From a beta proteobacterium KB13 (GTDB taxonomy: Bacteria; Pseudomonadota; Gammaproteobacteria; Burkholderiales; Methylophilaceae): a DNA stretch of 64,000 bases. Shown here one piece after another: positions 1 to 64,000 of this stretch. The position numbers were made by a program, and so were the translations under genes. The notes under the pieces are model-generated. The model was not told the DNA's origin. It saw only the letters and a list, made by a program, of their open reading frames with translations, and did not search any database. How positions within the stretch are numbered: position 1 is the first letter of the stretch; the number at the start of each line of letters is the position of its first letter. The stretch spans positions 707,827 through 771,826 of the forward strand of contig DS995299.1 of NCBI GenBank assembly GCA_000156155.1, given 5' to 3'.

Positions 1-491
1 TCTTTTTCAATGACGGTAATAATATTGCCCAAATTTATTTCCGATAGCACTAAAAGATCAGAGACCTCTAAATCTAACCTTCTTGCTCGCATCGCAACCT
101 GTTCAATAGATTCCTCACCCGTTATATAGATTGCAGTAATTTCTTGATTAGGATTTTTTGTCAGAGAAGATAAAGCCTGAATCAATAATGTAGATTTTCC
201 AATGCCTGGATCCCCACCAATCAATGTCACACCTCCAGGGACAAGACCTCCTCCTAAGACTCGATCAAGCTCACTATTGTTGGTTGGATGCCTAAATATC
301 TCATTAATTTCTACTTCATTGATATTAATTAAGTTTGATTTTTTATTTAATGACTTAAAACGTGATGTTGATGTCTGAACTGCTTGTTCTTCCAGACAAT
401 TCCACTCAAAACAATGTGGGCATTGGCCTTGCCACTTTGAAGAATGACCACCACATTGCTGGCACTGGTATAAAGTCTTTGATTTAGCCAT
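1..491 (-). CDS. radA: DNA repair protein RadA, N-terminal part (cut by window edge)
   Basis: RecA-like ATPase that helps process recombination intermediates at branched DNA. Only the first ~163 codons are here; the gene runs off the left edge. The protein starts MAKSKTLYQCQQCGG, giving the family's N-terminal zinc finger (C10, C13, C24, C27), followed by a Walker A motif GGDPGIGKST around residue 92-101 and the start of the RecA-fold core (ITGEES). The start codon lies inside the end of alr (8-base overlap), so the gene is the last visible member of a dnaB-alr-radA run and is probably co-transcribed. Family identity is secure; the KNRFG motif and Lon-like domain are expected further left and cannot be checked here. 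Confidence 0.95.
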   Translation of the reverse strand, partial: MAKSKTLYQCQQCGGHSSKWQGQCPHCFEWNCLEEQAVQTSTSRFKSLNKKSNLININEVEINEIFRHPTNNSELDRVLGGGLVPGGVTLIGGDPGIGKSTLLIQALSSLTKNPNQEITAIYITGEESIEQVAMRARRLDLEVSDLLVLSEINLGNIITVIEK

Positions 492-1557
492 AATTTATAT
501 CAATTGGTACCCTTGATGCTGATGAGATTGCACACAAGAGTTCATAGCCAACTGTTTTCGCATTATTAGCCACCTCATCAACACTCAACTGCTCTCCCCA
601 TAACTCAACCATAGATCCGTAATTTACATTTCCTAGATCAGTAATATCAACCGCCAGCATATCCATAGATACCCTACCCACAGTTTTAGTTTTTATCCCA
701 TCAATCACCACAGGTGTTCCAGTAGGCGCATGCCTTGGATAACCATCCGCATATCCACAAGCCACGGTTGCTATCCTCATATCCTTGTCAGCAATAAAAT
801 CTTCACCATAACCAACACCTTGTCCTTTTTTGATTTCCTGAATAGAAATGACCTCTGAACGAAGAGTCATAACTGGTTTTAAGTCAGGTATCTTTTGTGA
901 AAAATCAAATGGAGTTGCACCGTACAACATAATGCCAGGTCTCACCCAGTCTGCATGAGTCTTATTGTCTGAAATCAGAGCTGCAGAATTTGCAATAGAG
1001 AATGGCTCGTTGAAGTCATTCATAAGTTTTTCAATTTCTTGATATTGTCCATCAGTGCCGTTAGTTTTATCAGCATTTGCAAAATGACTCATAAATACAA
1101 TTTCATTGATACGAACATCATTTTTTAGTTGCTTATATACTTTATTAACGGCATTAATTGAAAAACCAAGTCGATTCATGCCGGTATTAATTTTTAAATG
1201 AATATCAATCTGCTTGTCATGAGGAAGCTGTCTAATTAATGCCAACTGATAATCATTATGGACCACCAAATTAAAATGGTAAGCCGCAGCAATTTTTAGG
1301 TCTTCCTCATCAAAAGCACCTTCTAGCAACAATATTTTTTTATCAAACCCAGCTTCTCTGAGCTCAATTGCATCTTCAATGGTAAGCACAGAAAAAGCAT
1401 CTGCCTCATTAAAGGCTCCTGCCATAAGAGTTAAGCCGTGTCCGTATGCATTAGCTTTGAGTGTCGCCATAATCTTTGATGAGGGAGCTAGAGATCTTAC
1501 ATAATTTAAATTATGTTTCGCATTATCAAGATTAATTAGAGCTTTTAAAGGGCGCAT
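484..1557 (-). CDS. alr: Alanine racemase
   Basis: PLP enzyme that interconverts L- and D-alanine in the cytoplasm, supplying D-Ala for peptidoglycan. The 357-residue length is normal. The PLP lysine is K34 in MATLKANAYGHG and the second catalytic base is Y269 in ACGYADGYPR. An N-terminal TIM-barrel and a C-terminal beta domain are expected from the family. The ATG overlaps the dnaB stop by one base (TAATG), and the 3' end overlaps radA. dnaB-alr is a common pairing in beta- and gammaproteobacteria. No promoter of its own is visible, so it is probably read from upstream. Confidence 0.97.
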   Translation of the reverse strand: MRPLKALINLDNAKHNLNYVRSLAPSSKIMATLKANAYGHGLTLMAGAFNEADAFSVLTIEDAIELREAGFDKKILLLEGAFDEEDLKIAAAYHFNLVVHNDYQLALIRQLPHDKQIDIHLKINTGMNRLGFSINAVNKVYKQLKNDVRINEIVFMSHFANADKTNGTDGQYQEIEKLMNDFNEPFSIANSAALISDNKTHADWVRPGIMLYGATPFDFSQKIPDLKPVMTLRSEVISIQEIKKGQGVGYGEDFIADKDMRIATVACGYADGYPRHAPTGTPVVIDGIKTKTVGRVSMDMLAVDITDLGNVNYGSMVELWGEQLSVDEVANNAKTVGYELLCAISSASRVPIDINYG

Positions 1558-2933
1558 TATTCTGGAATTTCATAACCAACAGGATTGGCATAATTTTCAA
1601 ATTTAGTATATTCACCCAAAAATGTTAATTTCACCCTACCAACAGGACCGTTTCTTTGCTTAGCTAAAATAATTTCAGCTATTCCCTTGTCCGGCGTTTC
1701 AGGGTTGTAAACTTCATCACGATAGATAAACATAATGACATCTGCATCCTGCTCAATCGCGCCTGATTCTCTTAAATCTGACATGACCGGTCGCTTGTCA
1801 GGTCTTTGCTCCACACTTCGGTTCAATTGGGATAAAGCGATAACTGGGACGTTCAGTTCCTTAGCTAATGCTTTTAAGGATCGTGAAATTTCAGATATCT
1901 CGGTAGCTCTATTTTCAGTCGAACCAGCTGAGCCCATTAATTGCAAATAATCAATCACTATAAGACCCAATCTGCCGCACTGTTTATGGAGTCTTCTGGC
2001 TCGAGCTCGAACTTCATATGGGTTTAATGCAGATCCTTCATCAATAAAAATTGGTGCTTCGTTTAATTGACCAAGAGCATAGGATAATTTCTCCCAATCG
2101 TTATCATCAAGTTGACCTGTTCTCATCTTATGTTGATTTAACTTACCCACAGAACCAATTAACCTTGAAACAAGTTGTGTTGAAGCCATTTCCATAGAAA
2201 ACACCGCCGTTGGCAAACCAGTGTCAACAGAAACATATTCACACATGTTCAAAGCAAGAGAAGTTTTACCCATGGATGGACGACCTGCAATGATAATTAA
2301 GTCGCCCGGTTGCAAGCCTGAGGTCATCATGTCCAGATCCTTATAACCAGTAGGGATTCCAGTCACATCGGATGGATTATCTCTTTGAAATAACTGGTCA
2401 ATTCTTTCAGCTACCTGAGGTAATAACTCTTTAATATCAGTAAAACCGATACGATCATTTTTACCAGCCTCAGCGATTTGGAAAATTTTTGACTCAGACT
2501 CATCTAGGAGTTGTTGAGCATCTCTTCCTTGTGGAGATAAGGCATTATCAACGATATCCGTACCAACTTCAACTAGATTGCGCATGATTGATCGCTCTCT
2601 AATAATCTGCGCATATCCTCTAATGTTTGCAGCCGTAGGTGTGCTTTCAGCAAGAAGGCCCAAATACTCAAGGCCGCCAACTGTATTTAATTCTGAATTC
2701 GATTCAAGAGACTCACCAACAGTGACAATATCAGCAGGCTGCGATCTTTCAATAAGTCGATGAATGTGTTGATAGATAATTTGATGATCTTGTCTATAAA
2801 AATCTGTAACAGAGACTATATCTGCAACTTTATCCAGCGCTTCATTATCAATCAACAGGCCTCCTAGTAAGGACTGTTCAGCCTCTAGTGAATGGGGTGG
2901 AAGTCTTAATTTATTAATTGAATCATCGGCCAT
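1557..2933 (-). CDS. dnaB: Replicative DNA helicase DnaB
   Basis: Hexameric helicase that unwinds DNA at the replication fork. The 458-residue protein has the N-terminal primase-interaction domain (about 1-150), a linker, and a RecA-like core with Walker A GRPSMGKTS at 217-225 and Walker B LIVIDYLQLM near 330. No intein or frameshift is present. It lies directly after the rpsF-priB-rpsR-rplI ribosomal operon, the conserved proteobacterial arrangement, but a clear terminator hairpin (2952-2976) separates them, so it is read either by read-through or from a promoter in the 57-base gap. alr follows with a 1-base overlap. Confidence 0.98.
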   Translation of the reverse strand: MADDSINKLRLPPHSLEAEQSLLGGLLIDNEALDKVADIVSVTDFYRQDHQIIYQHIHRLIERSQPADIVTVGESLESNSELNTVGGLEYLGLLAESTPTAANIRGYAQIIRERSIMRNLVEVGTDIVDNALSPQGRDAQQLLDESESKIFQIAEAGKNDRIGFTDIKELLPQVAERIDQLFQRDNPSDVTGIPTGYKDLDMMTSGLQPGDLIIIAGRPSMGKTSLALNMCEYVSVDTGLPTAVFSMEMASTQLVSRLIGSVGKLNQHKMRTGQLDDNDWEKLSYALGQLNEAPIFIDEGSALNPYEVRARARRLHKQCGRLGLIVIDYLQLMGSAGSTENRATEISEISRSLKALAKELNVPVIALSQLNRSVEQRPDKRPVMSDLRESGAIEQDADVIMFIYRDEVYNPETPDKGIAEIILAKQRNGPVGRVKLTFLGEYTKFENYANPVGYEIPE

Positions 2934-2951
2934 TAATTGATTATAAACGAT

Positions 2952-2976
2952 AAAAAAAAGGCTGCCACTGGCAGCC
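2952..2976 (-). terminator. Intrinsic terminator after rplI
   Basis: A perfect 7-bp stem, GGCTGCC pairing with GGCAGCC around a 3-base loop (2960-2976), is followed on the minus strand by eight T residues (2952-2959). It sits between rplI and dnaB and should end the rpsF-rplI transcript, lowering expression of dnaB relative to the ribosomal proteins. Confidence 0.9.
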
Positions 2977-2990
2977 CAAAAAAATAATTT

Positions 2991-3443
2991 TTATTCAGTT
3001 TCTCCGAGAACAGAGACCGTAATTTCAACAACAACATCGGCATGAAGAGCGATCGATACTTTGTGATCGCCAACAATTTTCAATGGGCCGTCTGGCATTC
3101 TAATTTCAGATTTTGTGACTTCATGGCCAGCCTTAACTAGTTCTTCAGCAATGTCAAAATTCGTTACAGACCCAAATAATTTACCATCCACGCCTGCCTT
3201 TTGAGTTACTTGCAATGTAAAACCATCTAATTTTTTAGCGCGATCTTGCGCTGACTTAAGTAAAGCCGCCTGTTGTTTTTCAAACTCGGCTTTTTTAGCC
3301 TCAAATTCAGCCATGTTAGACTCTGTAGCTCTTTTTGCTTTGCCTTGAGGAATTAAAAAGTTTCTACCATAACCGTCTTTGACTTTAACCACATCACCAA
3401 GGTTACCTAAGTTAGCAATTTTTTCTAATAATATAACTTGCAT
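2991..3443 (-). CDS. rplI: 50S ribosomal protein L9
   Basis: Large-subunit protein with two globular domains joined by a long helix. The start [36 protein letters not shown] is the family signature (N-terminal domain, rRNA binding). The central helix is rich in K/E/A (about 45-75) and the C-terminal domain ends near residue 150, the normal length. It is the last gene of the rpsF-priB-rpsR-rplI operon; a strong terminator follows 15 bases after the stop. Confidence 0.98.
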
Positions 3444-3453
3444 GCCTATCTCC

Positions 3454-3681
3454 TTAATGTTTGTCAGTGTATGGAAGAAGCGCTAGGAATCGAGCACGCT
3501 TTACAGCTGTCGTTAACTGTCTTTGGTAGCGAGCTTTTGTGCCAGTAATTCTAGCTGGAATAATCTTACCATTCTCTAAAATGAAGTCTTTCAGCAAATC
3601 AACATCTTTGTAATCAACTTCTTTGATACCTTCTGCTGAAAAGCGACAGTATCTTCTTCTTCTTATCATATCTCTTGCCAT
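3454..3681 (-). CDS. rpsR: 30S ribosomal protein S18
   Basis: Small-subunit protein of the platform that forms a heterodimer with S6. The 75-residue length is typical. It carries the basic RRRRYCRF start, the [26 protein letters not shown] core and the [16 protein letters not shown]-terminus. It lies between priB (one-base gap) and rplI (10-base gap) in the classic operon. Confidence 0.98.
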
Positions 3682-3682
3682 A

Positions 3683-3970
3683 TCATTTACTCCTTAACTT
3701 GTATTCTTGTATATGAAATATTAGATGATTGGATTTTTTTGATTTTCTATCTAAAAAACCTTTAAATTGGTAAGTTTCGTTTATCGTCAAATCTTCTTTT
3801 ACCAAATCACCAATCATTACTGCGTTTATTTCAAATTCAACAAATTTAAAAAAATTTTTTTTACTTGAATCTTCAAAATGGATTATTAAGTTTCTGATTG
3901 GAACGTTTGCTGGTGAGTATCTAATATCATCTAAACCTAACACCTTTCCAGTCAACACTAATTCATTCAA
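3683..3970 (-). CDS. priB: Primosomal replication protein N (PriB)
   Basis: Small OB-fold, SSB-like protein that assists PriA-dependent restart of replication forks. The 95 residues show the single-strand-binding-like pattern ([13 protein letters not shown] at the start, followed by [15 protein letters not shown] and [10 protein letters not shown]). It overlaps the rpsF stop by ATGA (4 bases) and is followed by rpsR, the position typical of priB in beta/gammaproteobacteria. Position and fold pattern together make the call; sequence conservation in this family is low. Confidence 0.88.
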
Positions 3971-4353
3971 GATTCGCTAGTTTCCTCTTCCTTTTTTTCA
4001 ACTGTTTCTTTATCACCAACGATTGTTTTCGATTTTTCCTCTTTCATCATCGGAGATGGCGCAGTCACTGCGTTTTTAGTTGCGAAAGTAAGGTGTCTTA
4101 AAACAGCATCATTAAATTTGAATGATGTCTCTAGCTCTTCAAGTGTTTTTTGATCACATTCAATATTCATTAAAACATAATGAGCTTTATGAATTTTTTG
4201 AATTGGATACGCTAACTGTCTTCTTCCCCAGTCTTCAAGACGGTGGATGTTGCCAGAGTTTGTTTTTAGGAGGGTTTGATATCGCTCGATCATCGCAGGA
4301 ACTTGTTCGCTTTGATCAGGATGAACGATAAATACAACTTCGTAATGTCGCAT
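3967..4353 (-). CDS. rpsF: 30S ribosomal protein S6
   Basis: Small-subunit platform protein that pairs with S18. The sequence starts [25 protein letters not shown] and holds [28 protein letters not shown], both diagnostic for S6. The 128-residue length includes an acidic C-terminal tail (KEEETSES). It is the first gene of the operon, preceded by a good sigma-70 promoter and a leader hairpin, with a GAGGAAAC ribosome-binding site. Confidence 0.98.
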
Positions 4354-4373
4354 AGTGTTTCCTCTTGGTTATA

Positions 4374-4397
4374 GCCTCCAGTCAAATGCTGTGAGGC
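4374..4397 (-). promoter_or_regulatory. Hairpin in the rpsF mRNA leader (possible S6:S18 feedback site)
   Basis: The transcript leader can form GCCTC/GAGGC plus CAG/CTG, separated by one bulged base, closing a 7-base loop. It starts soon after the predicted start of transcription and ends about 20 bases before the rpsF ATG. Autoregulation of this operon by the S6:S18 dimer through a leader hairpin is known in other bacteria, but the usual CCG bulge motif is not evident here, so the role is inferred from position only. Confidence 0.4.
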
Positions 4398-4414
4398 AAG
4401 GATTAAAAAGGCAA

Positions 4415-4442
4415 ATTATACTAACATTTTAGAGAATATCAA
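4415..4442 (-). promoter_or_regulatory. Sigma-70 promoter of the rpsF operon
   Basis: On the minus strand there is a -35 box TTGATA (4437-4442), a 16-base spacer and a perfect -10 box TATAAT (4415-4420). Transcription should start near 4408, about 55 bases ahead of rpsF. The -35 box sits only 15 bases after the uvrB stop codon. Confidence 0.75.
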
Positions 4443-4457
4443 TAAAAAAAATTGAAT

Positions 4458-6506
4458 TTATGACATATGATCTTTTAGATTGGGTCCATACACCTTTATT
4501 TTTAAAAACTTTATTTCATCCCTAATCTCAGCTGCTTTTTCAAATTCTAAATTTTTTGAAAACTTCTGCATACTTTTTTCAAGTTTAGAAATTTCTTTAA
4601 TCAATTTTGGTTCGGTTAAATCTTCATATTTTCTATATTTTTTACGTTCACTTTGACTAATCTTAAAGGATTCTGTGTCTATTTCTTTTTCAATAATATC
4701 TTTAATTTTTTTTCGTACCCCGGCAGGAGTGATATTATTTTCTGTATTGTAGGCAATTTGTCGCTCACGCCTGCGAGTCATTTCCTTGATGGCGGACTTC
4801 ATGCTCTTGGTTTCAGTATTTGCATAAAATATTACCCTTCCATCTAGGTTTCTTGCTGCCCTCCCCGCTGTTTGAATTAAAGAGCGCTCAGACCTCAAAA
4901 AACCTTCTTTATCTGCATCTAAAACTGCAACCAATCCAACCTCAGGGATATCAAGACCTTCTCTCAGAAGATTAATGCCAACAAGAACATCGAATTCTTT
5001 TAAGCGAAGATCTCGAATAATCTCGACACGTTCCACAGTGTCAATATCTGAATGTAAATATTTCACCTTAATGCCATTTTCAATTAAATAATCAGTTAAA
5101 TCTTCTGCCATCCTTTTTGTGAGTGTGGTGACCAACACCCTGTTTTCCTGTTCAATGGTTTTTTTTATCTCGCCTAAAAGATGATCAACCTGCGAGTCTG
5201 CTGGATATACTTCTATCGCAGGATCCACCAAGCCGGTTGGTCGAGCAACCTGTTCCACGATGATTTTTGAGTGCTTATCTTCATAATCTGCTGGAGTTGC
5301 CGAGACAAAAACACATTGCTTCATAAGGTTTTCAAACTCCTCAAATTTTAATGGGCGATTATCCATGGCGGACGGCAATCTAAACCCAAAATCAACCAGA
5401 TTCTCTTTTCTAGCCCTATCCCCTTTATACATCCCCCCCACCTGAGGGATCGTAACGTGGCTTTCATCAAAAAACATTAAGGTATTGTCAGGTAGGTAAT
5501 CAATTAATGTAGGGGGCGCTTCTCCTGGGCCCCTTCCTGATAAATGCCTTGAATAGTTTTCTATCCCCTTACAAAAACCAATTTCATTCAACATCTCAAT
5601 ATCAAATTTTGTTCTTTGTTCAATACGCTGTGCTTCAACCAGTCTTTTTTCTTTGAGGTAAAAATTCACCCGGTCATGGAGCTCTACTTTAATCTTTTCA
5701 ATAGCATTCACTACGGTTTGTCGGGGGGTGACATAGTGACTTGATGGGTAAACCGTAAATCTTTTGATTTTATTAAACAGTTGGCCAGTTAGCGGATCGA
5801 ATAGAGTGAGACTTTCAACCTCATCGTCAAACATCGAGATCCGTAACGCAGTTTCTGAGTTTTCAGCTGGGAATATATCAATCACATCTCCACGGACGCG
5901 GAATGTTCCTCTTGCAAAATCAAAATCATTTCGATCGTATTGCATCGAGACAAGTCTTTGCACAATATTTCTTTGCAAGATTTTTTCTCCAGACTGAATA
6001 TGCAGCACCATTCCTTGGTAATCAACTGGGTCGCCAATTCCATAAATGGCTGAAACCGAAGCAATAATAATAGAATCGTCGCGTTCTAAAAGTGCTTTAG
6101 TTGCAGAGAGTCGCATTTGTTCAATATGGTCGTTAATGCTCGAATCTTTTTCAATAAAAAGGTCTCTGGCAGGAACGTAAGCCTCAGGTTGGTAATAATC
6201 GTAGTAGGAAACAAAATATTCAACGGAATTATTTGGAAAAAATTCTTTGAATTCAGAATACAATTGCGCCGCCAAAGTTTTATTTGGCGCCATCACGATG
6301 GCAGGCCTTCCTGTTTGAGCAATAACATTTGCAATCGTGAATGTTTTTCCAGAGCCTGTCACCCCAAGCAATGTTTGAAACTTCTCATTGCGATTAATAC
6401 CATCTATCAGTTGCTCAATAGCTTTTGGCTGATCTCCTGATGGCTCAAACGGAAGAGCTAACTCATATGGACTGTTTGGATATTTTTTAAACTCGACTTC
6501 ATTCAT
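4458..6506 (-). CDS. uvrB: UvrABC excinuclease subunit B
   Basis: Damage-verifying ATPase of nucleotide excision repair; loaded by UvrA, it recruits UvrC. The 682 residues include Walker A GVTGSGKT (48-55), the beta-hairpin [12 protein letters not shown] (about 101-112) that inserts between strands, helicase motifs ([17 protein letters not shown]) and the C-terminal UVR domain ([11 protein letters not shown]) that contacts UvrC. Length is normal. It is a single gene, divergent from the protease at 6563. Confidence 0.98.
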
Positions 6507-6562
6507 AAACTATAAATATTATCAGCAAAAGAACTTTATAGTCTCAGTTCAGTCATTAAAAG

Positions 6563-7546
6563 ATGAAAAATTTAATATTATCTCTCATTCTTTTATCAAC
6601 AACTGCAGCAGCCTACGATCAAGCCGCATTAATGCACGCTTACAACTCTGTGGTGATGATTAGAGGGTATCAAGAAAATGGTTCACTTGGGTATGGGTCC
6701 GGCGTAATTGTTGGTGAAAATGAAATTGTTACTAACTGTCATGTGCTTCGCGGTACAAAAAAACCTTGGGTATCTCAAGGAGATACAACTTACTCAATTG
6801 TTTCGGTTAAATCAAATTCATGGCACGATCTGTGCCTGTTAGAAGTTCATAATCTAAATCGAACGCCAATACCATTAGGTACTTCGGTGTTAAATAAAAA
6901 TGATGAGGTGGTAGGTATCGGACACTCAAATGGTGCGCCTGTGCCATTAACTATTGGCGGGTTAATTATTGCAACTTACCCAAATCAAAATGGTAACCTT
7001 ATTCTTTCCAGCGCTAAATTTCGCTTAGGTGCTAGTGGTAGTGGGCTGTTTAATATGAATGGTGAGCTTGTTGGCATTAATACCTTTAAGACCACAGGTT
7101 ATGGAACCTATTATGCCGTTCCTGTTGAATGGCTAAAGGAGCTCATGGCTAAGAAAGAGTTTGATGACTTTCCGATTGATGGAAAGGCTCTTTGGGAGGA
7201 AGATGAGGAAAAAAAACCTTACTATTTAAGAATTGCAGTACCCAAAGCAAAAATGGAGTGGGAAAAAGTCGTACCGTTAGCTAAAGAGTGGACGAAAACG
7301 GAGCCTAATAATACGGAAGCATGGTATGAGCTTGGGTATGCTTATTTGTCTATGGAAAAATATATTGAAGCAAAAGAGGCATTCATAAAATCGAATCAAT
7401 GCGACAAAAATAACATTGATCCGTTATTTGAGTTAGCAAAATTGTTTAAAGAAGATGACCCTACTGTAGCTTACGCATACTATCAAAAATTAAATCAAAT
7501 AAATTTGGATAAGGCGCTAGAAATAAAAGATCTTTTTGAGAAATAA
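6563..7546 (+). CDS. Secreted trypsin-like serine protease with C-terminal TPR repeats
   Basis: The first ~17 residues (MKNLILSLILLSTTAAA) form a signal peptide, so the protein is probably periplasmic. Residues ~20-190 form a chymotrypsin/Deg-like fold with a full triad: H60 (TNCHVL), D89 (HDLCLLEV) and S158 (GASGSGLF). Instead of the PDZ domain found in DegP-type proteases, residues ~230-327 carry at least two tetratricopeptide repeats (AWYELGYAYLSMEKYIEAKEA and a degenerate second copy). The substrate is unknown; the TPRs may present substrates or partners. It stands alone between divergent uvrB and the downstream aminotransferase. Protease fold is confident; biological role is not. Confidence 0.85.
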   Translation: MKNLILSLILLSTTAAAYDQAALMHAYNSVVMIRGYQENGSLGYGSGVIVGENEIVTNCHVLRGTKKPWVSQGDTTYSIVSVKSNSWHDLCLLEVHNLNRTPIPLGTSVLNKNDEVVGIGHSNGAPVPLTIGGLIIATYPNQNGNLILSSAKFRLGASGSGLFNMNGELVGINTFKTTGYGTYYAVPVEWLKELMAKKEFDDFPIDGKALWEEDEEKKPYYLRIAVPKAKMEWEKVVPLAKEWTKTEPNNTEAWYELGYAYLSMEKYIEAKEAFIKSNQCDKNNIDPLFELAKLFKEDDPTVAYAYYQKLNQINLDKALEIKDLFEK

Positions 7547-7612
7547 TTCTTCACGCGTAGTCAATTATTTTGTAGAATCTTAATCTTTAACACTTTAATT
7601 TTAAAACTTACC

Positions 7613-8821
7613 TTGTCCGACAATATTACTTTATCTTCTGCTGTCCAACGTATCAAAGAATCCCCTACTCTTGCCGTCACTGCAAAAGCCTCATTATTAA
7701 AGTCAAAGGGAATAGACATTATTGGTTTAGCAGCAGGCGAGCCTGATTTTGATACTCCTGAGTTTATTAAACAGGGTGCTATCCAAGCTATCAATGATGG
7801 TAAAACAAAATATACACCGGTCGGTGGCATACCCTCATTAAAAAATGCCATTATTGATAAATTTAAAAATGACAACGGCCTAAGTTACAAGGCAGAAGAA
7901 ATTGTTGTCGGTGTTGGTGGTAAACAGTGTATTTTTAATTTATGTTTATCTGTTTTAGATGCTGGTGATGAAGTTGTGATCCCTGCACCGTATTGGGTTT
8001 CATATGAAGACATTGCTGTCCTCACCGGTGCTGAAGCAAAAATTATTTCAACAACTATTGAAGATAATTTTAAAATCACTGCAGAACAACTAGATACAGC
8101 CCTCACAGAGAAAACAAAGTTAGTTTTTTTAAACTCACCTTCAAATCCAACAGGGTCTGTTTACACAAAAGAAGAATTACTTCAACTGGCAACAGTCCTT
8201 CATAAATATCCAAACGTGATCATTGCCTCCGACGACATTTATGAACATATTAATTTAAATGATCAAGATTTTAATAATATTGTGATGGTAGATCCTAGTT
8301 TAAAAGATAGGTCAGTCATTCTTAATGGTGTATCTAAAGCCTATTCTATGACTGGATGGCGAATTGGTTATGCTGCTGGACCAATAAAAATTATTAAAGC
8401 CATGACGAAATTACAATCACAGTCAACTTCTAACCCGTCATCTATATCACAGGCTGCTGCTGAAACAGCCTTAAGAGGTAATAATGAATGTATTTCCGAA
8501 ATGGTCAAGGAATTTAAGCTCAGACATACTTATGTTGTTGAAAATATAAACAGTATTAACGGATTAAGCTGCATTCCAGCAGAGGGTGCTTTCTATGCAT
8601 TTCCTTATGCTCAAGATGCGATAGATCGGTTGTTTAAAGCGAATGTGATTTCAAAAAATAACGATATCGGATTCTGTGAATACCTATTAGATAAAGCCAA
8701 TGTAGCTGTTGTTCCTGGATCAGCTTTTGGTGCTGAAGGTTATTTTAGGTTATCGTTTGCCACCTCTATGGAAAATTTAGTTGAGGCTATTTCACGAATT
8801 AAAAAAGCAGTAGAAATTTAA
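7613..8821 (+). CDS. aspC: Class I aminotransferase, aspartate aminotransferase (AspC type I-beta)
   Basis: PLP enzyme that transfers the amino group between aspartate/glutamate and their keto acids; relatives can also act on prephenate. The 402 residues have the GEPDFDTP substrate-binding loop, SPSNPTG, and the PLP lysine K242 in NGVSKAYSMTGWRIGY. R250 follows in the motif and a C-terminal YFRLSFATS supplies the carboxylate-binding arginine. Homology places the start at a TTG codon (7613) with no clear ribosome-binding site; no upstream ATG fits. Exact substrate range cannot be told from sequence. Confidence 0.9.
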   Translation: MSDNITLSSAVQRIKESPTLAVTAKASLLKSKGIDIIGLAAGEPDFDTPEFIKQGAIQAINDGKTKYTPVGGIPSLKNAIIDKFKNDNGLSYKAEEIVVGVGGKQCIFNLCLSVLDAGDEVVIPAPYWVSYEDIAVLTGAEAKIISTTIEDNFKITAEQLDTALTEKTKLVFLNSPSNPTGSVYTKEELLQLATVLHKYPNVIIASDDIYEHINLNDQDFNNIVMVDPSLKDRSVILNGVSKAYSMTGWRIGYAAGPIKIIKAMTKLQSQSTSNPSSISQAAAETALRGNNECISEMVKEFKLRHTYVVENINSINGLSCIPAEGAFYAFPYAQDAIDRLFKANVISKNNDIGFCEYLLDKANVAVVPGSAFGAEGYFRLSFATSMENLVEAISRIKKAVEI

Positions 8822-8833
8822 TTGTATTTCATA

Positions 8834-8862
8834 TTGACCAAAAGCTATTTTCTGTTTACCAT
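8834..8862 (+). promoter_or_regulatory. Promoter of tRNA-Asn
   Basis: TTGACC (8834-8839), a 17-base spacer and TACCAT (8857-8862) precede the tRNA by 11 bases. The spacing fits a sigma-70 promoter with a start just ahead of the mature 5' end. Confidence 0.6.
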
Positions 8863-8873
8863 CTCACTTCTCT

Positions 8874-8949
8874 TCCCCAATAGCTCAGTCGGTAGAGCAA
8901 CGGACTGTTAATCCGTGTGTCCCTGGTTCGAGCCCAGGTTGGGGAGCCA
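8874..8949 (+). tRNA. tRNA-Asn (anticodon GTT)
   Basis: The 76-base sequence folds as a cloverleaf. The acceptor stem TCCCCAA pairs with TTGGGGA, the anticodon stem ACGGA/TCCGT closes the loop CTGTTAA with GTT at 8907-8909, and the T arm holds GGTTCGAGCC. The CCA end is encoded (8947-8949). It is a single tRNA, not part of a cluster, and is followed by a strong terminator. Confidence 0.98.
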
Positions 8950-8954
8950 AATTC

Positions 8955-8984
8955 AAAGCCACATCACCTGATGTGGCTTTTTTT
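8955..8984 (+). terminator. Terminator after tRNA-Asn
   Basis: Perfect inverted repeat AAAGCCACATCA / TGATGTGGCTTT (8955-8980), followed by a run of seven T on the plus strand (8978-8984). It lies between the tRNA and the converging antiporter gene, whose stop codon is at 8983-8985. The plus-strand side has the T run; the minus-strand side does not. Confidence 0.9.
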
Positions 8985-10194
8985 ATAATACTTTTTGATA
9001 AAGTCGTTTGACAAAATTAAATCTAAACAACATCACCAATACTGCACAAAGAATTATACTGAAGACAACCACCATTGATACAATATCAATGATTTCTTCT
9101 GATCCTGGGACATTATAAGTTATCGGAATGGATGCCAACACGGCCGCAGCCAACCCTTTTGGGGCCATCATTGATATATAGGATTTATCCGTAAAATTTG
9201 TCTCTTTAAATAAGATCTTTGTCATTGGAATTCTGAACATAAATATGAAAAAAACTAGGACGATGGCAAAAGCGAGAAGATTATATTCCTTTATTTCGAA
9301 CTGAATTCCCAAAAAAATAAAAAAGAAGATCTTTAACAAAAATACTAACTCTCTGTAAAAATCTAACTCAGTTTTTGTTAGCGGCTTAATTTCATGCTTT
9401 GCTAAAATGAAATTATTTATAAAACTAAATGATTTATAGTTAGTTAGTATTAAACCAAATGCTAATGCTGCAATTGGGCCTGAATAACCAAATAATTCAG
9501 TTAATCCATAAACAATAAAAAGCCATGCGATGGTTGTTGTTAATGTATTCGGAAAGTTTTTAATTTTATCGATGATAATTAGCCAAACGGTCCCTGCAAA
9601 GAGGCCATAAACGATTGCCATAATAAAGGATGACCCGATACTTGAAATAAACTTAATAATATTAAAAGCCTGATCCTGTTCGTAAAATTCAACAAGTGAA
9701 AATAGAGTAAGAATACAAAGAACATCAGTTGCGGCTGATTCAAGTAATAAGGTTGTCTTAGTAGTAGGTTCAATATTTAAAACATTTGTAATTGGCACAA
9801 CCACAGCTGAGGATGTCCCTCCTAAAATAACTCCAAGCATCAAACTTGAAAGAAAATTTAAATCTAAAAAACTTACTGAAAAAAAAGTAACTATCACTGT
9901 GGTAACAATAAAACTAGCCAAAGTTAAAAAACCTGAAGTTTTAAATGAATTTATTAAAATTCTAAAGTTTAATGAGCAACCACTTTCAAAGAGAATAACC
10001 ACCAAAGCAATCGTTGTAATCACCTCACCAATTTTTCCAAAGTCTTCTGGAGTAACTAAATGAAGAAATGGGCCGATTACTATACCAATGACAATAAGGA
10101 TTAATACATCCGGAATTAAGGTTTTTTTGAATATAAAGCTCAAAGCATGAGCAGCAAAAATAAGAAGGCCTACAGCAAGAATTATTTGATACAT
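8983..10194 (-). CDS. Cation:proton antiporter (CPA family, NhaP/KefB-like membrane domain)
   Basis: Inner-membrane exchanger that probably swaps Na+ or K+ for protons. The 403 residues are almost entirely hydrophobic, with about 11-12 predicted membrane segments and no cytoplasmic RCK/TrkA domain. Family signs include FESGCSLNFRIL, the GGTSSAVVVPITN stretch in the fifth/sixth helix, a conserved ESAATDVLCI containing the ion-binding aspartate, and GYSGPIAALAFGL. The ion specificity cannot be told. The start is 35 bases from the divergent mqo start, so the promoter regions overlap. Confidence 0.85.
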   Translation of the reverse strand: MYQIILAVGLLIFAAHALSFIFKKTLIPDVLILIVIGIVIGPFLHLVTPEDFGKIGEVITTIALVVILFESGCSLNFRILINSFKTSGFLTLASFIVTTVIVTFFSVSFLDLNFLSSLMLGVILGGTSSAVVVPITNVLNIEPTTKTTLLLESAATDVLCILTLFSLVEFYEQDQAFNIIKFISSIGSSFIMAIVYGLFAGTVWLIIIDKIKNFPNTLTTTIAWLFIVYGLTELFGYSGPIAALAFGLILTNYKSFSFINNFILAKHEIKPLTKTELDFYRELVFLLKIFFFIFLGIQFEIKEYNLLAFAIVLVFFIFMFRIPMTKILFKETNFTDKSYISMMAPKGLAAAVLASIPITYNVPGSEEIIDIVSMVVVFSIILCAVLVMLFRFNFVKRLYQKVL

Positions 10195-10198
10195 AATT

Positions 10199-10226
10199 TT
10201 TAGATTTAAAAATAATTACATATAAT
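10199..10226 (+). promoter_or_regulatory. Candidate mqo promoter giving a leaderless mRNA
   Basis: A perfect -10 box TATAAT (10221-10226) lies 16 bases after TTTAGA (10199-10204). A start of transcription 6-7 bases downstream of the -10 box would fall on, or next to, the ATG at 10233. No ribosome-binding site is visible in the 35-base gap. Confidence 0.5.
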
Positions 10227-10232
10227 ACTGTG

Positions 10233-11693
10233 ATGAAAAAAAATGTGGTTGAAAATTTTGACGTAGTTATCATTGGTGCAGGAATAATGGGATCTACTCT
10301 AGCATCATTATTATCAGAACTTGATGATTCTCTTAAAATTAAAATTATTGAAAAACTTGACCAATGTGGTCTTGAAAGTTCTGATGGGTTGAACAATGCT
10401 GGAACCGGTCATGCAGGAAACTGTGAACTAAATTACACGCCTGAAGTTAATGGTAAGGTTAATATATCAAAAGCTGTATCTATTGCTGAAAAATTTGAAA
10501 TGTCTCTTCAATTTTGGGCTTATTTAGCAAACAAATATAATTCAATTAAACCTGAAGATTTTATCTCTAAGAGCCCACATGCTAGTTTTGTATGGAGGGA
10601 AGAAGATATTCAATTTTTAAAACAAAGACACAAATTGATGTCGAAAGAGCCAATTTTCAAAAAAATTAAGTACTTAAAAAGTTTCGAAGAGATTAAAAAA
10701 TATTTTCCATTACTAATAAAAGGTAGGTCCAAACACAAGGAAGTTGCAATGACTATCTTTGAAGATGGTACTGATATTAATTTCGGCGAGCTAACAAGAT
10801 CTCTAATTAATAACCTTGTAAAACAAAATAAATTAACATTATCTTTAAGGGAAACTGTAAAGTCGATAAAAAGAAAAAAAGACCTCTACACAATAAAAAC
10901 AAATAAAGGCGAAAGTAAAACTAAGTTTTTGTTTATTGCCGCAGGTGGTTCATCAATTAGTCTTCTACAAAAACTAAAAATTAAATCAGCTAAAGGTTAT
11001 GCCGGATTTCCAATAAGTGGAAAATGGTTATTATGTGATAATCCAGAAATTATTAAAAACCATAAAGGAAAGGTTTATAGTCAAGCTGAAGCAGGTGCTC
11101 CGCCAATGTCGGTACCTCATTTAGATATAAGAAAAATAAAGAATAAAGAATATTTATTATTTGGCCCATTTGCTGGATTTACTTTTAGATTTTTAAAAAA
11201 TGGAAGTTTTTTTGATTTTCCTAAAAGTATCAAGCTGTCAAATTTGAAAGAATTGATTACAGTTTGTCTCTCAAACCCAAAACTTCTATCCTACCTGATT
11301 AAACAAATACTAAGTGGAAATTCATCGAGAATGAAACACCTAAAAAATTTCTACCCACTTGCTGATAAAAAAGATTGGAAACTCTTTGATGCAGGGCAAA
11401 GGGTGCAAATTATTAAACCAAAAAATATTTTTTCAGGAAAATTGGAATTTGGCACTGAAATAATTTATGGCAAAAATAAAAATATGGCAGCTTTGCTTGG
11501 AGCATCACCAGGCGCCTCTGTTTCCGCAGCCAACATGCTCGAGATTATTGAAAAATGTTTTTTAAGTAGAAATCAACAATATGAAAAAAAATTAAAAAAA
11601 ATTTTCCCAAGCTATGGTTTGAAATTGAATGATAATCCAAGCAAGCTGCAAAAACTGAGAAGTTCCTATAGAAAAATTCTGAAACTACTTTAG
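10233..11693 (+). CDS. mqo: Malate:quinone oxidoreductase
   Basis: FAD enzyme at the inner face of the membrane that oxidises malate to oxaloacetate and passes electrons to quinone, in place of or beside NAD-malate dehydrogenase. The protein (486 residues from the ATG; a GTG three bases earlier is also possible) has the FAD-binding VVIIGAGIMGSTLA and the family signature NNAGTGHAGNCELNYTP. The C-terminal LGASPGASVSAANML is also typical. It is unusually rich in Lys, Ile and Asn, with many A runs (for example near 11580-11600), more than most genes in the window, which may point to separate ancestry. The 3' end overlaps rlmB, which converges on it, by 9 bases. Confidence 0.95.
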   Translation: MKKNVVENFDVVIIGAGIMGSTLASLLSELDDSLKIKIIEKLDQCGLESSDGLNNAGTGHAGNCELNYTPEVNGKVNISKAVSIAEKFEMSLQFWAYLANKYNSIKPEDFISKSPHASFVWREEDIQFLKQRHKLMSKEPIFKKIKYLKSFEEIKKYFPLLIKGRSKHKEVAMTIFEDGTDINFGELTRSLINNLVKQNKLTLSLRETVKSIKRKKDLYTIKTNKGESKTKFLFIAAGGSSISLLQKLKIKSAKGYAGFPISGKWLLCDNPEIIKNHKGKVYSQAEAGAPPMSVPHLDIRKIKNKEYLLFGPFAGFTFRFLKNGSFFDFPKSIKLSNLKELITVCLSNPKLLSYLIKQILSGNSSRMKHLKNFYPLADKKDWKLFDAGQRVQIIKPKNIFSGKLEFGTEIIYGKNKNMAALLGASPGASVSAANMLEIIEKCFLSRNQQYEKKLKKIFPSYGLKLNDNPSKLQKLRSSYRKILKLL

Positions 11694-12410
11694 CTTTCTT
11701 TTCATTTCAGATACACAAATCCCTGTGGCAACAGAGACATTCAAACTTTCAATAGACTCTGACATTGGTATTGAGAATGTTAAATCACATTTATCTTTGG
11801 TCAACCTTCTAATCCCCTTACCCTCAGAACCCATGACCAAGGCAACATTCCCGGAGAAGCTTTGATCATAAATTGACAACTCCGAATAACCATCAGCAGC
11901 ATACATAAAGAAGTTATGTTCTTTTAATAAGTCAATTGTCCGAGATAGATTGGTCACTGAAAAAAAAGGAATATGGTTGACCGCTCCACTCGCCACCTTC
12001 GAAACAACCGGGGTGATCCCGACAGAGTTATTTTTCGGTACAATTATTCCGCTCAAATCGAAAGCGCTAGCAATCCTAAAGCAAGCACCTAAGTTATGTG
12101 GGTCTTGAACTTCATCGAGGATCAAAAAAAAGTGTTGCTTGGTGTCTTCAGCCAGAAAATCCTCTAGGTTCTGTTTTGATAAAGAGTGTTTTTTTTCCGT
12201 TGCGGCAATAAATTGGTGACTATTGGAGCTAAATTTTTTCTTAAACCATTGGGCATCCATAAAGCTTACAGGGATCTTATTTGTTTGTGCAATCTCAATG
12301 ATTCTCGTCATTTTTTCAGAATTTCGATCCTTACAAACAAATAGTTGATCCACATGATTACTTCTAACGGCCGAATCAACTGAATGAATCCCATAAATTA
12401 AATTAGTCAT
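11685..12410 (-). CDS. rlmB: 23S rRNA (guanosine-2'-O-)-methyltransferase RlmB
   Basis: SPOUT-fold methyltransferase that modifies G2251 of 23S rRNA (E. coli numbering). The 241 residues begin with the N-terminal substrate-binding domain (IYGIHSVDSAVRS) and hold the SPOUT motifs LDEVQDPHNLGACFRIA, VMGSEGKGIRRL and ESLNVSVATGI, which form the knotted SAM site. It follows rnr after one base, the common rnr-rlmB pairing, and is the last gene of the galU-hpt-rnr-rlmB run. Confidence 0.96.
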   Translation of the reverse strand: MTNLIYGIHSVDSAVRSNHVDQLFVCKDRNSEKMTRIIEIAQTNKIPVSFMDAQWFKKKFSSNSHQFIAATEKKHSLSKQNLEDFLAEDTKQHFFLILDEVQDPHNLGACFRIASAFDLSGIIVPKNNSVGITPVVSKVASGAVNHIPFFSVTNLSRTIDLLKEHNFFMYAADGYSELSIYDQSFSGNVALVMGSEGKGIRRLTKDKCDLTFSIPMSESIESLNVSVATGICVSEMKRKLK

Positions 12411-12411
12411 T

Positions 12412-14583
12412 CTATAAATTCTTTATATAAGTAAAATCCATTTTTCCAAGCTCTAAATCTACACGAATGAGTTTTACCGCTAACTCATCACCCAATCTAA
12501 ATTTTTTCTTAGTTTTTTCACCTTCGAGCATCTGTTTTTCTTTATTAAAGACAAAGTAATCATTACCGAGCTCCGTGACATGAACCAAACCCTCAATGTG
12601 CAAACGAGATATTTCAACAAAAATTCCAAAATTTGTCACACTAGAAATAACAACATCAAATTTTTCACCAATCCTATCTTTCATGTAAAAACATTTCAAC
12701 CAATTTTCTACATCCCGAGTTGCTTCATCAGCTCTTCTCTCAGTGGATGAGCAATGATTGCCAATAGATTCTAAATTATCTGTTTTAAGTCTCTTCTTAT
12801 TTAAAAAAGATTTAATTAAACGATGCACAACCAAGTCCGGGTATCTTCGAATTGGTGAAGTAAAGTGGGTATATTTATCATACGCCAGCCCAAAATGACC
12901 CTTATTTACGGAACCGTAATTAGCTTGCTGCATTGACCGTAAAATCATGGTTTGTAACATCTGAAAATTTTCTTTATTTTTAATTTTATTGATTAGCTCT
13001 ACGTAATCCATCACAACTGGACTTAAACCACCTTCCATATGCACTTTGAAGTCTGATAAAACTGATTTCAAGATTTCAAGCTTTTCATCTTTTGGTTTTT
13101 CATGATTTCTAAAGAGTCCAATTTTTTTTGATAGTAGATAATCGGCCGCACTAACATTCGCGGCAAGCATACACTCTTCGATTAATCGATGCGCCTCATT
13201 TCTTGTCAAAGGGACAATATCTTTAATTTTTCCACCTTCATCAAATAAAATTTGAGATTCAATTCGGTCGAACTCAATTGCATGCCTCTTATTTCTAGCC
13301 TCACTAAGAACTTCATAAACTGACTTTAAGGTATTAAGGTGTTGGATTAATTCTTTTGGATGCTCTTTTTGATTTTGTTTTTGAAAAATCAACTGGTCAA
13401 CTAAAGTATAGGTTAAGCGATGTTTTGAATTAATCACCGCAGGGTAAAACTCATATGATTGAACCTCTCCTTTTTTTGTAATAACCATATCTGCAATCAT
13501 GACCAATCGATCAACATGTGGGTTGAGCGAACATAATTTATTTGAAAGCTTTTCTGGAAGCATGGGAATAACCCTGCGAGGAAAATAAACTGAATTTCCC
13601 CTGTCAAAAGCTTCTTTATCTAGAGCAGATCCCTCTTTCACATAGTGGCTGACATCTGCGATACCCACAAGCAACTTAAAAAACTCTTTGTGGTTTTCAG
13701 CATACACCGCATCATCGAAATCTTTAGCTGTTTCACCGTCAATGGTTATAAAAAAGTTATCTCTCAAGTCAATTCGGTCTTTCAAATCGCCATCAGAAAT
13801 ATCAGAAATTTTCTCTAATTCTTTGTCAATTTTTTTATCAAACCTAAAAGGAAGGTTGTGTTTTCTAAGAGCGATTTCAATTTCGATACCACTGTCATCT
13901 AATTTTCCAATTACCTCAATGATCTGTCCCATAGGTTTGATATTCATGGCCGGTTGGGTAGTGATTTCTACCTCAACTATATCGCCTGGGACTGCATCCA
14001 TGTCTTTGCCATAAGGAATAATAATATCTTGATGAATTCTTTTGTCCTCTGCAGCGACGATGGTCACACCATACGACTGAACAACACGACCAACCAAGAC
14101 TGTATTAAATCTTTCTAAAACTTCAACGATGGTTCCTTCAGCCTTCCCTTTCCGATCCAATCCAGAAATTTGTACCATCACCCGATCGTTATGAAAAACT
14201 TTACCCATTTCTTTTTGATTTAAAAAAATATCATCATGTTCTAGCTCATCTGGGATTAAAAAACCATAACCATCCGGGTGACCTTGAACCTTTCCGGAGA
14301 TGCAATTGATTTTTTCTGCAATACAAAACACATCTTTTCTATTTTTTAAAATCTGGCCGTCCCTTCTCATTGCTTTTAAACGGTGAGTTAAGGCTTCTTC
14401 TTCTGATTTTTTTATACGCAGTAACTTAATGAGCTCATTTTTTTTAATTGGTGTGCCACATTTCTTCATGACATCAAGGATGAATTCTCGACTCGGAATG
14501 GGATGTGCGTACTTTTTTGACTCTCTTTTAAAAAAGGGGTCATTTGACCTTCTATTTGATTTTGTTTTATTTGGTTTGGGCAT
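12412..14583 (-). CDS. rnr: Ribonuclease R
   Basis: Processive 3'-5' exoribonuclease that degrades structured RNA and takes part in rRNA quality control. The 723 residues show an N-terminal helix-turn-helix (about 30-95), two cold-shock domains, the RNB catalytic domain beginning near GETAKDFDDAVY (acidic metal ligands), the HFTSPIRRYPDLVVHR motif and a C-terminal S1 domain (FDVVISSVTNFGIFVEI). It lacks the long basic tail of the E. coli enzyme. The start overlaps the end of hpt by 17 bases. Confidence 0.97.
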   Translation of the reverse strand: MPKPNKTKSNRRSNDPFFKRESKKYAHPIPSREFILDVMKKCGTPIKKNELIKLLRIKKSEEEALTHRLKAMRRDGQILKNRKDVFCIAEKINCISGKVQGHPDGYGFLIPDELEHDDIFLNQKEMGKVFHNDRVMVQISGLDRKGKAEGTIVEVLERFNTVLVGRVVQSYGVTIVAAEDKRIHQDIIIPYGKDMDAVPGDIVEVEITTQPAMNIKPMGQIIEVIGKLDDSGIEIEIALRKHNLPFRFDKKIDKELEKISDISDGDLKDRIDLRDNFFITIDGETAKDFDDAVYAENHKEFFKLLVGIADVSHYVKEGSALDKEAFDRGNSVYFPRRVIPMLPEKLSNKLCSLNPHVDRLVMIADMVITKKGEVQSYEFYPAVINSKHRLTYTLVDQLIFQKQNQKEHPKELIQHLNTLKSVYEVLSEARNKRHAIEFDRIESQILFDEGGKIKDIVPLTRNEAHRLIEECMLAANVSAADYLLSKKIGLFRNHEKPKDEKLEILKSVLSDFKVHMEGGLSPVVMDYVELINKIKNKENFQMLQTMILRSMQQANYGSVNKGHFGLAYDKYTHFTSPIRRYPDLVVHRLIKSFLNKKRLKTDNLESIGNHCSSTERRADEATRDVENWLKCFYMKDRIGEKFDVVISSVTNFGIFVEISRLHIEGLVHVTELGNDYFVFNKEKQMLEGEKTKKKFRLGDELAVKLIRVDLELGKMDFTYIKNL

Positions 14584-15091
14584 ATAAATTCAAATGGTTT
14601 CTTTTTAAACCATTGCTATCCAAACCAAAACCATAGACATACAAATTAGGTAATGCTAGTCCTTTAAAATCAGCATCAATTTTTACCTTATTATTTGGCT
14701 TATAGAATAAAACGCAGGATGTAACCGTTTTAGCACCCAGTTTTTTTAATAGAGATTGGCATTCAAAAAGTGTGTTTCCTTCATCTAAAATATCGTCCAC
14801 AAGTAAAATATGCTTATTCAAAACTTCCTCCCTAGTCGGTTTGTGAACCCAGATACCGTTATGCAAACCTTTATTGTCAACATATCTTGAATAATGGAGA
14901 TAATTTATATAAATATTTTTATGATTTAAAAGAGGAAATAAATGTCCAGCAAATACTAATGATCCAGTCATCACTGGAGCAAAAATCAGTTCATTTGAAC
15001 TCGTTTTCTTATTAATTTGATTCGCTAAATGTTCAATGGACCTCAGAATGTCTTGGTAAGTATACAAACATTGATCATCATTAGAGGACAT
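14567..15091 (-). CDS. hpt: Hypoxanthine-guanine phosphoribosyltransferase
   Basis: Purine salvage enzyme that joins hypoxanthine or guanine to PRPP. The 174 residues carry the type I PRTase PRPP loop ILLVDDILDEGNT (about 95-107) and an N-terminal APVMTGSLVFAGHL loop typical of HPRTs. It begins on the base where galU ends (15091) and overlaps rnr at its 3' end, so it is part of a tight cluster. Which purine base is preferred cannot be settled from sequence. Confidence 0.88.
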   Translation of the reverse strand: MSSNDDQCLYTYQDILRSIEHLANQINKKTSSNELIFAPVMTGSLVFAGHLFPLLNHKNIYINYLHYSRYVDNKGLHNGIWVHKPTREEVLNKHILLVDDILDEGNTLFECQSLLKKLGAKTVTSCVLFYKPNNKVKIDADFKGLALPNLYVYGFGLDSNGLKRNHLNLYAQTK

Positions 15092-15954
15092 TATTTTATA
15101 TCCTTTATGTATTCTTTTAAATCTTTACCAAATTCACTATTTTTTATTCCATAATCAATATTCGCCATCAAATAACCTAACTTTGAGCCGCAATCATATC
15201 GCTTACCTTTAAATGTGTAAGCATAGACTTCTTCCTGCTTTAACATTAACTTAATGCCGTCAGTTAACTGAATTTCGTTTCCAGCACCAAACGAGGTTTT
15301 TTCTAAAAAAGACATCAACGTATTCGAAAAAACATAACGGCCAACTACACCAAGGTTTGATGGCGCAAATTCTGGATCAGGTTTCTCAATGATATTACTT
15401 AATTTCACTAGATCTGAATCAAAATTATTGGAGTCAATCATGCCATATTTTTTGGATTCCGATTTATCTACATTTTGAACGGCAATCACAGACTTTTGCT
15501 GTTCATTATACTGCTCAACTAATTGGGCCAACACGCCAGGTTGGCCATCAATCAAGTCATCTGCTAAAGATACCGCAAATGGCTCATCTCCGACAACTGG
15601 CTTAGCTTGCAAGATTGCATGCCCCAAACCAAGAGGTTCGCCTTGTCTGATATATATACAGGAAACATCTTCCGGAACAATCTGGTTCATTTCATCCATT
15701 AATTTTGCTTTTTTATCATCTACATTAGAAAATCGCTCAAGGGTAGAATCAAAATGATCTGTAATTGCTCGTTTGGATTTACCAGTAATAAAAATGAGAT
15801 CTTTAAAGCCAGCCTCAATGGCTTCTTCAACCGCATATTGTATTAATGGCTTGTCAACAATGGGTAGCATTTCCTTTGGTGTTGCTTTTGTTGCGGGTAA
15901 AAAACGAGAACCGAGTCCGGCAACAGGAAAAATAATTTTTCTTAATTTTTTCAT
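15091..15954 (-). CDS. galU: UTP-glucose-1-phosphate uridylyltransferase
   Basis: Makes UDP-glucose for surface polysaccharides. The 287 residues start with the nucleotidyltransferase signature FPVAGLGSRFLPATKATPKEM and contain the conserved VDKPLIQYAVEEA, GLGHAILQAKPVVGDEPFAV and YDCGSKLGYL motifs. Length is normal. It heads a minus-strand group with hpt, rnr and rlmB; the ~95-base region upstream contains the moaE terminator and an AACCTT/AAGGTT inverted repeat (15976-15997) of unknown role. Confidence 0.97.
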   Translation of the reverse strand: MKKLRKIIFPVAGLGSRFLPATKATPKEMLPIVDKPLIQYAVEEAIEAGFKDLIFITGKSKRAITDHFDSTLERFSNVDDKKAKLMDEMNQIVPEDVSCIYIRQGEPLGLGHAILQAKPVVGDEPFAVSLADDLIDGQPGVLAQLVEQYNEQQKSVIAVQNVDKSESKKYGMIDSNNFDSDLVKLSNIIEKPDPEFAPSNLGVVGRYVFSNTLMSFLEKTSFGAGNEIQLTDGIKLMLKQEEVYAYTFKGKRYDCGSKLGYLMANIDYGIKNSEFGKDLKEYIKDIK

Positions 15955-16030
15955 ATCTTAAACTTTATTAAAGTGAACCTTATATCATGCAAAGGTTTCG
16001 TTATCTTTGTAAATAAAATACATTAAAAAT

Positions 16031-16072
16031 AAAAAATAAATAAATGATTTTATTACCATTTATTTATTTTTT
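16031..16072 (-). terminator. A/T-only terminator overlapping the end of moaE
   Basis: A perfect 16-bp inverted repeat (16031-16046 and 16057-16072, 10-base loop) is made almost wholly of A and T. Its upstream arm and loop include the last codons and stop of moaE (stop 16053-16055). On the minus strand the downstream arm ends in a T run, so it looks like an intrinsic terminator built into the gene's end. Confidence 0.65.
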
Positions 16073-16505
16073 CATAATCTTTTATATTTGCATCTACCCA
16101 AGATTCAGACTTTAATCCAATCTCTTTTTTCCAGAATGGTGCGTCAGTTTTTAAAAAATCTATTATAAACTCACACGCTCTAAATGCGTCTGTTCGATGT
16201 GCCGAAGTTACTGCAACCAATACAATCTCATCATTTAAGTTTAATTTCCCAAAACGGTGAATTATATTTACATCAAAAATATCCCATGCCCTTCTTGCCT
16301 TCTCCTCAATTTCTAACAAGGCTTTTTCAGTCATGCCAGGGTAAAATTCAATTTCCATTGATGTCAGTGTATCAGACTTATCCTCTTTAAAATCACGAAC
16401 ATAACCAACAAAGGTTACAAGGGCACCAACACCACTTTCATCAGAACGTTTTATATTTTTTACTTCAGAGTTAATATCAAAACTGTCTTGTTGAATTCTT
16501 ACCAT
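16053..16505 (-). CDS. moaE: Molybdopterin synthase catalytic subunit MoaE
   Basis: Adds sulfur, carried by MoaD, to cyclic pyranopterin phosphate to make molybdopterin. The 150 residues contain GVGALVTFVGYVRDF, the RFGKLNLNDEIVLVAVTSAHRTDAFRACEFIIDFLK core (shown here as known family blocks) and the catalytic KTDAPFWKKE lysines. It lies 3 bases after moaD, so the two synthase subunits are made together. Other molybdopterin genes (moaA, moaC, moeA) are not in the window. Confidence 0.96.
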   Translation of the reverse strand: MVRIQQDSFDINSEVKNIKRSDESGVGALVTFVGYVRDFKEDKSDTLTSMEIEFYPGMTEKALLEIEEKARRAWDIFDVNIIHRFGKLNLNDEIVLVAVTSAHRTDAFRACEFIIDFLKTDAPFWKKEIGLKSESWVDANIKDYEKINKW

Positions 16506-16508
16506 AGC

Positions 16509-16769
16509 TCAACCCCCGGTAATCGGTGGGAAAAAAGCAACCTCATCACCATCATTAAGGCTTAAATCCCAGTCCAGCGCCAATTCTTGGTTAACAGCGG
16601 CCTTAATATTTTTGACATTATCAATTTGCTGATATTCTAGTCGAAGATAGTTTATTAACTCTCTAATTGATGCTACATCAGCCTTATATTCGACATCCAA
16701 TTCATTGATTTTTAATTCTTCACGAAGTTTTGCAAAAAACAGCACCTTAATCATCTTCTTTTTGCTCAC
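16509..16769 (-). CDS. moaD: Molybdopterin synthase sulfur-carrier subunit MoaD
   Basis: Ubiquitin-fold sulfur carrier that is thiocarboxylated at its C-terminal glycine. The 86-residue protein ends EVAFFPPITGG, the required Gly-Gly tail. The start used is the ATG at 16769, inside the end of rmuC; an internal ATG five codons later (MIKVLFFAKL) matches the usual family start equally well. It is followed directly by moaE. Confidence 0.93.
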   Translation of the reverse strand: MSKKKMIKVLFFAKLREELKINELDVEYKADVASIRELINYLRLEYQQIDNVKNIKAAVNQELALDWDLSLNDGDEVAFFPPITGG

Positions 16770-18051
16770 TTTTTTCTATCAAAGAGTCCTCAAACTCCAA
16801 CAATTCATTCGGATCATCCTGTAATTCAACTTTTTCTATCTGGGAAAAACGACGTGATATTTTTTGGGATGTGATATGAACATCTTGTGCATTTTCATGG
16901 GCCATTCTGATGTTATCAGCTAACTTCTTCATTCTCTGATCAAATCTTTCGAATTCTTTGCCAAGCTTTCCTAACTCTGCCTTGATAATATGCACCTGCT
17001 TTCTTGTTTCAACATCCTTTAATACAGCTCTTGCTGTATTTAATACAGCCATCAGGGTGGTTGGCGACACAACCCACACCTTATGATTCAAAGAGTCTTG
17101 AATGAGTTCTGGATGGTAGGCGTGAATTTCGGCAAATACTGCCTCCGCCGGAACAAACATTACTGCTCCATCCGAAGTTTCATCAGGAATTATATATTTA
17201 GTAGAGATATCGGTAATATGTTTACGAACATCTAGCTTAAATTGTTTTTCTGCTTTTATTTTTTCTGGCTCACTCAAAGAGCTATCAAACATTTTTTGAT
17301 AATTTTCCATGGGGAATTTAGAGTCAACTGCGACCGTACCTGTTGGCTCCGGGAGAAATAAAACACAGTCAGCGCGACTTCCATTCTTGAAGGAATGTTG
17401 AAAAGAAAAAGAATCGGGTGGCAGTATATTTTTAACTAAACTCTCAAGCTGCAATTCACCATAAGCACCTCGTGACCTTTTGTCTCCCAACAATTCCTGC
17501 AGGCTAACAACATTTGTGGTTAAGCCATCAATTTTCTTTTGAGCCTCGTCAATTGTAGCCAACCTTTCCATAACGCTTAAAAAAGTCTCATTGGTTTTTT
17601 TAAATCCCTCTTCAAGTCTTTCATGCACCTTGCCGGTTATTTCCTCAAGACGAGAATCGACAGATTTGGTGAGTGACTCAATTGACGCCAGAAGCTGCAA
17701 TGTAGTGTTTTTAAGGGAGGACTGGATTGACTCTTGCTGAATCTTACCCTGGTTCTGCAGTGCTTGATTAAGTTTCTCAACCACCTCAGCTTTTAATTGA
17801 TTAATAATCTCTTGCTGACTAACTTTTAGGTTTTCTAATACGTCACGATTATATTTAAACTCTTCACTCACGAGCTTATTAAATCGATCCGTAGTTTTGT
17901 TTAAAGAATCATTAAAATCTTGGAGTATTTTACGATGGTGCTCATTTAATTCTGAATTGATATCATTGTTGGCGGGTCGCTGTTTAGTTAGGACCATAAA
18001 AACTCCAACAATAATAACGACTAAAGCGCCTAGAATCAGATATTCAAACAT
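16747..18051 (-). CDS. rmuC: DNA recombination protein RmuC
   Basis: Membrane-anchored coiled-coil protein with a predicted nuclease-like domain, known for limiting inversions at short repeats in E. coli. The 434 residues start with one membrane segment (LILGALVVIIVGVFMVL), continue with a long coiled coil (about 30-190) and then the conserved RmuC domain (LGDKRSRGAYGELQLESLV, ADCVLFLP, VDSKFPMENY). It overlaps yigZ upstream and moaD downstream, showing an unrelated but tightly coupled operon. Confidence 0.93.
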   Translation of the reverse strand: MFEYLILGALVVIIVGVFMVLTKQRPANNDINSELNEHHRKILQDFNDSLNKTTDRFNKLVSEEFKYNRDVLENLKVSQQEIINQLKAEVVEKLNQALQNQGKIQQESIQSSLKNTTLQLLASIESLTKSVDSRLEEITGKVHERLEEGFKKTNETFLSVMERLATIDEAQKKIDGLTTNVVSLQELLGDKRSRGAYGELQLESLVKNILPPDSFSFQHSFKNGSRADCVLFLPEPTGTVAVDSKFPMENYQKMFDSSLSEPEKIKAEKQFKLDVRKHITDISTKYIIPDETSDGAVMFVPAEAVFAEIHAYHPELIQDSLNHKVWVVSPTTLMAVLNTARAVLKDVETRKQVHIIKAELGKLGKEFERFDQRMKKLADNIRMAHENAQDVHITSQKISRRFSQIEKVELQDDPNELLEFEDSLIEKSEQKEDD

Positions 18052-18637
18052 GAATCATATCCAATTGATTAGCATTCAAAAAAGAATGTAGCTGCCGCTC
18101 TTCCCCCTTAGGTAACTTAAAATGTAGAGTGACATTATCATCAAACTCTTTTTCAACAACCTCACCTTTTATTTTAGAAACTAATTTAATAAATTGTTCT
18201 AAAATATTGTATTTTAATACTATTTTAAAAAAATTATACTCCACATATTGAATAAATTTAACCATATCAAGCGCCATTTGTGCCGCTTCGCTATACGCCT
18301 TCACCAGCCCTCCGGTACCTAAATTTATTCCTCCATAGTAACGAACAACCAGCACTGCGGTATTAATCATAGCCCTTCCCTCTAAAATATTTAATAAAGG
18401 CTTACCTGCGGTCCCTGAGGGTTCGCCATCATCAGAAAAGTATGCATCAATACCATGTTCATTCTTAGTTCTAAGGGCATAAACAATATGGCTCGCATTA
18501 CCAAAAGGCTCTTTCCACAAAAGAGCTAACTTTTGCTTGAGCAAGCTCAGATTATCACAAGGTATAACTTGGCTTAAGAATTTAGATTTATTAACCACTA
18601 TTTCTTTGAATTCTGTTTCCCTTTCAACAACAACCAC
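18044..18637 (-). CDS. YigZ/IMPACT family protein
   Basis: Member of UPF0029, related to the eukaryotic translation regulator IMPACT; the bacterial function is unsettled. The 197 residues include the signature DDGEPSGTAGKPLLNILEG and VVRYYGGINLGTGGLVKAYSEAA, followed by a C-terminal ferredoxin-like domain. The start is a GTG that overlaps the fhs TAG stop by one base. The family call is secure; a direct function is not. Confidence 0.92.
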   Translation of the reverse strand: MVVVERETEFKEIVVNKSKFLSQVIPCDNLSLLKQKLALLWKEPFGNASHIVYALRTKNEHGIDAYFSDDGEPSGTAGKPLLNILEGRAMINTAVLVVRYYGGINLGTGGLVKAYSEAAQMALDMVKFIQYVEYNFFKIVLKYNILEQFIKLVSKIKGEVVEKEFDDNVTLHFKLPKGEERQLHSFLNANQLDMIHV

Positions 18638-20286
18638 TAAAACAACCCTTCTAAAACACCCTTGGAGTTAACATCAATTGACTCAGCGGCTGGTTTAAGA
18701 GGTAATCCTGGCATAGTCATGATTGGACCACAAATGATTACAATAAAGCCAGCTCCATTTTTTAGATCAAGATCTTTGATCTCCAAGGTATGATTCAATG
18801 TCGCACCAAGTTGTGCGGGGTCAGATGAAAAAGAATAAGGTGTTTTAGCGATGCAAACAGGCATTCTTTTTACTCCACCTAAATTCTCAAATTCTTTTAA
18901 TTTTTTTCTTGCTAACGCTGATAATTTAATTCCTTTTGCCCTATATATACTTTTAGCAACTGTTTCTATCTTAGTAAGAATCGGTTGATTTAATCCATAC
19001 AAGGTACGTGCTTTATTTTTCTTCTGACATAACTTCACAATATCTTTAGCTAAATGAGTTGCCCCTGCTGCACCCTTTTCCCAATGCTCACACAAATGCA
19101 TACTCACACCCTCTGATTCGATTAGCTGTCTTAGTAATGATATTTCCTTGTCAGAATCAAATTTAAATCTGTTGACCGCAACAACCACGTTCATTCCAAA
19201 CTGATTTAAACAGTTTTGTATATGGCGTTGCAAATTCTCAAATCCCTTATTAAGGGCATCAAGATTTTCTTTGTTTAATTTGTCTTTTGTAACACCGCCG
19301 TGATATTTTAAAGCTCGTATTGTGGCCACAAGCACCACTGCATCCGGCATGGATCCAAGTGTTCGAGACTTGATATCCATAAATTTTTCAGCGCCTAAAT
19401 CAGCACCAAAGCCTGCCTCAGTCACAACATAATCAGCTACCTTCTGACCCGCACGAGTGGCCATTACGCTATTACAGCCATGAGCAATATTTGCAAAAGG
19501 TCCTCCATGAATAATGACCGGGGTCTCAAATATTGTTTGCACTAAGTTTGGTTTAAAAGCATCTTTTAATAGCGCTGTCATTGCGCCATGAGCCTTAATC
19601 TGTCTTGCATAAATCGGCTTACCATCTTTACTAAAAGCGATCAAAATTTTACCAAGCCGTAGCTTTAAATCATCCATATCTTTAGCCAAACAAAATATTG
19701 CCATCACTTCTGATGCTACCGTAATATCAAACTTAGAATCTCGTTCATAACGAAGACCATCTTGATGAATTCTTCTCAATGAACGGTCGTTCATGTCCAA
19801 ACAGCGCCTTACCTGAATCTTTTTAATATCTATATTTAACTTGTTGCCGTGGTAAATATGATTATCAATCATCGCAACCAGTAAATTATTTGCAGAGGTG
19901 ATGGCATGAAAGTCTCCAGTAAAATGGAGGTTAATTTCTTCCATGGGCAAGGCCTGAGAATATCCACCACCAGTTGCACCACCTTTCATTCCAAAAACTG
20001 GGCCTAGGGAGGGCTCCCTGAGGCATGCAATTGATTTTTTTCCTATTTTTCTTAGAGCGTCTGTGAGGCCTACTGTGGTGGTAGTTTTACCCTCACCGGC
20101 TGGGGTTGGACTCATTGCAGTAACTAGAATAAGTTTTGCGTTTTTTTTACGGTTTGGGATGGAGTTAATCTTTGCAATGTGTTTACCAAATGTCGTTAAG
20201 TCAGTGGATTTTAAGTTTATTTTCTTAGCTATACTGGTGATATCTCTTAGCTTTTTAGACTGAGATATTTGCAAATCTGATTTCAT
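18637..20286 (-). CDS. fhs: Formate-tetrahydrofolate ligase
   Basis: ATP-dependent enzyme that joins formate to tetrahydrofolate, giving 10-formyl-THF for purines and the C1-folate pool. In a methylotroph it can recover formate carbon for biosynthesis. The 549 residues show the P-loop TPAGEGKTTTT (61-71), EPSLGPVFGMKGGATGGGYS, NLHFTGDFHAI and VITEAGFGADLGAEKF-like blocks. Its start overlaps the stop of the CysB-like regulator by 4 bases (ATGA), so fhs is transcribed with a LysR regulator gene, an unusual neighbour. Confidence 0.97.
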   Translation of the reverse strand: MKSDLQISQSKKLRDITSIAKKINLKSTDLTTFGKHIAKINSIPNRKKNAKLILVTAMSPTPAGEGKTTTTVGLTDALRKIGKKSIACLREPSLGPVFGMKGGATGGGYSQALPMEEINLHFTGDFHAITSANNLLVAMIDNHIYHGNKLNIDIKKIQVRRCLDMNDRSLRRIHQDGLRYERDSKFDITVASEVMAIFCLAKDMDDLKLRLGKILIAFSKDGKPIYARQIKAHGAMTALLKDAFKPNLVQTIFETPVIIHGGPFANIAHGCNSVMATRAGQKVADYVVTEAGFGADLGAEKFMDIKSRTLGSMPDAVVLVATIRALKYHGGVTKDKLNKENLDALNKGFENLQRHIQNCLNQFGMNVVVAVNRFKFDSDKEISLLRQLIESEGVSMHLCEHWEKGAAGATHLAKDIVKLCQKKNKARTLYGLNQPILTKIETVAKSIYRAKGIKLSALARKKLKEFENLGGVKRMPVCIAKTPYSFSSDPAQLGATLNHTLEIKDLDLKNGAGFIVIICGPIMTMPGLPLKPAAESIDVNSKGVLEGLF

Positions 20287-21209
20287 ACTCTATCCTCTAA
20301 TTTTTTTTTTAGATTATCTGGCTTCAATCCAGAAAATCGTTGAATAAAATCAAACACAAAGCTTCTTATAAAAAGATCTTTTCTTAATCCTAGCAATGTT
20401 GTACTAGGTTCAAATAAATGACTCAAGTCAATTGCTTTTAAATCAATATCTTTATTCTTATCGTATGCCATTTCAGCAACTAATCCAATCCCTAAATTGA
20501 GATTGACATAGGTTTTAATCACATCTGCATCAATTGCTGTAAGAACTATATTGGGTGATAAATGGGCCTGTTTAAATGCTTTTGAAACACTCGTACTGCC
20601 AGTAAAAGCATAATCATAAGTGATGATAGGATGCTGAGACAAATCATTTAACGTAATCGTGCTATCTAACTGATTCAAAGGATGATTCACTGGCGCGACT
20701 AGGATCCGATTCCATTGATAACATGGAATGGTAAAAATTTTGTCATTTAGACCAATTGACTCGGTGGCTATACCAATATCCGCCACCCCTTTTTCTACCT
20801 GATCCGTGACCTGATCTGGATTTCCTTGATGGATATTTAATTTTATATTCGGATATTGTTTTACAAACCATTCAACAACCTTAGGTAATTTATATCTTGC
20901 CTGCGTGTGTGTCGTCGCGATGGTGAAGACACCATCTTCGGATGAAGCGTAATTATCTGAAATATGCCTGATATTTTTTACTTTCTTTAAAATATCACCT
21001 ATGGCCTCGTAAACATATTGACCAGGCTCGGTCAGTCCCACTAACCTTTTACCGTTTCTGACGAAAATCTTTACTTTAATTTCATCTTCAAGCAACTGAA
21101 TTTGTTTACTCACCCCAGGCTGAGAGGTATGCAGATTGTCAGCCGCATGGGAAACATTAAAATTACAATTCACAATTTCATATACACACCTAAGTTGCTG
21201 TAATTTCAT
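20283..21209 (-). CDS. cysB: LysR-family transcriptional regulator, CysB type
   Basis: DNA-binding activator of cysteine biosynthesis genes, typically tuned by O- or N-acetylserine and sulfur status. The 308 residues begin MKLQQLRCVYEIVNCNFNVS, with the winged HTH at about 1-60 (AADNLHTSQPGVSKQIQLLE), and the effector domain follows from ~90 (TTHTQARYKLPKV). These match CysB/Cbl closely. It is divergent from the sulfate-assimilation operon, with an 89-base intergenic region containing an AT palindrome (21248-21261), as expected for a regulator acting on its neighbour. Confidence 0.93.
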   Translation of the reverse strand: MKLQQLRCVYEIVNCNFNVSHAADNLHTSQPGVSKQIQLLEDEIKVKIFVRNGKRLVGLTEPGQYVYEAIGDILKKVKNIRHISDNYASSEDGVFTIATTHTQARYKLPKVVEWFVKQYPNIKLNIHQGNPDQVTDQVEKGVADIGIATESIGLNDKIFTIPCYQWNRILVAPVNHPLNQLDSTITLNDLSQHPIITYDYAFTGSTSVSKAFKQAHLSPNIVLTAIDADVIKTYVNLNLGIGLVAEMAYDKNKDIDLKAIDLSHLFEPSTTLLGLRKDLFIRSFVFDFIQRFSGLKPDNLKKKLEDRV

Positions 21210-21247
21210 ATAACTTTTTTTTATATAAGTAGTTATTTATATTATTA

Positions 21248-21272
21248 TTTTATATATAAAATCTGCTATAGT
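21248..21272 (+). promoter_or_regulatory. Candidate CysB-activated promoter of the cys operon
   Basis: A perfect 14-base palindrome TTTTATATATAAAA (21248-21261) lies 5 bases ahead of a -10-like TATAGT (21267-21272) with no good -35 box. An operator in place of the -35 box is the layout expected for a LysR-type activated promoter. The call is from layout only. Confidence 0.45.
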
Positions 21273-21298
21273 TCAAGCTGTTTTTAATAATTTTTTTT

Positions 21299-22075
21299 AT
21301 GCTTTTCACTTTATCTGGCTTTATTATCGGTTTACTCATCGGGCTCACAGGAGTTGGGGGTGGCTCCTTAATGACGCCACTGCTCATGCTGTTCTTTAAA
21401 GTTCCTGCTGCGATTGCTGTTGGTACTGATTTACTGTATGCCTCAATAACAAAATCTGTTGGTATCTTTAAACATCAAAAACTTGGTCATATTGAATGGC
21501 CGATTGTTAAAGACTTGATGACAGGAAGTGTGCCTGCTGCAATATTAACAAGCTTCTTTTTGAGCTTAAACCTTGTTCAAGAAGGAAATATGACGAGCTT
21601 TATTGAAGTCTTTCTTGGGATAGCGTTAATCGTAACTTCTGTTGCAATTTTCTTTCAACCTTTGATTATTAATAAATCCTTAAAGAGACCATCATTAAGT
21701 GAAAAAAAACGAAAAAGCATAACTATTATCTTGGGTATAATATTGGGCTTTATTGTGACACTCACTTCAGTTGGGGCAGGTGCTATTGGGGTGACGATGC
21801 TTCTCATTTTATATCCGAAGCTGCCAATAAAAAAAATTATTGGGACTGACATTGCTCATGCAGTTCCATTAACACTAATTAGCGGTATTGGTCACGCATC
21901 CATAGGCACTGTGGACTTGGAGCTTTTAATCGTTCTTCTTGTTGGGTCTATCCCTGGAGTTTGGCTAGGTGCTAAGCTGAATGCCAAAGCAAACGATGAA
22001 TGGATTAGACTATTGCTCGTTATAATTTTATTTGGAATTGCATTAAAACTATTAGGTAATCACATCAATGTATAA
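21299..22075 (+). CDS. TauE/SafE-family sulfur-compound transporter
   Basis: Inner-membrane protein of the TauE/SafE (DUF81) family; members move sulfite, sulfonates or related anions. The 258 residues form about eight membrane segments in two repeats, each with the GxTGVGGGSLMTPLL-like / TSVGAGAIGVTMLL motif and an AxGTD motif (AVGTDLLYA, IIGTDIAHA). It heads the cysI-DUF934-cysH-cysD-cysN-fdxA operon and overlaps cysI by 8 bases, so a link to sulfur assimilation is likely. No ABC sulfate importer is in the window, so import of sulfate is a possible role beside sulfite export. Confidence 0.85.
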   Translation: MLFTLSGFIIGLLIGLTGVGGGSLMTPLLMLFFKVPAAIAVGTDLLYASITKSVGIFKHQKLGHIEWPIVKDLMTGSVPAAILTSFFLSLNLVQEGNMTSFIEVFLGIALIVTSVAIFFQPLIINKSLKRPSLSEKKRKSITIILGIILGFIVTLTSVGAGAIGVTMLLILYPKLPIKKIIGTDIAHAVPLTLISGIGHASIGTVDLELLIVLLVGSIPGVWLGAKLNAKANDEWIRLLLVIILFGIALKLLGNHINV

Positions 22076-23717
22076 ATACGATCATTATGATAGGAAAATA
22101 GTTAATCAGAGAGTTGATCAGTATGAAGATCAACTCAATCGTTACTTTAATAAAGAACTGACTGATGAGGAATTTAGGCCTTTAAGACTTCAAAATGGTC
22201 TTTACATTCAACGTCATGCTCCTATGCTTAGGGTGGCTATTCCTTATGGCCTTCTCTCATCAAAACAATTAAGGACACTGGCTGATATAGCTGATGAATT
22301 TGATCGCGGATATGGCCATTTTAGTACCAGACAGAACATTCAATACAATTGGCCTAAGTTAGAAGATACGCCAAAAATTTTACGCAAACTAGCAGATGCA
22401 GAAATGCATGCCATACAAACCTCAGGAAACTGTATCAGAAATATCACGACAGATCCTTATGCTGGCGTCACACCAGATGAAATTGTCGATACCAGATACA
22501 TCGCCGAAATCTTAAGACAATGGAGTACTTTTCACCCTGAATTTGCTCTTTTGCCTCGAAAATTTAAAATCTCAATCAGTGGATCAAAGCATGATCGTGC
22601 TCTAGTCAAGACGCACGACATAGGATTGGAACTTGTCAAAGAACAAGAAAATTTGTTTGTTAATGTTTTTGTTGGAGGCGGACTGGGTAGAACCCCAGTG
22701 ATTGGTCAGCTTTTAAAAGAAAAGTTACCAATTGAACATTTATTGTCATACTGCGAATCTATTATTAGAATTTACAACCTCTTCGGTCGCCGAGATAACA
22801 TGTATAAAGCAAGAATTAAAATTCTTGTGAAAGCACTTGGTGTTGAATCCTTCAAAAAACAAGTCGAGGATGACTGGAATGATGGAAAAAACTCATCCAA
22901 TCATTTAAACGATAAAGAAATTAACCGCGTGAAACAGTTTTTTACAAGTCCAAATTATGAAACAGTGGAATCAATTGATCTTGAAGATCAATTCAGAGAG
23001 GATCATAATTTTTTACATTGGATCAAAAGAAATACTAGGGAACATATAAAAAATGGTTATCGGTCAGTAACCATTTCCCTAAAAGGTAAAAAACAAACAG
23101 CTCCAGGTGACATCCAATCAAGCGAAATGCGAGTTGTTGCTGATTTGGCAGACCAATATTCTTTTGGAGAGATTCGATCCACTCATGAGCAAAATTTAGT
23201 TCTTGCTGATGTAAAAGAAAGAGATTTATATGATGTTTACTCTGTGCTTTGTGAGAATAATCTTGGTGAAGCAAATATTGGATTAATTACTGACATCATA
23301 TGCTGTCCTGGTGGTGATTTCTGCAGTCTCGCTAATGCCAAAAGCATTCCCATTGCAAAGAGTATTGATAACCTTTTTGATAATTATGACTTTTTATTTG
23401 ATATTGGAACTATTTCGTTAAATATATCAGGTTGTATGAATGCATGTGGTCATCATCATGTTGGAAACATTGGTATTTTAGGAGTTGATAAAGACGGTTC
23501 AGAGTGGTATCAAATCACACTTGGTGGACAGCAAGGTGTTAATGCCTCATTGGGGAAAGTCATAGGTCCATCATTTTCTGCAGATGAAGTACCAGCTGTA
23601 ATTAAAGAAATCTTAAATGTCTATGTAGCTCAAAGAGACTCTGAAGAAGAATTATTTATAGACTGTTATAACCGCATAGGATTAGATCCGTTTAAAGAGG
23701 CAATTTATAAAAATTAA
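22068..23717 (+). CDS. cysI: Assimilatory sulfite reductase, hemoprotein (beta) subunit
   Basis: Reduces sulfite to sulfide with six electrons using siroheme coupled to a [4Fe-4S] cluster. The 549 residues have the two-fold repeat of the family and the cluster ligands C413-x5-C419 (CPGGDFC) and C456-x3-C460 (SGCMNACGHHHVGNIG). The siroheme-contacting arginines are expected in STRQNIQYNW and STHEQNLVLADV. No cysJ flavoprotein gene accompanies it; the operon instead ends with a ferredoxin gene, suggesting ferredoxin as electron donor. Family members of this type sit beside DUF934 proteins. Confidence 0.95.
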   Translation: MYKYDHYDRKIVNQRVDQYEDQLNRYFNKELTDEEFRPLRLQNGLYIQRHAPMLRVAIPYGLLSSKQLRTLADIADEFDRGYGHFSTRQNIQYNWPKLEDTPKILRKLADAEMHAIQTSGNCIRNITTDPYAGVTPDEIVDTRYIAEILRQWSTFHPEFALLPRKFKISISGSKHDRALVKTHDIGLELVKEQENLFVNVFVGGGLGRTPVIGQLLKEKLPIEHLLSYCESIIRIYNLFGRRDNMYKARIKILVKALGVESFKKQVEDDWNDGKNSSNHLNDKEINRVKQFFTSPNYETVESIDLEDQFREDHNFLHWIKRNTREHIKNGYRSVTISLKGKKQTAPGDIQSSEMRVVADLADQYSFGEIRSTHEQNLVLADVKERDLYDVYSVLCENNLGEANIGLITDIICCPGGDFCSLANAKSIPIAKSIDNLFDNYDFLFDIGTISLNISGCMNACGHHHVGNIGILGVDKDGSEWYQITLGGQQGVNASLGKVIGPSFSADEVPAVIKEILNVYVAQRDSEEELFIDCYNRIGLDPFKEAIYKN

Positions 23718-23718
23718 T

Positions 23719-24306
23719 ATGGATACACAATTAATAAAAAATAAAGAATTAGTGCTAAATGATTGGTTTTGGGTAGTTCCTGACACCAGCAATGAAGAGG
23801 TAAAAAAACAAGCTGGTAAGGTTGTTCAATTTAAGTTAACAGGAGAGGATTTTCCGAGCGATGGCACATTACATAATGTGATACTTCCAAAAGCTGAAAA
23901 AGTAATCCTTCCTTTGCGTCTTTATTTATTAAAAACTGATGAAATTAAAAATAAATATAAAGAATATGGTATCTGGATATACTCACATGACGAATTAGAT
24001 CTGTTCAATCATCTGAAAGACGACATTAATAGTTTTTCAGTGGTTGGCGTGTATGTTGAAAAATTTGCAGACGGCAGAATTTATTCGCTTGGTAATTTAA
24101 TTCGCAGAAAATTATCCTATAAGAATGACCTTCGTGCACTTGGTGACGTCTTTAAAGATCAATTATTTTATTTGGCTCGATCAGGGTTTGATAGTTTTCT
24201 TATAAAAGAAGGCTACGATGCAAAAAAAGCTCTGCTTGGTCTAGATGATTTTTCATACAGCTACCAAGGCACACTTAATCAAAAGCCTTTATGGAGTGAA
24301 AGATAA
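23719..24306 (+). CDS. DUF934 family protein, sulfite-reduction accessory
   Basis: A 195-residue soluble protein of the DUF934 family, which nearly always follows cysI in proteobacteria that lack cysJ. Typical blocks include NDWFWV near the start, VILPLRLYL, FADGRIYSLGNLIRR, LRALGDVFKDQLFYLARSGF and the C-terminal DFSYSYQG. The precise role is unknown; help with electron transfer to, or assembly of, the siroheme enzyme is a reasonable inference. It starts one base after the cysI stop. Confidence 0.88.
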   Translation: MDTQLIKNKELVLNDWFWVVPDTSNEEVKKQAGKVVQFKLTGEDFPSDGTLHNVILPKAEKVILPLRLYLLKTDEIKNKYKEYGIWIYSHDELDLFNHLKDDINSFSVVGVYVEKFADGRIYSLGNLIRRKLSYKNDLRALGDVFKDQLFYLARSGFDSFLIKEGYDAKKALLGLDDFSYSYQGTLNQKPLWSER

Positions 24307-24311
24307 TCGAT

Positions 24312-25043
24312 ATGAATAAGGTTCCAATGAAGATTGAGACAATTAATATCACTGAGTCGCTTCGTAATGTTGTAACAGAAAAAGAAAAATCACTCTTGCA
24401 ATTAATGAGTGAGCTTCCAAATCAATATAAGGCGATTACATTTGCAACAAGTATGGGCGCTGAAGATATGGTAATTACCCATGCTCTCAATAAAATTAAT
24501 AGCCCAATTGATATATTTACTTTAGATACCGGCAGGCTTCATCAAGAAACTTATGACCTTATCTCTGAAGTAAATAAAAATTATTCAACACAAATTAAGG
24601 TGTACAGCCCATCATCAAATGATATTGAAAATTATGTTTCCGAATATGGCATCAATGATTTTTATAATTCTTTGGAGTCAAGGAAAGAATGTTGCCGAGT
24701 GAGAAAAATTGAGCCTTTAAAGAGAGCTTTAAATGGTAAAGACGCATGGATTACTGGAATTCGATCCGAGCAGTCTATAACAAGATCAGATACCAAGTTA
24801 ATTGATAGAGATCCGACTTTTAATCTTGATAAAATCAGTCCCCTACTCGATTGGACTGAGGATGAAGTGTGGGCATATATCAAAATGAATGATGTCCCAT
24901 ACAACAAACTCCATGATCATTTTTTCCCAAGTATTGGATGTGAGCCTTGTACACGAGCAATTTCTATGGGTGAGGATGTCCGTGCAGGTAGATGGTGGTG
25001 GGAAAATCCAGAACACAAAGAGTGTGGACTACATAAAAAATAA
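24312..25043 (+). CDS. cysH: Adenylyl-sulfate (APS) reductase, CysH family
   Basis: Reduces activated sulfate to sulfite with thioredoxin. The 243 residues have the PP-loop fold and four cluster cysteines C127, C128 (ECCRVRKIEPL), C210 and C213 (GCEPCTRA), plus the catalytic C-terminal C238 (ECGLH). The Cys-Cys pair and CxxC bind a [4Fe-4S] cluster and mark an enzyme acting on APS, rather than the PAPS reductase of E. coli. This agrees with the lack of an APS kinase (cysC) here. A second ATG five codons in (24327) has a better ribosome-binding site (AAGG) and could be the true start. Confidence 0.93.
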   Translation: MNKVPMKIETINITESLRNVVTEKEKSLLQLMSELPNQYKAITFATSMGAEDMVITHALNKINSPIDIFTLDTGRLHQETYDLISEVNKNYSTQIKVYSPSSNDIENYVSEYGINDFYNSLESRKECCRVRKIEPLKRALNGKDAWITGIRSEQSITRSDTKLIDRDPTFNLDKISPLLDWTEDEVWAYIKMNDVPYNKLHDHFFPSIGCEPCTRAISMGEDVRAGRWWWENPEHKECGLHKK

Positions 25044-25052
25044 GGAAAATAA

Positions 25053-25955
25053 ATGCAAAATGAATTATCACATTTAGACTGGCTTGAAGCAGAAGCCATC
25101 CATATTATGCGAGAGGTTGCTGGACAATGCAGCAATCCAGTTCTTTTATTTTCTGGGGGAAAAGATTCTTTATGTTTATTAAGAATCGCCGAGAAGGCTT
25201 TCAGGCCAGGAAAGTTCCCATTTCCATTAATGCATATTGATACTGGTCACAATTATCAGGAAGTCATTGATTTTCGAGATAGAAAAGTTACAGAACTGAA
25301 TGAACGCTTGATTGTAAGATCAGTTGAAGATTCGATGGCAAGAGGTACGGTGAAGCTAAATTATGAATTAGAGCCTAGAAATAAGTATCAATCCATCACA
25401 TTGTTAGAGGCTATTGAGGAATTTGAATTTGACTGCTGCATTGGTGGTGCTAGAAGAGATGAAGAAAAGGCACGAGCAAAAGAAAGGATCATGAGTTTTC
25501 GAGATGGTTTTGGACAATGGGATCCAAAAAACCAAAGGCCTGAGCTTTGGGATCTTTACAATGCGATGACTCATAAAGGAGAAAATATTAGAGCATTTCC
25601 AATCTCAAACTGGACAGAAATGGATGTATGGCAATATATTGAAAGAGAGCAATTGGAGCTTCCTTCTATCTATTTCGCTCACAAAAGAGATATTATCCGA
25701 CGCGATAATGCAATAGTCCCTGTTACTGAAGTAACGCCCCCAAAAGATGGTGAGATTGTAGAAAATATAATGGTGAGATTTAGGACAGTTGGTGATATTA
25801 CTTGTACCGCCCCTGTAGAGAGTCATGCCGATGATGTGCAAAAAATTATTATTGAAACAGCTGAAACAAGAATTTCAGAAAGAGGTGCGACTCGGTTAGA
25901 TGACCAAATGTCTGAAGCGTCGATGGAGCAAAGAAAAAAAGAAGGGTATTTTTGA
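25053..25955 (+). CDS. cysD: Sulfate adenylyltransferase subunit 2
   Basis: Catalytic subunit of ATP sulfurylase, which makes APS from sulfate and ATP. The 300 residues contain the PP-loop SGGKDS (34-39), the conserved HIDTGHNYQEVIDFRD and GGARRDEEKARAKERI, and end MEQRKKEGYF as in CysD proteins. An AAGGAAAA ribosome-binding site precedes it. The TGA stop overlaps the cysN ATG (TGATG), coupling translation of the two subunits. Confidence 0.97.
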   Translation: MQNELSHLDWLEAEAIHIMREVAGQCSNPVLLFSGGKDSLCLLRIAEKAFRPGKFPFPLMHIDTGHNYQEVIDFRDRKVTELNERLIVRSVEDSMARGTVKLNYELEPRNKYQSITLLEAIEEFEFDCCIGGARRDEEKARAKERIMSFRDGFGQWDPKNQRPELWDLYNAMTHKGENIRAFPISNWTEMDVWQYIEREQLELPSIYFAHKRDIIRRDNAIVPVTEVTPPKDGEIVENIMVRFRTVGDITCTAPVESHADDVQKIIIETAETRISERGATRLDDQMSEASMEQRKKEGYF

Positions 25956-27238
25956 TGGATAAAACAGATTCTTTATTGAGGTTTATTACCTGTGGTAGTG
26001 TGGATGATGGAAAGAGTACGCTCATTGGTCGACTTCTGTATGACTCAAAAACTATTTTATCTGACACTTTAAATCAAATTGAAAAGACATCTCATAAACG
26101 AGGTTTGAGTGCGGTTGATCTATCTCTTCTCACAGATGGCCTGCAAGCAGAGCGTGAGCAAGGGATTACCATCGATGTTGCGTATCGCTATTTTTCAACA
26201 CCCACAAGAAAATATATTATTGCTGATTCACCGGGGCATGAGCAATACACAAGAAATATGGTGACGGCAGCCTCAACAGCTCAGGCCGCAATTATTCTGA
26301 TTGATGCAAGAAAAGGTATTCTTACTCAAACTAAGAGGCATACATACCTATCAAAACTTTTAGGCATTAATCAATTTGTAGTTGCTGTAAACAAAATGGA
26401 TCTCGTCAATTATGATCAAGAAACTTTCAATTCTATAATGAATGAGTATAAAACTTTATTCGATGCAATATCTGTTAATGAAAATAATCAGTTCACTTTA
26501 GACTTTATCCCCATGTCAGCCCTCAACGGAGACATGGTTGTTGAAAGGTTAGACAATATGAATTGGTATCAAGGAGACACACTCCTTGAAATATTAGAAA
26601 AAGCGGATTCACAATCAACTAATAGCAATCTTGCATTTAGGTATCCTATTCAATATGTTTGTAGGCCAAGAGATTCAGAAAACAAGGAATTGCATGATTT
26701 CAGAAGTTTCATGGGGCGCATTGAATCAGGAAGAATTAAGGTCGGTGACAAAATCAAATCCCTCCCAAGCAACCAAGAATCAACCATCAAAGCAATTTAT
26801 ATTGGAGATCAAGTGATTAATGAGGCTATCTCACCACAATCTGTTTCAATTTTGCTTAATGACGAAATTGATATTTCAAGAGGTGATATGTTAACCGAAT
26901 TAACAAATACCCCATCGATAACCAAAGACTTTAATGCAGTCATCTGCTGGTTATCTGAAGAGCCATTAAACCAAGGCAGAGTTTATAAAATAATGCATAC
27001 GAGCAAAATCGCAAAGGCGAAAATATCATCAATATTTGATAAAATAGATGTTAATACTTTAGCCTCAATTGAGGCTAACAAAATTGAGACAAATGATATT
27101 GCCAATATAAGGATTGCTTTAGCTCAACCTATCATGTCCGATAATTATTTTGATAACAGAAAAACAGGTTCATTTATAATCGTCGATGACAGCACCAATC
27201 ATACAGTTGCAGCTGGAATGATAAACAATATTAATTAA
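25955..27238 (+). CDS. cysN: Sulfate adenylyltransferase subunit 1 (GTPase)
   Basis: Regulatory GTPase subunit of ATP sulfurylase; GTP hydrolysis drives APS formation by CysD. From the ATG at 25955 the protein is 427 residues, with G1 GSVDDGKS (14-21), the DSPGHEQ switch and NKMD for guanine, followed by EF-Tu-like beta-barrel domains. It stops at the end of the CysN part; there is no fused APS kinase domain. A TTG one codon earlier is less likely than the TGATG coupled start. Confidence 0.97.
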   Translation: MDKTDSLLRFITCGSVDDGKSTLIGRLLYDSKTILSDTLNQIEKTSHKRGLSAVDLSLLTDGLQAEREQGITIDVAYRYFSTPTRKYIIADSPGHEQYTRNMVTAASTAQAAIILIDARKGILTQTKRHTYLSKLLGINQFVVAVNKMDLVNYDQETFNSIMNEYKTLFDAISVNENNQFTLDFIPMSALNGDMVVERLDNMNWYQGDTLLEILEKADSQSTNSNLAFRYPIQYVCRPRDSENKELHDFRSFMGRIESGRIKVGDKIKSLPSNQESTIKAIYIGDQVINEAISPQSVSILLNDEIDISRGDMLTELTNTPSITKDFNAVICWLSEEPLNQGRVYKIMHTSKIAKAKISSIFDKIDVNTLASIEANKIETNDIANIRIALAQPIMSDNYFDNRKTGSFIIVDDSTNHTVAAGMINNIN

Positions 27239-27247
27239 AGGAAAATT

Positions 27248-27574
27248 ATGACTTACGTAGTAACAGAAAATTGTATTCAGTGTAAATATACCGATTGTGT
27301 AGATGTTTGCCCTGTTGATTGTTTTGTAGAAGGTCCAAACTTTCTAGCAATTGACCCGGAAGAATGCATAGATTGCACTTTATGTGTTGCTGAATGCCCT
27401 GCGGAAGCTATTTTTGCAGAGGATGACGTACCCGAAGATCAACTTGATTTTATTGAAATAAATGCAAAATTAGCAAAGGTTTGGCCGATTATCTCTGAAA
27501 GAAAAGACCCCCTTCCCGATGCTGATTCTTTTAATGGAAAAGAAGGTAAAAGGGAATTACTCATCGAGGAGTAA
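27248..27574 (+). CDS. fdxA: 7Fe ferredoxin FdxA
   Basis: Small electron carrier with one [3Fe-4S] and one [4Fe-4S] cluster. The 108 residues start [17 protein letters not shown] and show the C-x7-C-x3-CP pattern for the 3Fe cluster and [12 protein letters not shown] for the 4Fe cluster, followed by the FdxA C-terminal extension. It is the last gene of the cys operon (10 bases after cysN, good AAAGGAAAA ribosome-binding site), suggesting it donates electrons to sulfite reductase. Its 3' end overlaps the converging MFS gene by 18 bases. Confidence 0.93.
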
Positions 27575-27578
27575 TTCC
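27553..27578. terminator. Shared hairpin at the convergent fdxA / MFS gene ends
   Basis: A perfect 10-bp inverted repeat GGAATTACTC / GAGTAATTCC with a 6-base loop. The stop codon of the MFS gene (27557-27559, minus) lies in the left arm and that of fdxA (27572-27574, plus) in the right arm. There is no long T run on either side, so it may act as a bidirectional 3'-end hairpin rather than a classic terminator. Confidence 0.55.
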
Positions 27579-28753
27579 TCATCCTTCCACGCCTGAGTTT
27601 TTGTAATTGTTATCAATCCTAAAGAGAAGATTACCAACATACCAATAGCCAAAGTGGCTAAAGATCCCCATATTATTGGTATTATTAGTCCTGCAACAAC
27701 TGACGAGACCAACATCTGACTAAAAGCCTGACCGGATGCGGCAGTTCCCCTAGCCTTTGGGAAACAATCTAATGCTTTTATTGATATTAGTGGCATTGCA
27801 GCCGCCATACCTATATTGTAAAGAGCAATTAGTCCAATATTGACAAATATAATACTTTGGAAAAATAAACAGAAGATCAAATTAATAGATGTAATCAATA
27901 GCATCCATAAATAAGCTATTTTTAACATTTTTGCTGGACTAATGATGCCTGCTGTTTTTTTTGAAATAAAAGATCCCAGTATCATCCCAGTTACCGTCGG
28001 TATAAATAGGTAACCAAATTGCGATGAGCTAAGATTTAAATGCTGCATTAAAAATATTGGGCTTGATAACACATAAAGGAAAAAAGCAGAAAAATTGAAT
28101 GAAACAGCGAGGATTAAAAAAATATAATTTTTATCAATCAATAAATCTTTGTACCTATTTAAAACGGATTCAAAATTAAAAGGGAGTTGATTGTACTTAC
28201 TAATTGTTTCTGGCAGAAAGTTGACTGAAAAAATAGTTATTAAAACTGAGTAAATTATCAAAAAAATAAAAATAGCTTGCCAACTTATTCCTAACAATAA
28301 GCCACCGACCATTGGTGCAATAGCAGGTGCAATACCAAAAATGATTTGAATTGTTGCCATTACTTTTTGTGCAGTTGCCCCACTGTAAAGATCTCTTACC
28401 ATCGCTCGAGCCACTACATTACCCGCCCCGGCACCTACCCCCTGAATTAATCTGCTAATCCAGAGCATCTCTATACTGGTTGCAAATACACATCCAATTG
28501 AACCAAGAATAAATAGTGACATACCATATTTAATTGTCTTAATTCTTCCAATCGAGTCAGATATGGCTCCATGAAAAATCGTCATGATGGTATAAGGCAC
28601 TAAATAAAAAGTTAGTGTTTGTTGGATAAAGTTAGAATTGGTTGCAAGGTCATCTTCCATAACCTCGAAAGCCGGAAGATAAGTATCAATTGCAAAAGGA
28701 GCTAGCGCAGTTAAGGATGCTAGAATGAGAATTCTTGGATTAAAGAAAAACAT
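27557..28753 (-). CDS. MFS transporter, Bcr/CflA-like drug-resistance family
   Basis: Twelve-helix inner-membrane exporter of the major facilitator superfamily. The 398 residues match the Bcr/CflA subgroup: [18 protein letters not shown] at the start, [29 protein letters not shown] (shown in part; motif A region) and [21 protein letters not shown] (motif C region). It lies 15 bases after pqqE on the same strand, so it belongs to the pqq transcription unit. Export of PQQ or a related compound is a tempting idea from context but is not shown by sequence. Confidence 0.85.
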
Positions 28754-28768
28754 AATTCATTATAAAGC

Positions 28769-29953
28769 TTATGGCATGGCTTTAAAATCTTTAAGTCTTT
28801 CTTTATGCTCTCCTTGAATTAACTCTTTTGAATTCTTATCGGTTCTAAAAATAATTGGTTGCGCCTGAAGTATTTCATTTTTTGAATCCTCAAGGGCTTG
28901 ATCAATTAGATGTCTATGAGGTGATTTTGTACATATCGGATCAGCACCTTCCGCATCGCCAGAAAGTAAGTAAGCTTGGCATCGACAACCGCCCAAATCA
29001 TTTTCTTTTTCAGAGCATGATCGGCAAGGTTCTTTCATCCAATCATCCCCGCGATACTTGTTAAATGCAGAAGAATCATACCAAATCTCATTGAGCTGAT
29101 CATTTTTAACATTTGGGAAGTCAATGTTAGGAAGCACTCTAGCAGAATGACATGGAAGCACATCGCCATTGGCTGTGACAATCATAAATACTTCACCCCA
29201 TCCATTCATACATTTTTTTGGTCTTTCAGCATAGTAATCAGGAACAACAAAAAATATTTTCATCTTGTTGCCGATGTATTCTCTAAACTCATTGGTAATT
29301 TTTTCAGCCTCATCGATCTGTTCTTTCGTAGGCATTAACTGATTTCTGTTTATAAGCGACCAGCCGTAATACTGTGTATTGGCTAATTCAACATAATCTG
29401 CACCAAGCTTCTCAGCCATTTCTAAGATTTCCTTGATATGACCGATGTTATAGCGATGAATAACAACATTAAGGACCATCGGATAGCCACGGTCTTTAAT
29501 CATCGCTGCAACTTTTTGTTTTAATTTAAAGGTTTTCGTGTCAGTAACAAAATTAGAAATCTCTTCGGTAATGTCGTGCATCGATAACTGAATATGGTCT
29601 AACCCACCTGCCTTAAAGGCATCAATTCTCTTTTCTGTTAAACCAACACCAGAAGTAATGAGATTAGAATAGTATCCCAATTGATTAGCTTCAGTCACGA
29701 TATCCTCAATATCGTCTCTTAAAAGAGGTTCACCTCCCGAAATTCCAAGCTGTAAAGCTCCCATTTTTCTGGCATCTCCAAGAACCTTAATCCACTCATC
29801 AGTATTCAATTCATTTTTTGTATGATCTGCATAATCTGTTGGGTTGTAGCAAAATGCACAATGGAGTGGGCACCGATATGTAATTTCAGCTAATAACCAT
29901 AACGGTTGAGTTTGAGTAATGTTTGCTTCAACGCCATTATTAATAGTTGTCAT
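28769..29953 (-). CDS. pqqE: PQQ biosynthesis radical SAM protein PqqE
   Basis: Radical SAM enzyme that cross-links Glu and Tyr of the PqqA peptide, the first step of pyrroloquinoline quinone synthesis. The 394 residues have the CxxxCxxC cluster motif at C28, C32 and C35 (CPLHCAFC), the GGEPLLRDD SAM-binding loop, and a C-terminal SPASM region rich in cysteines (CMNGWGE, PCHSARVLP, PCRSCSEKENDLGGCRCQ) for two auxiliary clusters. It starts 2 bases after pqqD, its peptide chaperone. Confidence 0.97.
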   Translation of the reverse strand: MTTINNGVEANITQTQPLWLLAEITYRCPLHCAFCYNPTDYADHTKNELNTDEWIKVLGDARKMGALQLGISGGEPLLRDDIEDIVTEANQLGYYSNLITSGVGLTEKRIDAFKAGGLDHIQLSMHDITEEISNFVTDTKTFKLKQKVAAMIKDRGYPMVLNVVIHRYNIGHIKEILEMAEKLGADYVELANTQYYGWSLINRNQLMPTKEQIDEAEKITNEFREYIGNKMKIFFVVPDYYAERPKKCMNGWGEVFMIVTANGDVLPCHSARVLPNIDFPNVKNDQLNEIWYDSSAFNKYRGDDWMKEPCRSCSEKENDLGGCRCQAYLLSGDAEGADPICTKSPHRHLIDQALEDSKNEILQAQPIIFRTDKNSKELIQGEHKERLKDFKAMP

Positions 29954-29955
29954 TA

Positions 29956-30237
29956 TTATTCCTTAGAAATCCAAGCTTTGTTAAGAGCAAATTCAAACAT
30001 CGAAATAATATCTTTTTCAATGTCGCCAGCATCTTTAAACTTTTCTTTTAATAAAGTAACTACATTTTCTACGCTATTTTTACCATCAACAAGATTTAAA
30101 ATTTCACCGGCACTAGGATTGAGCTTAATCATTCCTTCAGGAAATAAAATCACATAGCAATTTTGTGCTTCTTCCCATTGGAATCTGTGGTGTGGTGCTA
30201 TTTTATAAATATCTGATAATTCAATTTTTTGTGTCAT
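29956..30237 (-). CDS. pqqD: PQQ biosynthesis peptide chaperone PqqD
   Basis: Small winged-helix-like protein that binds PqqA and presents it to PqqE. The start chosen is the ATG at 30237, giving 93 residues beginning MTQKIELSDIYKIAPHHRF, in line with the family; a longer frame reaching 30315 only overlaps pqqC. Typical blocks are FQWEEAQNCYVILFPEGMIKLN and SAGEILNLVDG. It begins one base after the pqqC stop, and pqqE follows directly. Confidence 0.94.
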   Translation of the reverse strand: MTQKIELSDIYKIAPHHRFQWEEAQNCYVILFPEGMIKLNPSAGEILNLVDGKNSVENVVTLLKEKFKDAGDIEKDIISMFEFALNKAWISKE

Positions 30238-30238
30238 A

Positions 30239-30976
30239 TCAATATACCGGTTGTTTGAGATACTCTCTGCCATCCATAGTGATTTCCGATGACTGGAGCA
30301 TGATTGAGTCTGCAATTACCCATAAAATATTTAATTTAAACTGAAGAATATTTAAAGCCTTTTCTTGCATTTCTCGTGATTGGCTAAAATAATCCAAAGT
30401 TACATTTAAGCCTTGCTCAACATCTCGTCTTGCTTCTGTTAATCTTTTTTTGAAATACTTTAGACCCGACTCATCAATCCATGGATACATTTCTGGCCAT
30501 GAACTAATTCTTTGCTGATGGATATGAGGTGCAAATAACTCAGTCAATGAAGAACACATCGATTCTTGCCAAGAGCGTTGTTTGCAAAAATTAACATAAG
30601 CATCAACAGCAAATTTCACACCTGGGGAGACATGCTTGAGTGATACTACATCTTCTCTGGATAATCCAACAGCACTACCTAGTTCGACCCAGGCCTCAAT
30701 ACCACCATAAGCATTTTCCATTGTTCCATCATGATCTGTGATTCGAACTATCCATTGTTTACGAGCTTCAACATCAGGACAGTTTGATAATATTGCTGCA
30801 TCCTTTAGGGGGATGCTGATCTGATAATAGAAGCGATTTAGTACCCATGCTTGTAACTGCTCTTTGCTTAGTTTGCCCTCATACATGGCAACATGAAATG
30901 GATGGTAAATATGATAACCCTGCCCCTTAGTCCTAAGCTTTTGTTCGAACTCTTCTCTGCTCCATGGTGCTTCCAT
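30239..30976 (-). CDS. pqqC: Pyrroloquinoline-quinone synthase PqqC
   Basis: Cofactor-free oxidase that performs the final ring closure and eight-electron oxidation of PQQ synthesis. The 245 residues match the family, with [20 protein letters not shown] near the start and [27 protein letters not shown] and AYVNFC blocks. The heme-oxygenase-like all-helical fold is expected. It lies 20 bases after pqqB. Confidence 0.97.
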
Positions 30977-30996
30977 TTAAAACCTTTCTTGTATAT

Positions 30997-31911
30997 CTAG
31001 ATAACTATATCCATACCATCGTAAGACACTTCAATACCATGAGAATTCAAAACTTGTCTCTCAGGAGAGTCCTCGCGAAGGATTGGGTTTGTGTTGTTAA
31101 TATGAATCAATATTTTTCTTGGCTTTTCAAGCGAGGTGAGCGTATCGATAATTCCACCTTTGCTGGATTGATCCAAATGACCCATTTCACTAGCTAACTT
31201 GTCATTTATTCCGAAACGGGACATCTCATCGTTTGTCCATACAGTTCCATCCACAAGAATAACATCAGCATCTCTCATGAAATCATATACATGATCTTCA
31301 ATCACCCCAAGGCCTGGAGCATAGAATAAGTTTTTACCTGTTTTTTTATCTAAAACACGGTAACCGACATTATCTCCGGGAACTGTATTGTGTCTGTGTG
31401 GTGAGTATGGTGGCGCCTCACTTTTTAGAGGGACTGCGGTAAATTCAAGATCATCAGCTTTAGGAATTTCAAAAGGCTTCAAATCAGTTTTAACTTCGTG
31501 CCAATTAACTCCCCTAAAGTGACCTAAAATATTAAATATTGGAAAACCCGTGGTCATATCCTCGTGAACAGACTTTGTACAATATATATCCCACGGTTTG
31601 TCATGTTCTCTCAGAATTAATAATCCCGTTGTGTGATCAATTTGTCCATCACAAATAATTATTGAAGCAATTCCAGTATCTCTCACTTTTCTTGCAGGTT
31701 GAAGAGGAGGAAATGACTCAATTTGAGCTCGGATATCTGGAGATGCATTAAAAAGAATCCAATCTTCACCATTACTACTTACAGTGATCGATGACTGTGT
31801 TCGAGCAGAAGATTTTATGTTGTGCTGCCTTAAACCTTTACAATTTTCACAATTACAATTCCACTGAGGGAAGCCACCTCCAGCACCAGAACCTAGAACT
31901 CTTATATGCAT
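30997..31911 (-). CDS. pqqB: PQQ biosynthesis protein PqqB
   Basis: Metallo-beta-lactamase-fold protein; an iron-dependent tyrosine hydroxylase role on the PQQ precursor has been proposed for the family. The 304 residues begin MHIRVLGSGAGGGFPQWNC with the CNCENCKGL zinc-site cysteines and show the diagnostic GQIDHTTGLLILREH and GHLDQSSKGGI motifs. A good AAGGG ribosome-binding site precedes it. It is the first pqq gene of this cluster: the 100 bases upstream hold no pqqA peptide. Confidence 0.96.
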   Translation of the reverse strand: MHIRVLGSGAGGGFPQWNCNCENCKGLRQHNIKSSARTQSSITVSSNGEDWILFNASPDIRAQIESFPPLQPARKVRDTGIASIIICDGQIDHTTGLLILREHDKPWDIYCTKSVHEDMTTGFPIFNILGHFRGVNWHEVKTDLKPFEIPKADDLEFTAVPLKSEAPPYSPHRHNTVPGDNVGYRVLDKKTGKNLFYAPGLGVIEDHVYDFMRDADVILVDGTVWTNDEMSRFGINDKLASEMGHLDQSSKGGIIDTLTSLEKPRKILIHINNTNPILREDSPERQVLNSHGIEVSYDGMDIVI

Positions 31912-31980
31912 AAAATACCCTTAAAAAATTAAGTGAAGAGTATGAAGTATTTTTGATTTAAAACTTAGGCATAAATATGC

Positions 31981-32005
31981 AAAAAAAACTCATGGATTTC
32001 ATGAG
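31981..32005 (-). terminator. Terminator after the DAHP synthase gene
   Basis: CTCATG and CATGAG pair around a 5-base loop (31989-32005), followed by eight T on the minus strand (31981-31988). It ends the gyrA-serC-pheA-hisC-DAHP synthase run and separates it from pqqB, so pqqB needs its own promoter in 31912-31980. Confidence 0.8.
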
Positions 32006-32011
32006 ATCAAA

Positions 32012-33028
32012 TTAGATTTTTCTATTTAATATGGACGCAATTTGAGTTAATTCAGACATTAATGTTTTTAACTCACTTGGGTCAATTGCTTGATCAGCAT
32101 CACACCATGCCTCACAGGGAGTAGGATGCATTTCAACCAGCAATCCATCCGCTCCAGCAGCTATTGCTGCTCTGGCAAGTGATGGAACCATCCATGCTTT
32201 TCCACCAGCATGGGAAGGATCAATAATTACTGGTAAATGAGTTTCACGTTTCAATACAGGGACTGCAGTTACATCCATTACATTTCTATAAGATGTCTCA
32301 AAAGTTCTGATACCTCGCTCACAGAAAATAATATTGTGATTGCCTCCTGAGGCAATATATTCAGCAGCCATGAGCCACTCAGATATAGTTGCGGACAATC
32401 CACGTTTTAAAATAACAGGTACATGTACTTTTCCAACCTCTTTCAGAAGCTCAAAATTTTGCATATTGCGTGTACCGATTTGAATGACATCAACCCCTTT
32501 TTCAAGAAAGGTATCCAGATGTCTTACATCTAGAAGCTCAGTCACTATGGGCAGGTCTTGTGCACTGGCTGCTTCTTTAAACATATCCAAACCTTCAAAC
32601 CCTATTCCCTGAAAAGAATATGGGCTTGTTCTAGGCTTAAATGCACCTCCCCTCATCAAACGTACGCCAGCAGCTTTCACTGCTTTTGCTGCAGCAGCCA
32701 TTTGTGAGGGTGTTTCTACGGAACAGGGACCAGAAATAATTTGTATGTTTTCACCGCCAAGTAAGTGGCCATTGATATTTACAATTGTGTCTTCATTATG
32801 CCATTCTCTAGCGACAATTTTATATGGCTTTACGATGTGTAAAGCTTGCTGAACCCCAGGAAGCGACTCAAGTAATTCTGGATCTAGAATGCGTTCATCA
32901 CCAATAGCGCCAATAACAGTTTTCTCAATACCCTTTGATACAGATGCATCTAGACCTTTGTCTTTAATCTTATCGATAACATTATCAATCTGCTCTTGAG
33001 TGGCAGATTTATCCATCACAATTATCAT
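32012..33028 (-). CDS. 3-deoxy-7-phosphoheptulonate (DAHP) synthase, type I-beta
   Basis: First enzyme of the shikimate pathway, joining phosphoenolpyruvate and erythrose 4-phosphate. The 338 residues have an N-terminal ferredoxin-like regulatory domain (MIIVMDKSATQEQIDNVID, about 1-70) and a TIM-barrel with SGPCSVET, MRGGAFKPRTSPYSFQG, QIGTRNMQNF and DPSHAGGKAW motifs. This is the Thermotoga-like form, not the E. coli AroG type; the N-terminal domain commonly mediates feedback by aromatic amino acids. It overlaps hisC by ATGA and stands where many beta/gammaproteobacteria carry tyrA. Confidence 0.95.
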   Translation of the reverse strand: MIIVMDKSATQEQIDNVIDKIKDKGLDASVSKGIEKTVIGAIGDERILDPELLESLPGVQQALHIVKPYKIVAREWHNEDTIVNINGHLLGGENIQIISGPCSVETPSQMAAAAKAVKAAGVRLMRGGAFKPRTSPYSFQGIGFEGLDMFKEAASAQDLPIVTELLDVRHLDTFLEKGVDVIQIGTRNMQNFELLKEVGKVHVPVILKRGLSATISEWLMAAEYIASGGNHNIIFCERGIRTFETSYRNVMDVTAVPVLKRETHLPVIIDPSHAGGKAWMVPSLARAAIAAGADGLLVEMHPTPCEAWCDADQAIDPSELKTLMSELTQIASILNRKI

Positions 33029-34131
33029 TTAATCTTTCCCATAAATTCAGTTAAACAATTAATAAATATTTTATTCTCATCTTCAGTGCCAATGCTGACT
33101 CTTAAGAATTCTGGCATACTGTAATTGGCAATTGGACGTAATATGATACCTTTATTTAACAAATAATCATAACAACCACGAGCATTTTCATCACTCTTGA
33201 GTGAAAAGCTTATAAAATTTCCATAGCTTTTAATGTATTCAATACCAAGGTTATCAAAACTATTCTCTAAATATTTTTTTTGTTCTCTATTTTTTCTTGC
33301 GCCCTCTTTAACAAATTCAATATCCGATAGAGATAATAAAGCAGCCATTTGAGCAATTGAATTAACATTAAATGGTTGCCTAATCTGATTAATCTTGGCA
33401 ATGATTTCTTTTGAGGCAGCTCCAAAACCAACCCTAAGAGACGCTAATCCGTAAGCTTTCGAAAAACTTCTACTTATCAATAAATTTTTAAATTTATTTA
33501 ACCATTTAAACGAATCCGATCTTTGATTCACATCCAAATATTCTTCATAAGCTTCATCCAACACAACTAGAATATGGTCTGGTACTTTTTCCAAGAAGTT
33601 AAGTAACAATAACTTATCTATTAAAGTTCCGGTGGGGTTATTGGGGTTTGCTACAAATATTAATTTTGTTTTAGATGTAATTTTTTTGAGAAAACCATCA
33701 AGATCATGAGCGTAATCAATAGCAGGCACAGTCACCTCTCTGGCCCCAATAGCTTTTGTAACTAATCCATAGACCGCAAAGGCATGTTCAGAAAAAATTA
33801 CTTCTGAGTCTTGATCTAAAACTACACGAGCAGCAAGCTCTAAAATATCATTTGATCCATTGCCAATTACAATCTGACTTGTTTCAAGCTCGAAATACTC
33901 TGAAATTTTATGAATTAACTTATAACCAGATCCATCAGGATATAGCTCATAATCATTAAATTTCGCTAGCGCTTTTTTTACAACAGGAGAGATGCCGTAA
34001 GGATTTTCATTCGAAGCTAATTTAATAATTTTATCTTCTGGAATGCCAATTTTTCTGGACAGCTCCTCAATTGGCATGCCACCAACATACGGTTCAATAT
34101 TATCTAGGTTTTTTAAAAACTGTATTGTCAT
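33025..34131 (-). CDS. hisC: Histidinol-phosphate aminotransferase
   Basis: PLP aminotransferase acting on histidinol phosphate and, in this genomic setting, probably also on aromatic keto acids. The 368 residues contain KLASNENPYGISP, the NPNNPTGT motif, DEAYEEY and the PLP lysine in SRSFSKAYGLASLRVGF. Its place between pheA and an aromatic-pathway gene is the conserved hisC2 location, supporting a double role in His and Phe/Tyr synthesis. The ATG lies 11 bases after the pheA stop. Confidence 0.93.
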   Translation of the reverse strand: MTIQFLKNLDNIEPYVGGMPIEELSRKIGIPEDKIIKLASNENPYGISPVVKKALAKFNDYELYPDGSGYKLIHKISEYFELETSQIVIGNGSNDILELAARVVLDQDSEVIFSEHAFAVYGLVTKAIGAREVTVPAIDYAHDLDGFLKKITSKTKLIFVANPNNPTGTLIDKLLLLNFLEKVPDHILVVLDEAYEEYLDVNQRSDSFKWLNKFKNLLISRSFSKAYGLASLRVGFGAASKEIIAKINQIRQPFNVNSIAQMAALLSLSDIEFVKEGARKNREQKKYLENSFDNLGIEYIKSYGNFISFSLKSDENARGCYDYLLNKGIILRPIANYSMPEFLRVSIGTEDENKIFINCLTEFMGKIK

Positions 34132-34142
34132 TAGATGAAAAT

Positions 34143-35201
34143 TTAATATTTTGGATAGGAACCAAGATGCTTTAAAAAGCTTGCTTTTGTCTCCACTTCA
34201 GTCAAGGATTTCTTTATCTTAGGATCATCATGATGACCATCCAAATCAATAAAGAAAACATACTCCCACATACCAATCTTTGCAGGTCTTGATTCAAGCT
34301 TGGTCATGCTTACTTTGTTTTTTGCGAATGGTTGAACTAGATCTGCTATGGCACCTGGTTTATTTTTTGTTGCTACAACGATTGAGGTTTTATCGTCACC
34401 ACTTTTCTTCGTATCCTGTGAAGATAAGATAAGAAATCTTGTCGTATTTGTTTTTTCATCTTCAATATTTTCACGAATAACTTTTAAATTATATAAATTT
34501 GCTGCTCTCTCACTAGCAATAGCTGCACTTCCCTTTTCCTTTTTTGCTAACCTGACACCTTCGGAATTACTTAACACAGCTTGAGTTTCCACATTTGGTA
34601 AATGATTCATCAACCAGTTATGACACTGAGCAAGAGATTGACCGTGAGAATATACTTTTTTAATAGACTTTAAATTACCTACTGATGCCATCAAATTATG
34701 GTGAATAGGCAAAATCACTTCGCCACATATTTTAAGATCAGAGCTAAGAAGAAGATCAAGCGTACGGCTTACCGCACCTTCAGTAGAATTTTCCACCGGG
34801 ACAACTCCGTACTGACTCTCATTTGATTGCACATTACTAAATACCTCATCTATACTTGCTGCCGGAACAAATTGAATATTATTACCAAATCTTTTAATAG
34901 CAGCCTCTTCACTGAATGTGCCCTGAGGACCTAAAAAACTCACTGCCAATTTTTTTTCAAGCGCCCTACAGCTTGAAATAATTGATGAGAAAATTGAACG
35001 AATCGATTCCGAGGATAATGGTCCCTTGTTTTTCTCAATCAGCTTTCTGTAAATTTGTGCTTCACGCTCAGGCTTATATATAACCCCATCTTTCTTTAAG
35101 GTACCAATTTTTTTTGCGCAGTCAGCTCGCTTAGAAACAAGCTCTAATATTTTTTTATCTAAATTATCAATCGAGATTCTTAATTTATCCAGATTGCTCA
35201 T
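34143..35201 (-). CDS. pheA: Bifunctional chorismate mutase / prephenate dehydratase
   Basis: Converts chorismate to prephenate and then phenylpyruvate for phenylalanine. The 352 residues have an AroQ-type mutase domain (1-85; LRISIDNLDKKILELVSKRA), a dehydratase domain (about 92-270; FLGPQGTFSEEAA and NTTRFLIL with the catalytic Thr) and a C-terminal ACT domain with the ESRPAKIGMWEY phenylalanine-binding motif, so feedback inhibition is likely. It overlaps serC by ATGA. Confidence 0.97.
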   Translation of the reverse strand: MSNLDKLRISIDNLDKKILELVSKRADCAKKIGTLKKDGVIYKPEREAQIYRKLIEKNKGPLSSESIRSIFSSIISSCRALEKKLAVSFLGPQGTFSEEAAIKRFGNNIQFVPAASIDEVFSNVQSNESQYGVVPVENSTEGAVSRTLDLLLSSDLKICGEVILPIHHNLMASVGNLKSIKKVYSHGQSLAQCHNWLMNHLPNVETQAVLSNSEGVRLAKKEKGSAAIASERAANLYNLKVIRENIEDEKTNTTRFLILSSQDTKKSGDDKTSIVVATKNKPGAIADLVQPFAKNKVSMTKLESRPAKIGMWEYVFFIDLDGHHDDPKIKKSLTEVETKASFLKHLGSYPKY

Positions 35202-36298
35202 TTGTTATTTTTCTCAAAATCATTCATAAAGTTTAATAATTCTTCAATACCTTCAATTGGCATGGCATTATAAATAGAAGCTCTAAGACCTCCCACAAGT
35301 CGATGGCCTTTTAACTGATATAGGCCAGCAGATTCTGCCTCCTCTACAAATTTCATGGTTAATTCATCATCCCTGATTCTAAAAGGGACATTCATTCTAG
35401 ATCTATAATCATTATTTATTTCATTATAATAAAAGTCCGAGTTATCAATGTAATCATAAAGTAATTTTGATTTTTTAATGTTTAATTTTTCGACTTCACT
35501 AAGACCACCGCAACTCATTAGCCATTCAAACACCAAACCTGCCATATAAATACTATAAGTTGTCGGAGTATTAATCATTGAATCATTTTCTGACTGAATC
35601 TTCCAATTATAAGTCGTTGGAGTATCTATTCTTGAACGCTCAAGCAAGTCATCTCGAACGATTAAAATCGTTAAACCAGACGGTCCTATATTTTTTTGTG
35701 CTCCAGCATAAATGACTCCATATTTTGATATATCAACCTGTCTAGACAGAATTGTTGAGGACATATCAACCACTAAAGGAACGTCAATGGTCGGAGTATT
35801 AAAATACTCAACCCCATGAATTGTCTCGTTCTGACAGAAATGAACGTAACTATCATTTTGTGAAAAATTCCAATCACTAAATTCTGGTGGTGACACATAT
35901 TCTTCAGATTCTGAAGATGCAGCTAAATTAATATTTTGAAAGGCAAGTGCATCATTGTAAGTTCTTTTAGACCAATACCCAGACACCACATAAGATGCTG
36001 TCCCATTATCTAATAAATTCATTGGTACCATAAAATTTTGAGTAATAGCTCCACCTTGTAAAAACAAGATGTGATAATTATTTGGTACTTGAAAAACTTT
36101 TCTTAAATCCTGTTCGGTTTTTCGAAAAATAGACATGTACTCTTTGCCACGATGAGACATTTCCATGACAGACATGCCTGTGTTATTCCAATTAAGGAAT
36201 TCTTCAGAAGCCTTTTTCATCACCACTGATGGCAACATTGAAGGTCCAGCCGAGAAATTAAATTTACATGGACTCTTTGCTAAACTTTGATGACTCAC
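35198..36298 (-). CDS. serC: Phosphoserine aminotransferase
   Basis: Makes 3-phosphoserine for serine synthesis and acts in pyridoxal phosphate synthesis. The 366 residues start with a GTG codon that overlaps the gyrA TGA stop (GTGA). Typical motifs are [29 protein letters not shown] and the PLP lysine in [16 protein letters not shown]. The gyrA-serC-pheA order is conserved in betaproteobacteria and ties serine and aromatic synthesis together. Confidence 0.97.
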
Positions 36299-38862
36299 GA
36301 GTCTATATCCCCATCCTCTTCATCATGATGTTCGCTTTCAGCTACCTTCTCTAAACCTCTTAACTTCTCATCATCGCTAAGATTAATAAGGGTAACTCCT
36401 TGAGTGGCACGACCAAGCTCACGAATTTCACTTACTCTTGTTCTAATTAGAACTCCACCGGTCGTAATCAACATTAATTCATCATGATCGCCCACAAGTT
36501 TCGCACCAACCACCTGGCCATTTCTATCACTCACTTGGATTGCTTTAACACCTTGCGTCCCTCTTCCGGATCTTCTAAACTCTGACAGCAGTGTTCTTTT
36601 TCCATAGCCATTCTCTGTAGCCACCATAACTGACTGTGCTTCATTTTCCGCTATTAACAATGATAATACTTCACCGCCATCAGTCAGCTTCATACCCCTC
36701 ACACCCCTGGCGTTTCTTCCCATACTTCTAACATCAGATTCACCAAACCATACTGCCTTGCCGTGATTGGATACTAAAACAATATCGTTTTCACCCTTAG
36801 TTATTCCAGCACCAATTAAATAATCCCCATTGTCCAACTTAATGGCAATAATTCCTGATTTTCTTGGATTAGAGAAATCTGATAGAGGTGTTTTTTTAAC
36901 AGTTCCTTTGGCTGTCGCCATGAATATGTACTCATTATCAACAAATTCCTTGACCGTTAATATTGCATTAATTTTTTCACCAGGCATAAGTGGGAATAAG
37001 TTCACTATTGGTTTGCCACGACTGACTCTACTTCCCTGAGGAACTTCATAAACCTTCAACCAATAGACTTGCCCGCGACTTGAAAAACATAAAATATTAT
37101 CGTGGGAATTTGCAACAAACATCTGATCAATAAAATCATCATCTTTTGTTGCCGTAGCTTGCTTACCACGACCACCCCGTTTTTGAGCACGATAATCATC
37201 AAGTGCTTGAGCTTTGATATAACCAGTATGCGATAAAGTGACAACCATGTCTTGAGGTGCAATCAGATCCTCGATTGACAAATCCTCTGCATTTTCAACT
37301 ATCTCACTACGCCTGTCATCACCGTATGTTTCTTTAATTTCTTCAAGCTCAGTTTTTATAATAGAGGTTACTCGATCTGGCTTGTTAAGAATATCTATTA
37401 AATCAGCAATAACATCCATTATTTCTTTATATTCGTTAACAATCTTATCTTGTTCAAGACCTGTCAATCTTTGCAGTCTCATTTGCAGAATTTCTTGTGC
37501 CTGAATGTCAGATAACTTATAGCCATTTTCTTTTAATCCATAGACTGACAATAAACCCTCTGGCCTGTATTGTGTGGCATCTCCTTGCTTAAGCATTGAT
37601 GATACAACGCTTGATTTCCACTCTCTTTGCATTAATTCAGTCTTTGCTTCTACTGGAGAAGGGGATGATTTAATTATCTTAATCATCTCATCAACATTCT
37701 CTAATGCTACCGCTAAACCTTCAAGAATATGCCCTCTTTCTCTTGCCTTTCTTAATTCAAAAACAGTTCTTCGTGTGATGACCTCTCGCCTATGATTTAA
37801 GAAAGCGTCTAGGACTTGTTTTAGATTTAACAGCTTCGGTTGACCATCAATTAATGCCACCATGTTAATTCCAAATGAATCTTGTAATTGAGTTTGTTTA
37901 TAAAGATTATTTAAAACCACATCAGGTATTTCACCTCTTTTTAATTCAATAACAACTCTCATTCCTGATTTGTCCGATTCATCTCTTAAATCAGAAATTC
38001 CTTCAAGTTTTTTATCGTTGACTAATTCTGCAATTTTCTCGAGTAAGTTTTTCTTATTTACTTGATAAGGAAGTTCATCAATAATGATTGCCTCTCTCTT
38101 GCCCTTATCAGTTTCTTCAAAATGGGTTCTGGCCCGCATTACCACTCTGCCACGTCCAGTTCGATATCCCTCCTTAATTCCTGAATTTCCATGAATAATG
38201 CCTGCCGTTGGAAAGTCAGGACCAGGGATAAAGTTTAAAAGCTCATCAATTGATATGTTTGGGTTATCAAGAATTTCTACGCAAGCGTTGATTACTTCAG
38301 TCAAATTATGAGGGGGAATATTGGTTGCCATCCCAACAGCAATGCCAGAACTACCATTAATCAGTAGATTTGGTATTCTTGTAGGCATAATTAATGGTTC
38401 ATTTTCTGATCCATCATAGTTTGGCCCAAAATCCACAGTATCTTTATCAATATCCGCGAGGAGTTCGTGTGATATCTTAGACATCCTAATTTCTGTATAT
38501 CGCATAGCCGCGGCATTGTCGCCATCAATGGAACCAAAGTTACCTTGACCATCGACGAGCATGTATCTCAAGCTAAAATCTTGTGCCATCCTAACGATAG
38601 TGTCGTATGCGGCTGTATCTCCATGAGGATGGTATTTACCAATCACATCACCAACAATTCTTGCAGACTTTTTATATGGTCGGTTGTAGCTATTACTGAG
38701 TTCATGCATTGCATACAAGACACGTCTATGAACAGGTTTTAATCCATCTCGAACATCAGGAAGTGCCCTACCAACGATAACGCTCATGGCGTAATCGAGA
38801 TAGGATTTTTTCATTTCATCTTCAAGGCTTACAGGTAATGTTTCTTTGGCAAATTGATTCAT
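36295..38862 (-). CDS. gyrA: DNA gyrase subunit A
   Basis: Breakage-reunion subunit of gyrase, which introduces negative supercoils. The 855 residues begin with the winged-helix/tower region holding the catalytic Y122 (AMRYTEIRM). Quinolone-determining positions are T83 and D87 in [17 protein letters not shown]; Thr at 83 is a natural variant in several species and is not evidence of resistance. The C-terminal beta-pinwheel contains the GyrA box QKRGGRG. It heads the gyrA-serC-pheA-hisC-DAHP synthase operon. Confidence 0.98.
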
Positions 38863-38955
38863 AATATTGACTGAAAAATGAGTTTGTTATTCCATTACAT
38901 TTTAGCACGGCTGTGCTCATTTATAGGAGGTTATTAGGCTTAGAATGAAGGTTTT

Positions 38956-40119
38956 TTAGATGTTTAAATCAGCAATAATGTCATCAATATATTCTAACCC
39001 AACAGCGATACGAACTAAACCATTATCAATGCCAGCATCATCTCTTTGTTCTTGAGTTAAGCGAGAGTGAGTTGTTGTCGCTGGATGAGTGATGGTCGTT
39101 TTTGTATCACCTAAATTAGCTGTGATGGACATTAACTTTGTTTTATTGATGATTTTCCATGCAGCCTTTTGTCCACCTTTTACAACAAATGATAAAACAG
39201 CACCGCCAGAGGATTGTTGTGCTAAGGCGGTGTTATATTGAGGATGACTTTTTAGACCGGGATAGTAAACTTTTGCAATGTTTTTATTTTTTTCAAGATA
39301 AGTTGCCAGTTTGATTGCATTATCAGATTGTTGGTCCATTCTAATTTTTAATGTTTCTAAGCCTTTTAAAAATACCCATGCATTAAAAGGACTGAGAGAA
39401 ACTCCTGAATTTCTTAAAAAGGTATAAACCTGATTCATTAGTCTTTTTTTACCAAGAACAGCACCGCCCAGACATCTTCCCTGCCCGTCTAAATACTTTG
39501 TTGCTGAATGAATAATGATGTCAGCGCCAAGATCAATTGGTTTTTGTAGGGCTGGAGTACAAAAACAATTGTCTACAATTAATTTAACCTTTTTTGATTT
39601 AGCCAATTGAGATAATTTTTTTAAGTCTACAATTTCTGTTAATGGGTTTGACGGAGTTTCTAAAAAATAAAATTTAGTATTTTTTGTAGTTGCTGCTTCC
39701 CAAGCATTCAAATCAGGTAGGTCAACAAAGCTAATATTTAGTCCCCACTTAGCTAAAAAATTATTGAACAATTGAACAGAAGTACCAAATATACTTTTGG
39801 ATACAACCACATGATCTCCAGGTTTACAAAGAGCCATAAACGTAGCCAGAATTGCAGACATTCCAGAGGACGTTGCAATACATTGCTCTGCGCCTTCAAG
39901 TGCAGCTAGCCTTTCTTCAAAAACTTTTACTGTTGGATTGGTAAATCGACTGTAGACATTCCCTGGTTCCTCACCAGAAAAACGTTTTGCTGCCTCTTGT
40001 GCATTCTTAAAAACAAAACTTGATGTAAGAAATAATCCCTCAGAATGTTCTCCAAACTGAGATCGTTCAATTCCTGCTCGTACCGAATCAGTTTCAAAAT
40101 TTTTATTTTTATTTTTCAT
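38956..40119 (-). CDS. metZ: O-succinylhomoserine sulfhydrylase
   Basis: PLP enzyme that joins sulfide directly to O-succinylhomoserine, giving homocysteine. The 387 residues are of the Cys/Met-metabolism fold, with SSGMSAILATFMALCKPGDHV, ETPSNPLTEIVDL, and the PLP lysine in HSATKYLDGQGRCLGG. It follows purF (the usual purF-metZ order) but has its own promoter and a SAM riboswitch-like leader, so it should be turned down when SAM is plentiful. The leader places the ribosome-binding site unusually far from the ATG, with a small hairpin between. Confidence 0.95.
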   Translation of the reverse strand: MKNKNKNFETDSVRAGIERSQFGEHSEGLFLTSSFVFKNAQEAAKRFSGEEPGNVYSRFTNPTVKVFEERLAALEGAEQCIATSSGMSAILATFMALCKPGDHVVVSKSIFGTSVQLFNNFLAKWGLNISFVDLPDLNAWEAATTKNTKFYFLETPSNPLTEIVDLKKLSQLAKSKKVKLIVDNCFCTPALQKPIDLGADIIIHSATKYLDGQGRCLGGAVLGKKRLMNQVYTFLRNSGVSLSPFNAWVFLKGLETLKIRMDQQSDNAIKLATYLEKNKNIAKVYYPGLKSHPQYNTALAQQSSGGAVLSFVVKGGQKAAWKIINKTKLMSITANLGDTKTTITHPATTTHSRLTQEQRDDAGIDNGLVRIAVGLEYIDDIIADLNI

Positions 40120-40121
40120 AA

Positions 40122-40136
40122 CTCTGTTTAACAGAA
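40122..40136 (-). promoter_or_regulatory. Small hairpin between metZ ribosome-binding site and start codon
   Basis: TCTGT and ACAGA pair around a TAA loop (40123-40135), extended by one T-G pair. It lies inside the 18 bases that separate GAGGA (40138-40142) from the ATG (40117-40119). Folding would shorten the effective spacing to about 5 bases, which is normal for initiation. Confidence 0.5.
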
Positions 40137-40137
40137 T

Positions 40138-40193
40138 TCCTCAGTTTAGCTAAATTATGTTTGCGCTAGCAAGCTGGTGCAAATCGACGCGAT
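40138..40193 (-). ncRNA. SAM-II/SAM-V-like riboswitch upstream of metZ
   Basis: Minus-strand leader RNA holds, in order, the conserved pieces of the SAM-II/SAM-V pseudoknot: GATTTG directly after the 5' stem strand, a loop with CACCAGCTTGC, the 3' stem strand GCGC, an A-rich linker (AAACATAA), GCTAAA, and a ribosome-binding site GAGGA at the end. The loop CCAG can pair with CTG(A)GG, hiding the ribosome-binding site when SAM is bound. The context (a methionine gene, classic for this class) agrees. The outer stem is weak (GCGT/GCGC, four pairs with one G-U), so which subclass it belongs to is open. Confidence 0.75.
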
Positions 40194-40196
40194 GTC

Positions 40197-40225
40197 ATTA
40201 TCTAAAAAAAAACTGAGTCGGTCAA
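40197..40225 (-). promoter_or_regulatory. Sigma-70 promoter of metZ
   Basis: TTGACC (40220-40225), a 17-base spacer and GATAAT (40197-40202) read on the minus strand. The -35 box directly abuts the purF stop codon. The predicted start of transcription is at the 5' edge of the riboswitch, so the aptamer would open the transcript. Confidence 0.75.
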
Positions 40226-41779
40226 CTAAAGCTCAAGAACCTCGTCGACGTCATCACTATCTTGATTGGTGATTAAATTTAAATCAAGTTGGGTAATTGA
40301 GTTTTTTGGCTTAAAGCTGGCTGATGAATCTGCCCTTACTGACTCAATCAAATTAAGATAATTTTCATCAATGTCATCCGTGACGTAACGACCATCAAAA
40401 CAAGATGCATCAAACTCAGTCAATTGTTTATTTTCTTTGGTCACGTTCTTTTTTAGGGCATCTAACTCCTGATATATCACACCATCAGCACCAATTTCCT
40501 CACAGATCTCAGCCTCTGATTTATCAAAAGCAATCAGTTCATTTCGAGATGGCATGTCAATCCCATACACATTTGGAAATTTTACTGGTGGCGCAGCGGA
40601 GGCCAGAAAAACTTTCTTTGCACCTGCGTCACGAGCCATTTCAACAATTTCTTTTGATGTGGTTCCTCTGACGATTGAATCATCGATCAGCAGCACACTT
40701 TTCCCTTTGAATTCAATTGCAATTGGATTTAATTTTTGTCTGACTGATTTTTTTCTTGTTGCCTGACCGGGCATGATAAATGTACGACCTATGTATCTAT
40801 TCTTAACAAACCCCTCTTTAAAATCTGTTTTTAACTTTTGCGCAACTTGCAAAGCTGTAGGCCTGCTGGTGTCTGGAATAGGGATCACTACATCAATCTT
40901 TTCATCTTTTAGTACAGATTTAATTTTTTCTGCTAGTGTTTCTCCCATATTTAGACGAGTTTGATAAACAGAAACCCCATCGATTACCGAATCAGGTCTT
41001 GCCAGATATACATACTCAAAGATACAAGGGCTAACTTTCTTATCACTCACACATTTTTTTGAATAAAAGTTTCCATTAAGATCAATAAATATTGCCTCTC
41101 CCGGTTCTACGTCTCTCAATAACTCAAAACCTAATACATCTAAAGCAACACTCTCTGAAGCAACAATGTATTCAGGACCATCACCCATTTCTCTTTTACC
41201 CACAACCAATGGTCTAATTCCATGGGGATCTCTAAAGGCAAGTAAGCCAAAGTTAGCAATCATGGATACAACCGCAAAAGCGCCACTACATCTGCTATAT
41301 AGAGAGGTTACAGCATCAAATATCATATCCGTTGTCAGCACACTTTTTTTAGATGAATCAACAAGCTCATGAGCCAATACGTTTATGAGAACCTCAGAAT
41401 CAGAGTTGGTATTGATATGCCTTAAATCTTGTTTAAACATATCTTGTTTTAGCTTGCTAGAGTTAGTTAAATTACCATTATGACCAAGTACAATGCCGTA
41501 GGGTGAGTTTACATAGAATGGTTGAGCTTCAGCTGCCGAAGAAGATCCAGCCGTCGGATACCTAGCATGAGCTATTCCTGCATTTCCAATCAAATTTCTC
41601 ATATGCCGGGTTTGAAATACGTCTTTTACGAGGCCATTATTTTTATGCATGTAAAATCTATTGCCGTCTGTGGTAACAATTCCGGCGGCATCTTGACCTC
41701 TATGCTGCAATACTAAAAGTCCATCATATAGCATCTGATTGACAGGGTTATTAGAAACAATTCCAATGACTCCACACAT
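40226..41779 (-). CDS. purF: Amidophosphoribosyltransferase
   Basis: First committed enzyme of purine synthesis: makes phosphoribosylamine from PRPP and glutamine. The 517 residues start MCGVIGIV, with the N-terminal nucleophile Cys2 of the glutaminase domain, and include the PRPP loop VLLIDDSIVRGTTS in the C-terminal PRTase domain. It begins on the base where cvpA ends, the conserved cvpA-purF pair. Confidence 0.98.
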   Translation of the reverse strand: MCGVIGIVSNNPVNQMLYDGLLVLQHRGQDAAGIVTTDGNRFYMHKNNGLVKDVFQTRHMRNLIGNAGIAHARYPTAGSSSAAEAQPFYVNSPYGIVLGHNGNLTNSSKLKQDMFKQDLRHINTNSDSEVLINVLAHELVDSSKKSVLTTDMIFDAVTSLYSRCSGAFAVVSMIANFGLLAFRDPHGIRPLVVGKREMGDGPEYIVASESVALDVLGFELLRDVEPGEAIFIDLNGNFYSKKCVSDKKVSPCIFEYVYLARPDSVIDGVSVYQTRLNMGETLAEKIKSVLKDEKIDVVIPIPDTSRPTALQVAQKLKTDFKEGFVKNRYIGRTFIMPGQATRKKSVRQKLNPIAIEFKGKSVLLIDDSIVRGTTSKEIVEMARDAGAKKVFLASAAPPVKFPNVYGIDMPSRNELIAFDKSEAEICEEIGADGVIYQELDALKKNVTKENKQLTEFDASCFDGRYVTDDIDENYLNLIESVRADSSASFKPKNSITQLDLNLITNQDSDDVDEVLEL

Positions 41780-42294
41780 TAGATGAGCTCCTCCGTTATG
41801 ATTGCATAGTTATATTCTACATGGGTAGACTGATAATTTGGTAAATACTCCAAAACAAATGAAAATATAGGATCTAAAAGGGGAATGAGTACGGACTCTG
41901 CGGGGTCTATTAAATTTATAAAAGGAATAAGTTGATTCAAATAAAGGATAACTAAAACTATCACTAAACCTCTTGCAATACCAAAGACAAAACCAAAAAA
42001 CCTATTCACAATAGAAAGACCTGCAAGTTTTAAGATTTTACTAATTAACTTTATTAAAATTGAAGTTAATATTAAAGTAGAAACAAATATCAAAATAAAA
42101 GCCGAAATAATTAAGAAATCAGACTTATTTTCTATTGGAACGATACTCGCTAATAAGTTATCAAAGTTAGATGCCAAGTAGAAAGACAAAACTAAACCAG
42201 TAAGTGATAAGACTTCTTTAATTAATCCACGGTACACGCCATAAACCGAGGAAACGATTAATAACGTTAAGATGAAATAATCAAATGGGCTCAT
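41779..42294 (-). CDS. cvpA: CvpA family membrane protein
   Basis: Inner-membrane protein of the CvpA family, first linked to colicin V production in E. coli; recent work ties relatives to envelope stress tolerance. The 171 residues have four predicted membrane segments and the family start FDYFILTLLIVSSVYGVYRGLIKE, with a GFVFGIARGLVIV motif later. It lies between dedD (ATGA overlap) and purF. Confidence 0.93.
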   Translation of the reverse strand: MSPFDYFILTLLIVSSVYGVYRGLIKEVLSLTGLVLSFYLASNFDNLLASIVPIENKSDFLIISAFILIFVSTLILTSILIKLISKILKLAGLSIVNRFFGFVFGIARGLVIVLVILYLNQLIPFINLIDPAESVLIPLLDPIFSFVLEYLPNYQSTHVEYNYAIITEELI

Positions 42295-42749
42295 GAATTA
42301 TATTTTTTTATAATCCCGCTAAATTTATTAGTCTTTAAAATTTCAAGAGCACTTTCTGCTTCACCATAAGACTCGAAAATCCCAGTTTTAACCCGATACT
42401 TTTTTTTGCCATCAAGCACAACAGCCTCAAGTGTGCAATCAATACCTAAGGACTGTATAGAAGATAAGAGTTTAGAAGTTTTTTCTTTATCTGAAAAAAT
42501 ACCAATTTGAATAAAAAAATTATCCACTTCAAGATTTTCTGATGATTGATCAACATCATTATTAATGGAACTACCGCCTTCATCGATAAATGAAATTTTT
42601 ATGTTTTGGCTGTTAGTTGATGAGCGGTCCTCAAGAAAAAAATAAGAGAAGATAAGTAAACCTACCAATATTATTAATGCACCCAATAATCTTTTTTTTG
42701 CTTTTTTAAGCTGAATCGCTTCAGAGAAAGGATCTTCATTACTCGGCAT
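42291..42749 (-). CDS. dedD: SPOR-domain protein (DedD-like)
   Basis: Cell-division-type membrane protein. From the ATG at 42749, which has a GAGGG ribosome-binding site, it is 152 residues: a short cytoplasmic part, one membrane helix (LLGALIILVGLLIFSYFFL), a linker, and a C-terminal SPOR domain (FIQIGIFSDKEKTSKLLSSI to the end) that binds septal peptidoglycan lacking side chains. A start seven codons earlier lies deeper in folC and is less likely. The folC-dedD-cvpA-purF order supports the name. Confidence 0.85.
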   Translation of the reverse strand: MPSNEDPFSEAIQLKKAKKRLLGALIILVGLLIFSYFFLEDRSSTNSQNIKISFIDEGGSSINNDVDQSSENLEVDNFFIQIGIFSDKEKTSKLLSSIQSLGIDCTLEAVVLDGKKKYRVKTGIFESYGEAESALEILKTNKFSGIIKKYNS

Positions 42750-43947
42750 AATTACCCTCAAAAATCTCACTAATTACATAAAAACTTCCGAACACGACTA
42801 TTCTATCATCATTTAAAGCCTTATTTAATGCTAACTCATAAGCTCTTTTAATAGAATCTGCAGAATCAAAAATATAATTATTCTTCTGAAGGTGTTGTTC
42901 AATTAAAGATAATTTTTGCGCTCTTGGACTACTAAGCTCTGAAATCAGCCATTCGGAATCATAAGTAAATTTTTCAAATAATTGAATAATTGATGAGATA
43001 TCTTTATCTTTTAAAGCTGAAAATACAAAGTAAGTTTTTTTATTACCGAGTTTTAAAAGGGAGTGAACTAAATTTTTTACGCTATCAAGGTTATGAGCCA
43101 CATCGATTATAACTTCAGGTTTTGTAGAAATTCTATGAAACCGTCCAAAAAAATCCTGCTGCAACAATTCCTCTTTTAAATTAGAAGTAAACTCAGTTAA
43201 TCCAAGCTGATGGAGGGAAAAAATTGCACACGAAAGATTCTTTTGTTGGACATAAGTTAATTGGCTTTTATCGAATGGGATAATGTTGCTATCGAAGTCT
43301 TTATTAAAAAAATAAGGAATTGAATTAATTTCTGATGCTTGGTTTTTTAAAATATCAATACAATTTTCATCCCCTATGACACAAGGTTTAGTTGCCCTCA
43401 TTACACCTGATTTTTCAACTGCTATCTTCTCCAATGTATCCCCTAAATATTCAGTATGATCCAATCCGATTGATGTGATCACAGAAATATCAGGTTCAAA
43501 AGCATTCACAGCATCAAGTCTACCGCCTAAGCCCACTTCCAATATAGCGATATCAATATTGTGATTATCAAATATTAATATAGCTGCTAATGTGGTAATC
43601 TCAAAAAAGGTAAGTGAATCACTATCATCAAAACCTAAAATATATTCCAAAGATTGAAGAATTTCAGATTCGGAACACTTTTCACTATTAATTACAATTC
43701 TTTCGTTAAAATCAAAAAAATGAGGTGAGGTATATAGACCAATTTTATAATTACTATGTTTTAAAATTTGGTTAATATAAAAGCACACGCTGCCTTTTCC
43801 ATTTGTTCCAGCAACAGTAATGATTTTAAAATTTGGGTTAAGAGTGAGTTTTTGTTTGAATTCCTGAACTCTTTTTAATGACAAATCAATTGGATTGCTA
43901 TGCCGAGTTTCCAGACTTTTGAGAAGGAGATTTAATTTTTCCTTCAA
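42739..43947 (-). CDS. folC: Folylpolyglutamate synthase / dihydrofolate synthase
   Basis: Mur-ligase-fold enzyme that adds glutamate to dihydropteroate and to folates. The 402 residues contain the P-loop VAGTNGKGS (45-53), TSPHFFDFNERI, EVGLGGRLDAVN and DVAHNLDSV motifs. It is placed 3 bases after accD, the common accD-folC pair, and overlaps dedD. Confidence 0.96.
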   Translation of the reverse strand: MKEKLNLLLKSLETRHSNPIDLSLKRVQEFKQKLTLNPNFKIITVAGTNGKGSVCFYINQILKHSNYKIGLYTSPHFFDFNERIVINSEKCSESEILQSLEYILGFDDSDSLTFFEITTLAAILIFDNHNIDIAILEVGLGGRLDAVNAFEPDISVITSIGLDHTEYLGDTLEKIAVEKSGVMRATKPCVIGDENCIDILKNQASEINSIPYFFNKDFDSNIIPFDKSQLTYVQQKNLSCAIFSLHQLGLTEFTSNLKEELLQQDFFGRFHRISTKPEVIIDVAHNLDSVKNLVHSLLKLGNKKTYFVFSALKDKDISSIIQLFEKFTYDSEWLISELSSPRAQKLSLIEQHLQKNNYIFDSADSIKRAYELALNKALNDDRIVVFGSFYVISEIFEGNYAE

Positions 43948-43950
43948 GAA

Positions 43951-44802
43951 TTATTTATGCAGTTTAGAGATTATATTAACAAGTGATTTTCGCATTTCTC
44001 TTCGATCAACAATAAAATCAATTGCGCCATGTTCTAGCAAAAATTCTGCTCTTTGGAATCCAGTCGGTAATTTTTCTCTAACAGTTTGTTCGATAACTCG
44101 CGGGCCAGCAAAACCAATTAAGGCATTAGGCTCAGCAATAATAATGTCGCCAAGCATAGCAAAACTTGCAGACACTCCACCCATAGTTGGGTCAGTTAAG
44201 ATTGAAATGAAAGGAATTTTCTCTTTACTTAACTTAGTTAATGCAGCGCTTGTTTTAGCCATTTGCATTAGGGAAAAAAGACCCTCCTGCATCCTTGCGC
44301 CTCCGCTGGCGGAGAAACAAAGAAAAGGTGTTTTATTCTCAATGGCATAATCAATAGCACGCACAAATTTCTCACCAACGACAGACCCCATTGATCCGCC
44401 CATAAAGGAAAATTCAAATGCAGCAGCTGTTATATTCAAAGACTCAATTTTTCCATTAATTACGATTAATGCATCTGCAGTTTTGTGTTTGTCCTGTGCC
44501 TCCTTAAGTTTTTCATCATAGGGTTTTGAATCAACAAACCGAAGTGGGTCTTTGGGTAAGATGTCTGTAAAAATTTCGCGCTGACCTATGGAATCAAATA
44601 GCAGCTTTAATCTCTCTCTAGCAGGGAGTCTATGATGGTGATCACATTTTGGACACACATAAAGATTTTTTTCTAAGTCACTATTATAAAGTGTAGTTTG
44701 GCATGAACTGCATTTATGCCACACTCCATCAGGAACTCTCTTTTTTTCAGAACCAACAATTCTTTTAATTTTAGGAGGAATGACGTTCTTTAACCAACTC
44801 AT
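43951..44802 (-). CDS. accD: Acetyl-CoA carboxylase, carboxyltransferase beta subunit
   Basis: Part of the enzyme that makes malonyl-CoA for fatty acids. The 283 residues carry the N-terminal zinc ribbon (C31, C34, C50, C53) and the crotonase-like carboxyltransferase core ([36 protein letters not shown]). It starts on the base after trpA ends. The partner accA is not in the window. Confidence 0.98.
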
Positions 44803-45594
44803 TTAAATGGCCTCGCGAATAGATTTAATAATCTTTGAAATATTTTCCAGCATATTATCTAGATTAGATTTTTCAATCTCTTGAATAATTCTGCTACCAA
44901 TGACAATGGCGTCAGAAAAGCTGGCAACGGCTTTTGCTGTTTCTGGATCCCTTACTCCGAAACCGACACCAACTGGTAAATCCGCTAATGACTTAATTTC
45001 AGCGACACGGTGTTTCACTTGGTCAATATCGATATTTTGAGCACCTGTGACACCCTTCAAAGAAACGTAATATAAAAAACCAGTAGCTTGTTTGATGATT
45101 TGTTTAATTCTTTCTTTCTCAGTCGTGGGTGCTAACAAAAAAATGGCATCAATGTCATTTTCTCTTAGTTTAGTGACATATTCTTTAGACTCTTCATGTG
45201 GGTAATCGACTGTAATAATTCCATCTATATCAGCCTCTTTGCATAATCTTAAAAACTCATCTAAACCAATTGCCTCAATAGGGTTGGCATATCCCATCAA
45301 GATAAGTGGAGTGTCTTGGTCGGAGCTTCTAAATTCTTTTGCTATTTCAAATGTTTTTCTTATTCCAACATTGTTTGCTAGCGCCCTTTCGCTTGCCCTT
45401 TGAATCACAGGTCCATCTGCCATTGGATCCGAAAATGGGATGCCTAGCTCAATCATGTCCGCGCCTGAATCTACCAGCTGATGAAGAATTTTTTTAGTCA
45501 TTTCAACAGATGGATCACCAGCAGTGATAAAAGGGATTAATGCTTTTTTATTATTAGATTTTAATAATGAAAATGTTTTTGTAATTCTACTCAT
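44803..45594 (-). CDS. trpA: Tryptophan synthase alpha subunit
   Basis: Cleaves indole-3-glycerol phosphate to indole, which is channelled to TrpB. The 263 residues hold the catalytic E49 (DMIELGIPFSDP) and the DGIITVDYPHEE aspartate, plus the phosphate-binding GVGFGVRDPETA. It follows trpB by 4 bases in a trpF-trpB-trpA cluster that lacks the other trp genes. Confidence 0.98.
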   Translation of the reverse strand: MSRITKTFSLLKSNNKKALIPFITAGDPSVEMTKKILHQLVDSGADMIELGIPFSDPMADGPVIQRASERALANNVGIRKTFEIAKEFRSSDQDTPLILMGYANPIEAIGLDEFLRLCKEADIDGIITVDYPHEESKEYVTKLRENDIDAIFLLAPTTEKERIKQIIKQATGFLYYVSLKGVTGAQNIDIDQVKHRVAEIKSLADLPVGVGFGVRDPETAKAVASFSDAIVIGSRIIQEIEKSNLDNMLENISKIIKSIREAI

Positions 45595-45598
45595 GATT

Positions 45599-46801
45599 TT
45601 AAATTTTTATACCGGCAATATTAGCTACTGTATTAATGTCTTTATCCCCTCTTCCAGAAAGATTTACCAAAATTGTTTTGTCTTTAGGGAGCTCCTTTGC
45701 CAGTTTTTCTGCATAAGCAATAGCATGGCTTGTCTCGAGTGCAGGGATAATACCCTCTGTTTTACATAGATTGTGGAAGGCTGCAAGAGCCTCATCATCA
45801 TTCACGGCCACATACTCGGCTCTGCCAGTATCTTTAAGCCACGAGTGTTCTGGACCAACACCTGGGTAATCTAAACCTGCTGAAACAGAATGTGTCTCTA
45901 TAATTTGGCCCTCTTCATTTTGCATCATGTAAGTTCTATTCCCATGAAGGACTCCTACCGGACTATTTGCAGTTAATGGAGCTGCATGTTTACCTGTATC
46001 AATACCATGTCCTGCTGCCTCAACACCAATCAATCTAGTTTCTTTATATGGAATATATGGATAAAAAATACCCATCGCATTTGAACCACCACCAACGCAT
46101 GCAATAACTGCGTCAGGCTGTTTACCTTCCAAATCATCCATTTGTCCAATAGCCTCTTTGCCAACAACAGAATTGAAGTCCCTGACCATCATTGGATATG
46201 GATGAGGGCCAGCAACTGTACCTATTATATAAAAAGTATTGCTGACATTTGTTACCCAGTCTCTAAGTGCTTCATTAAGCGCATCTTTTAGAGTTTTTGA
46301 TCCACTCTCAACAGGTACTACTTTAGCTCCCAATAGTTTCATTCTATAGACATTCGGGCTTTGTCTTTTAACATCTTCAGCGCCCATATACACCACACAT
46401 TCAAGTCCAAGACGAGCAGCTATAGTCGCTGTAGCCACGCCATGTTGACCTGCTCCAGTTTCAGCAATAACCCTGGGTTTACCCATTTTTTTTGCTAACA
46501 AAGCCTGTCCTACTGTATTGTTCACCTTATGAGCACCTGTATGGTTGAGGTCTTCTCTTTTGAAATAAATTTTTGCCCCACCAATTTTATAAGTTAGCCT
46601 CTCAGCAAAATAAATTGGGCTCGGTCTGCCAACAAAATGTTTTAAGTCGTGATGAAATTCATTTAAGAACTCTTTGTCGTCCTTGAACTGGTTATACATT
46701 TCTTTGAGTTCATCAAGTGCCTCAATTAATGTTTCAGCTACAAACGTACCACCATAGGGGCCAAAGTGACCATTTTGATCAGGGAAATTATAATTATCCA
46801 T
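45599..46801 (-). CDS. trpB: Tryptophan synthase beta subunit
   Basis: PLP enzyme that joins indole and serine to tryptophan. The 400 residues have the PLP lysine K92 ([15 protein letters not shown]), the ETGAGQHG loop and the phosphate-binding GGGSNAMG. Start and end of neighbouring genes overlap or nearly touch (trpF by 8 bases, trpA by a 4-base gap), indicating co-transcription. Confidence 0.98.
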
Positions 46802-47417
46802 TTTTCACAACCTTTATAAATTGTTTCATTAGCTCTTCGCTTTTTTTACCTTTCGTTTCACTTTCCACCCCACCACTTACATCAACCGCGTAGGGTAAAT
46901 ATTCTTTAATGAGTGTTGATACATTATTAGGGTTCAACCCCCCTGCAATTATAATTGGTTTTTTTAAATTTCTTGGAATTAGTGACCAATCAAAAGACTT
47001 ACCTGTACCACCAAAGTGATCTGTATCAAAAGTATCAAGTAGAATTGCTGATGCGTCAACAAAATCGTCACATATTTTTTTAATATTTGTATCTTTTTTG
47101 ACAGAAATAACTTTAATAAAAGGAAACTGAAATGAAGAACAAAACTCAGGGGTTTCAGATCCGTGAAATTGAATGATGTCTATAACATTTTCACTAATTG
47201 CTGAACGAACAAATTCGGCTTCAGGATTCACAAACAATCCAACTTTTGTAATGAAAGGGGGAAGTGTCCGGTTAATTTGGATTGCCTGATCGATCGAGCA
47301 AAATCTTGGACTGTCATTATAAAACACATAACCAATTGCATCAGCGCCTGCATTACTAGCATTTATTGCATCACTGCAATTGGTGACACCACATATTTTT
47401 ACTTTTACGTTATTCAT
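46794..47417 (-). CDS. trpF: Phosphoribosylanthranilate isomerase
   Basis: TIM-barrel isomerase of the tryptophan pathway. The 207 residues begin with the catalytic cysteine region [12 protein letters not shown] and contain the general acid aspartate in [19 protein letters not shown] and the phosphate loop AGGLNPNNV. It overlaps truA by ATGA, the standard truA-trpF order. Confidence 0.97.
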
Positions 47418-48190
47418 ATAATGACTGTGTTTTTTAAATCAACTATCTTGAATTTCTTTTCATACTTAATGTTGGCAAGGTAAAGACCATTTGGTGAAAA
47501 TGTATTCGATGCCTTCGTTCTATCCTTAACCTCAAATAGATATTGTACATAATCCAATGGCTTTTTTCCTGAAACGACATCTAAAATAACGCTCATCATA
47601 TTTCTAATCTGGTGATGTAGGAATCCATCAGCTGTAAATTTAAAAAGGATAAAATTTTCTTTTTTTTGGTAGCTGACATCATGCATAATTCTGATAGGCT
47701 TTTTTGATTGACACTCGCTTGATCGAAAACTAGTAAAGTCATGTTTTCCAATAAATTCTTTTAATACTTTATCCAGAAGTTTAAAGTTTATTTCATAGCC
47801 ATAATGGCCTGCCTTTTGATGCCAAATGGCTGAAGGTGTATCATTGCAATGAAGTAAGTACTGATACTCTCTCTCCATGACGTTAAACCGTGCATGAAAA
47901 TTCTTATCAACTTCCGAGACCCATTTTATAGAAATATCTTGAGGCAAAAAAGAATTAGCTCCCCTTTTCCATGAGTTTAAAGGCCTTTGTGATTCTGTAT
48001 CAAAATGAAATACTTGTCCAAGTGCATGAACACCGGCGTCCGTTCTGCCTGACGCTTCAATCTTGACATCATGGTTAGCAATCTTTGATAAAGCTTTTTG
48101 AATACATAATTGTATGGTGTTTAGATTGGGCTGAATTTGAAATCCAGCGTAATTTGTTCCAAGGTATTCGACAATGGCAGCAATTCTCAT
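47414..48190 (-). CDS. truA: tRNA pseudouridine synthase A
   Basis: Makes pseudouridine at positions 38-40 of tRNA anticodon arms. I use the ATG at 48190, which overlaps the upstream TGA (ATGA) and gives MRIAAIVEYLGTNYAGFQ, the usual family start; a frame nine codons longer is not needed. The 258 residues include the catalytic D51 in ASGRTDAGVHA and the conserved RRxxL-region equivalent HHQIRNMMSVILDV. Confidence 0.96.
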   Translation of the reverse strand: MRIAAIVEYLGTNYAGFQIQPNLNTIQLCIQKALSKIANHDVKIEASGRTDAGVHALGQVFHFDTESQRPLNSWKRGANSFLPQDISIKWVSEVDKNFHARFNVMEREYQYLLHCNDTPSAIWHQKAGHYGYEINFKLLDKVLKEFIGKHDFTSFRSSECQSKKPIRIMHDVSYQKKENFILFKFTADGFLHHQIRNMMSVILDVVSGKKPLDYVQYLFEVKDRTKASNTFSPNGLYLANIKYEKKFKIVDLKNTVII

Positions 48191-48783
48191 GCGATAAATA
48201 AAACTAAAAAGTAACAAAAAACAAATAAATAACCAAAATGATTCAGTTCAAATGTATCAATCTTAATTTTCAGATTTTCTTGAGAAAATAAAAAAGCCCT
48301 AAATGATTTTACAGGACTTCTGTAATTAAATTTTTTACGAGAAAATAGTCTGAAATAACTTAAAGTTAAGATTATTATCTTATACAGTTTATTAACATTC
48401 AAACCCAAATATTTAAATGGGTATACAAAATACATGATTGAATTGACCACCGCAATTTCTTGGGTTTTTACTAAATAAATTTTTGCAAGTAAAAAGATGT
48501 TCATTAAGAGCAATGACTGTTTTAATCCTGCATAAAATCCATCATAAGTAACCGAAAAATTATAAAACTGAGCTGCTATTTCCCCAGGGATTGAAAGAGG
48601 GTAGATAATAAAAATACTCACAAGGAAATATTTTATTTTTAAGAAAAAAATAAAAGGGTTGTACTTAATAAAAAAACAAACCAATATTAGAAAAAGAAGG
48701 AGGTAGAAATTTAAAGCTATTGATAAGCAATATATGAACTTGAGAGATATCAGGGTAGCTAATAATTTGAGAAGCTCAGTCAC
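48187..48783 (-). CDS. Membrane protein resembling an ECF-transporter T component
   Basis: A 198-residue, strongly hydrophobic protein with about five predicted membrane segments, rich in Phe, Leu, Ile and Tyr. Residues ~75-145 (YDGFYAGLKQSLLLMNIFLL, followed by the 'tT..' like KTQEIAVVNSIMYFVYPFKYLGL and ILTLSYFRLF) look like the CbiQ/EcfT pattern in which a conserved region contacts ATPase subunits. No A (ATPase) or S component gene is nearby. It sits between fimV and truA, a spot where most relatives have nothing. I am only moderately sure of the EcfT link; it could be an unrelated small membrane protein. Confidence 0.5.
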   Translation of the reverse strand: MTELLKLLATLISLKFIYCLSIALNFYLLLFLILVCFFIKYNPFIFFLKIKYFLVSIFIIYPLSIPGEIAAQFYNFSVTYDGFYAGLKQSLLLMNIFLLAKIYLVKTQEIAVVNSIMYFVYPFKYLGLNVNKLYKIIILTLSYFRLFSRKKFNYRSPVKSFRAFLFSQENLKIKIDTFELNHFGYLFVFCYFLVLFIA

Positions 48784-48786
48784 TAA

Positions 48787-50238
48787 TTAAAATGAGTTTT
48801 TATCCTCACGAGATAAATTATCTATAATGTCAGATTGATTATTTTGAGAATTATCATTTATTCCAGATGAAAAAATAGTCCTTTCAGCTCTTCTCTTTGA
48901 AGATATAAAGAAGATAGCTCCCGCCACAACAACCACAAGAAAGAGTAACACTAAAACTATCATCAGATTGTCATTTTGATTAGCCTCGTCTTCAATTAGG
49001 ACTGTTTCATTGATATCAGAATCTGCCGAAATTGATGAGGTGAATACATCTTCATCACTTTCCTTAACATCATCAAGAACAATTTCTTCAATTTCAAAAT
49101 CACTTCCCTCGATATCGATTACTTCATTTTGTTTCGAAATTTCATCCATAGTTTCTTTATCTATGGTTTTTTGCTGCTCAGGTTCTATACTGTCAACTTG
49201 AGCCTGGCTTAGTTTTTTTAATTTCTGTTCTGCTTCAGCAAGCTTCTGTTCTAGATTCTCAATTTTTTCTTTTTCAATATTATTCTCTACTTTCTTAGTA
49301 GACTTGTTTTCCTTGGCTTTTGGTTGTGTTAATTTCTTCCATTCATCATTTTGAGATTTTAAAATTTTTCTTGCTTCTAAATGACTTAAATCAGAAAAAT
49401 AAGATTTGTTTGGGATTGTTAAAACTTTATTTTTATTTAATCCATTAATATTTCCTTCAGCAAATGCCTTTCTATTATTTTGATATATGCCTACGACCAT
49501 TTGCTCTAATGTAATTCCAGATAAACTATTTTCACGACCAATTTGGTACAAAGTTTTTCCTGGTACAGATTTGACTGTTTTTAGCTCATCAATTTCTTGA
49601 TCATTAAGGTCCTCTTCTTTGGAATTCACAACTGATTCCTTAACATTTACTTTTTTAGCAGTATCTTGTTTTTCTTCTACTACTTCTTCTTTTTGGTCTT
49701 CAGTTAAGTCAATTTTTTCTTCTACGTTTTTATCTGAATCAATTTCACGTTTTTTTCCTTCAGCCAAATCTTTTGCGGGAAGTTTATTGCTGTCTTTTTT
49801 AGAAGAATCTTTTTCAAGGGTTTCGTTAATCATCTTATCCATCGGGTCTGGTGGATCAAGCAGAACCGTGTACTCACGATAATTTCTTCCCTTAGGCGAA
49901 TCAATCTGGATTAATAGATCAAGAAAAGGGTCCTTAACAGGCTTTTCACTTTTTAGTTTTAAGTAAACCTTGCCCTCAGAATTTTTTACAAAATTTGCAT
50001 CAATGTTGGCATGAACAGGAAGTCTTTCAATACCCTGCGACTCGAAATCTTCTTTTGAGGCAATGCTTGGCACTAACTCAGTCACATCATCTGCTTTTGT
50101 TAGAATGACCTCAATATCAGCATTCAGAGGTTGTTCTTGTTTCGAGTTGATAGAGATTTTTCCTAGCTGCAACGCTTGAGCTGAAAAAATAAATGTGAAT
50201 GCGGAAGCAAAAAGAAATAGTTTAATTAATCTGTTCAT
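48787..50238 (-). CDS. FimV/HubP-like polar or peptidoglycan-linked protein
   Basis: The 483 residues start with a signal peptide (LFLFASAFTFIFSAQA) and the FimV N-terminal domain (LQLGKISINSKQEQPLNADIEV to about 130). A charged, low-complexity middle, a LysM-like segment (KSVPGKTLYQIGRENSLSGITLEQM, about 225-275), a coiled coil and a long acidic stretch lead to one membrane helix near 435 (MIVLVLLFLVVVVAGAIFFI) and a short tail. Full-length FimV proteins are twice this size with a large C-terminal TPR domain; here that part is missing. It lies between asd and the EcfT-like gene, the conserved FimV position. Confidence 0.85.
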   Translation of the reverse strand: MNRLIKLFLFASAFTFIFSAQALQLGKISINSKQEQPLNADIEVILTKADDVTELVPSIASKEDFESQGIERLPVHANIDANFVKNSEGKVYLKLKSEKPVKDPFLDLLIQIDSPKGRNYREYTVLLDPPDPMDKMINETLEKDSSKKDSNKLPAKDLAEGKKREIDSDKNVEEKIDLTEDQKEEVVEEKQDTAKKVNVKESVVNSKEEDLNDQEIDELKTVKSVPGKTLYQIGRENSLSGITLEQMVVGIYQNNRKAFAEGNINGLNKNKVLTIPNKSYFSDLSHLEARKILKSQNDEWKKLTQPKAKENKSTKKVENNIEKEKIENLEQKLAEAEQKLKKLSQAQVDSIEPEQQKTIDKETMDEISKQNEVIDIEGSDFEIEEIVLDDVKESDEDVFTSSISADSDINETVLIEDEANQNDNLMIVLVLLFLVVVVAGAIFFISSKRRAERTIFSSGINDNSQNNQSDIIDNLSREDKNSF

Positions 50239-51353
50239 TTGTTGGATATTATACTCAAGATTCGCCTTAATGGTTCAGCCGCACCCCATAATAATTGATC
50301 CCCAATGGTAAATAGAGAGATCATATTGCTATCAAGGTTAAGTTTTTTTATTCGACCCACTAAAATATCTAACTTACCAGATGCATTGGTTGGAGATAAC
50401 TGATTTATGGTCGCATCTCGTTCATTAATAATCAATTTTACCCACTGGTTTCCTGCAGAAATTTTTTCATTAATCTGCTCAATTGATAAATTTTCCTTCA
50501 TTTTGATCGTTAACGCTTGGCTATGACATCTCATAGTACCAATTCGAACACATAATCCATCAACTTTGACTGGTGCGTATTGTGATCCCAGAATTTTCAA
50601 GGTCTCATTTTGTCCTTTCCACTCTTCCTTGCTACTACCATTTTTAAGATCTGAGTCAATCCATGGAATTACACTACCGGCAAGAGGTACCCCAAAATTA
50701 TTTATGGGCATATTTTTATCTAACATTGCACTAGTTATTTTATGATCTATATCAAGAATTGATCCTTGTCGATTCTCCAACATATCAGAGACTGAGTTAA
50801 ATAAATAACCCATTTGAGACAAGAGCTCTCTCATGTTATTTGCCCCAGCACCACTTGCTGCCTGATAGGTCATGGATGAGACCCATTCAACTAAGTTTTC
50901 TTTAATTAATCCATGAATGGCAAGCAGCATAAGCGAAACCGTACAATTTCCACCAACCCATGTCTTGACACCACCTGAGTAAGATTTGTCGATCAAATCT
51001 GAGTTAATTGGATCAAGCACAACAACTGCATTTTTTTCCATTCTGAGATGGGATGCTGCATCGATCCAGTGCCCGTCCCAGTTTTGATTTTTTAACTTGT
51101 CATATACATCTATCGTAAATTGGCTTCCTTGGCATGTGAGGATGACATCCATATTCGATAGCTCCTCAAGATTATTAGCATCAATAAGATATTCTGATTC
51201 TGCAAAACCAAAAGGACATTTTTCGCCAGCTTGTGAAGTTGAAAAGAAAAAAGAGGTGTAATTTTTAAAATCATTTTCCTCGAGCATTCGCTGCATTAGA
51301 ACTGATCCAACCATGCCTCTCCAGCCAACAAAACCAACTTTTAACTTATTCAT
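50235..51353 (-). CDS. asd: Aspartate-semialdehyde dehydrogenase
   Basis: Reduces aspartyl phosphate to the semialdehyde, the branch point to lysine, diaminopimelate, threonine and methionine. The 372 residues have the NADP loop GFVGWRGMVGSVL, the catalytic C137 in WVGGNCTVSLML and TYQAASGAGANNMREL. This is the gram-negative form. The leuB-asd-fimV arrangement is typical; asd overlaps fimV by ATGA and starts one base after leuB. Confidence 0.98.
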   Translation of the reverse strand: MNKLKVGFVGWRGMVGSVLMQRMLEENDFKNYTSFFFSTSQAGEKCPFGFAESEYLIDANNLEELSNMDVILTCQGSQFTIDVYDKLKNQNWDGHWIDAASHLRMEKNAVVVLDPINSDLIDKSYSGGVKTWVGGNCTVSLMLLAIHGLIKENLVEWVSSMTYQAASGAGANNMRELLSQMGYLFNSVSDMLENRQGSILDIDHKITSAMLDKNMPINNFGVPLAGSVIPWIDSDLKNGSSKEEWKGQNETLKILGSQYAPVKVDGLCVRIGTMRCHSQALTIKMKENLSIEQINEKISAGNQWVKLIINERDATINQLSPTNASGKLDILVGRIKKLNLDSNMISLFTIGDQLLWGAAEPLRRILSIISNK

Positions 51354-52409
51354 TTATAAATTTCCTAAAATACGGTCACCCATCTCTTCGCATCCAATTT
51401 TCGTAGAGTTGTCATCCATTATGTCAGCAGTTCGATAGCCTTGTTGAAGTGTTTTTTCAACCGCCTCTTCGATCCTAACGGCCTCATTAGGCTGTTTAAA
51501 AGTGTATTTATACATCATAGCTGCTGATAAAATCGTGGCAATTGGGTTTGCAATATCTTGACCAGCTATATCTGGAGCCGAACCATGACTTGGCTCATAT
51601 AAGCCTTTGTTATTAATATCTAAGGATGCAGAAGGAAGCATGCCAATAGAACCTGTCAGCATGGATGCCTCATCAGATAAAATATCTCCAAAAATATTTC
51701 CTGTAACCATTACGTCAAATTGTTTTGGTGCCCTGACTAATTGCATTGCCGCGTTATCCACATACATATGCGACAAAGATACATCTGGATAATTTGCTGA
51801 TAAATCTACCATCACTTCTCGCCAAAGTTCTGTTGTCTCAAGTACATTGGCTTTGTCTACAGAACATAATTTTTTATTTCTTAATTGAGCAAGCTGAAAG
51901 GCAACATTTCCGATCCTGCGGATCTCACTCTCAGAATAACGCATGGTATTAATACCCTCACGTTCTCCGTTTTTAAGGTTATGAATTCCCCTTGGCTGGC
52001 CAAAATAAATGTCCCCAGTTAATTCACGTACTATTAAGATATCTAAGCCAGAAACAATATTAGGTTTAAGTGAAGACGCATCCACTAACTGATCAAACAG
52101 CATGGCAGGTCTTAAATTGGCGAATAAATTAAGCTCCGACCTTATTCGCAATAATCCCCTCTCTGGCCTCAACTCTCTTGGTAATTGATCGTACTTCCAA
52201 TCTCCGACTGAACCCATCAGAATCGCATCTGCGTCTTTAGCTTTTTGGAGGGTAGTTTGTGGTAACGGATCACCATCTGCATCATAACCAGCGCCACCTA
52301 TAGGTGCCTCATCAATATTAAAATTAGGAGACAGTGCCTTAACTATCTTTACAGCTTGTTTTGTTATTTCTGGGCCGATACCATCACCGGGTAGGGTTAA
52401 TATGTTCAT
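51354..52409 (-). CDS. leuB: 3-isopropylmalate dehydrogenase
   Basis: Oxidative decarboxylation of 3-isopropylmalate in leucine synthesis, NAD-dependent. The 351 residues show [11 protein letters not shown], the [13 protein letters not shown] active-site region, [17 protein letters not shown] and the NAD-binding [18 protein letters not shown]. leuD ends 3 bases before its start. leuA (isopropylmalate synthase) is not in the window. Confidence 0.98.
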
Positions 52410-52411
52410 TT

Positions 52412-53044
52412 TTATTCCTGTTTAAGCCACGGATAATTTGAAAAATAACTTTTCTCAAAATTTGCTATTACACCTTTATTCTCAAGAGTTAATCCAATCT
52501 CATCTAAGCCATTCAACAATGAGCTCTTTTTGAATTCATCGATTTCAAAAGAATATGATTTTAAAGATTTAACAAATTGTTTTTCTAAATTAACTTCAAT
52601 TTCAAGAGTTTTGGTCTCAGTTTCAGAAAATAACTCTTCAATTTCATCCTTTTGCAAAGTGATTGGCAAAATACCATTTTTAAAACAGTTGTTGTAAAAA
52701 ATATCAGCAAAACTTTCTGCGATAATGACTTTAATACCAAAATCTAATAGTGCCCAAGGCGCATGCTCTCTGCTAGACCCGCACCCAAAATTTTCTCTAA
52801 CCAATAGAATCTTACTGTCTTTAAATTGTGGTTTATTTAAAACAAAATCAGGGTTGATCGACCTTTTAGAATTATCCATACCAGGCTCACCATGATCTAG
52901 GTATCGCCATTCATCAAATAAATTTGGTCCGAAACCAGTTCTTTTGATTGACTTTAAAAATTGTTTGGGAATGATCGCGTCAGTATCAACATTAGATCGA
53001 TCAAGAGGGATAACTTTACTAACGATATGTTTAAACTTATCCAC
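52412..53044 (-). CDS. leuD: 3-isopropylmalate dehydratase, small subunit
   Basis: Swivel-domain subunit of isopropylmalate isomerase. The 210 residues include [19 protein letters not shown], the diagnostic [13 protein letters not shown] and [18 protein letters not shown]. It overlaps leuC by 8 bases, so the subunits are translationally coupled. Confidence 0.97.
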
Positions 53045-54443
53045 TGATTTCCTCGTTTCTTATATCAACAAAATGGCCATGAACTGCTGCTGCTGCAGCC
53101 ATCGCAGGACTGACTAAATGGGTTCTTCCACCCTGCCCCTGCCTTCCTTCAAAGTTACGATTTGACGTTGACGCACACCTCTCACCACTTTCAAGACGGT
53201 CTGCATTCATTGCAAGACACATTGAGCAACCTGGATCTCTCCATTGAAAACCTGATTCCATAAAAATTTTATCTAACCCTTCGGACTCCGCTTGTTTTTT
53301 TACAATACCCGACCCAGGAACAGCCATCGCTAACTTAATACTCGGATTAATTTTTTTGCCTTTCAAATACCGTGCTGCCTCTCTTAAATCCTCTATTCTT
53401 GAGTTTGTGCATGAACCAATAAACACTTTATCCACAGATATCTCATTGATTGGAGTATTTTCATTGAGACCCATGTATTCAAGAGCCCTCTGGAAATCAA
53501 GGTGCTTGTCGGATGTTAAATTGCTTTTTTTAGGAATAGATTCAGAAATTCCCTTCACCATTTCAGGAGATGTCCCCCAGCTCACCTGAGGCTCTATCAT
53601 GGTCGCATCAATTTCAACTACTTTGTCAAAAACTGCATCTATGTCAGAGTGAAGTGTTCTCCATTCTTTTTCTGCTAGATCCCACATTCCATTTTTTGGA
53701 GCAAAGGGCTTATTTTTTAAATAGTTAATTGTAGTATCATCAACAGCAACCATACCCGAACGAGCCCCGGCTTCAATTGCCATATTGCACAGCGTCATTC
53801 TTCCTTCCATCGATAACTGCTGAATGGCATCTCCACAAAATTCAATAGCATAACCGGTGCCGCCAGCAGTTCCAATTTGCCCGATAACAAATAAAGCAAT
53901 ATCTTTTGCTGAAACAAGAGGATGAGTTTTACCCTGAACGTCAATTTTCATTGTTTTAAGCTTTTTTTGAATTAAGCATTGTGTGGCCATAACATGCTCA
54001 ACTTCCGAGGTACCAATACCCATGGCTAAGGCTCCAAAAGCTCCATGAGTGCTTGTATGAGAATCACCGCAAACGATCGTCATACCAGGAAGAGTCAAAC
54101 CTTGCTCAGGTCCAATCACATGAACAATGCCCTGTCTCACATCGGACATATCAAACTGAAGCAAGTTATGATCTTTACAGTTCTGGTCGAGAGTCTCCAC
54201 TTGGATTTTTGAAATAGGGTCCTGGATTCCCTTATCCCGATCTGTTGTTGGTACATTGTGATCAGGAACAGCCACGATAGATTCCTTACGCCACAATGGG
54301 CGATCATGGATTTTTAAACCCTCGAATGCTTGCGGGCTAGTCACCTCATGAATTAAATGACGATCAATATATATGAGATAGGTATCTTCCTGAGCTAGAA
54401 CAACATGTTTATCAAAAATTTTCTCATAGAGAGTCTTTGCCAT
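53037..54443 (-). CDS. leuC: 3-isopropylmalate dehydratase, large subunit
   Basis: Aconitase-family subunit with a [4Fe-4S] cluster that isomerises isopropylmalate. The 468 residues have [19 protein letters not shown], the cluster cysteines in [14 protein letters not shown] and [13 protein letters not shown], and [21 protein letters not shown]. It begins 3 bases after yajQ ends. No leucine attenuator or leader peptide is visible; expression seems tied to the upstream arg genes. Confidence 0.98.
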
Positions 54444-54446
54444 AAA

Positions 54447-54941
54447 CTAATCCCTAAAATTACCAAAATTTAGAGGGTAGTCAGACACATTTGCTTTTAC
54501 CAACGCAATCGACTCCTGCAGAATATCTCTCTTTGCACCAGTGACTCTAACTGTATCGCCTTGGATTGAGGCCTGGACCTTTAATTTACTATCCTTTAAT
54601 AATTTGATAATTTTTTTACCAAGTTCTTGATCAATTCCATCCGACACTTCTATATCAAGTTTCACATTGTTTCCAGAAATACTCTCAAGATTTTTATCCA
54701 TCAATCTTTTAGTTGAGTCAGGTTCTTTTTTTTCGAGTGATGGAAATAAAATATCTTTAATTTGATTAACCTGAAAATCATTATCACCAAATAAAGTGAT
54801 AATTAAATCCTTCTCGTTAAATTCAATACTTGCAGATGTGCCTTTAAAATCATAACGATTTTGTATTTGCCTTCTAACAACATCAACCGCATTTGCTAAA
54901 TTGACCTTATCTGCAGAAGAGCTTATATCGAAACTGGGCAT
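54447..54941 (-). CDS. YajQ family nucleotide-binding protein
   Basis: Small two-domain protein; a relative in Xanthomonas binds cyclic di-GMP and helps a LysR regulator, while others bind RNA or nucleotides. The 164 residues begin MPSFDISSSADKVNLANAVD and hold NRYDFKGTSASIEF, QVQASIQGDTVRVTG-like and DYPLNFGNFRD blocks typical of UPF0234. It sits between argG and leuC with 3-base gaps on both sides. The function here is unknown. Confidence 0.93.
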   Translation of the reverse strand: MPSFDISSSADKVNLANAVDVVRRQIQNRYDFKGTSASIEFNEKDLIITLFGDNDFQVNQIKDILFPSLEKKEPDSTKRLMDKNLESISGNNVKLDIEVSDGIDQELGKKIIKLLKDSKLKVQASIQGDTVRVTGAKRDILQESIALVKANVSDYPLNFGNFRD

Positions 54942-54944
54942 AAT

Positions 54945-56159
54945 TTAATCCTTCTTATTTCTACCTAAAGTTTTAAGTCTTAATGCGTTCAGCTTAATAA
55001 ACCCTTCCGCATCATATTGATTATAAGATCCCCCATCGTCTTCAAATGTGGCAATATTTTCGTCAAATAGACTGTGAGGACTACTTCGTCCAACGACCTG
55101 AACAGATCCCTTGTAGCAAACTAAATTAACCTCACCGGTAACATTTTTTTGCGTATGATCAATCAGGGTCTGTAATGCCTCTCTTTCTGGAGCAAACCAA
55201 AATCCGTTATATATTAACTTCGCATACCTCGGCATTAATTCGTCTTTTAAGTGAGCCACTTCACGATCAAGTGTAATGGATTCAATGGCTCGATGAGCTT
55301 TTAATAGAATGGTTCCACCAGGAGTTTCATAACATCCTCTGGATTTCATACCAACAAATCTGTTTTCAACTAAATCTAGTCGACCAATTCCATTTCTTGA
55401 GCCGACCTGATTTAGATAATTAAACACCTCGTGAGGTTTCATGGTTTCATTATTGATAGCTACAGGATCTCCATTCTCAAAAGAAATTGATAATGATTCT
55501 GCTTCATCATTTGCCGCTTCAGGCGACTTAGTCCATCTCCACATCGAGTCTTCTGGTGGGTTGCTAGGATTTTCTAGATGTCTACCTTCATAGGAAATGT
55601 GAAGAAGGTTAGCATCCATGCTATATGGACTTCCTCCATTTTTATGCTTCATGTCTACAGGAATGCCATGTTTTTCAGCAAAATTTAATAATTTTTCACG
55701 ACTTAAGAGATCCCACTCTCTCCATGGAGCGATCACTTTAATATCAGGATTTAATGCATAGGCATTCAATTCAAATCTAACCTGATCATTACCTTTGCCG
55801 GTAGCTCCATGAGCTATTGCATCAGCTCCTGTTTCAGCAGCTATTTCAATTAGTCTTTTTGCAATCAGAGGTCGAGCTATTGATGTTCCAAGTAAATACT
55901 CACCCTCATAAATCGCATTGGCTCTAAACATTGGAAAAATATAATTTTTTGCAAAATCTTCCTCAAGATTTTCAATATAAATTTCTTTAATTCCAGCTTG
56001 TTTTGCTTTTTCTCTGGCTGGCTCAATTTCTTCACCCTGACCAATATCAGCCGTAAAGGTAACCACTTCACAATCATATTTTTCTTGTAGCCATTTTAAA
56101 ATTACAGAGGTATCTAATCCACCTGAATATGCCAAAACAACTTTTTTAATTGATTTCAT
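54945..56159 (-). CDS. argG: Argininosuccinate synthase
   Basis: Joins citrulline and aspartate with ATP in arginine synthesis. I use the ATG at 56159 (404 residues, start [18 protein letters not shown]), which matches the family; a start six codons earlier would overlap argF. Motifs include the ATP pyrophosphatase P-loop [22 protein letters not shown] and [17 protein letters not shown]-like citrulline/aspartate binding. It follows argF by 4 bases. Confidence 0.98.
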
Positions 56160-56163
56160 AAAA

Positions 56164-57078
56164 TTAAACTTTCCCAATAAGAAGATATTCTAGTAAAGCT
56201 TTTTGAACATGCAAACGATTTTCTGCCTCATCCCAAACCACAGACTTAGGTCCATCAATAACATCAGATGTAACCTCCTCTCCTCTATGCGCCGGCAAAC
56301 AATGCATGAATAAGGAATCTTTTGCTGAGGCATCCATCATTTCTTGATCAACTTGCCAATCTGCAAAAACTGATTTTCTTTCTGACTGCTCTGACTCGTA
56401 CCCCATACTTGTCCATACATCTGTAGTCACAAGATGAGCATCTTTAGCTGCATCCATAGGATTTTCAAATTGTTCAAAATGAGAATCATCGTATAAGCCT
56501 GCTCTCTCAACCTCAACCTCATATCCTTTTGGAGTTGAAACATGCATATTAAAATCTAATAACTCTGCAGCTTGTAACCAAGTATTGCAAACATTATTAG
56601 AATCCCCAATCCAGGCGACTGTTTTTCCCTCAACTGAGCCTCTATGCTCGATAAAAGTAAATATATCCGCCAAAATTTGACAAGGATGGTACTCGTTCGT
56701 CAGACCATTGATCACAGGAACCCTAGAGTTCTGAGCAAACCTTTCAATAATTTCCTGCTCAAAAGTCCTAATCATGACGACATCACTCATTCTGGAAATA
56801 ACTTGAGCTGCATCCTCAACAGGCTCTCCCCTTCCTAGTTGAGAATCTTTTGTGTTTAAGTAAATAGCGGCACCGCCGAGTTGATGCATGCCTGACTCAA
56901 AAGATAACCTTGTTCTAGTGCTAGCTTTTTCAAAAATCATCACCAGAGTTCTATCTTCAAGCGGCCAGTGTTTTTGATACTCTTTAAATTGTTTTTTTAA
57001 CCATTTTGCTCGATCGAATAAGTAATATATTTCGTCTTTTGTAAGGTCATTAAATTGTAAAAAGTGTTTAATCGTCAT
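56164..57078 (-). CDS. argF: Ornithine carbamoyltransferase
   Basis: Makes citrulline from ornithine and carbamoyl phosphate. The 304 residues have the carbamoyl-phosphate loop STRTR (53-57), the HPCQ motif, DVWTSMGYE and the ornithine-binding [10 protein letters not shown]. It overlaps the argD stop by ATGA, giving argD-argF-argG in one transcription unit. Confidence 0.98.
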
Positions 57079-58271
57079 GCTTTATTTTCTTTCAAATAAT
57101 CCTTTAGCATCAATGTTAAATTTGATACTAAAAATTCTGACTCATCATCATTGATAACTAAAGGAGGAACAATTCTTATAACATTTCCAGATGTCACGCT
57201 GATCAGTAAATTATATTTTAAAGCAAGCGTCATCAGTTCTAGGCAATCATAACCAAGCTCAATGCCAATCATTAAGCCCTGGTGCCTGACGTCAATTACA
57301 AAATCTAAAGATTTTGTTTGCTCTCTTACAGCATGAGCAATTTTTGAGCCTTGGATTGTTGCATTTAAATAAAGATTTTCTTGCTCTAAAACATCGAGAG
57401 TTAAATTCCCTGCACGACATGCTAAGGGATTTCCACCAAATGTTGAGCCATGCTGTCCTGGTTTAATGATGCTTTCTATTTTTTCATTCACTAAAGTGGC
57501 GCCAATTGGAACCCCTGAACCAAGGCCTTTTGCACTAGTTAGAACATCAGGCTTAATATCTGAATACTGAAAAGCATACAAACGTCCAGTTCGACCCACG
57601 CCGGTCTGAACTTCATCCAACATAAGAAGCCATTCATTTTGATCGCATATTTTTCTCAAATCGTTCAGATAAGATGAAAGATTTTTTGGGAGCCTTATCC
57701 CTCCCTCGCCCTGAATAGGCTCAACTAAGATAGCAACAACATTTTTATTTTGATCTGCAATTTTTTTTATAGAATCTAAATCATCAAAAGGGACTCGGAT
57801 AAACCCTTTTAAAAGTGGCTCAAAGCCAGCTTGAACTTTTCTGCTTCCAGTGGCGGATAAGGTTGCCATGGTTCTGCCATGGAAAGAATTCTCCATCACA
57901 ATAATTTGTGGATCTGAAACCTTTTTTGAATTGGCAAATAGTCTTGCAAACTTGATAGCAGCTTCATTCGCCTCACAACCAGAATTGGAGAAAAATACTG
58001 CGCTCATACCAGTCATGGAGGCCAGTCTTTGCGCTAGTTTTTCTTGTTCACCTATATTGACATAATTAGATAAGTGAATGAATTGATCGAGTTGGTCTTT
58101 TAGTCCTGATGTGAAATGCGGATGAGCATGACCTAGCGTATTAACAGCAACGCCTGCTAAGGCATCAAGGTATTTATTTCCTTCTTTATCAAACAGCCAG
58201 ACACCCTCACCTTTTTCAAAAGAAATAGGAAGTCTTCCGTAAGTTTTTAAAATTGAATATTTTGATTCCAT
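57075..58271 (-). CDS. argD: Acetylornithine aminotransferase
   Basis: PLP aminotransferase of arginine synthesis; relatives also act in lysine synthesis. The 398 residues include FFSNSGCEANEAAIKFAR, FHGRTMATLSATG, DEVQTGVGRTGRLYAFQ and the PLP lysine in LTSAKGLGSGVPIGA. The ATG lies only 7 bases after the T run of a strong terminator and has no clear ribosome-binding site. Homology supports this start. It heads the long minus-strand gene run that reaches purF. Confidence 0.96.
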   Translation of the reverse strand: MESKYSILKTYGRLPISFEKGEGVWLFDKEGNKYLDALAGVAVNTLGHAHPHFTSGLKDQLDQFIHLSNYVNIGEQEKLAQRLASMTGMSAVFFSNSGCEANEAAIKFARLFANSKKVSDPQIIVMENSFHGRTMATLSATGSRKVQAGFEPLLKGFIRVPFDDLDSIKKIADQNKNVVAILVEPIQGEGGIRLPKNLSSYLNDLRKICDQNEWLLMLDEVQTGVGRTGRLYAFQYSDIKPDVLTSAKGLGSGVPIGATLVNEKIESIIKPGQHGSTFGGNPLACRAGNLTLDVLEQENLYLNATIQGSKIAHAVREQTKSLDFVIDVRHQGLMIGIELGYDCLELMTLALKYNLLISVTSGNVIRIVPPLVINDDESEFLVSNLTLMLKDYLKENKA

Positions 58272-58278
58272 CTAGAAT

Positions 58279-58302
58279 AAAAAACGGCGGCTAACGCCGC
58301 CG
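58279..58302 (-). terminator. GC-rich terminator between the PuuD-like gene and argD
   Basis: CGGCGGC pairs with GCCGCCG around TAAC (58285-58302), followed on the minus strand by six T (58279-58284). A shorter T run on the other side makes it partly bidirectional. It should stop transcripts of the PuuD-like gene just before the argD start codon. Confidence 0.9.
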
Positions 58303-58328
58303 GTTTTTACAAAGTTGTTAAAGGTAGA

Positions 58329-58826
58329 TTATAAACCAATTAAGCCTTTGTGTGATAGTCCGTTTGTCATTAAGAATAACATCGGAATAGATAACATAGT
58401 GTTAGTTCGAGATGCTAAAAAAGCAATTCTTCTGGCAGCAGTTTTTTCCGCATCACTCGCTGGTTTTAAACCAAGAATTTTTTGTTGATTTGGCCAGATA
58501 AGAACCCAAACATTGAATAACATAATAGTACCCAACCATGATCCTAATCCAATAGCCTCATAACCTCCACTCAATGTGAAAGCAGGAACAAAGTTACCGC
58601 CTAAGAGTGCGGCACCTGCAATCCACGTGGCTAATGCAGCCCAACGAAACCAAAGAAGCGCTAAAGGGGCAACATGTTTAGTAATACCAGCCGCCGTTCC
58701 ATCAGCATTAGCATTTTTCAAAGCTGGGACTTGAACAAAGTTGAAATAATAAAGTAGGCCTATCCAGGCAACCCCCACAATAACATGCAGAAATCTTACA
58801 ATCGCGGTGAAATAATCATACTCCAT
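58329..58826 (-). CDS. PuuD-like four-helix membrane protein (urate-oxidase N-terminal domain family)
   Basis: A 165-residue inner-membrane protein with about four helices (roughly 8-30, 53-77, 90-112, 135-157). It matches the membrane domain found in bacterial urate hydroxylase PuuD, starting with FLHVIVGVAWIGLLYYFNFVQVP-type residues; H14, H51 and H159 are possible heme ligands. The C-terminal cytochrome c domain of true PuuD is absent and no purine-degradation genes are nearby, so urate oxidation is doubtful. It follows a 30-residue membrane peptide by 29 bases and shares its promoter. A short quinol- or heme-linked redox role is possible. Confidence 0.75.
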   Translation of the reverse strand: MEYDYFTAIVRFLHVIVGVAWIGLLYYFNFVQVPALKNANADGTAAGITKHVAPLALLWFRWAALATWIAGAALLGGNFVPAFTLSGGYEAIGLGSWLGTIMLFNVWVLIWPNQQKILGLKPASDAEKTAARRIAFLASRTNTMLSIPMLFLMTNGLSHKGLIGL

Positions 58827-58855
58827 AATAATCTCCTAATATTTAGTAATGTAAA

Positions 58856-58948
58856 TTAAAAAAAGTTTTTCAAGAGATATACAAATACAAAAGTAAGTAT
58901 AACGCCTGCGACAATGGTTCCGAGAATTGAATCTAATGGATTTTTCAT
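58856..58948 (-). CDS. Small single-helix membrane peptide (30 residues), previously uncalled
   Basis: An open frame of 30 codons plus stop with a textbook ribosome-binding site (GGAGG, 9 bases before the ATG) and a strong upstream -35 box. The peptide begins MKNPLDSILGTIVAG, continues as one hydrophobic helix (about residues 8-26) and ends KNFF, so the positive end would face the cytoplasm or the end of the helix. It lies 29 bases ahead of the PuuD-like membrane protein on the same strand. Its size and setting resemble small helper subunits of membrane oxidases (CydX-like) by analogy only. I do not recognise the family. Confidence 0.7.
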   Translation of the reverse strand: MKNPLDSILGTIVAGVILTFVFVYLLKNFF

Positions 58949-58975
58949 AAAAATTTTCCTCCAAATTTTAAGAAT

Positions 58976-59003
58976 AGACTATATTATTTACCAACATTGT
59001 CAA
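58976..59003 (-). promoter_or_regulatory. Promoter of the small peptide / PuuD-like unit
   Basis: A perfect -35 box TTGACA (58998-59003, minus strand) is followed by two possible -10 boxes: TAGTCT at 16 bases (58976-58981) or TATAGT at 14 bases (58978-58983). With the GGAGG site just downstream this suggests strong expression. Confidence 0.5.
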
Positions 59004-59028
59004 GATTGAAAAGATTTCATTACTTACT

Positions 59029-59895
59029 GTGAAAAAATTACCTTCAAAATATAGAAGTTTTCGATGGATGTTATTAGCGACGTTTTCATTCAGTGTAATG
59101 GGTTTATGCGTGAAATTAAACTCCTCTTCATTTAATGAATATGAATTAGTTTTTTATCGTTCGTTTGTGAGTCTAATAATCATTATTGTATTGATGAAAA
59201 AAAATGACATTACAATTAAAACGAAATACGCGTGGTTTCATTTCTTAAGATCGTTTATTGGGTTCATTAGCCTTTTGTTATTTTTTTACGCCATTACAAA
59301 ACTCCCTCTTAGCACATCAATGACACTCAATTACACATCCCCAATTTTTTTAGGACTTTTGATTCCATTTTTAATGAAACAAAAATTTAACAGCTCTAAA
59401 CTATTTCTCCTATTAATTGGTTTTTTAGGAATTGTATTTATTCTTAAACCTGTTCTTAATCAAAACTGGTTCGCTGGTTTAATGGGTGTTCTATCAGGAT
59501 TCGGTGCAGCAATTGCTTATATTATGGTGGCCAAATTAGGTCAACTAAAAGAACCAGATTTAAGAACAGTTTATTTTTTCACCCTGATATCATCGATCTT
59601 ATCTTTCGGTTTGATGTTAAAAGATGATATCAGTCCGATCTCTTTTGACATCAATTTAATTTACCTATTGCTCCTAGGGGTTAGTGCGACTATTGCCCAA
59701 ATAGCTATTACTAGGGCCTATCGTGAAGGTAAAACATTAAATAATGCCGCTTACTCTTATATGACGGTTATCTTTTCAGTGGTATGGGGAGTATGGATAT
59801 TTCAGGAAAATCTCGATTGGCTTACTTTGATGGGAATCTTACTGATCTTTTTAGCTGGTATATTTATCAACCAAACAAAGTTAAGGCTCAAGTAA
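59029..59895 (+). CDS. EamA-family (DMT) transporter
   Basis: Ten-helix inner-membrane protein of the drug/metabolite transporter group, usually an exporter of metabolites. The 288 residues contain two EamA repeats; the first has FYRSFVSLIIIIVL and LNYTSPIFLGLLIPF, and the second has GFGAAIAYIMVAKLG and YSYMTVIFSVVWGVWIFQE. The start is a GTG. Its upstream region is shared with the divergent small-peptide promoter. The 3' end overlaps the converging response-regulator gene by 15 bases. Substrate unknown. Confidence 0.85.
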   Translation: MKKLPSKYRSFRWMLLATFSFSVMGLCVKLNSSSFNEYELVFYRSFVSLIIIIVLMKKNDITIKTKYAWFHFLRSFIGFISLLLFFYAITKLPLSTSMTLNYTSPIFLGLLIPFLMKQKFNSSKLFLLLIGFLGIVFILKPVLNQNWFAGLMGVLSGFGAAIAYIMVAKLGQLKEPDLRTVYFFTLISSILSFGLMLKDDISPISFDINLIYLLLLGVSATIAQIAITRAYREGKTLNNAAYSYMTVIFSVVWGVWIFQENLDWLTLMGILLIFLAGIFINQTKLRLK

Positions 59896-60519
59896 TCCGC
59901 ACCGAATTGCAATAAGAGCTATTTCTGCTGAGTTGTTCGCATTTAATTTTTGTTTGATATTGTAGAGATGAGTTCCGACAGTACGCGGACTTAAACACAT
60001 AGTATCCGCAATCTCATTAGTACTTTTACCTTTAGCCAGCGATATGAACACTTCAAACTCACGGTCCGATAACACCTCAGTGGGATCATTTTCTCCAGAT
60101 AATTGGGTAATCGCTAACTGTTGAGCTACGGAAGATTCGATGTATTTTTTCCCACCTCCTACAGTTCTGATTGCATTAATCAACTCTTCTGCAGCACTCC
60201 TTTTTGTCAAATAACCGATTGCACCTGCACTTAAAACTCTTTTTGGATGGACGGAATCTTCATGAGCTGATAGCACCAGTATTTTTGCATTTTTGTCTTT
60301 TGCAATTATTCTCTCAATTGCTTCAAGGCCACCAATACCTGGCATAGTGATGTCCATCACTATTACGTCAGGTTTAATTTCTTGGAATTTCTTAATGCCC
60401 TCTTCACCTGTTTCAGCTTCAGCAATTACCTGCATATCTTTTTCACTATCGATAAGCATTTTAAAACCCATCCTAACTACAGAATGATCGTCGACTAAAA
60501 GCACATTTAAATTTGACAT
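59881..60519 (-). CDS. Two-component response regulator, NarL/FixJ family
   Basis: DNA-binding regulator. The 212 residues have a receiver domain (about 1-120) with acidic pocket VDDHS, phosphorylation site D56 (VIVMDITMPG) and a later conserved Lys, and a LuxR-type helix-turn-helix (about 145-205; LSDREFEVFISLAKGKSTNEIA). It lies 7 bases after the sensor kinase gene and should be its partner. Target genes are unknown; the divergent acs gene is a candidate. Confidence 0.93.
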   Translation of the reverse strand: MSNLNVLLVDDHSVVRMGFKMLIDSEKDMQVIAEAETGEEGIKKFQEIKPDVIVMDITMPGIGGLEAIERIIAKDKNAKILVLSAHEDSVHPKRVLSAGAIGYLTKRSAAEELINAIRTVGGGKKYIESSVAQQLAITQLSGENDPTEVLSDREFEVFISLAKGKSTNEIADTMCLSPRTVGTHLYNIKQKLNANNSAEIALIAIRCGLLEP

Positions 60520-60526
60520 CGAATTC

Positions 60527-62230
60527 CTATTTTCTTTTTATTGGGATTAAACCAGTGATTATGGTTCCTTCTTCGTTTGATTGTAACTCAAATTTTCCAT
60601 TTAAGCCTTGAATTCTTTCTCTCATGCCAACAATTCCAAATTGCTTTGAGGATTTCAACATTTTTGTATCAAACCCCTTACCATTATCTTTAAAAGAAAT
60701 CTTTAAATACCTTTTGTCGACTATCAGACCAATATGAACTTCAGAAGCATCTGCATGTTTTAAGCAATTATTCATGCCCTCTTGAATGATTCTGTAAATA
60801 TTGATACTGATCTCCTCAGATAAATTCTCAACTTTGTTATGTTTAAAACTTACTTTCATTGCAGGGTATTGTTTTTGCCAAACTCCAACCAAATCATTGA
60901 TTGTTTCAACCAATCCAAGGTTGTCTAATGAACCAGGTCTTAATTTACGAATGATATTATGCATGCCGTCATATATTTGATTTGCTGCTGATGTTACAGA
61001 CTCGGCGCTTGTTGCTATCAAATCATTTCCTTTGGCTTGATTTTTAATATTTTGCGTGAAAATTTTTATGGCAGAAACATACTGACCGAGTTCGTCATGA
61101 AGTTCTCGGGCCAGACTTCTTCTTTCGTCCTCAATTTTTTCCTGAATAATCCCAGTCAATTTTCTGTTCTGGTCTAAAGCTTTCTTTGATCTTTCTGCTT
61201 TTAATTTTTCAGATATGTCTCTCATACTAACAATATCGCCAATCACTTCTTTTTTATCGGGATCATATAAAGGAGAAATTGAAATAGAGACGTCTATAAT
61301 TTTCTTTGATTTAGTAACACGTCTTGTATCGAGGTTTTGAATCTTTTTATTCTTGTGTGTGTAGGATAAATTAGACTTAAGTTCGCCCAATTTATTTTTT
61401 GGAACAATTAATTTAACTGACCTACCCAGTACTTCCTTTTTTTTGTAACCAAACATGTTCTCAGCAGAATGATTCCAAAAATTAATTTTTTGATCTGCAT
61501 CCAAGATCATTATGGCATCGGCTGTTTGTTGAGATATAAGCGCTAATGTTTTATTTTCATTTAAAAATTTTTCCAAAGACTGGCCCATCTTGTTGAAGTT
61601 TGTGGCGATTTTTTGAAAATCTGGAACATCAAATTTTGGCAACCTTGTTTTTAAATTGCCTTGGCCAAAATCCTCTATCCCCTTTAACAATGGATTGATT
61701 GAGGATAGCCATCTTCCCAACAACATGTAAATAAATATGTTCATTAACAGAAACACAATCAATGAAATATACATAAAACTTCTTGTGTGATACCAAGCCT
61801 CCCTAATTGCACCTTCAGGGGCTGATTCCACAATCAACCTTCCGTATCTAATAATTTTTGCATTTAATTCTTGTGGTGGAGTCATGTAATTTTTAAACCA
61901 TAAGGGAGGAGTAATTTCTTGACGGTAGGTCGACTCAGGTGATTGATAAAGCAAATGGTTATTTAAATCATAGAGCGAGATGATGTTGCTGCGAACATGC
62001 CCCAATTCAACAAGAAATGGTTGAATCACCTGATGCGTATATCCCCACTCTGGATTTTGTACAGAGCTAGTGATAAATGTATCTAATAATTGCAAAGTCA
62101 CTCTATGAGATGATTCCACGCCCTCCTCAATCGCTTTTTTTGAGGATTTCATGAGCGTGATTGATAATCCAATTAAAAAAAGGATCATTATTAATGCAAT
62201 CAATAGATTTAATCTTACTCTTAAGCCCAT
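60527..62230 (-). CDS. Membrane sensor histidine kinase (NarX/UhpB-type, with HAMP and PAS)
   Basis: The 567 residues show two membrane helices (about 7-28 and 152-172) around a ~120-residue periplasmic sensor, a HAMP domain (about 173-225), a PAS domain (about 228-340; HSAENMFGYKKKEVLG), the HisKA_3 dimerisation helix with phosphorylatable H378 (ARELHDELGQ), and a HATPase domain with N box NNCLKHA and G box DNGKGFD (515-521). It pairs with the response regulator 7 bases downstream. The signal is unknown. Kinases of this class control methanol and C1 genes in some methylotrophs, but that link is only a possibility here. Confidence 0.93.
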   Translation of the reverse strand: MGLRVRLNLLIALIMILFLIGLSITLMKSSKKAIEEGVESSHRVTLQLLDTFITSSVQNPEWGYTHQVIQPFLVELGHVRSNIISLYDLNNHLLYQSPESTYRQEITPPLWFKNYMTPPQELNAKIIRYGRLIVESAPEGAIREAWYHTRSFMYISLIVFLLMNIFIYMLLGRWLSSINPLLKGIEDFGQGNLKTRLPKFDVPDFQKIATNFNKMGQSLEKFLNENKTLALISQQTADAIMILDADQKINFWNHSAENMFGYKKKEVLGRSVKLIVPKNKLGELKSNLSYTHKNKKIQNLDTRRVTKSKKIIDVSISISPLYDPDKKEVIGDIVSMRDISEKLKAERSKKALDQNRKLTGIIQEKIEDERRSLARELHDELGQYVSAIKIFTQNIKNQAKGNDLIATSAESVTSAANQIYDGMHNIIRKLRPGSLDNLGLVETINDLVGVWQKQYPAMKVSFKHNKVENLSEEISINIYRIIQEGMNNCLKHADASEVHIGLIVDKRYLKISFKDNGKGFDTKMLKSSKQFGIVGMRERIQGLNGKFELQSNEEGTIITGLIPIKRK

Positions 62231-62299
62231 AGAAATAAAATTTGGGAAATCAAAAAAACACTTGTATTATAGTTCATAACAATGACTGTAATTTAATTT

Positions 62300-62305
62300 T
62301 ATAAT
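62300..62305 (+). promoter_or_regulatory. Candidate -10 box for acs
   Basis: A perfect TATAAT lies 47 bases ahead of the acs ATG in the 122-base region between the divergent kinase and acs genes. No good -35 box stands at the right distance, so an activator may be needed. Confidence 0.35.
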
Positions 62306-62352
62306 TCACATCAACACACTTAATCTAACGAAATTCAAAAAGGGAGGTTTGA

Positions 62353-64000
62353 ATGGCGATTGAATCAGTGATGCATGAAAATAGGGTCTTTAACCCGCCA
62401 AAAACATTAAGTGAAAATGCATATGTTAAAAATCTAGAAGAATATCAACAACTTTGCGATGCGGCGGAAGCTGACTATGAGGGTTATTGGGGTAATCTGG
62501 CAAAAAATCTAATTGAATGGAAAAAGCCATTTACCAAAATTCTTAACGAAGATGACGCACCATTTTATAAATGGTTTGATGATGGTGAATTGAACGTTTC
62601 TTATAATTGTATCGATCGACACCTTCCAAACAAAAAAGATAAAGTAGCAATTATCTTTGAATCAGATGATGGCCAAACAACTGAAGTTACTTACCAAGAG
62701 CTATATGAAAAAGTATGTCAGTTCGCGAACGGCTTAAAAACCCTTAACTTAAATTTAGGCGACCGTGTCATCATTTACCTCCCCATGGGTATTGAAGCTG
62801 TTGTGGCCATGCAGGCTTGTGCACGAATTGGTTTAACACACTCTGTTGTTTTTGGTGGATTCTCTGCAAAAAGTATTCAAGAGAGAGTTATAGATGCTGG
62901 AGCAAAACTTATCATCACAGCCGACTATCAAAATAGAGGGGGTAAAGAGCTCCCACTAAAAACCGCTGTTGATGATGCCATTCTTCTAGGTGGTTGTGAT
63001 TCGGTTGAAAAAGTTATTGTTTTAAATCGAACTGGTAAAGAAGCAGCTCTAAAAGAAAATGAAATTGATTGGCATGAGTTATGTAAGAATCAAAAAGAAG
63101 AATGTGAGCCAGTGTGGGTAAATGCAGAGCATCCGCTCTTTCTTTTGTACACCTCAGGGTCAACAGGAAAGCCCAAGGGAGTTCAACATTCATCAGGGGG
63201 ATATCTGCTTCATGCGATCAATACAACCAAATGGACTTTTGATTTAAAAGATGACGACATCTTTTGGTGTACCGCGGACGTGGGTTGGATTACCGGTCAC
63301 ACTTATGTGGCGTATGGTCCACTAGCTCTGGGTGGAACACAAATTATCTTTGAAGGAGTACCGACCTTCCCCAATGCAGGTCGTTTTTGGGAGATCGTCC
63401 AAAAGTACAAAGCAACTATCTTTTATACAGCGCCAACTGCTATAAGAGCATTGATAAAAGCCTCTGAAAGTGATGAGGCAGTTCATCCAAAATCATTTAA
63501 CTTAAGTTCATTAAGAATTTTGGGGACAGTTGGGGAGCCTATTAACCCTGAAGCTTGGATGTGGTACTACGAAAATGTAGGTAGTTCAAAATGTCCAATT
63601 GCTGATACCTTTTGGCAAACTGAAACTGGCGGACATGTCATCACACCCCTTCCTGGTAGCACTCCCCTAGTTCCAGGCTCATGCACACTGCCTTTTCCAG
63701 GAATAGCAATTGATGTAGTAGACGAGACTGGTCAAAACCTTGAATGGGGACAAGGTGGACTGTTGGTGATCAAGAAACCATGGCCCTCCATGATTCGAAC
63801 AATATGGGGTGACCCAGAACGATTTAAAAATAGTTATTTCCCCAATGAATTAGGTGGAAAATTATATTTGGCTGGTGATGGCGCGGTAAGGGATGCTGAA
63901 TCAGGCTACTTTACTATCATGGGCAGGATTGATGATGTGCTAAATGTCTCTGGGCATAGATTAGGCACAATGGAAATAGAATCTGCACTAGTTGCCAATG
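62353..64000 (+). CDS. acs: Acetyl-CoA synthetase, N-terminal ~549 residues (cut by window edge)
   Basis: AMP-forming ligase that makes acetyl-CoA from acetate, ATP and CoA. The frame is open to the right edge, covering about five sixths of the usual ~650 residues. It shows the adenylate-forming core [30 protein letters not shown], the [10 protein letters not shown] motif and [16 protein letters not shown] near the edge; the C-terminal catalytic/acetylated lysine region lies beyond. The start [16 protein letters not shown] has a strong GGGAGG ribosome-binding site. It is divergent from the two-component pair. Confidence 0.96.

Follow-up and report, generated by a model that had tools for sequence, protein, structure and literature searches.

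The closest described relatives of the locus analysed here are members of the DUF989 family. In the accessible text of Doniselli et al. (2015; PMC4562309) PuuD, a membrane cytochrome c urate oxidase, is described with eight helices and a CXXCH domain, and the short DUF989 proteins are described with equivalents of the PuuD helices I, II, V, and VI, without cytochrome c and in genomic contexts unlike that of puuD. The accessible portions of PMC4325964 and PMC6134056 describe small helper proteins, namely CydX with 37 amino acids and proteins of the TorE/NapE type. In addition, a pqqAED-puuD-serC-pyrD cluster of denitrifiers has been proposed to serve oxygen-free PQQ synthesis (PMC12423496, as far as its text was available).

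The window, that is the whole stretch of 64,000 nucleotides that was analysed, stems from the beta proteobacterium KB13, whose genome is a single contig of 1.33 Mb. Close relatives of the source are the Methylophilaceae LSUCC0717 (99%) and LSUCC0401 (96%), which we take to be OM43-clade methylotrophs. The window carries a gene of 30 codons followed after 29 nt by a gene for a PuuD-like protein (Table 1). We suggest, with a probability of roughly 0.78, that the encoded peptide of 30 amino acids, MKNPLDSILGTIVAGVILTFVFVYLLKNFF, is a translated small membrane subunit and represents the detached first helix ("helix 0") of a short DUF989 protein.

Table 1. Features of the peptide/PuuD-like locus, in positions of the window
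Feature	Position	Strand	Remarks
TTGACA, -35-like box	58998..59003	-	no consensus -10 at 16–18 nt
GGAGG ribosome-binding site of the peptide gene	58958..58962	-	9 nt before ATG
30-codon gene, single-helix peptide (helix 0)	58856..58948	-	ATG at 58948, stop at 58856
AGGAG ribosome-binding site of the PuuD-like gene	58833..58837	-	kept in L001–L007
PuuD-like gene, 165 aa, short DUF989 / Urate_ox_N, four-helix membrane protein	58329..58826	-	PF06181
Terminator-like hairpin 3′ of the PuuD-like gene	58285..58302	-	7 G-C pairs, then TTTTTT
argD, frequent downstream neighbour	57075..58271	-	TIGR00707, 443 bits, cut-off 410

A sequence-only reading of this DNA had pointed out the intact 30-codon frame, the GGAGG, the TTGACA box, and the spacing to the PuuD-like gene, and all of these are present as claimed. 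The GGAGG is kept in the genus alignment (L001–L007), and a block TTGACAATGTT...AGTCTA is conserved in seven of nine aligned genus sequences. The proposed promoter stands only in part: the -35 box is there, but the nearest -10-like word, TATAGT, lies at a spacing of 14 nt, and a promoter scan yielded no sigma-70-type site using this TTGACA. The prediction that the peptide is well expressed therefore exceeds the promoter evidence. Downstream of the hairpin follow argD, argF, and argG, named by profile match, and argD is the downstream neighbour in 131 of 197 distinct core sequences (counting cores with 1000 nt or more available downstream). We do not claim argD as part of the complex, and this widely shared argD-argF arrangement may only be inherited order. 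The hairpin with its T-tract stops 13 nt before the argD ATG (58271–58302), and argD has no visible Shine-Dalgarno sequence; thus, the start or the control of argD may be unusual.

Judged by its substitution pattern, the 30-codon frame is a real small gene under purifying selection. Compared with the relatives L005, L006, and L007 the frame shows 10, 12, and 14 base changes, of which 8, 9, and 10 fall on third positions, and only 1, 2, and 2 amino acids are changed. Across 123 distinct sequences of 28 codons, the 2548 pairs (of 7503) whose pS lies between 0.1 and 0.7 have a median pN/pS of 0.34; among the same sequences the +1 frame is interrupted by stops in all 123 and the +2 frame in 55. 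The consensus reads MKNPL[DE]S(I/V)xGT(I/V)xxG(L/V)xLT, and the peptide occurs in Methylophilaceae, Thiobacillus, Gallionella, and several other beta and gamma lineages. The sequence-only reading had left open whether the peptide is conserved 5′ of the PuuD-like gene and what the synonymous rates would show; this conservation was found widely. No Pfam or NCBIfam family matches the peptide above its cut-off. DUF2970 (PF11174) was rejected as its family, with 15.2 bits compared to a cut-off of 27 and weak matches in 3 of 24 relatives, and the other Pfam names considered are weak helix-type matches below cut-off. By name we recognised no paper on the peptide in the literature searched, outside which lie most subscription papers and all supplements, and MKNPLDS or MKNPLES as text gave no literature match.

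The presence of the peptide follows that of the PuuD-like gene closely. When 150 genomes of the family were drawn, 103 proved to have the PuuD-like gene and 102 the peptide (E ≤ 1), with 16 of 24 genera represented in each case. The only genome with the PuuD-like gene and without the peptide is G149, in which the PuuD-like gene is cut by the contig end. In four of the 102 the peptide scores weakly (E 0.037–0.36), though at the right position. A few extra weak matches (E 0.056 or more) elsewhere in family genomes look like chance. Of 250 genomes drawn from the order, 60 are matched by the PuuD-like profile at E ≤ 1e-15 and 37 by the peptide profile at E ≤ 0.01; the 29 genomes whose peptide match reaches E ≤ 1e-9 all belong to the 60. 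Five order genomes (G568, G586, G654, G689, and G699) give a weak peptide match (E 8e-5 to 7e-3) although the PuuD-like profile does not match them; all five matches lie in frames at least 299 residues long and look like chance. In about half of the 60 genomes the PuuD-like frames have at least 195 residues and weaker scores; presumably they carry helices of the fused type that are beyond the reach of the peptide profile.

At the level of loci, our script classified 223 of 277 as split, that is with the peptide as a separate gene, 48 as fused, and left 6 unclassified. By eye three of these six are split (L116, L183, and L229) and L231 is fused when read from a GTG; in L059 the peptide precedes a masked stretch, and a contig end truncates L119. 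As 49 of the 277 loci were found via the peptide search, they are not independent evidence of pairing. Restricting the count to the 168 loci from the PuuD-like query alone, the helix is found in all 168, in 121 as a separate upstream gene and in 47 as the N-terminal part of the PuuD-like protein itself (119 and 46 by script, and by eye L183 and L229 split and L231 fused), bearing in mind that several loci can share one genome and that many are related, so that the counts are not independent. A non-redundant set of 137 proteins, which is weighted towards relatives of the window, comprises 103 split and 34 fused members with the calls by eye included. One small-ORF detector reports a motif-bearing ORF upstream of 100 of these 137 PuuD-like loci, compared with 9 of 685 random windows and none of 34 HemJ loci; the other 37 are 33 loci fused by script and, by eye, three split and one fused. 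If the motif is not required, small hydrophobic ORFs turn up in 61 of the 685 random windows and 4 of the 34 HemJ loci. Under the same rule full-length PuuD genes with CXXCH have no such helix, neither separate nor fused, in any of 12 sampled.

Two plasmid copies were found later with the PuuD-like query. The Acidibrevibacterium copy (L326) has the peptide, which is missing from the PLSDB gene table of this plasmid, a table that is itself incomplete. In the pqq cluster of Methylovirgula pHY1 (L325) the PuuD-like gene is present and no helix peptide occurs in the 8.2 kb read; at least one member can thus do without the helix.

In several lineages the two genes are one. In HTCC2181 (L134) and in L129–L132 the peptide continues in frame into the PuuD-like protein, and this one-protein form suggests that peptide and PuuD-like protein work as one unit. 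In most loci that the phylum search found in other classes, presumably alphaproteobacteria, the PuuD-like frame opens with a hydrophobic helix that is comparable but differs in sequence, and in L229, a locus from another class, the peptide is encoded separately in a form of 48 codons. On the core tree of 137 rows, whose root was not inferred and whose bootstrap had not settled, the label split or fused changes 4 times, compared with a mean of 30.7 after shuffling, and the starred branches force 3 of the changes. The fused clade of the HTCC2181 type (98/81) is nested inside split Methylophilaceae genes, which is simply read as a fusion of recent date in this clade. The most distant branch of the tree, that of the pqq-linked paralogue, is split as well. 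Alignment A4 without the peptide rows was used, as A3 had placed the peptides on the first helix of the core and was dropped; the gene-order clustering took in 61 of 80 loci, the remaining 19 being lost to ORF selection. The copies in two records titled Nitrospira and Rhizobium (L187 and L166) resemble those of gamma lineages and Thiobacillus; these records are perhaps misbinned or misnamed metagenome assemblies.

The idea that the tiny helix belongs with the PuuD-like protein is thus strongly supported by pairing and natural fusions, and helix 0 is, as far as sequences can tell, a well supported partner of the short DUF989 protein. The partnership is read from conservation, pairing, natural fusion, and the absence from the sampled full-length PuuD genes; from these we infer translation, assembly, topology, and a stabilising role.

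The PuuD-like protein itself is by its profile match a short DUF989 protein. Its score with PF06181 (Urate_ox_N, DUF989) is 70.2 bits at a cut-off of 26.9; the match falls into two stretches, of which the better one covers profile positions 174–236 of 295. The profile is also matched by all 28 relatives. Its 165 amino acids include neither a CXXCH motif nor any cysteine. The earlier description as the membrane half of PuuD, without cytochrome c and away from purine genes, holds as far as tested, the purine genes being covered by a search for HIU hydrolase (PF00576), for which 4 of the 150 family genomes gave a match and the own genome none; the description also agrees with the short DUF989 proteins in the accessible text of PMC4562309. 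H14 is the only histidine that is invariant in all 137 sequences, together with W21, G23, Y27, R61, G71, G95, M102, N105, W111, P112, Q114, S139, R140, N142, and M153. With only one invariant histidine a bis-His heme is unsupported, and the invariant residues neither prove nor exclude a His-Met or other site. Among solved structures neither the peptide nor the PuuD-like profile has a relative by sequence, and Foldseek gave no match at E ≤ 0.001. The VIA-align rows are generic helical bundles that mostly cover residues 34–193 and barely the helix 0 part. A model of a natural fusion (pLDDT 88.3, pTM 0.80) shows five long helices, four of them forming the core; the helix 0 residues score 75, 81, and 77 in blocks of 10 residues, below most of the core. 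With one invariant histidine and matches to generic four-helix bundles, the former label of a heme-type protein and the redox complex proposed with it are both putative only.

Compared with the short DUF989 proteins in the accessible text of PMC4562309, the proteins studied here agree in the four core helices, the missing cytochrome c, and the non-puuD context. They differ in that these proteins were described with four helices, whereas here nearly every sampled member has an extra N-terminal helix, in many cases encoded by a gene of its own. With PuuD the window protein has the homologous PF06181 core in common, in contrast to the eight helices, the CXXCH domain, and the missing helix 0 of PuuD. 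As with CydX and TorE/NapE, in the part of their description available, a small protein is tied to a membrane redox partner, and the peptide is likewise hydrophobic, shorter than 50 amino acids, and conserved beside its partner. On the contrary, our peptide is also found fused to its partner and the cofactor of the partner is only putative; the likeness is functional and no sequence relation is claimed.

We suggest that the two chains would assemble in the inner membrane to one five-helix unit, in which helix 0 would run from N-in to C-out, pack against the four-helix core, and substitute for some of the extra helices of full-length PuuD that are absent from the short form. Other readings of the short frame appear unlikely. 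It might be a regulatory leader peptide, that is an upstream ORF that controls the PuuD-like gene or argD and whose sequence has no protein function, and its place directly upstream, its own strong ribosome-binding site, and the hairpin before argD would fit; on the contrary, the amino acid sequence is conserved and not the frame alone, and several lineages have the same sequence as the N-terminal part of the encoded protein. There is as little to be said for the peptide being only an aid for targeting or insertion, a signal anchor that does not last as a subunit. Being the first helix of the fused form and having the conserved polar N-terminus MKNPL[DE]S speaks for this, but in the split form a separate chain would not target in cis, and the core begins with a long helix of its own in the fusion model. 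A membrane-active type I toxin of the Fst type that sits here by chance is a very improbable reading of the peptide: NCBIfam NF033608 gives weak matches in 14 of 24 relatives (best E 0.0028), but the best of five proteins scanned singly reaches 16.7 bits compared to a cut-off of 26, the window peptide has no NCBIfam match up to E 1, and both the pairing with the PuuD-like gene and the natural fusions to it speak against this reading.

Concerning the unit as a whole, we consider a HemJ-related porphyrin or heme enzyme quite improbable. Both proteins start with an H-x6-W...G stretch, and UPF0093 (PF03653) matches weakly in 5 of 28 members (best E 0.017; the window protein has no match). The profile–profile comparison (hhalign), however, gives a probability of 13.6%, and a separate HemJ is found in the own genome and in all 108 good family genomes, so that a replacement of HemJ by the window pair is rejected as well. 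In the genus f39/g120 none of the eight drawn genomes (G158, G166, G170, G174, G178, G189, G193, and G197) has a HemJ match, and the PuuD-like profile matches five of these (G174, G178, G189, G193, and G197). That the unit is a urate oxidase of the PuuD kind has hardly any chance of being right: the Pfam match is above cut-off, but the profile is matched only in part, and with no cytochrome c domain, no CXXCH, no cysteine, and, by the search given above, an HIU hydrolase gene in few family genomes and not in that of the window, urate oxidation is unlikely.

For the five-helix unit a membrane redox role is plausible given the homology to PuuD, the pqqE/serC/pyrD-like context of a paralogue, and a nearby sodB. 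The paralogous pair lies between pqqE and serC in L113, L114, L115, L117, L118, L210, L281, and L326, and a pyrD-like gene follows serC in the first seven of these; in L326 pqqA, pqqD, pqqE, and serC are present and pyrD is not annotated. The order pqqE-[peptide]-PuuD-like-serC-pyrD-like is kept in seven of seven complete loci. The names in L118 pass the NCBIfam cut-offs for PqqE and SerC, and the PyrD-like protein passes Pfam DHO_dh and is below the NCBIfam cut-offs. Thus, a paralogue of the window pair sits in a cluster like that of the denitrifiers, for which section 2.9 of PMC12423496, within its accessible text, does not mention the extra peptide. Unlike in the pqq cluster, the window pair adjoins argD and its genome has PqqC; a replacement of PqqC by the window pair is rejected, as PqqC is found in 107 of the 108 good family genomes, the own included.

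Of the 137 non-redundant loci, 15 have the start of a sodB-like gene within 1.2 kb; these span several classes and gene orientations (L146, L170, L179, L190, L191, L193, L211, L214, L216, L218, L223, L251, L267, L273, and L274), and the name SOD was confirmed by profile match on L193. Near the HemJ control loci sodB was found in 0 of 34; these loci are about 3.4 kb long and many of the test loci 8–10 kb, all 15 sodB starts lying within the 1.2 kb.

The unit would act as a small membrane oxidoreductase that takes its substrate from the cytosolic face and passes electrons to the membrane, and not as a urate oxidase. This oxidoreductase part is drawn more loosely than the partnership, and we regard its chances as about even. 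Going further is rather doubtful: the short DUF989 protein with helix 0 might form an undescribed minimal class of five-helix membrane oxidoreductases, widespread in Pseudomonadota, in which the invariant His together with Met, Trp, Asn, and Arg would bind a cofactor or substrate and electrons would flow to the quinone pool. One branch may then carry out the oxygen-independent final oxidation of PQQ and another may act on superoxide or on some reactive metabolite, and this would account for sodB being found nearby repeatedly.

The pair is kept in a genome of 1.33 Mb, suggesting that it is of real importance. If helix 0 is a subunit, natural fusions offer ready single-chain forms for structure and spectra, and work on the annotated short DUF989 gene alone, including the pqq-linked copy, would miss a subunit. 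A presumed four-helix family of unknown function would thus become a family of five-helix units, the first helix of which is encoded by a separate gene of about 30 codons in 103 of the 137 sampled non-redundant members.
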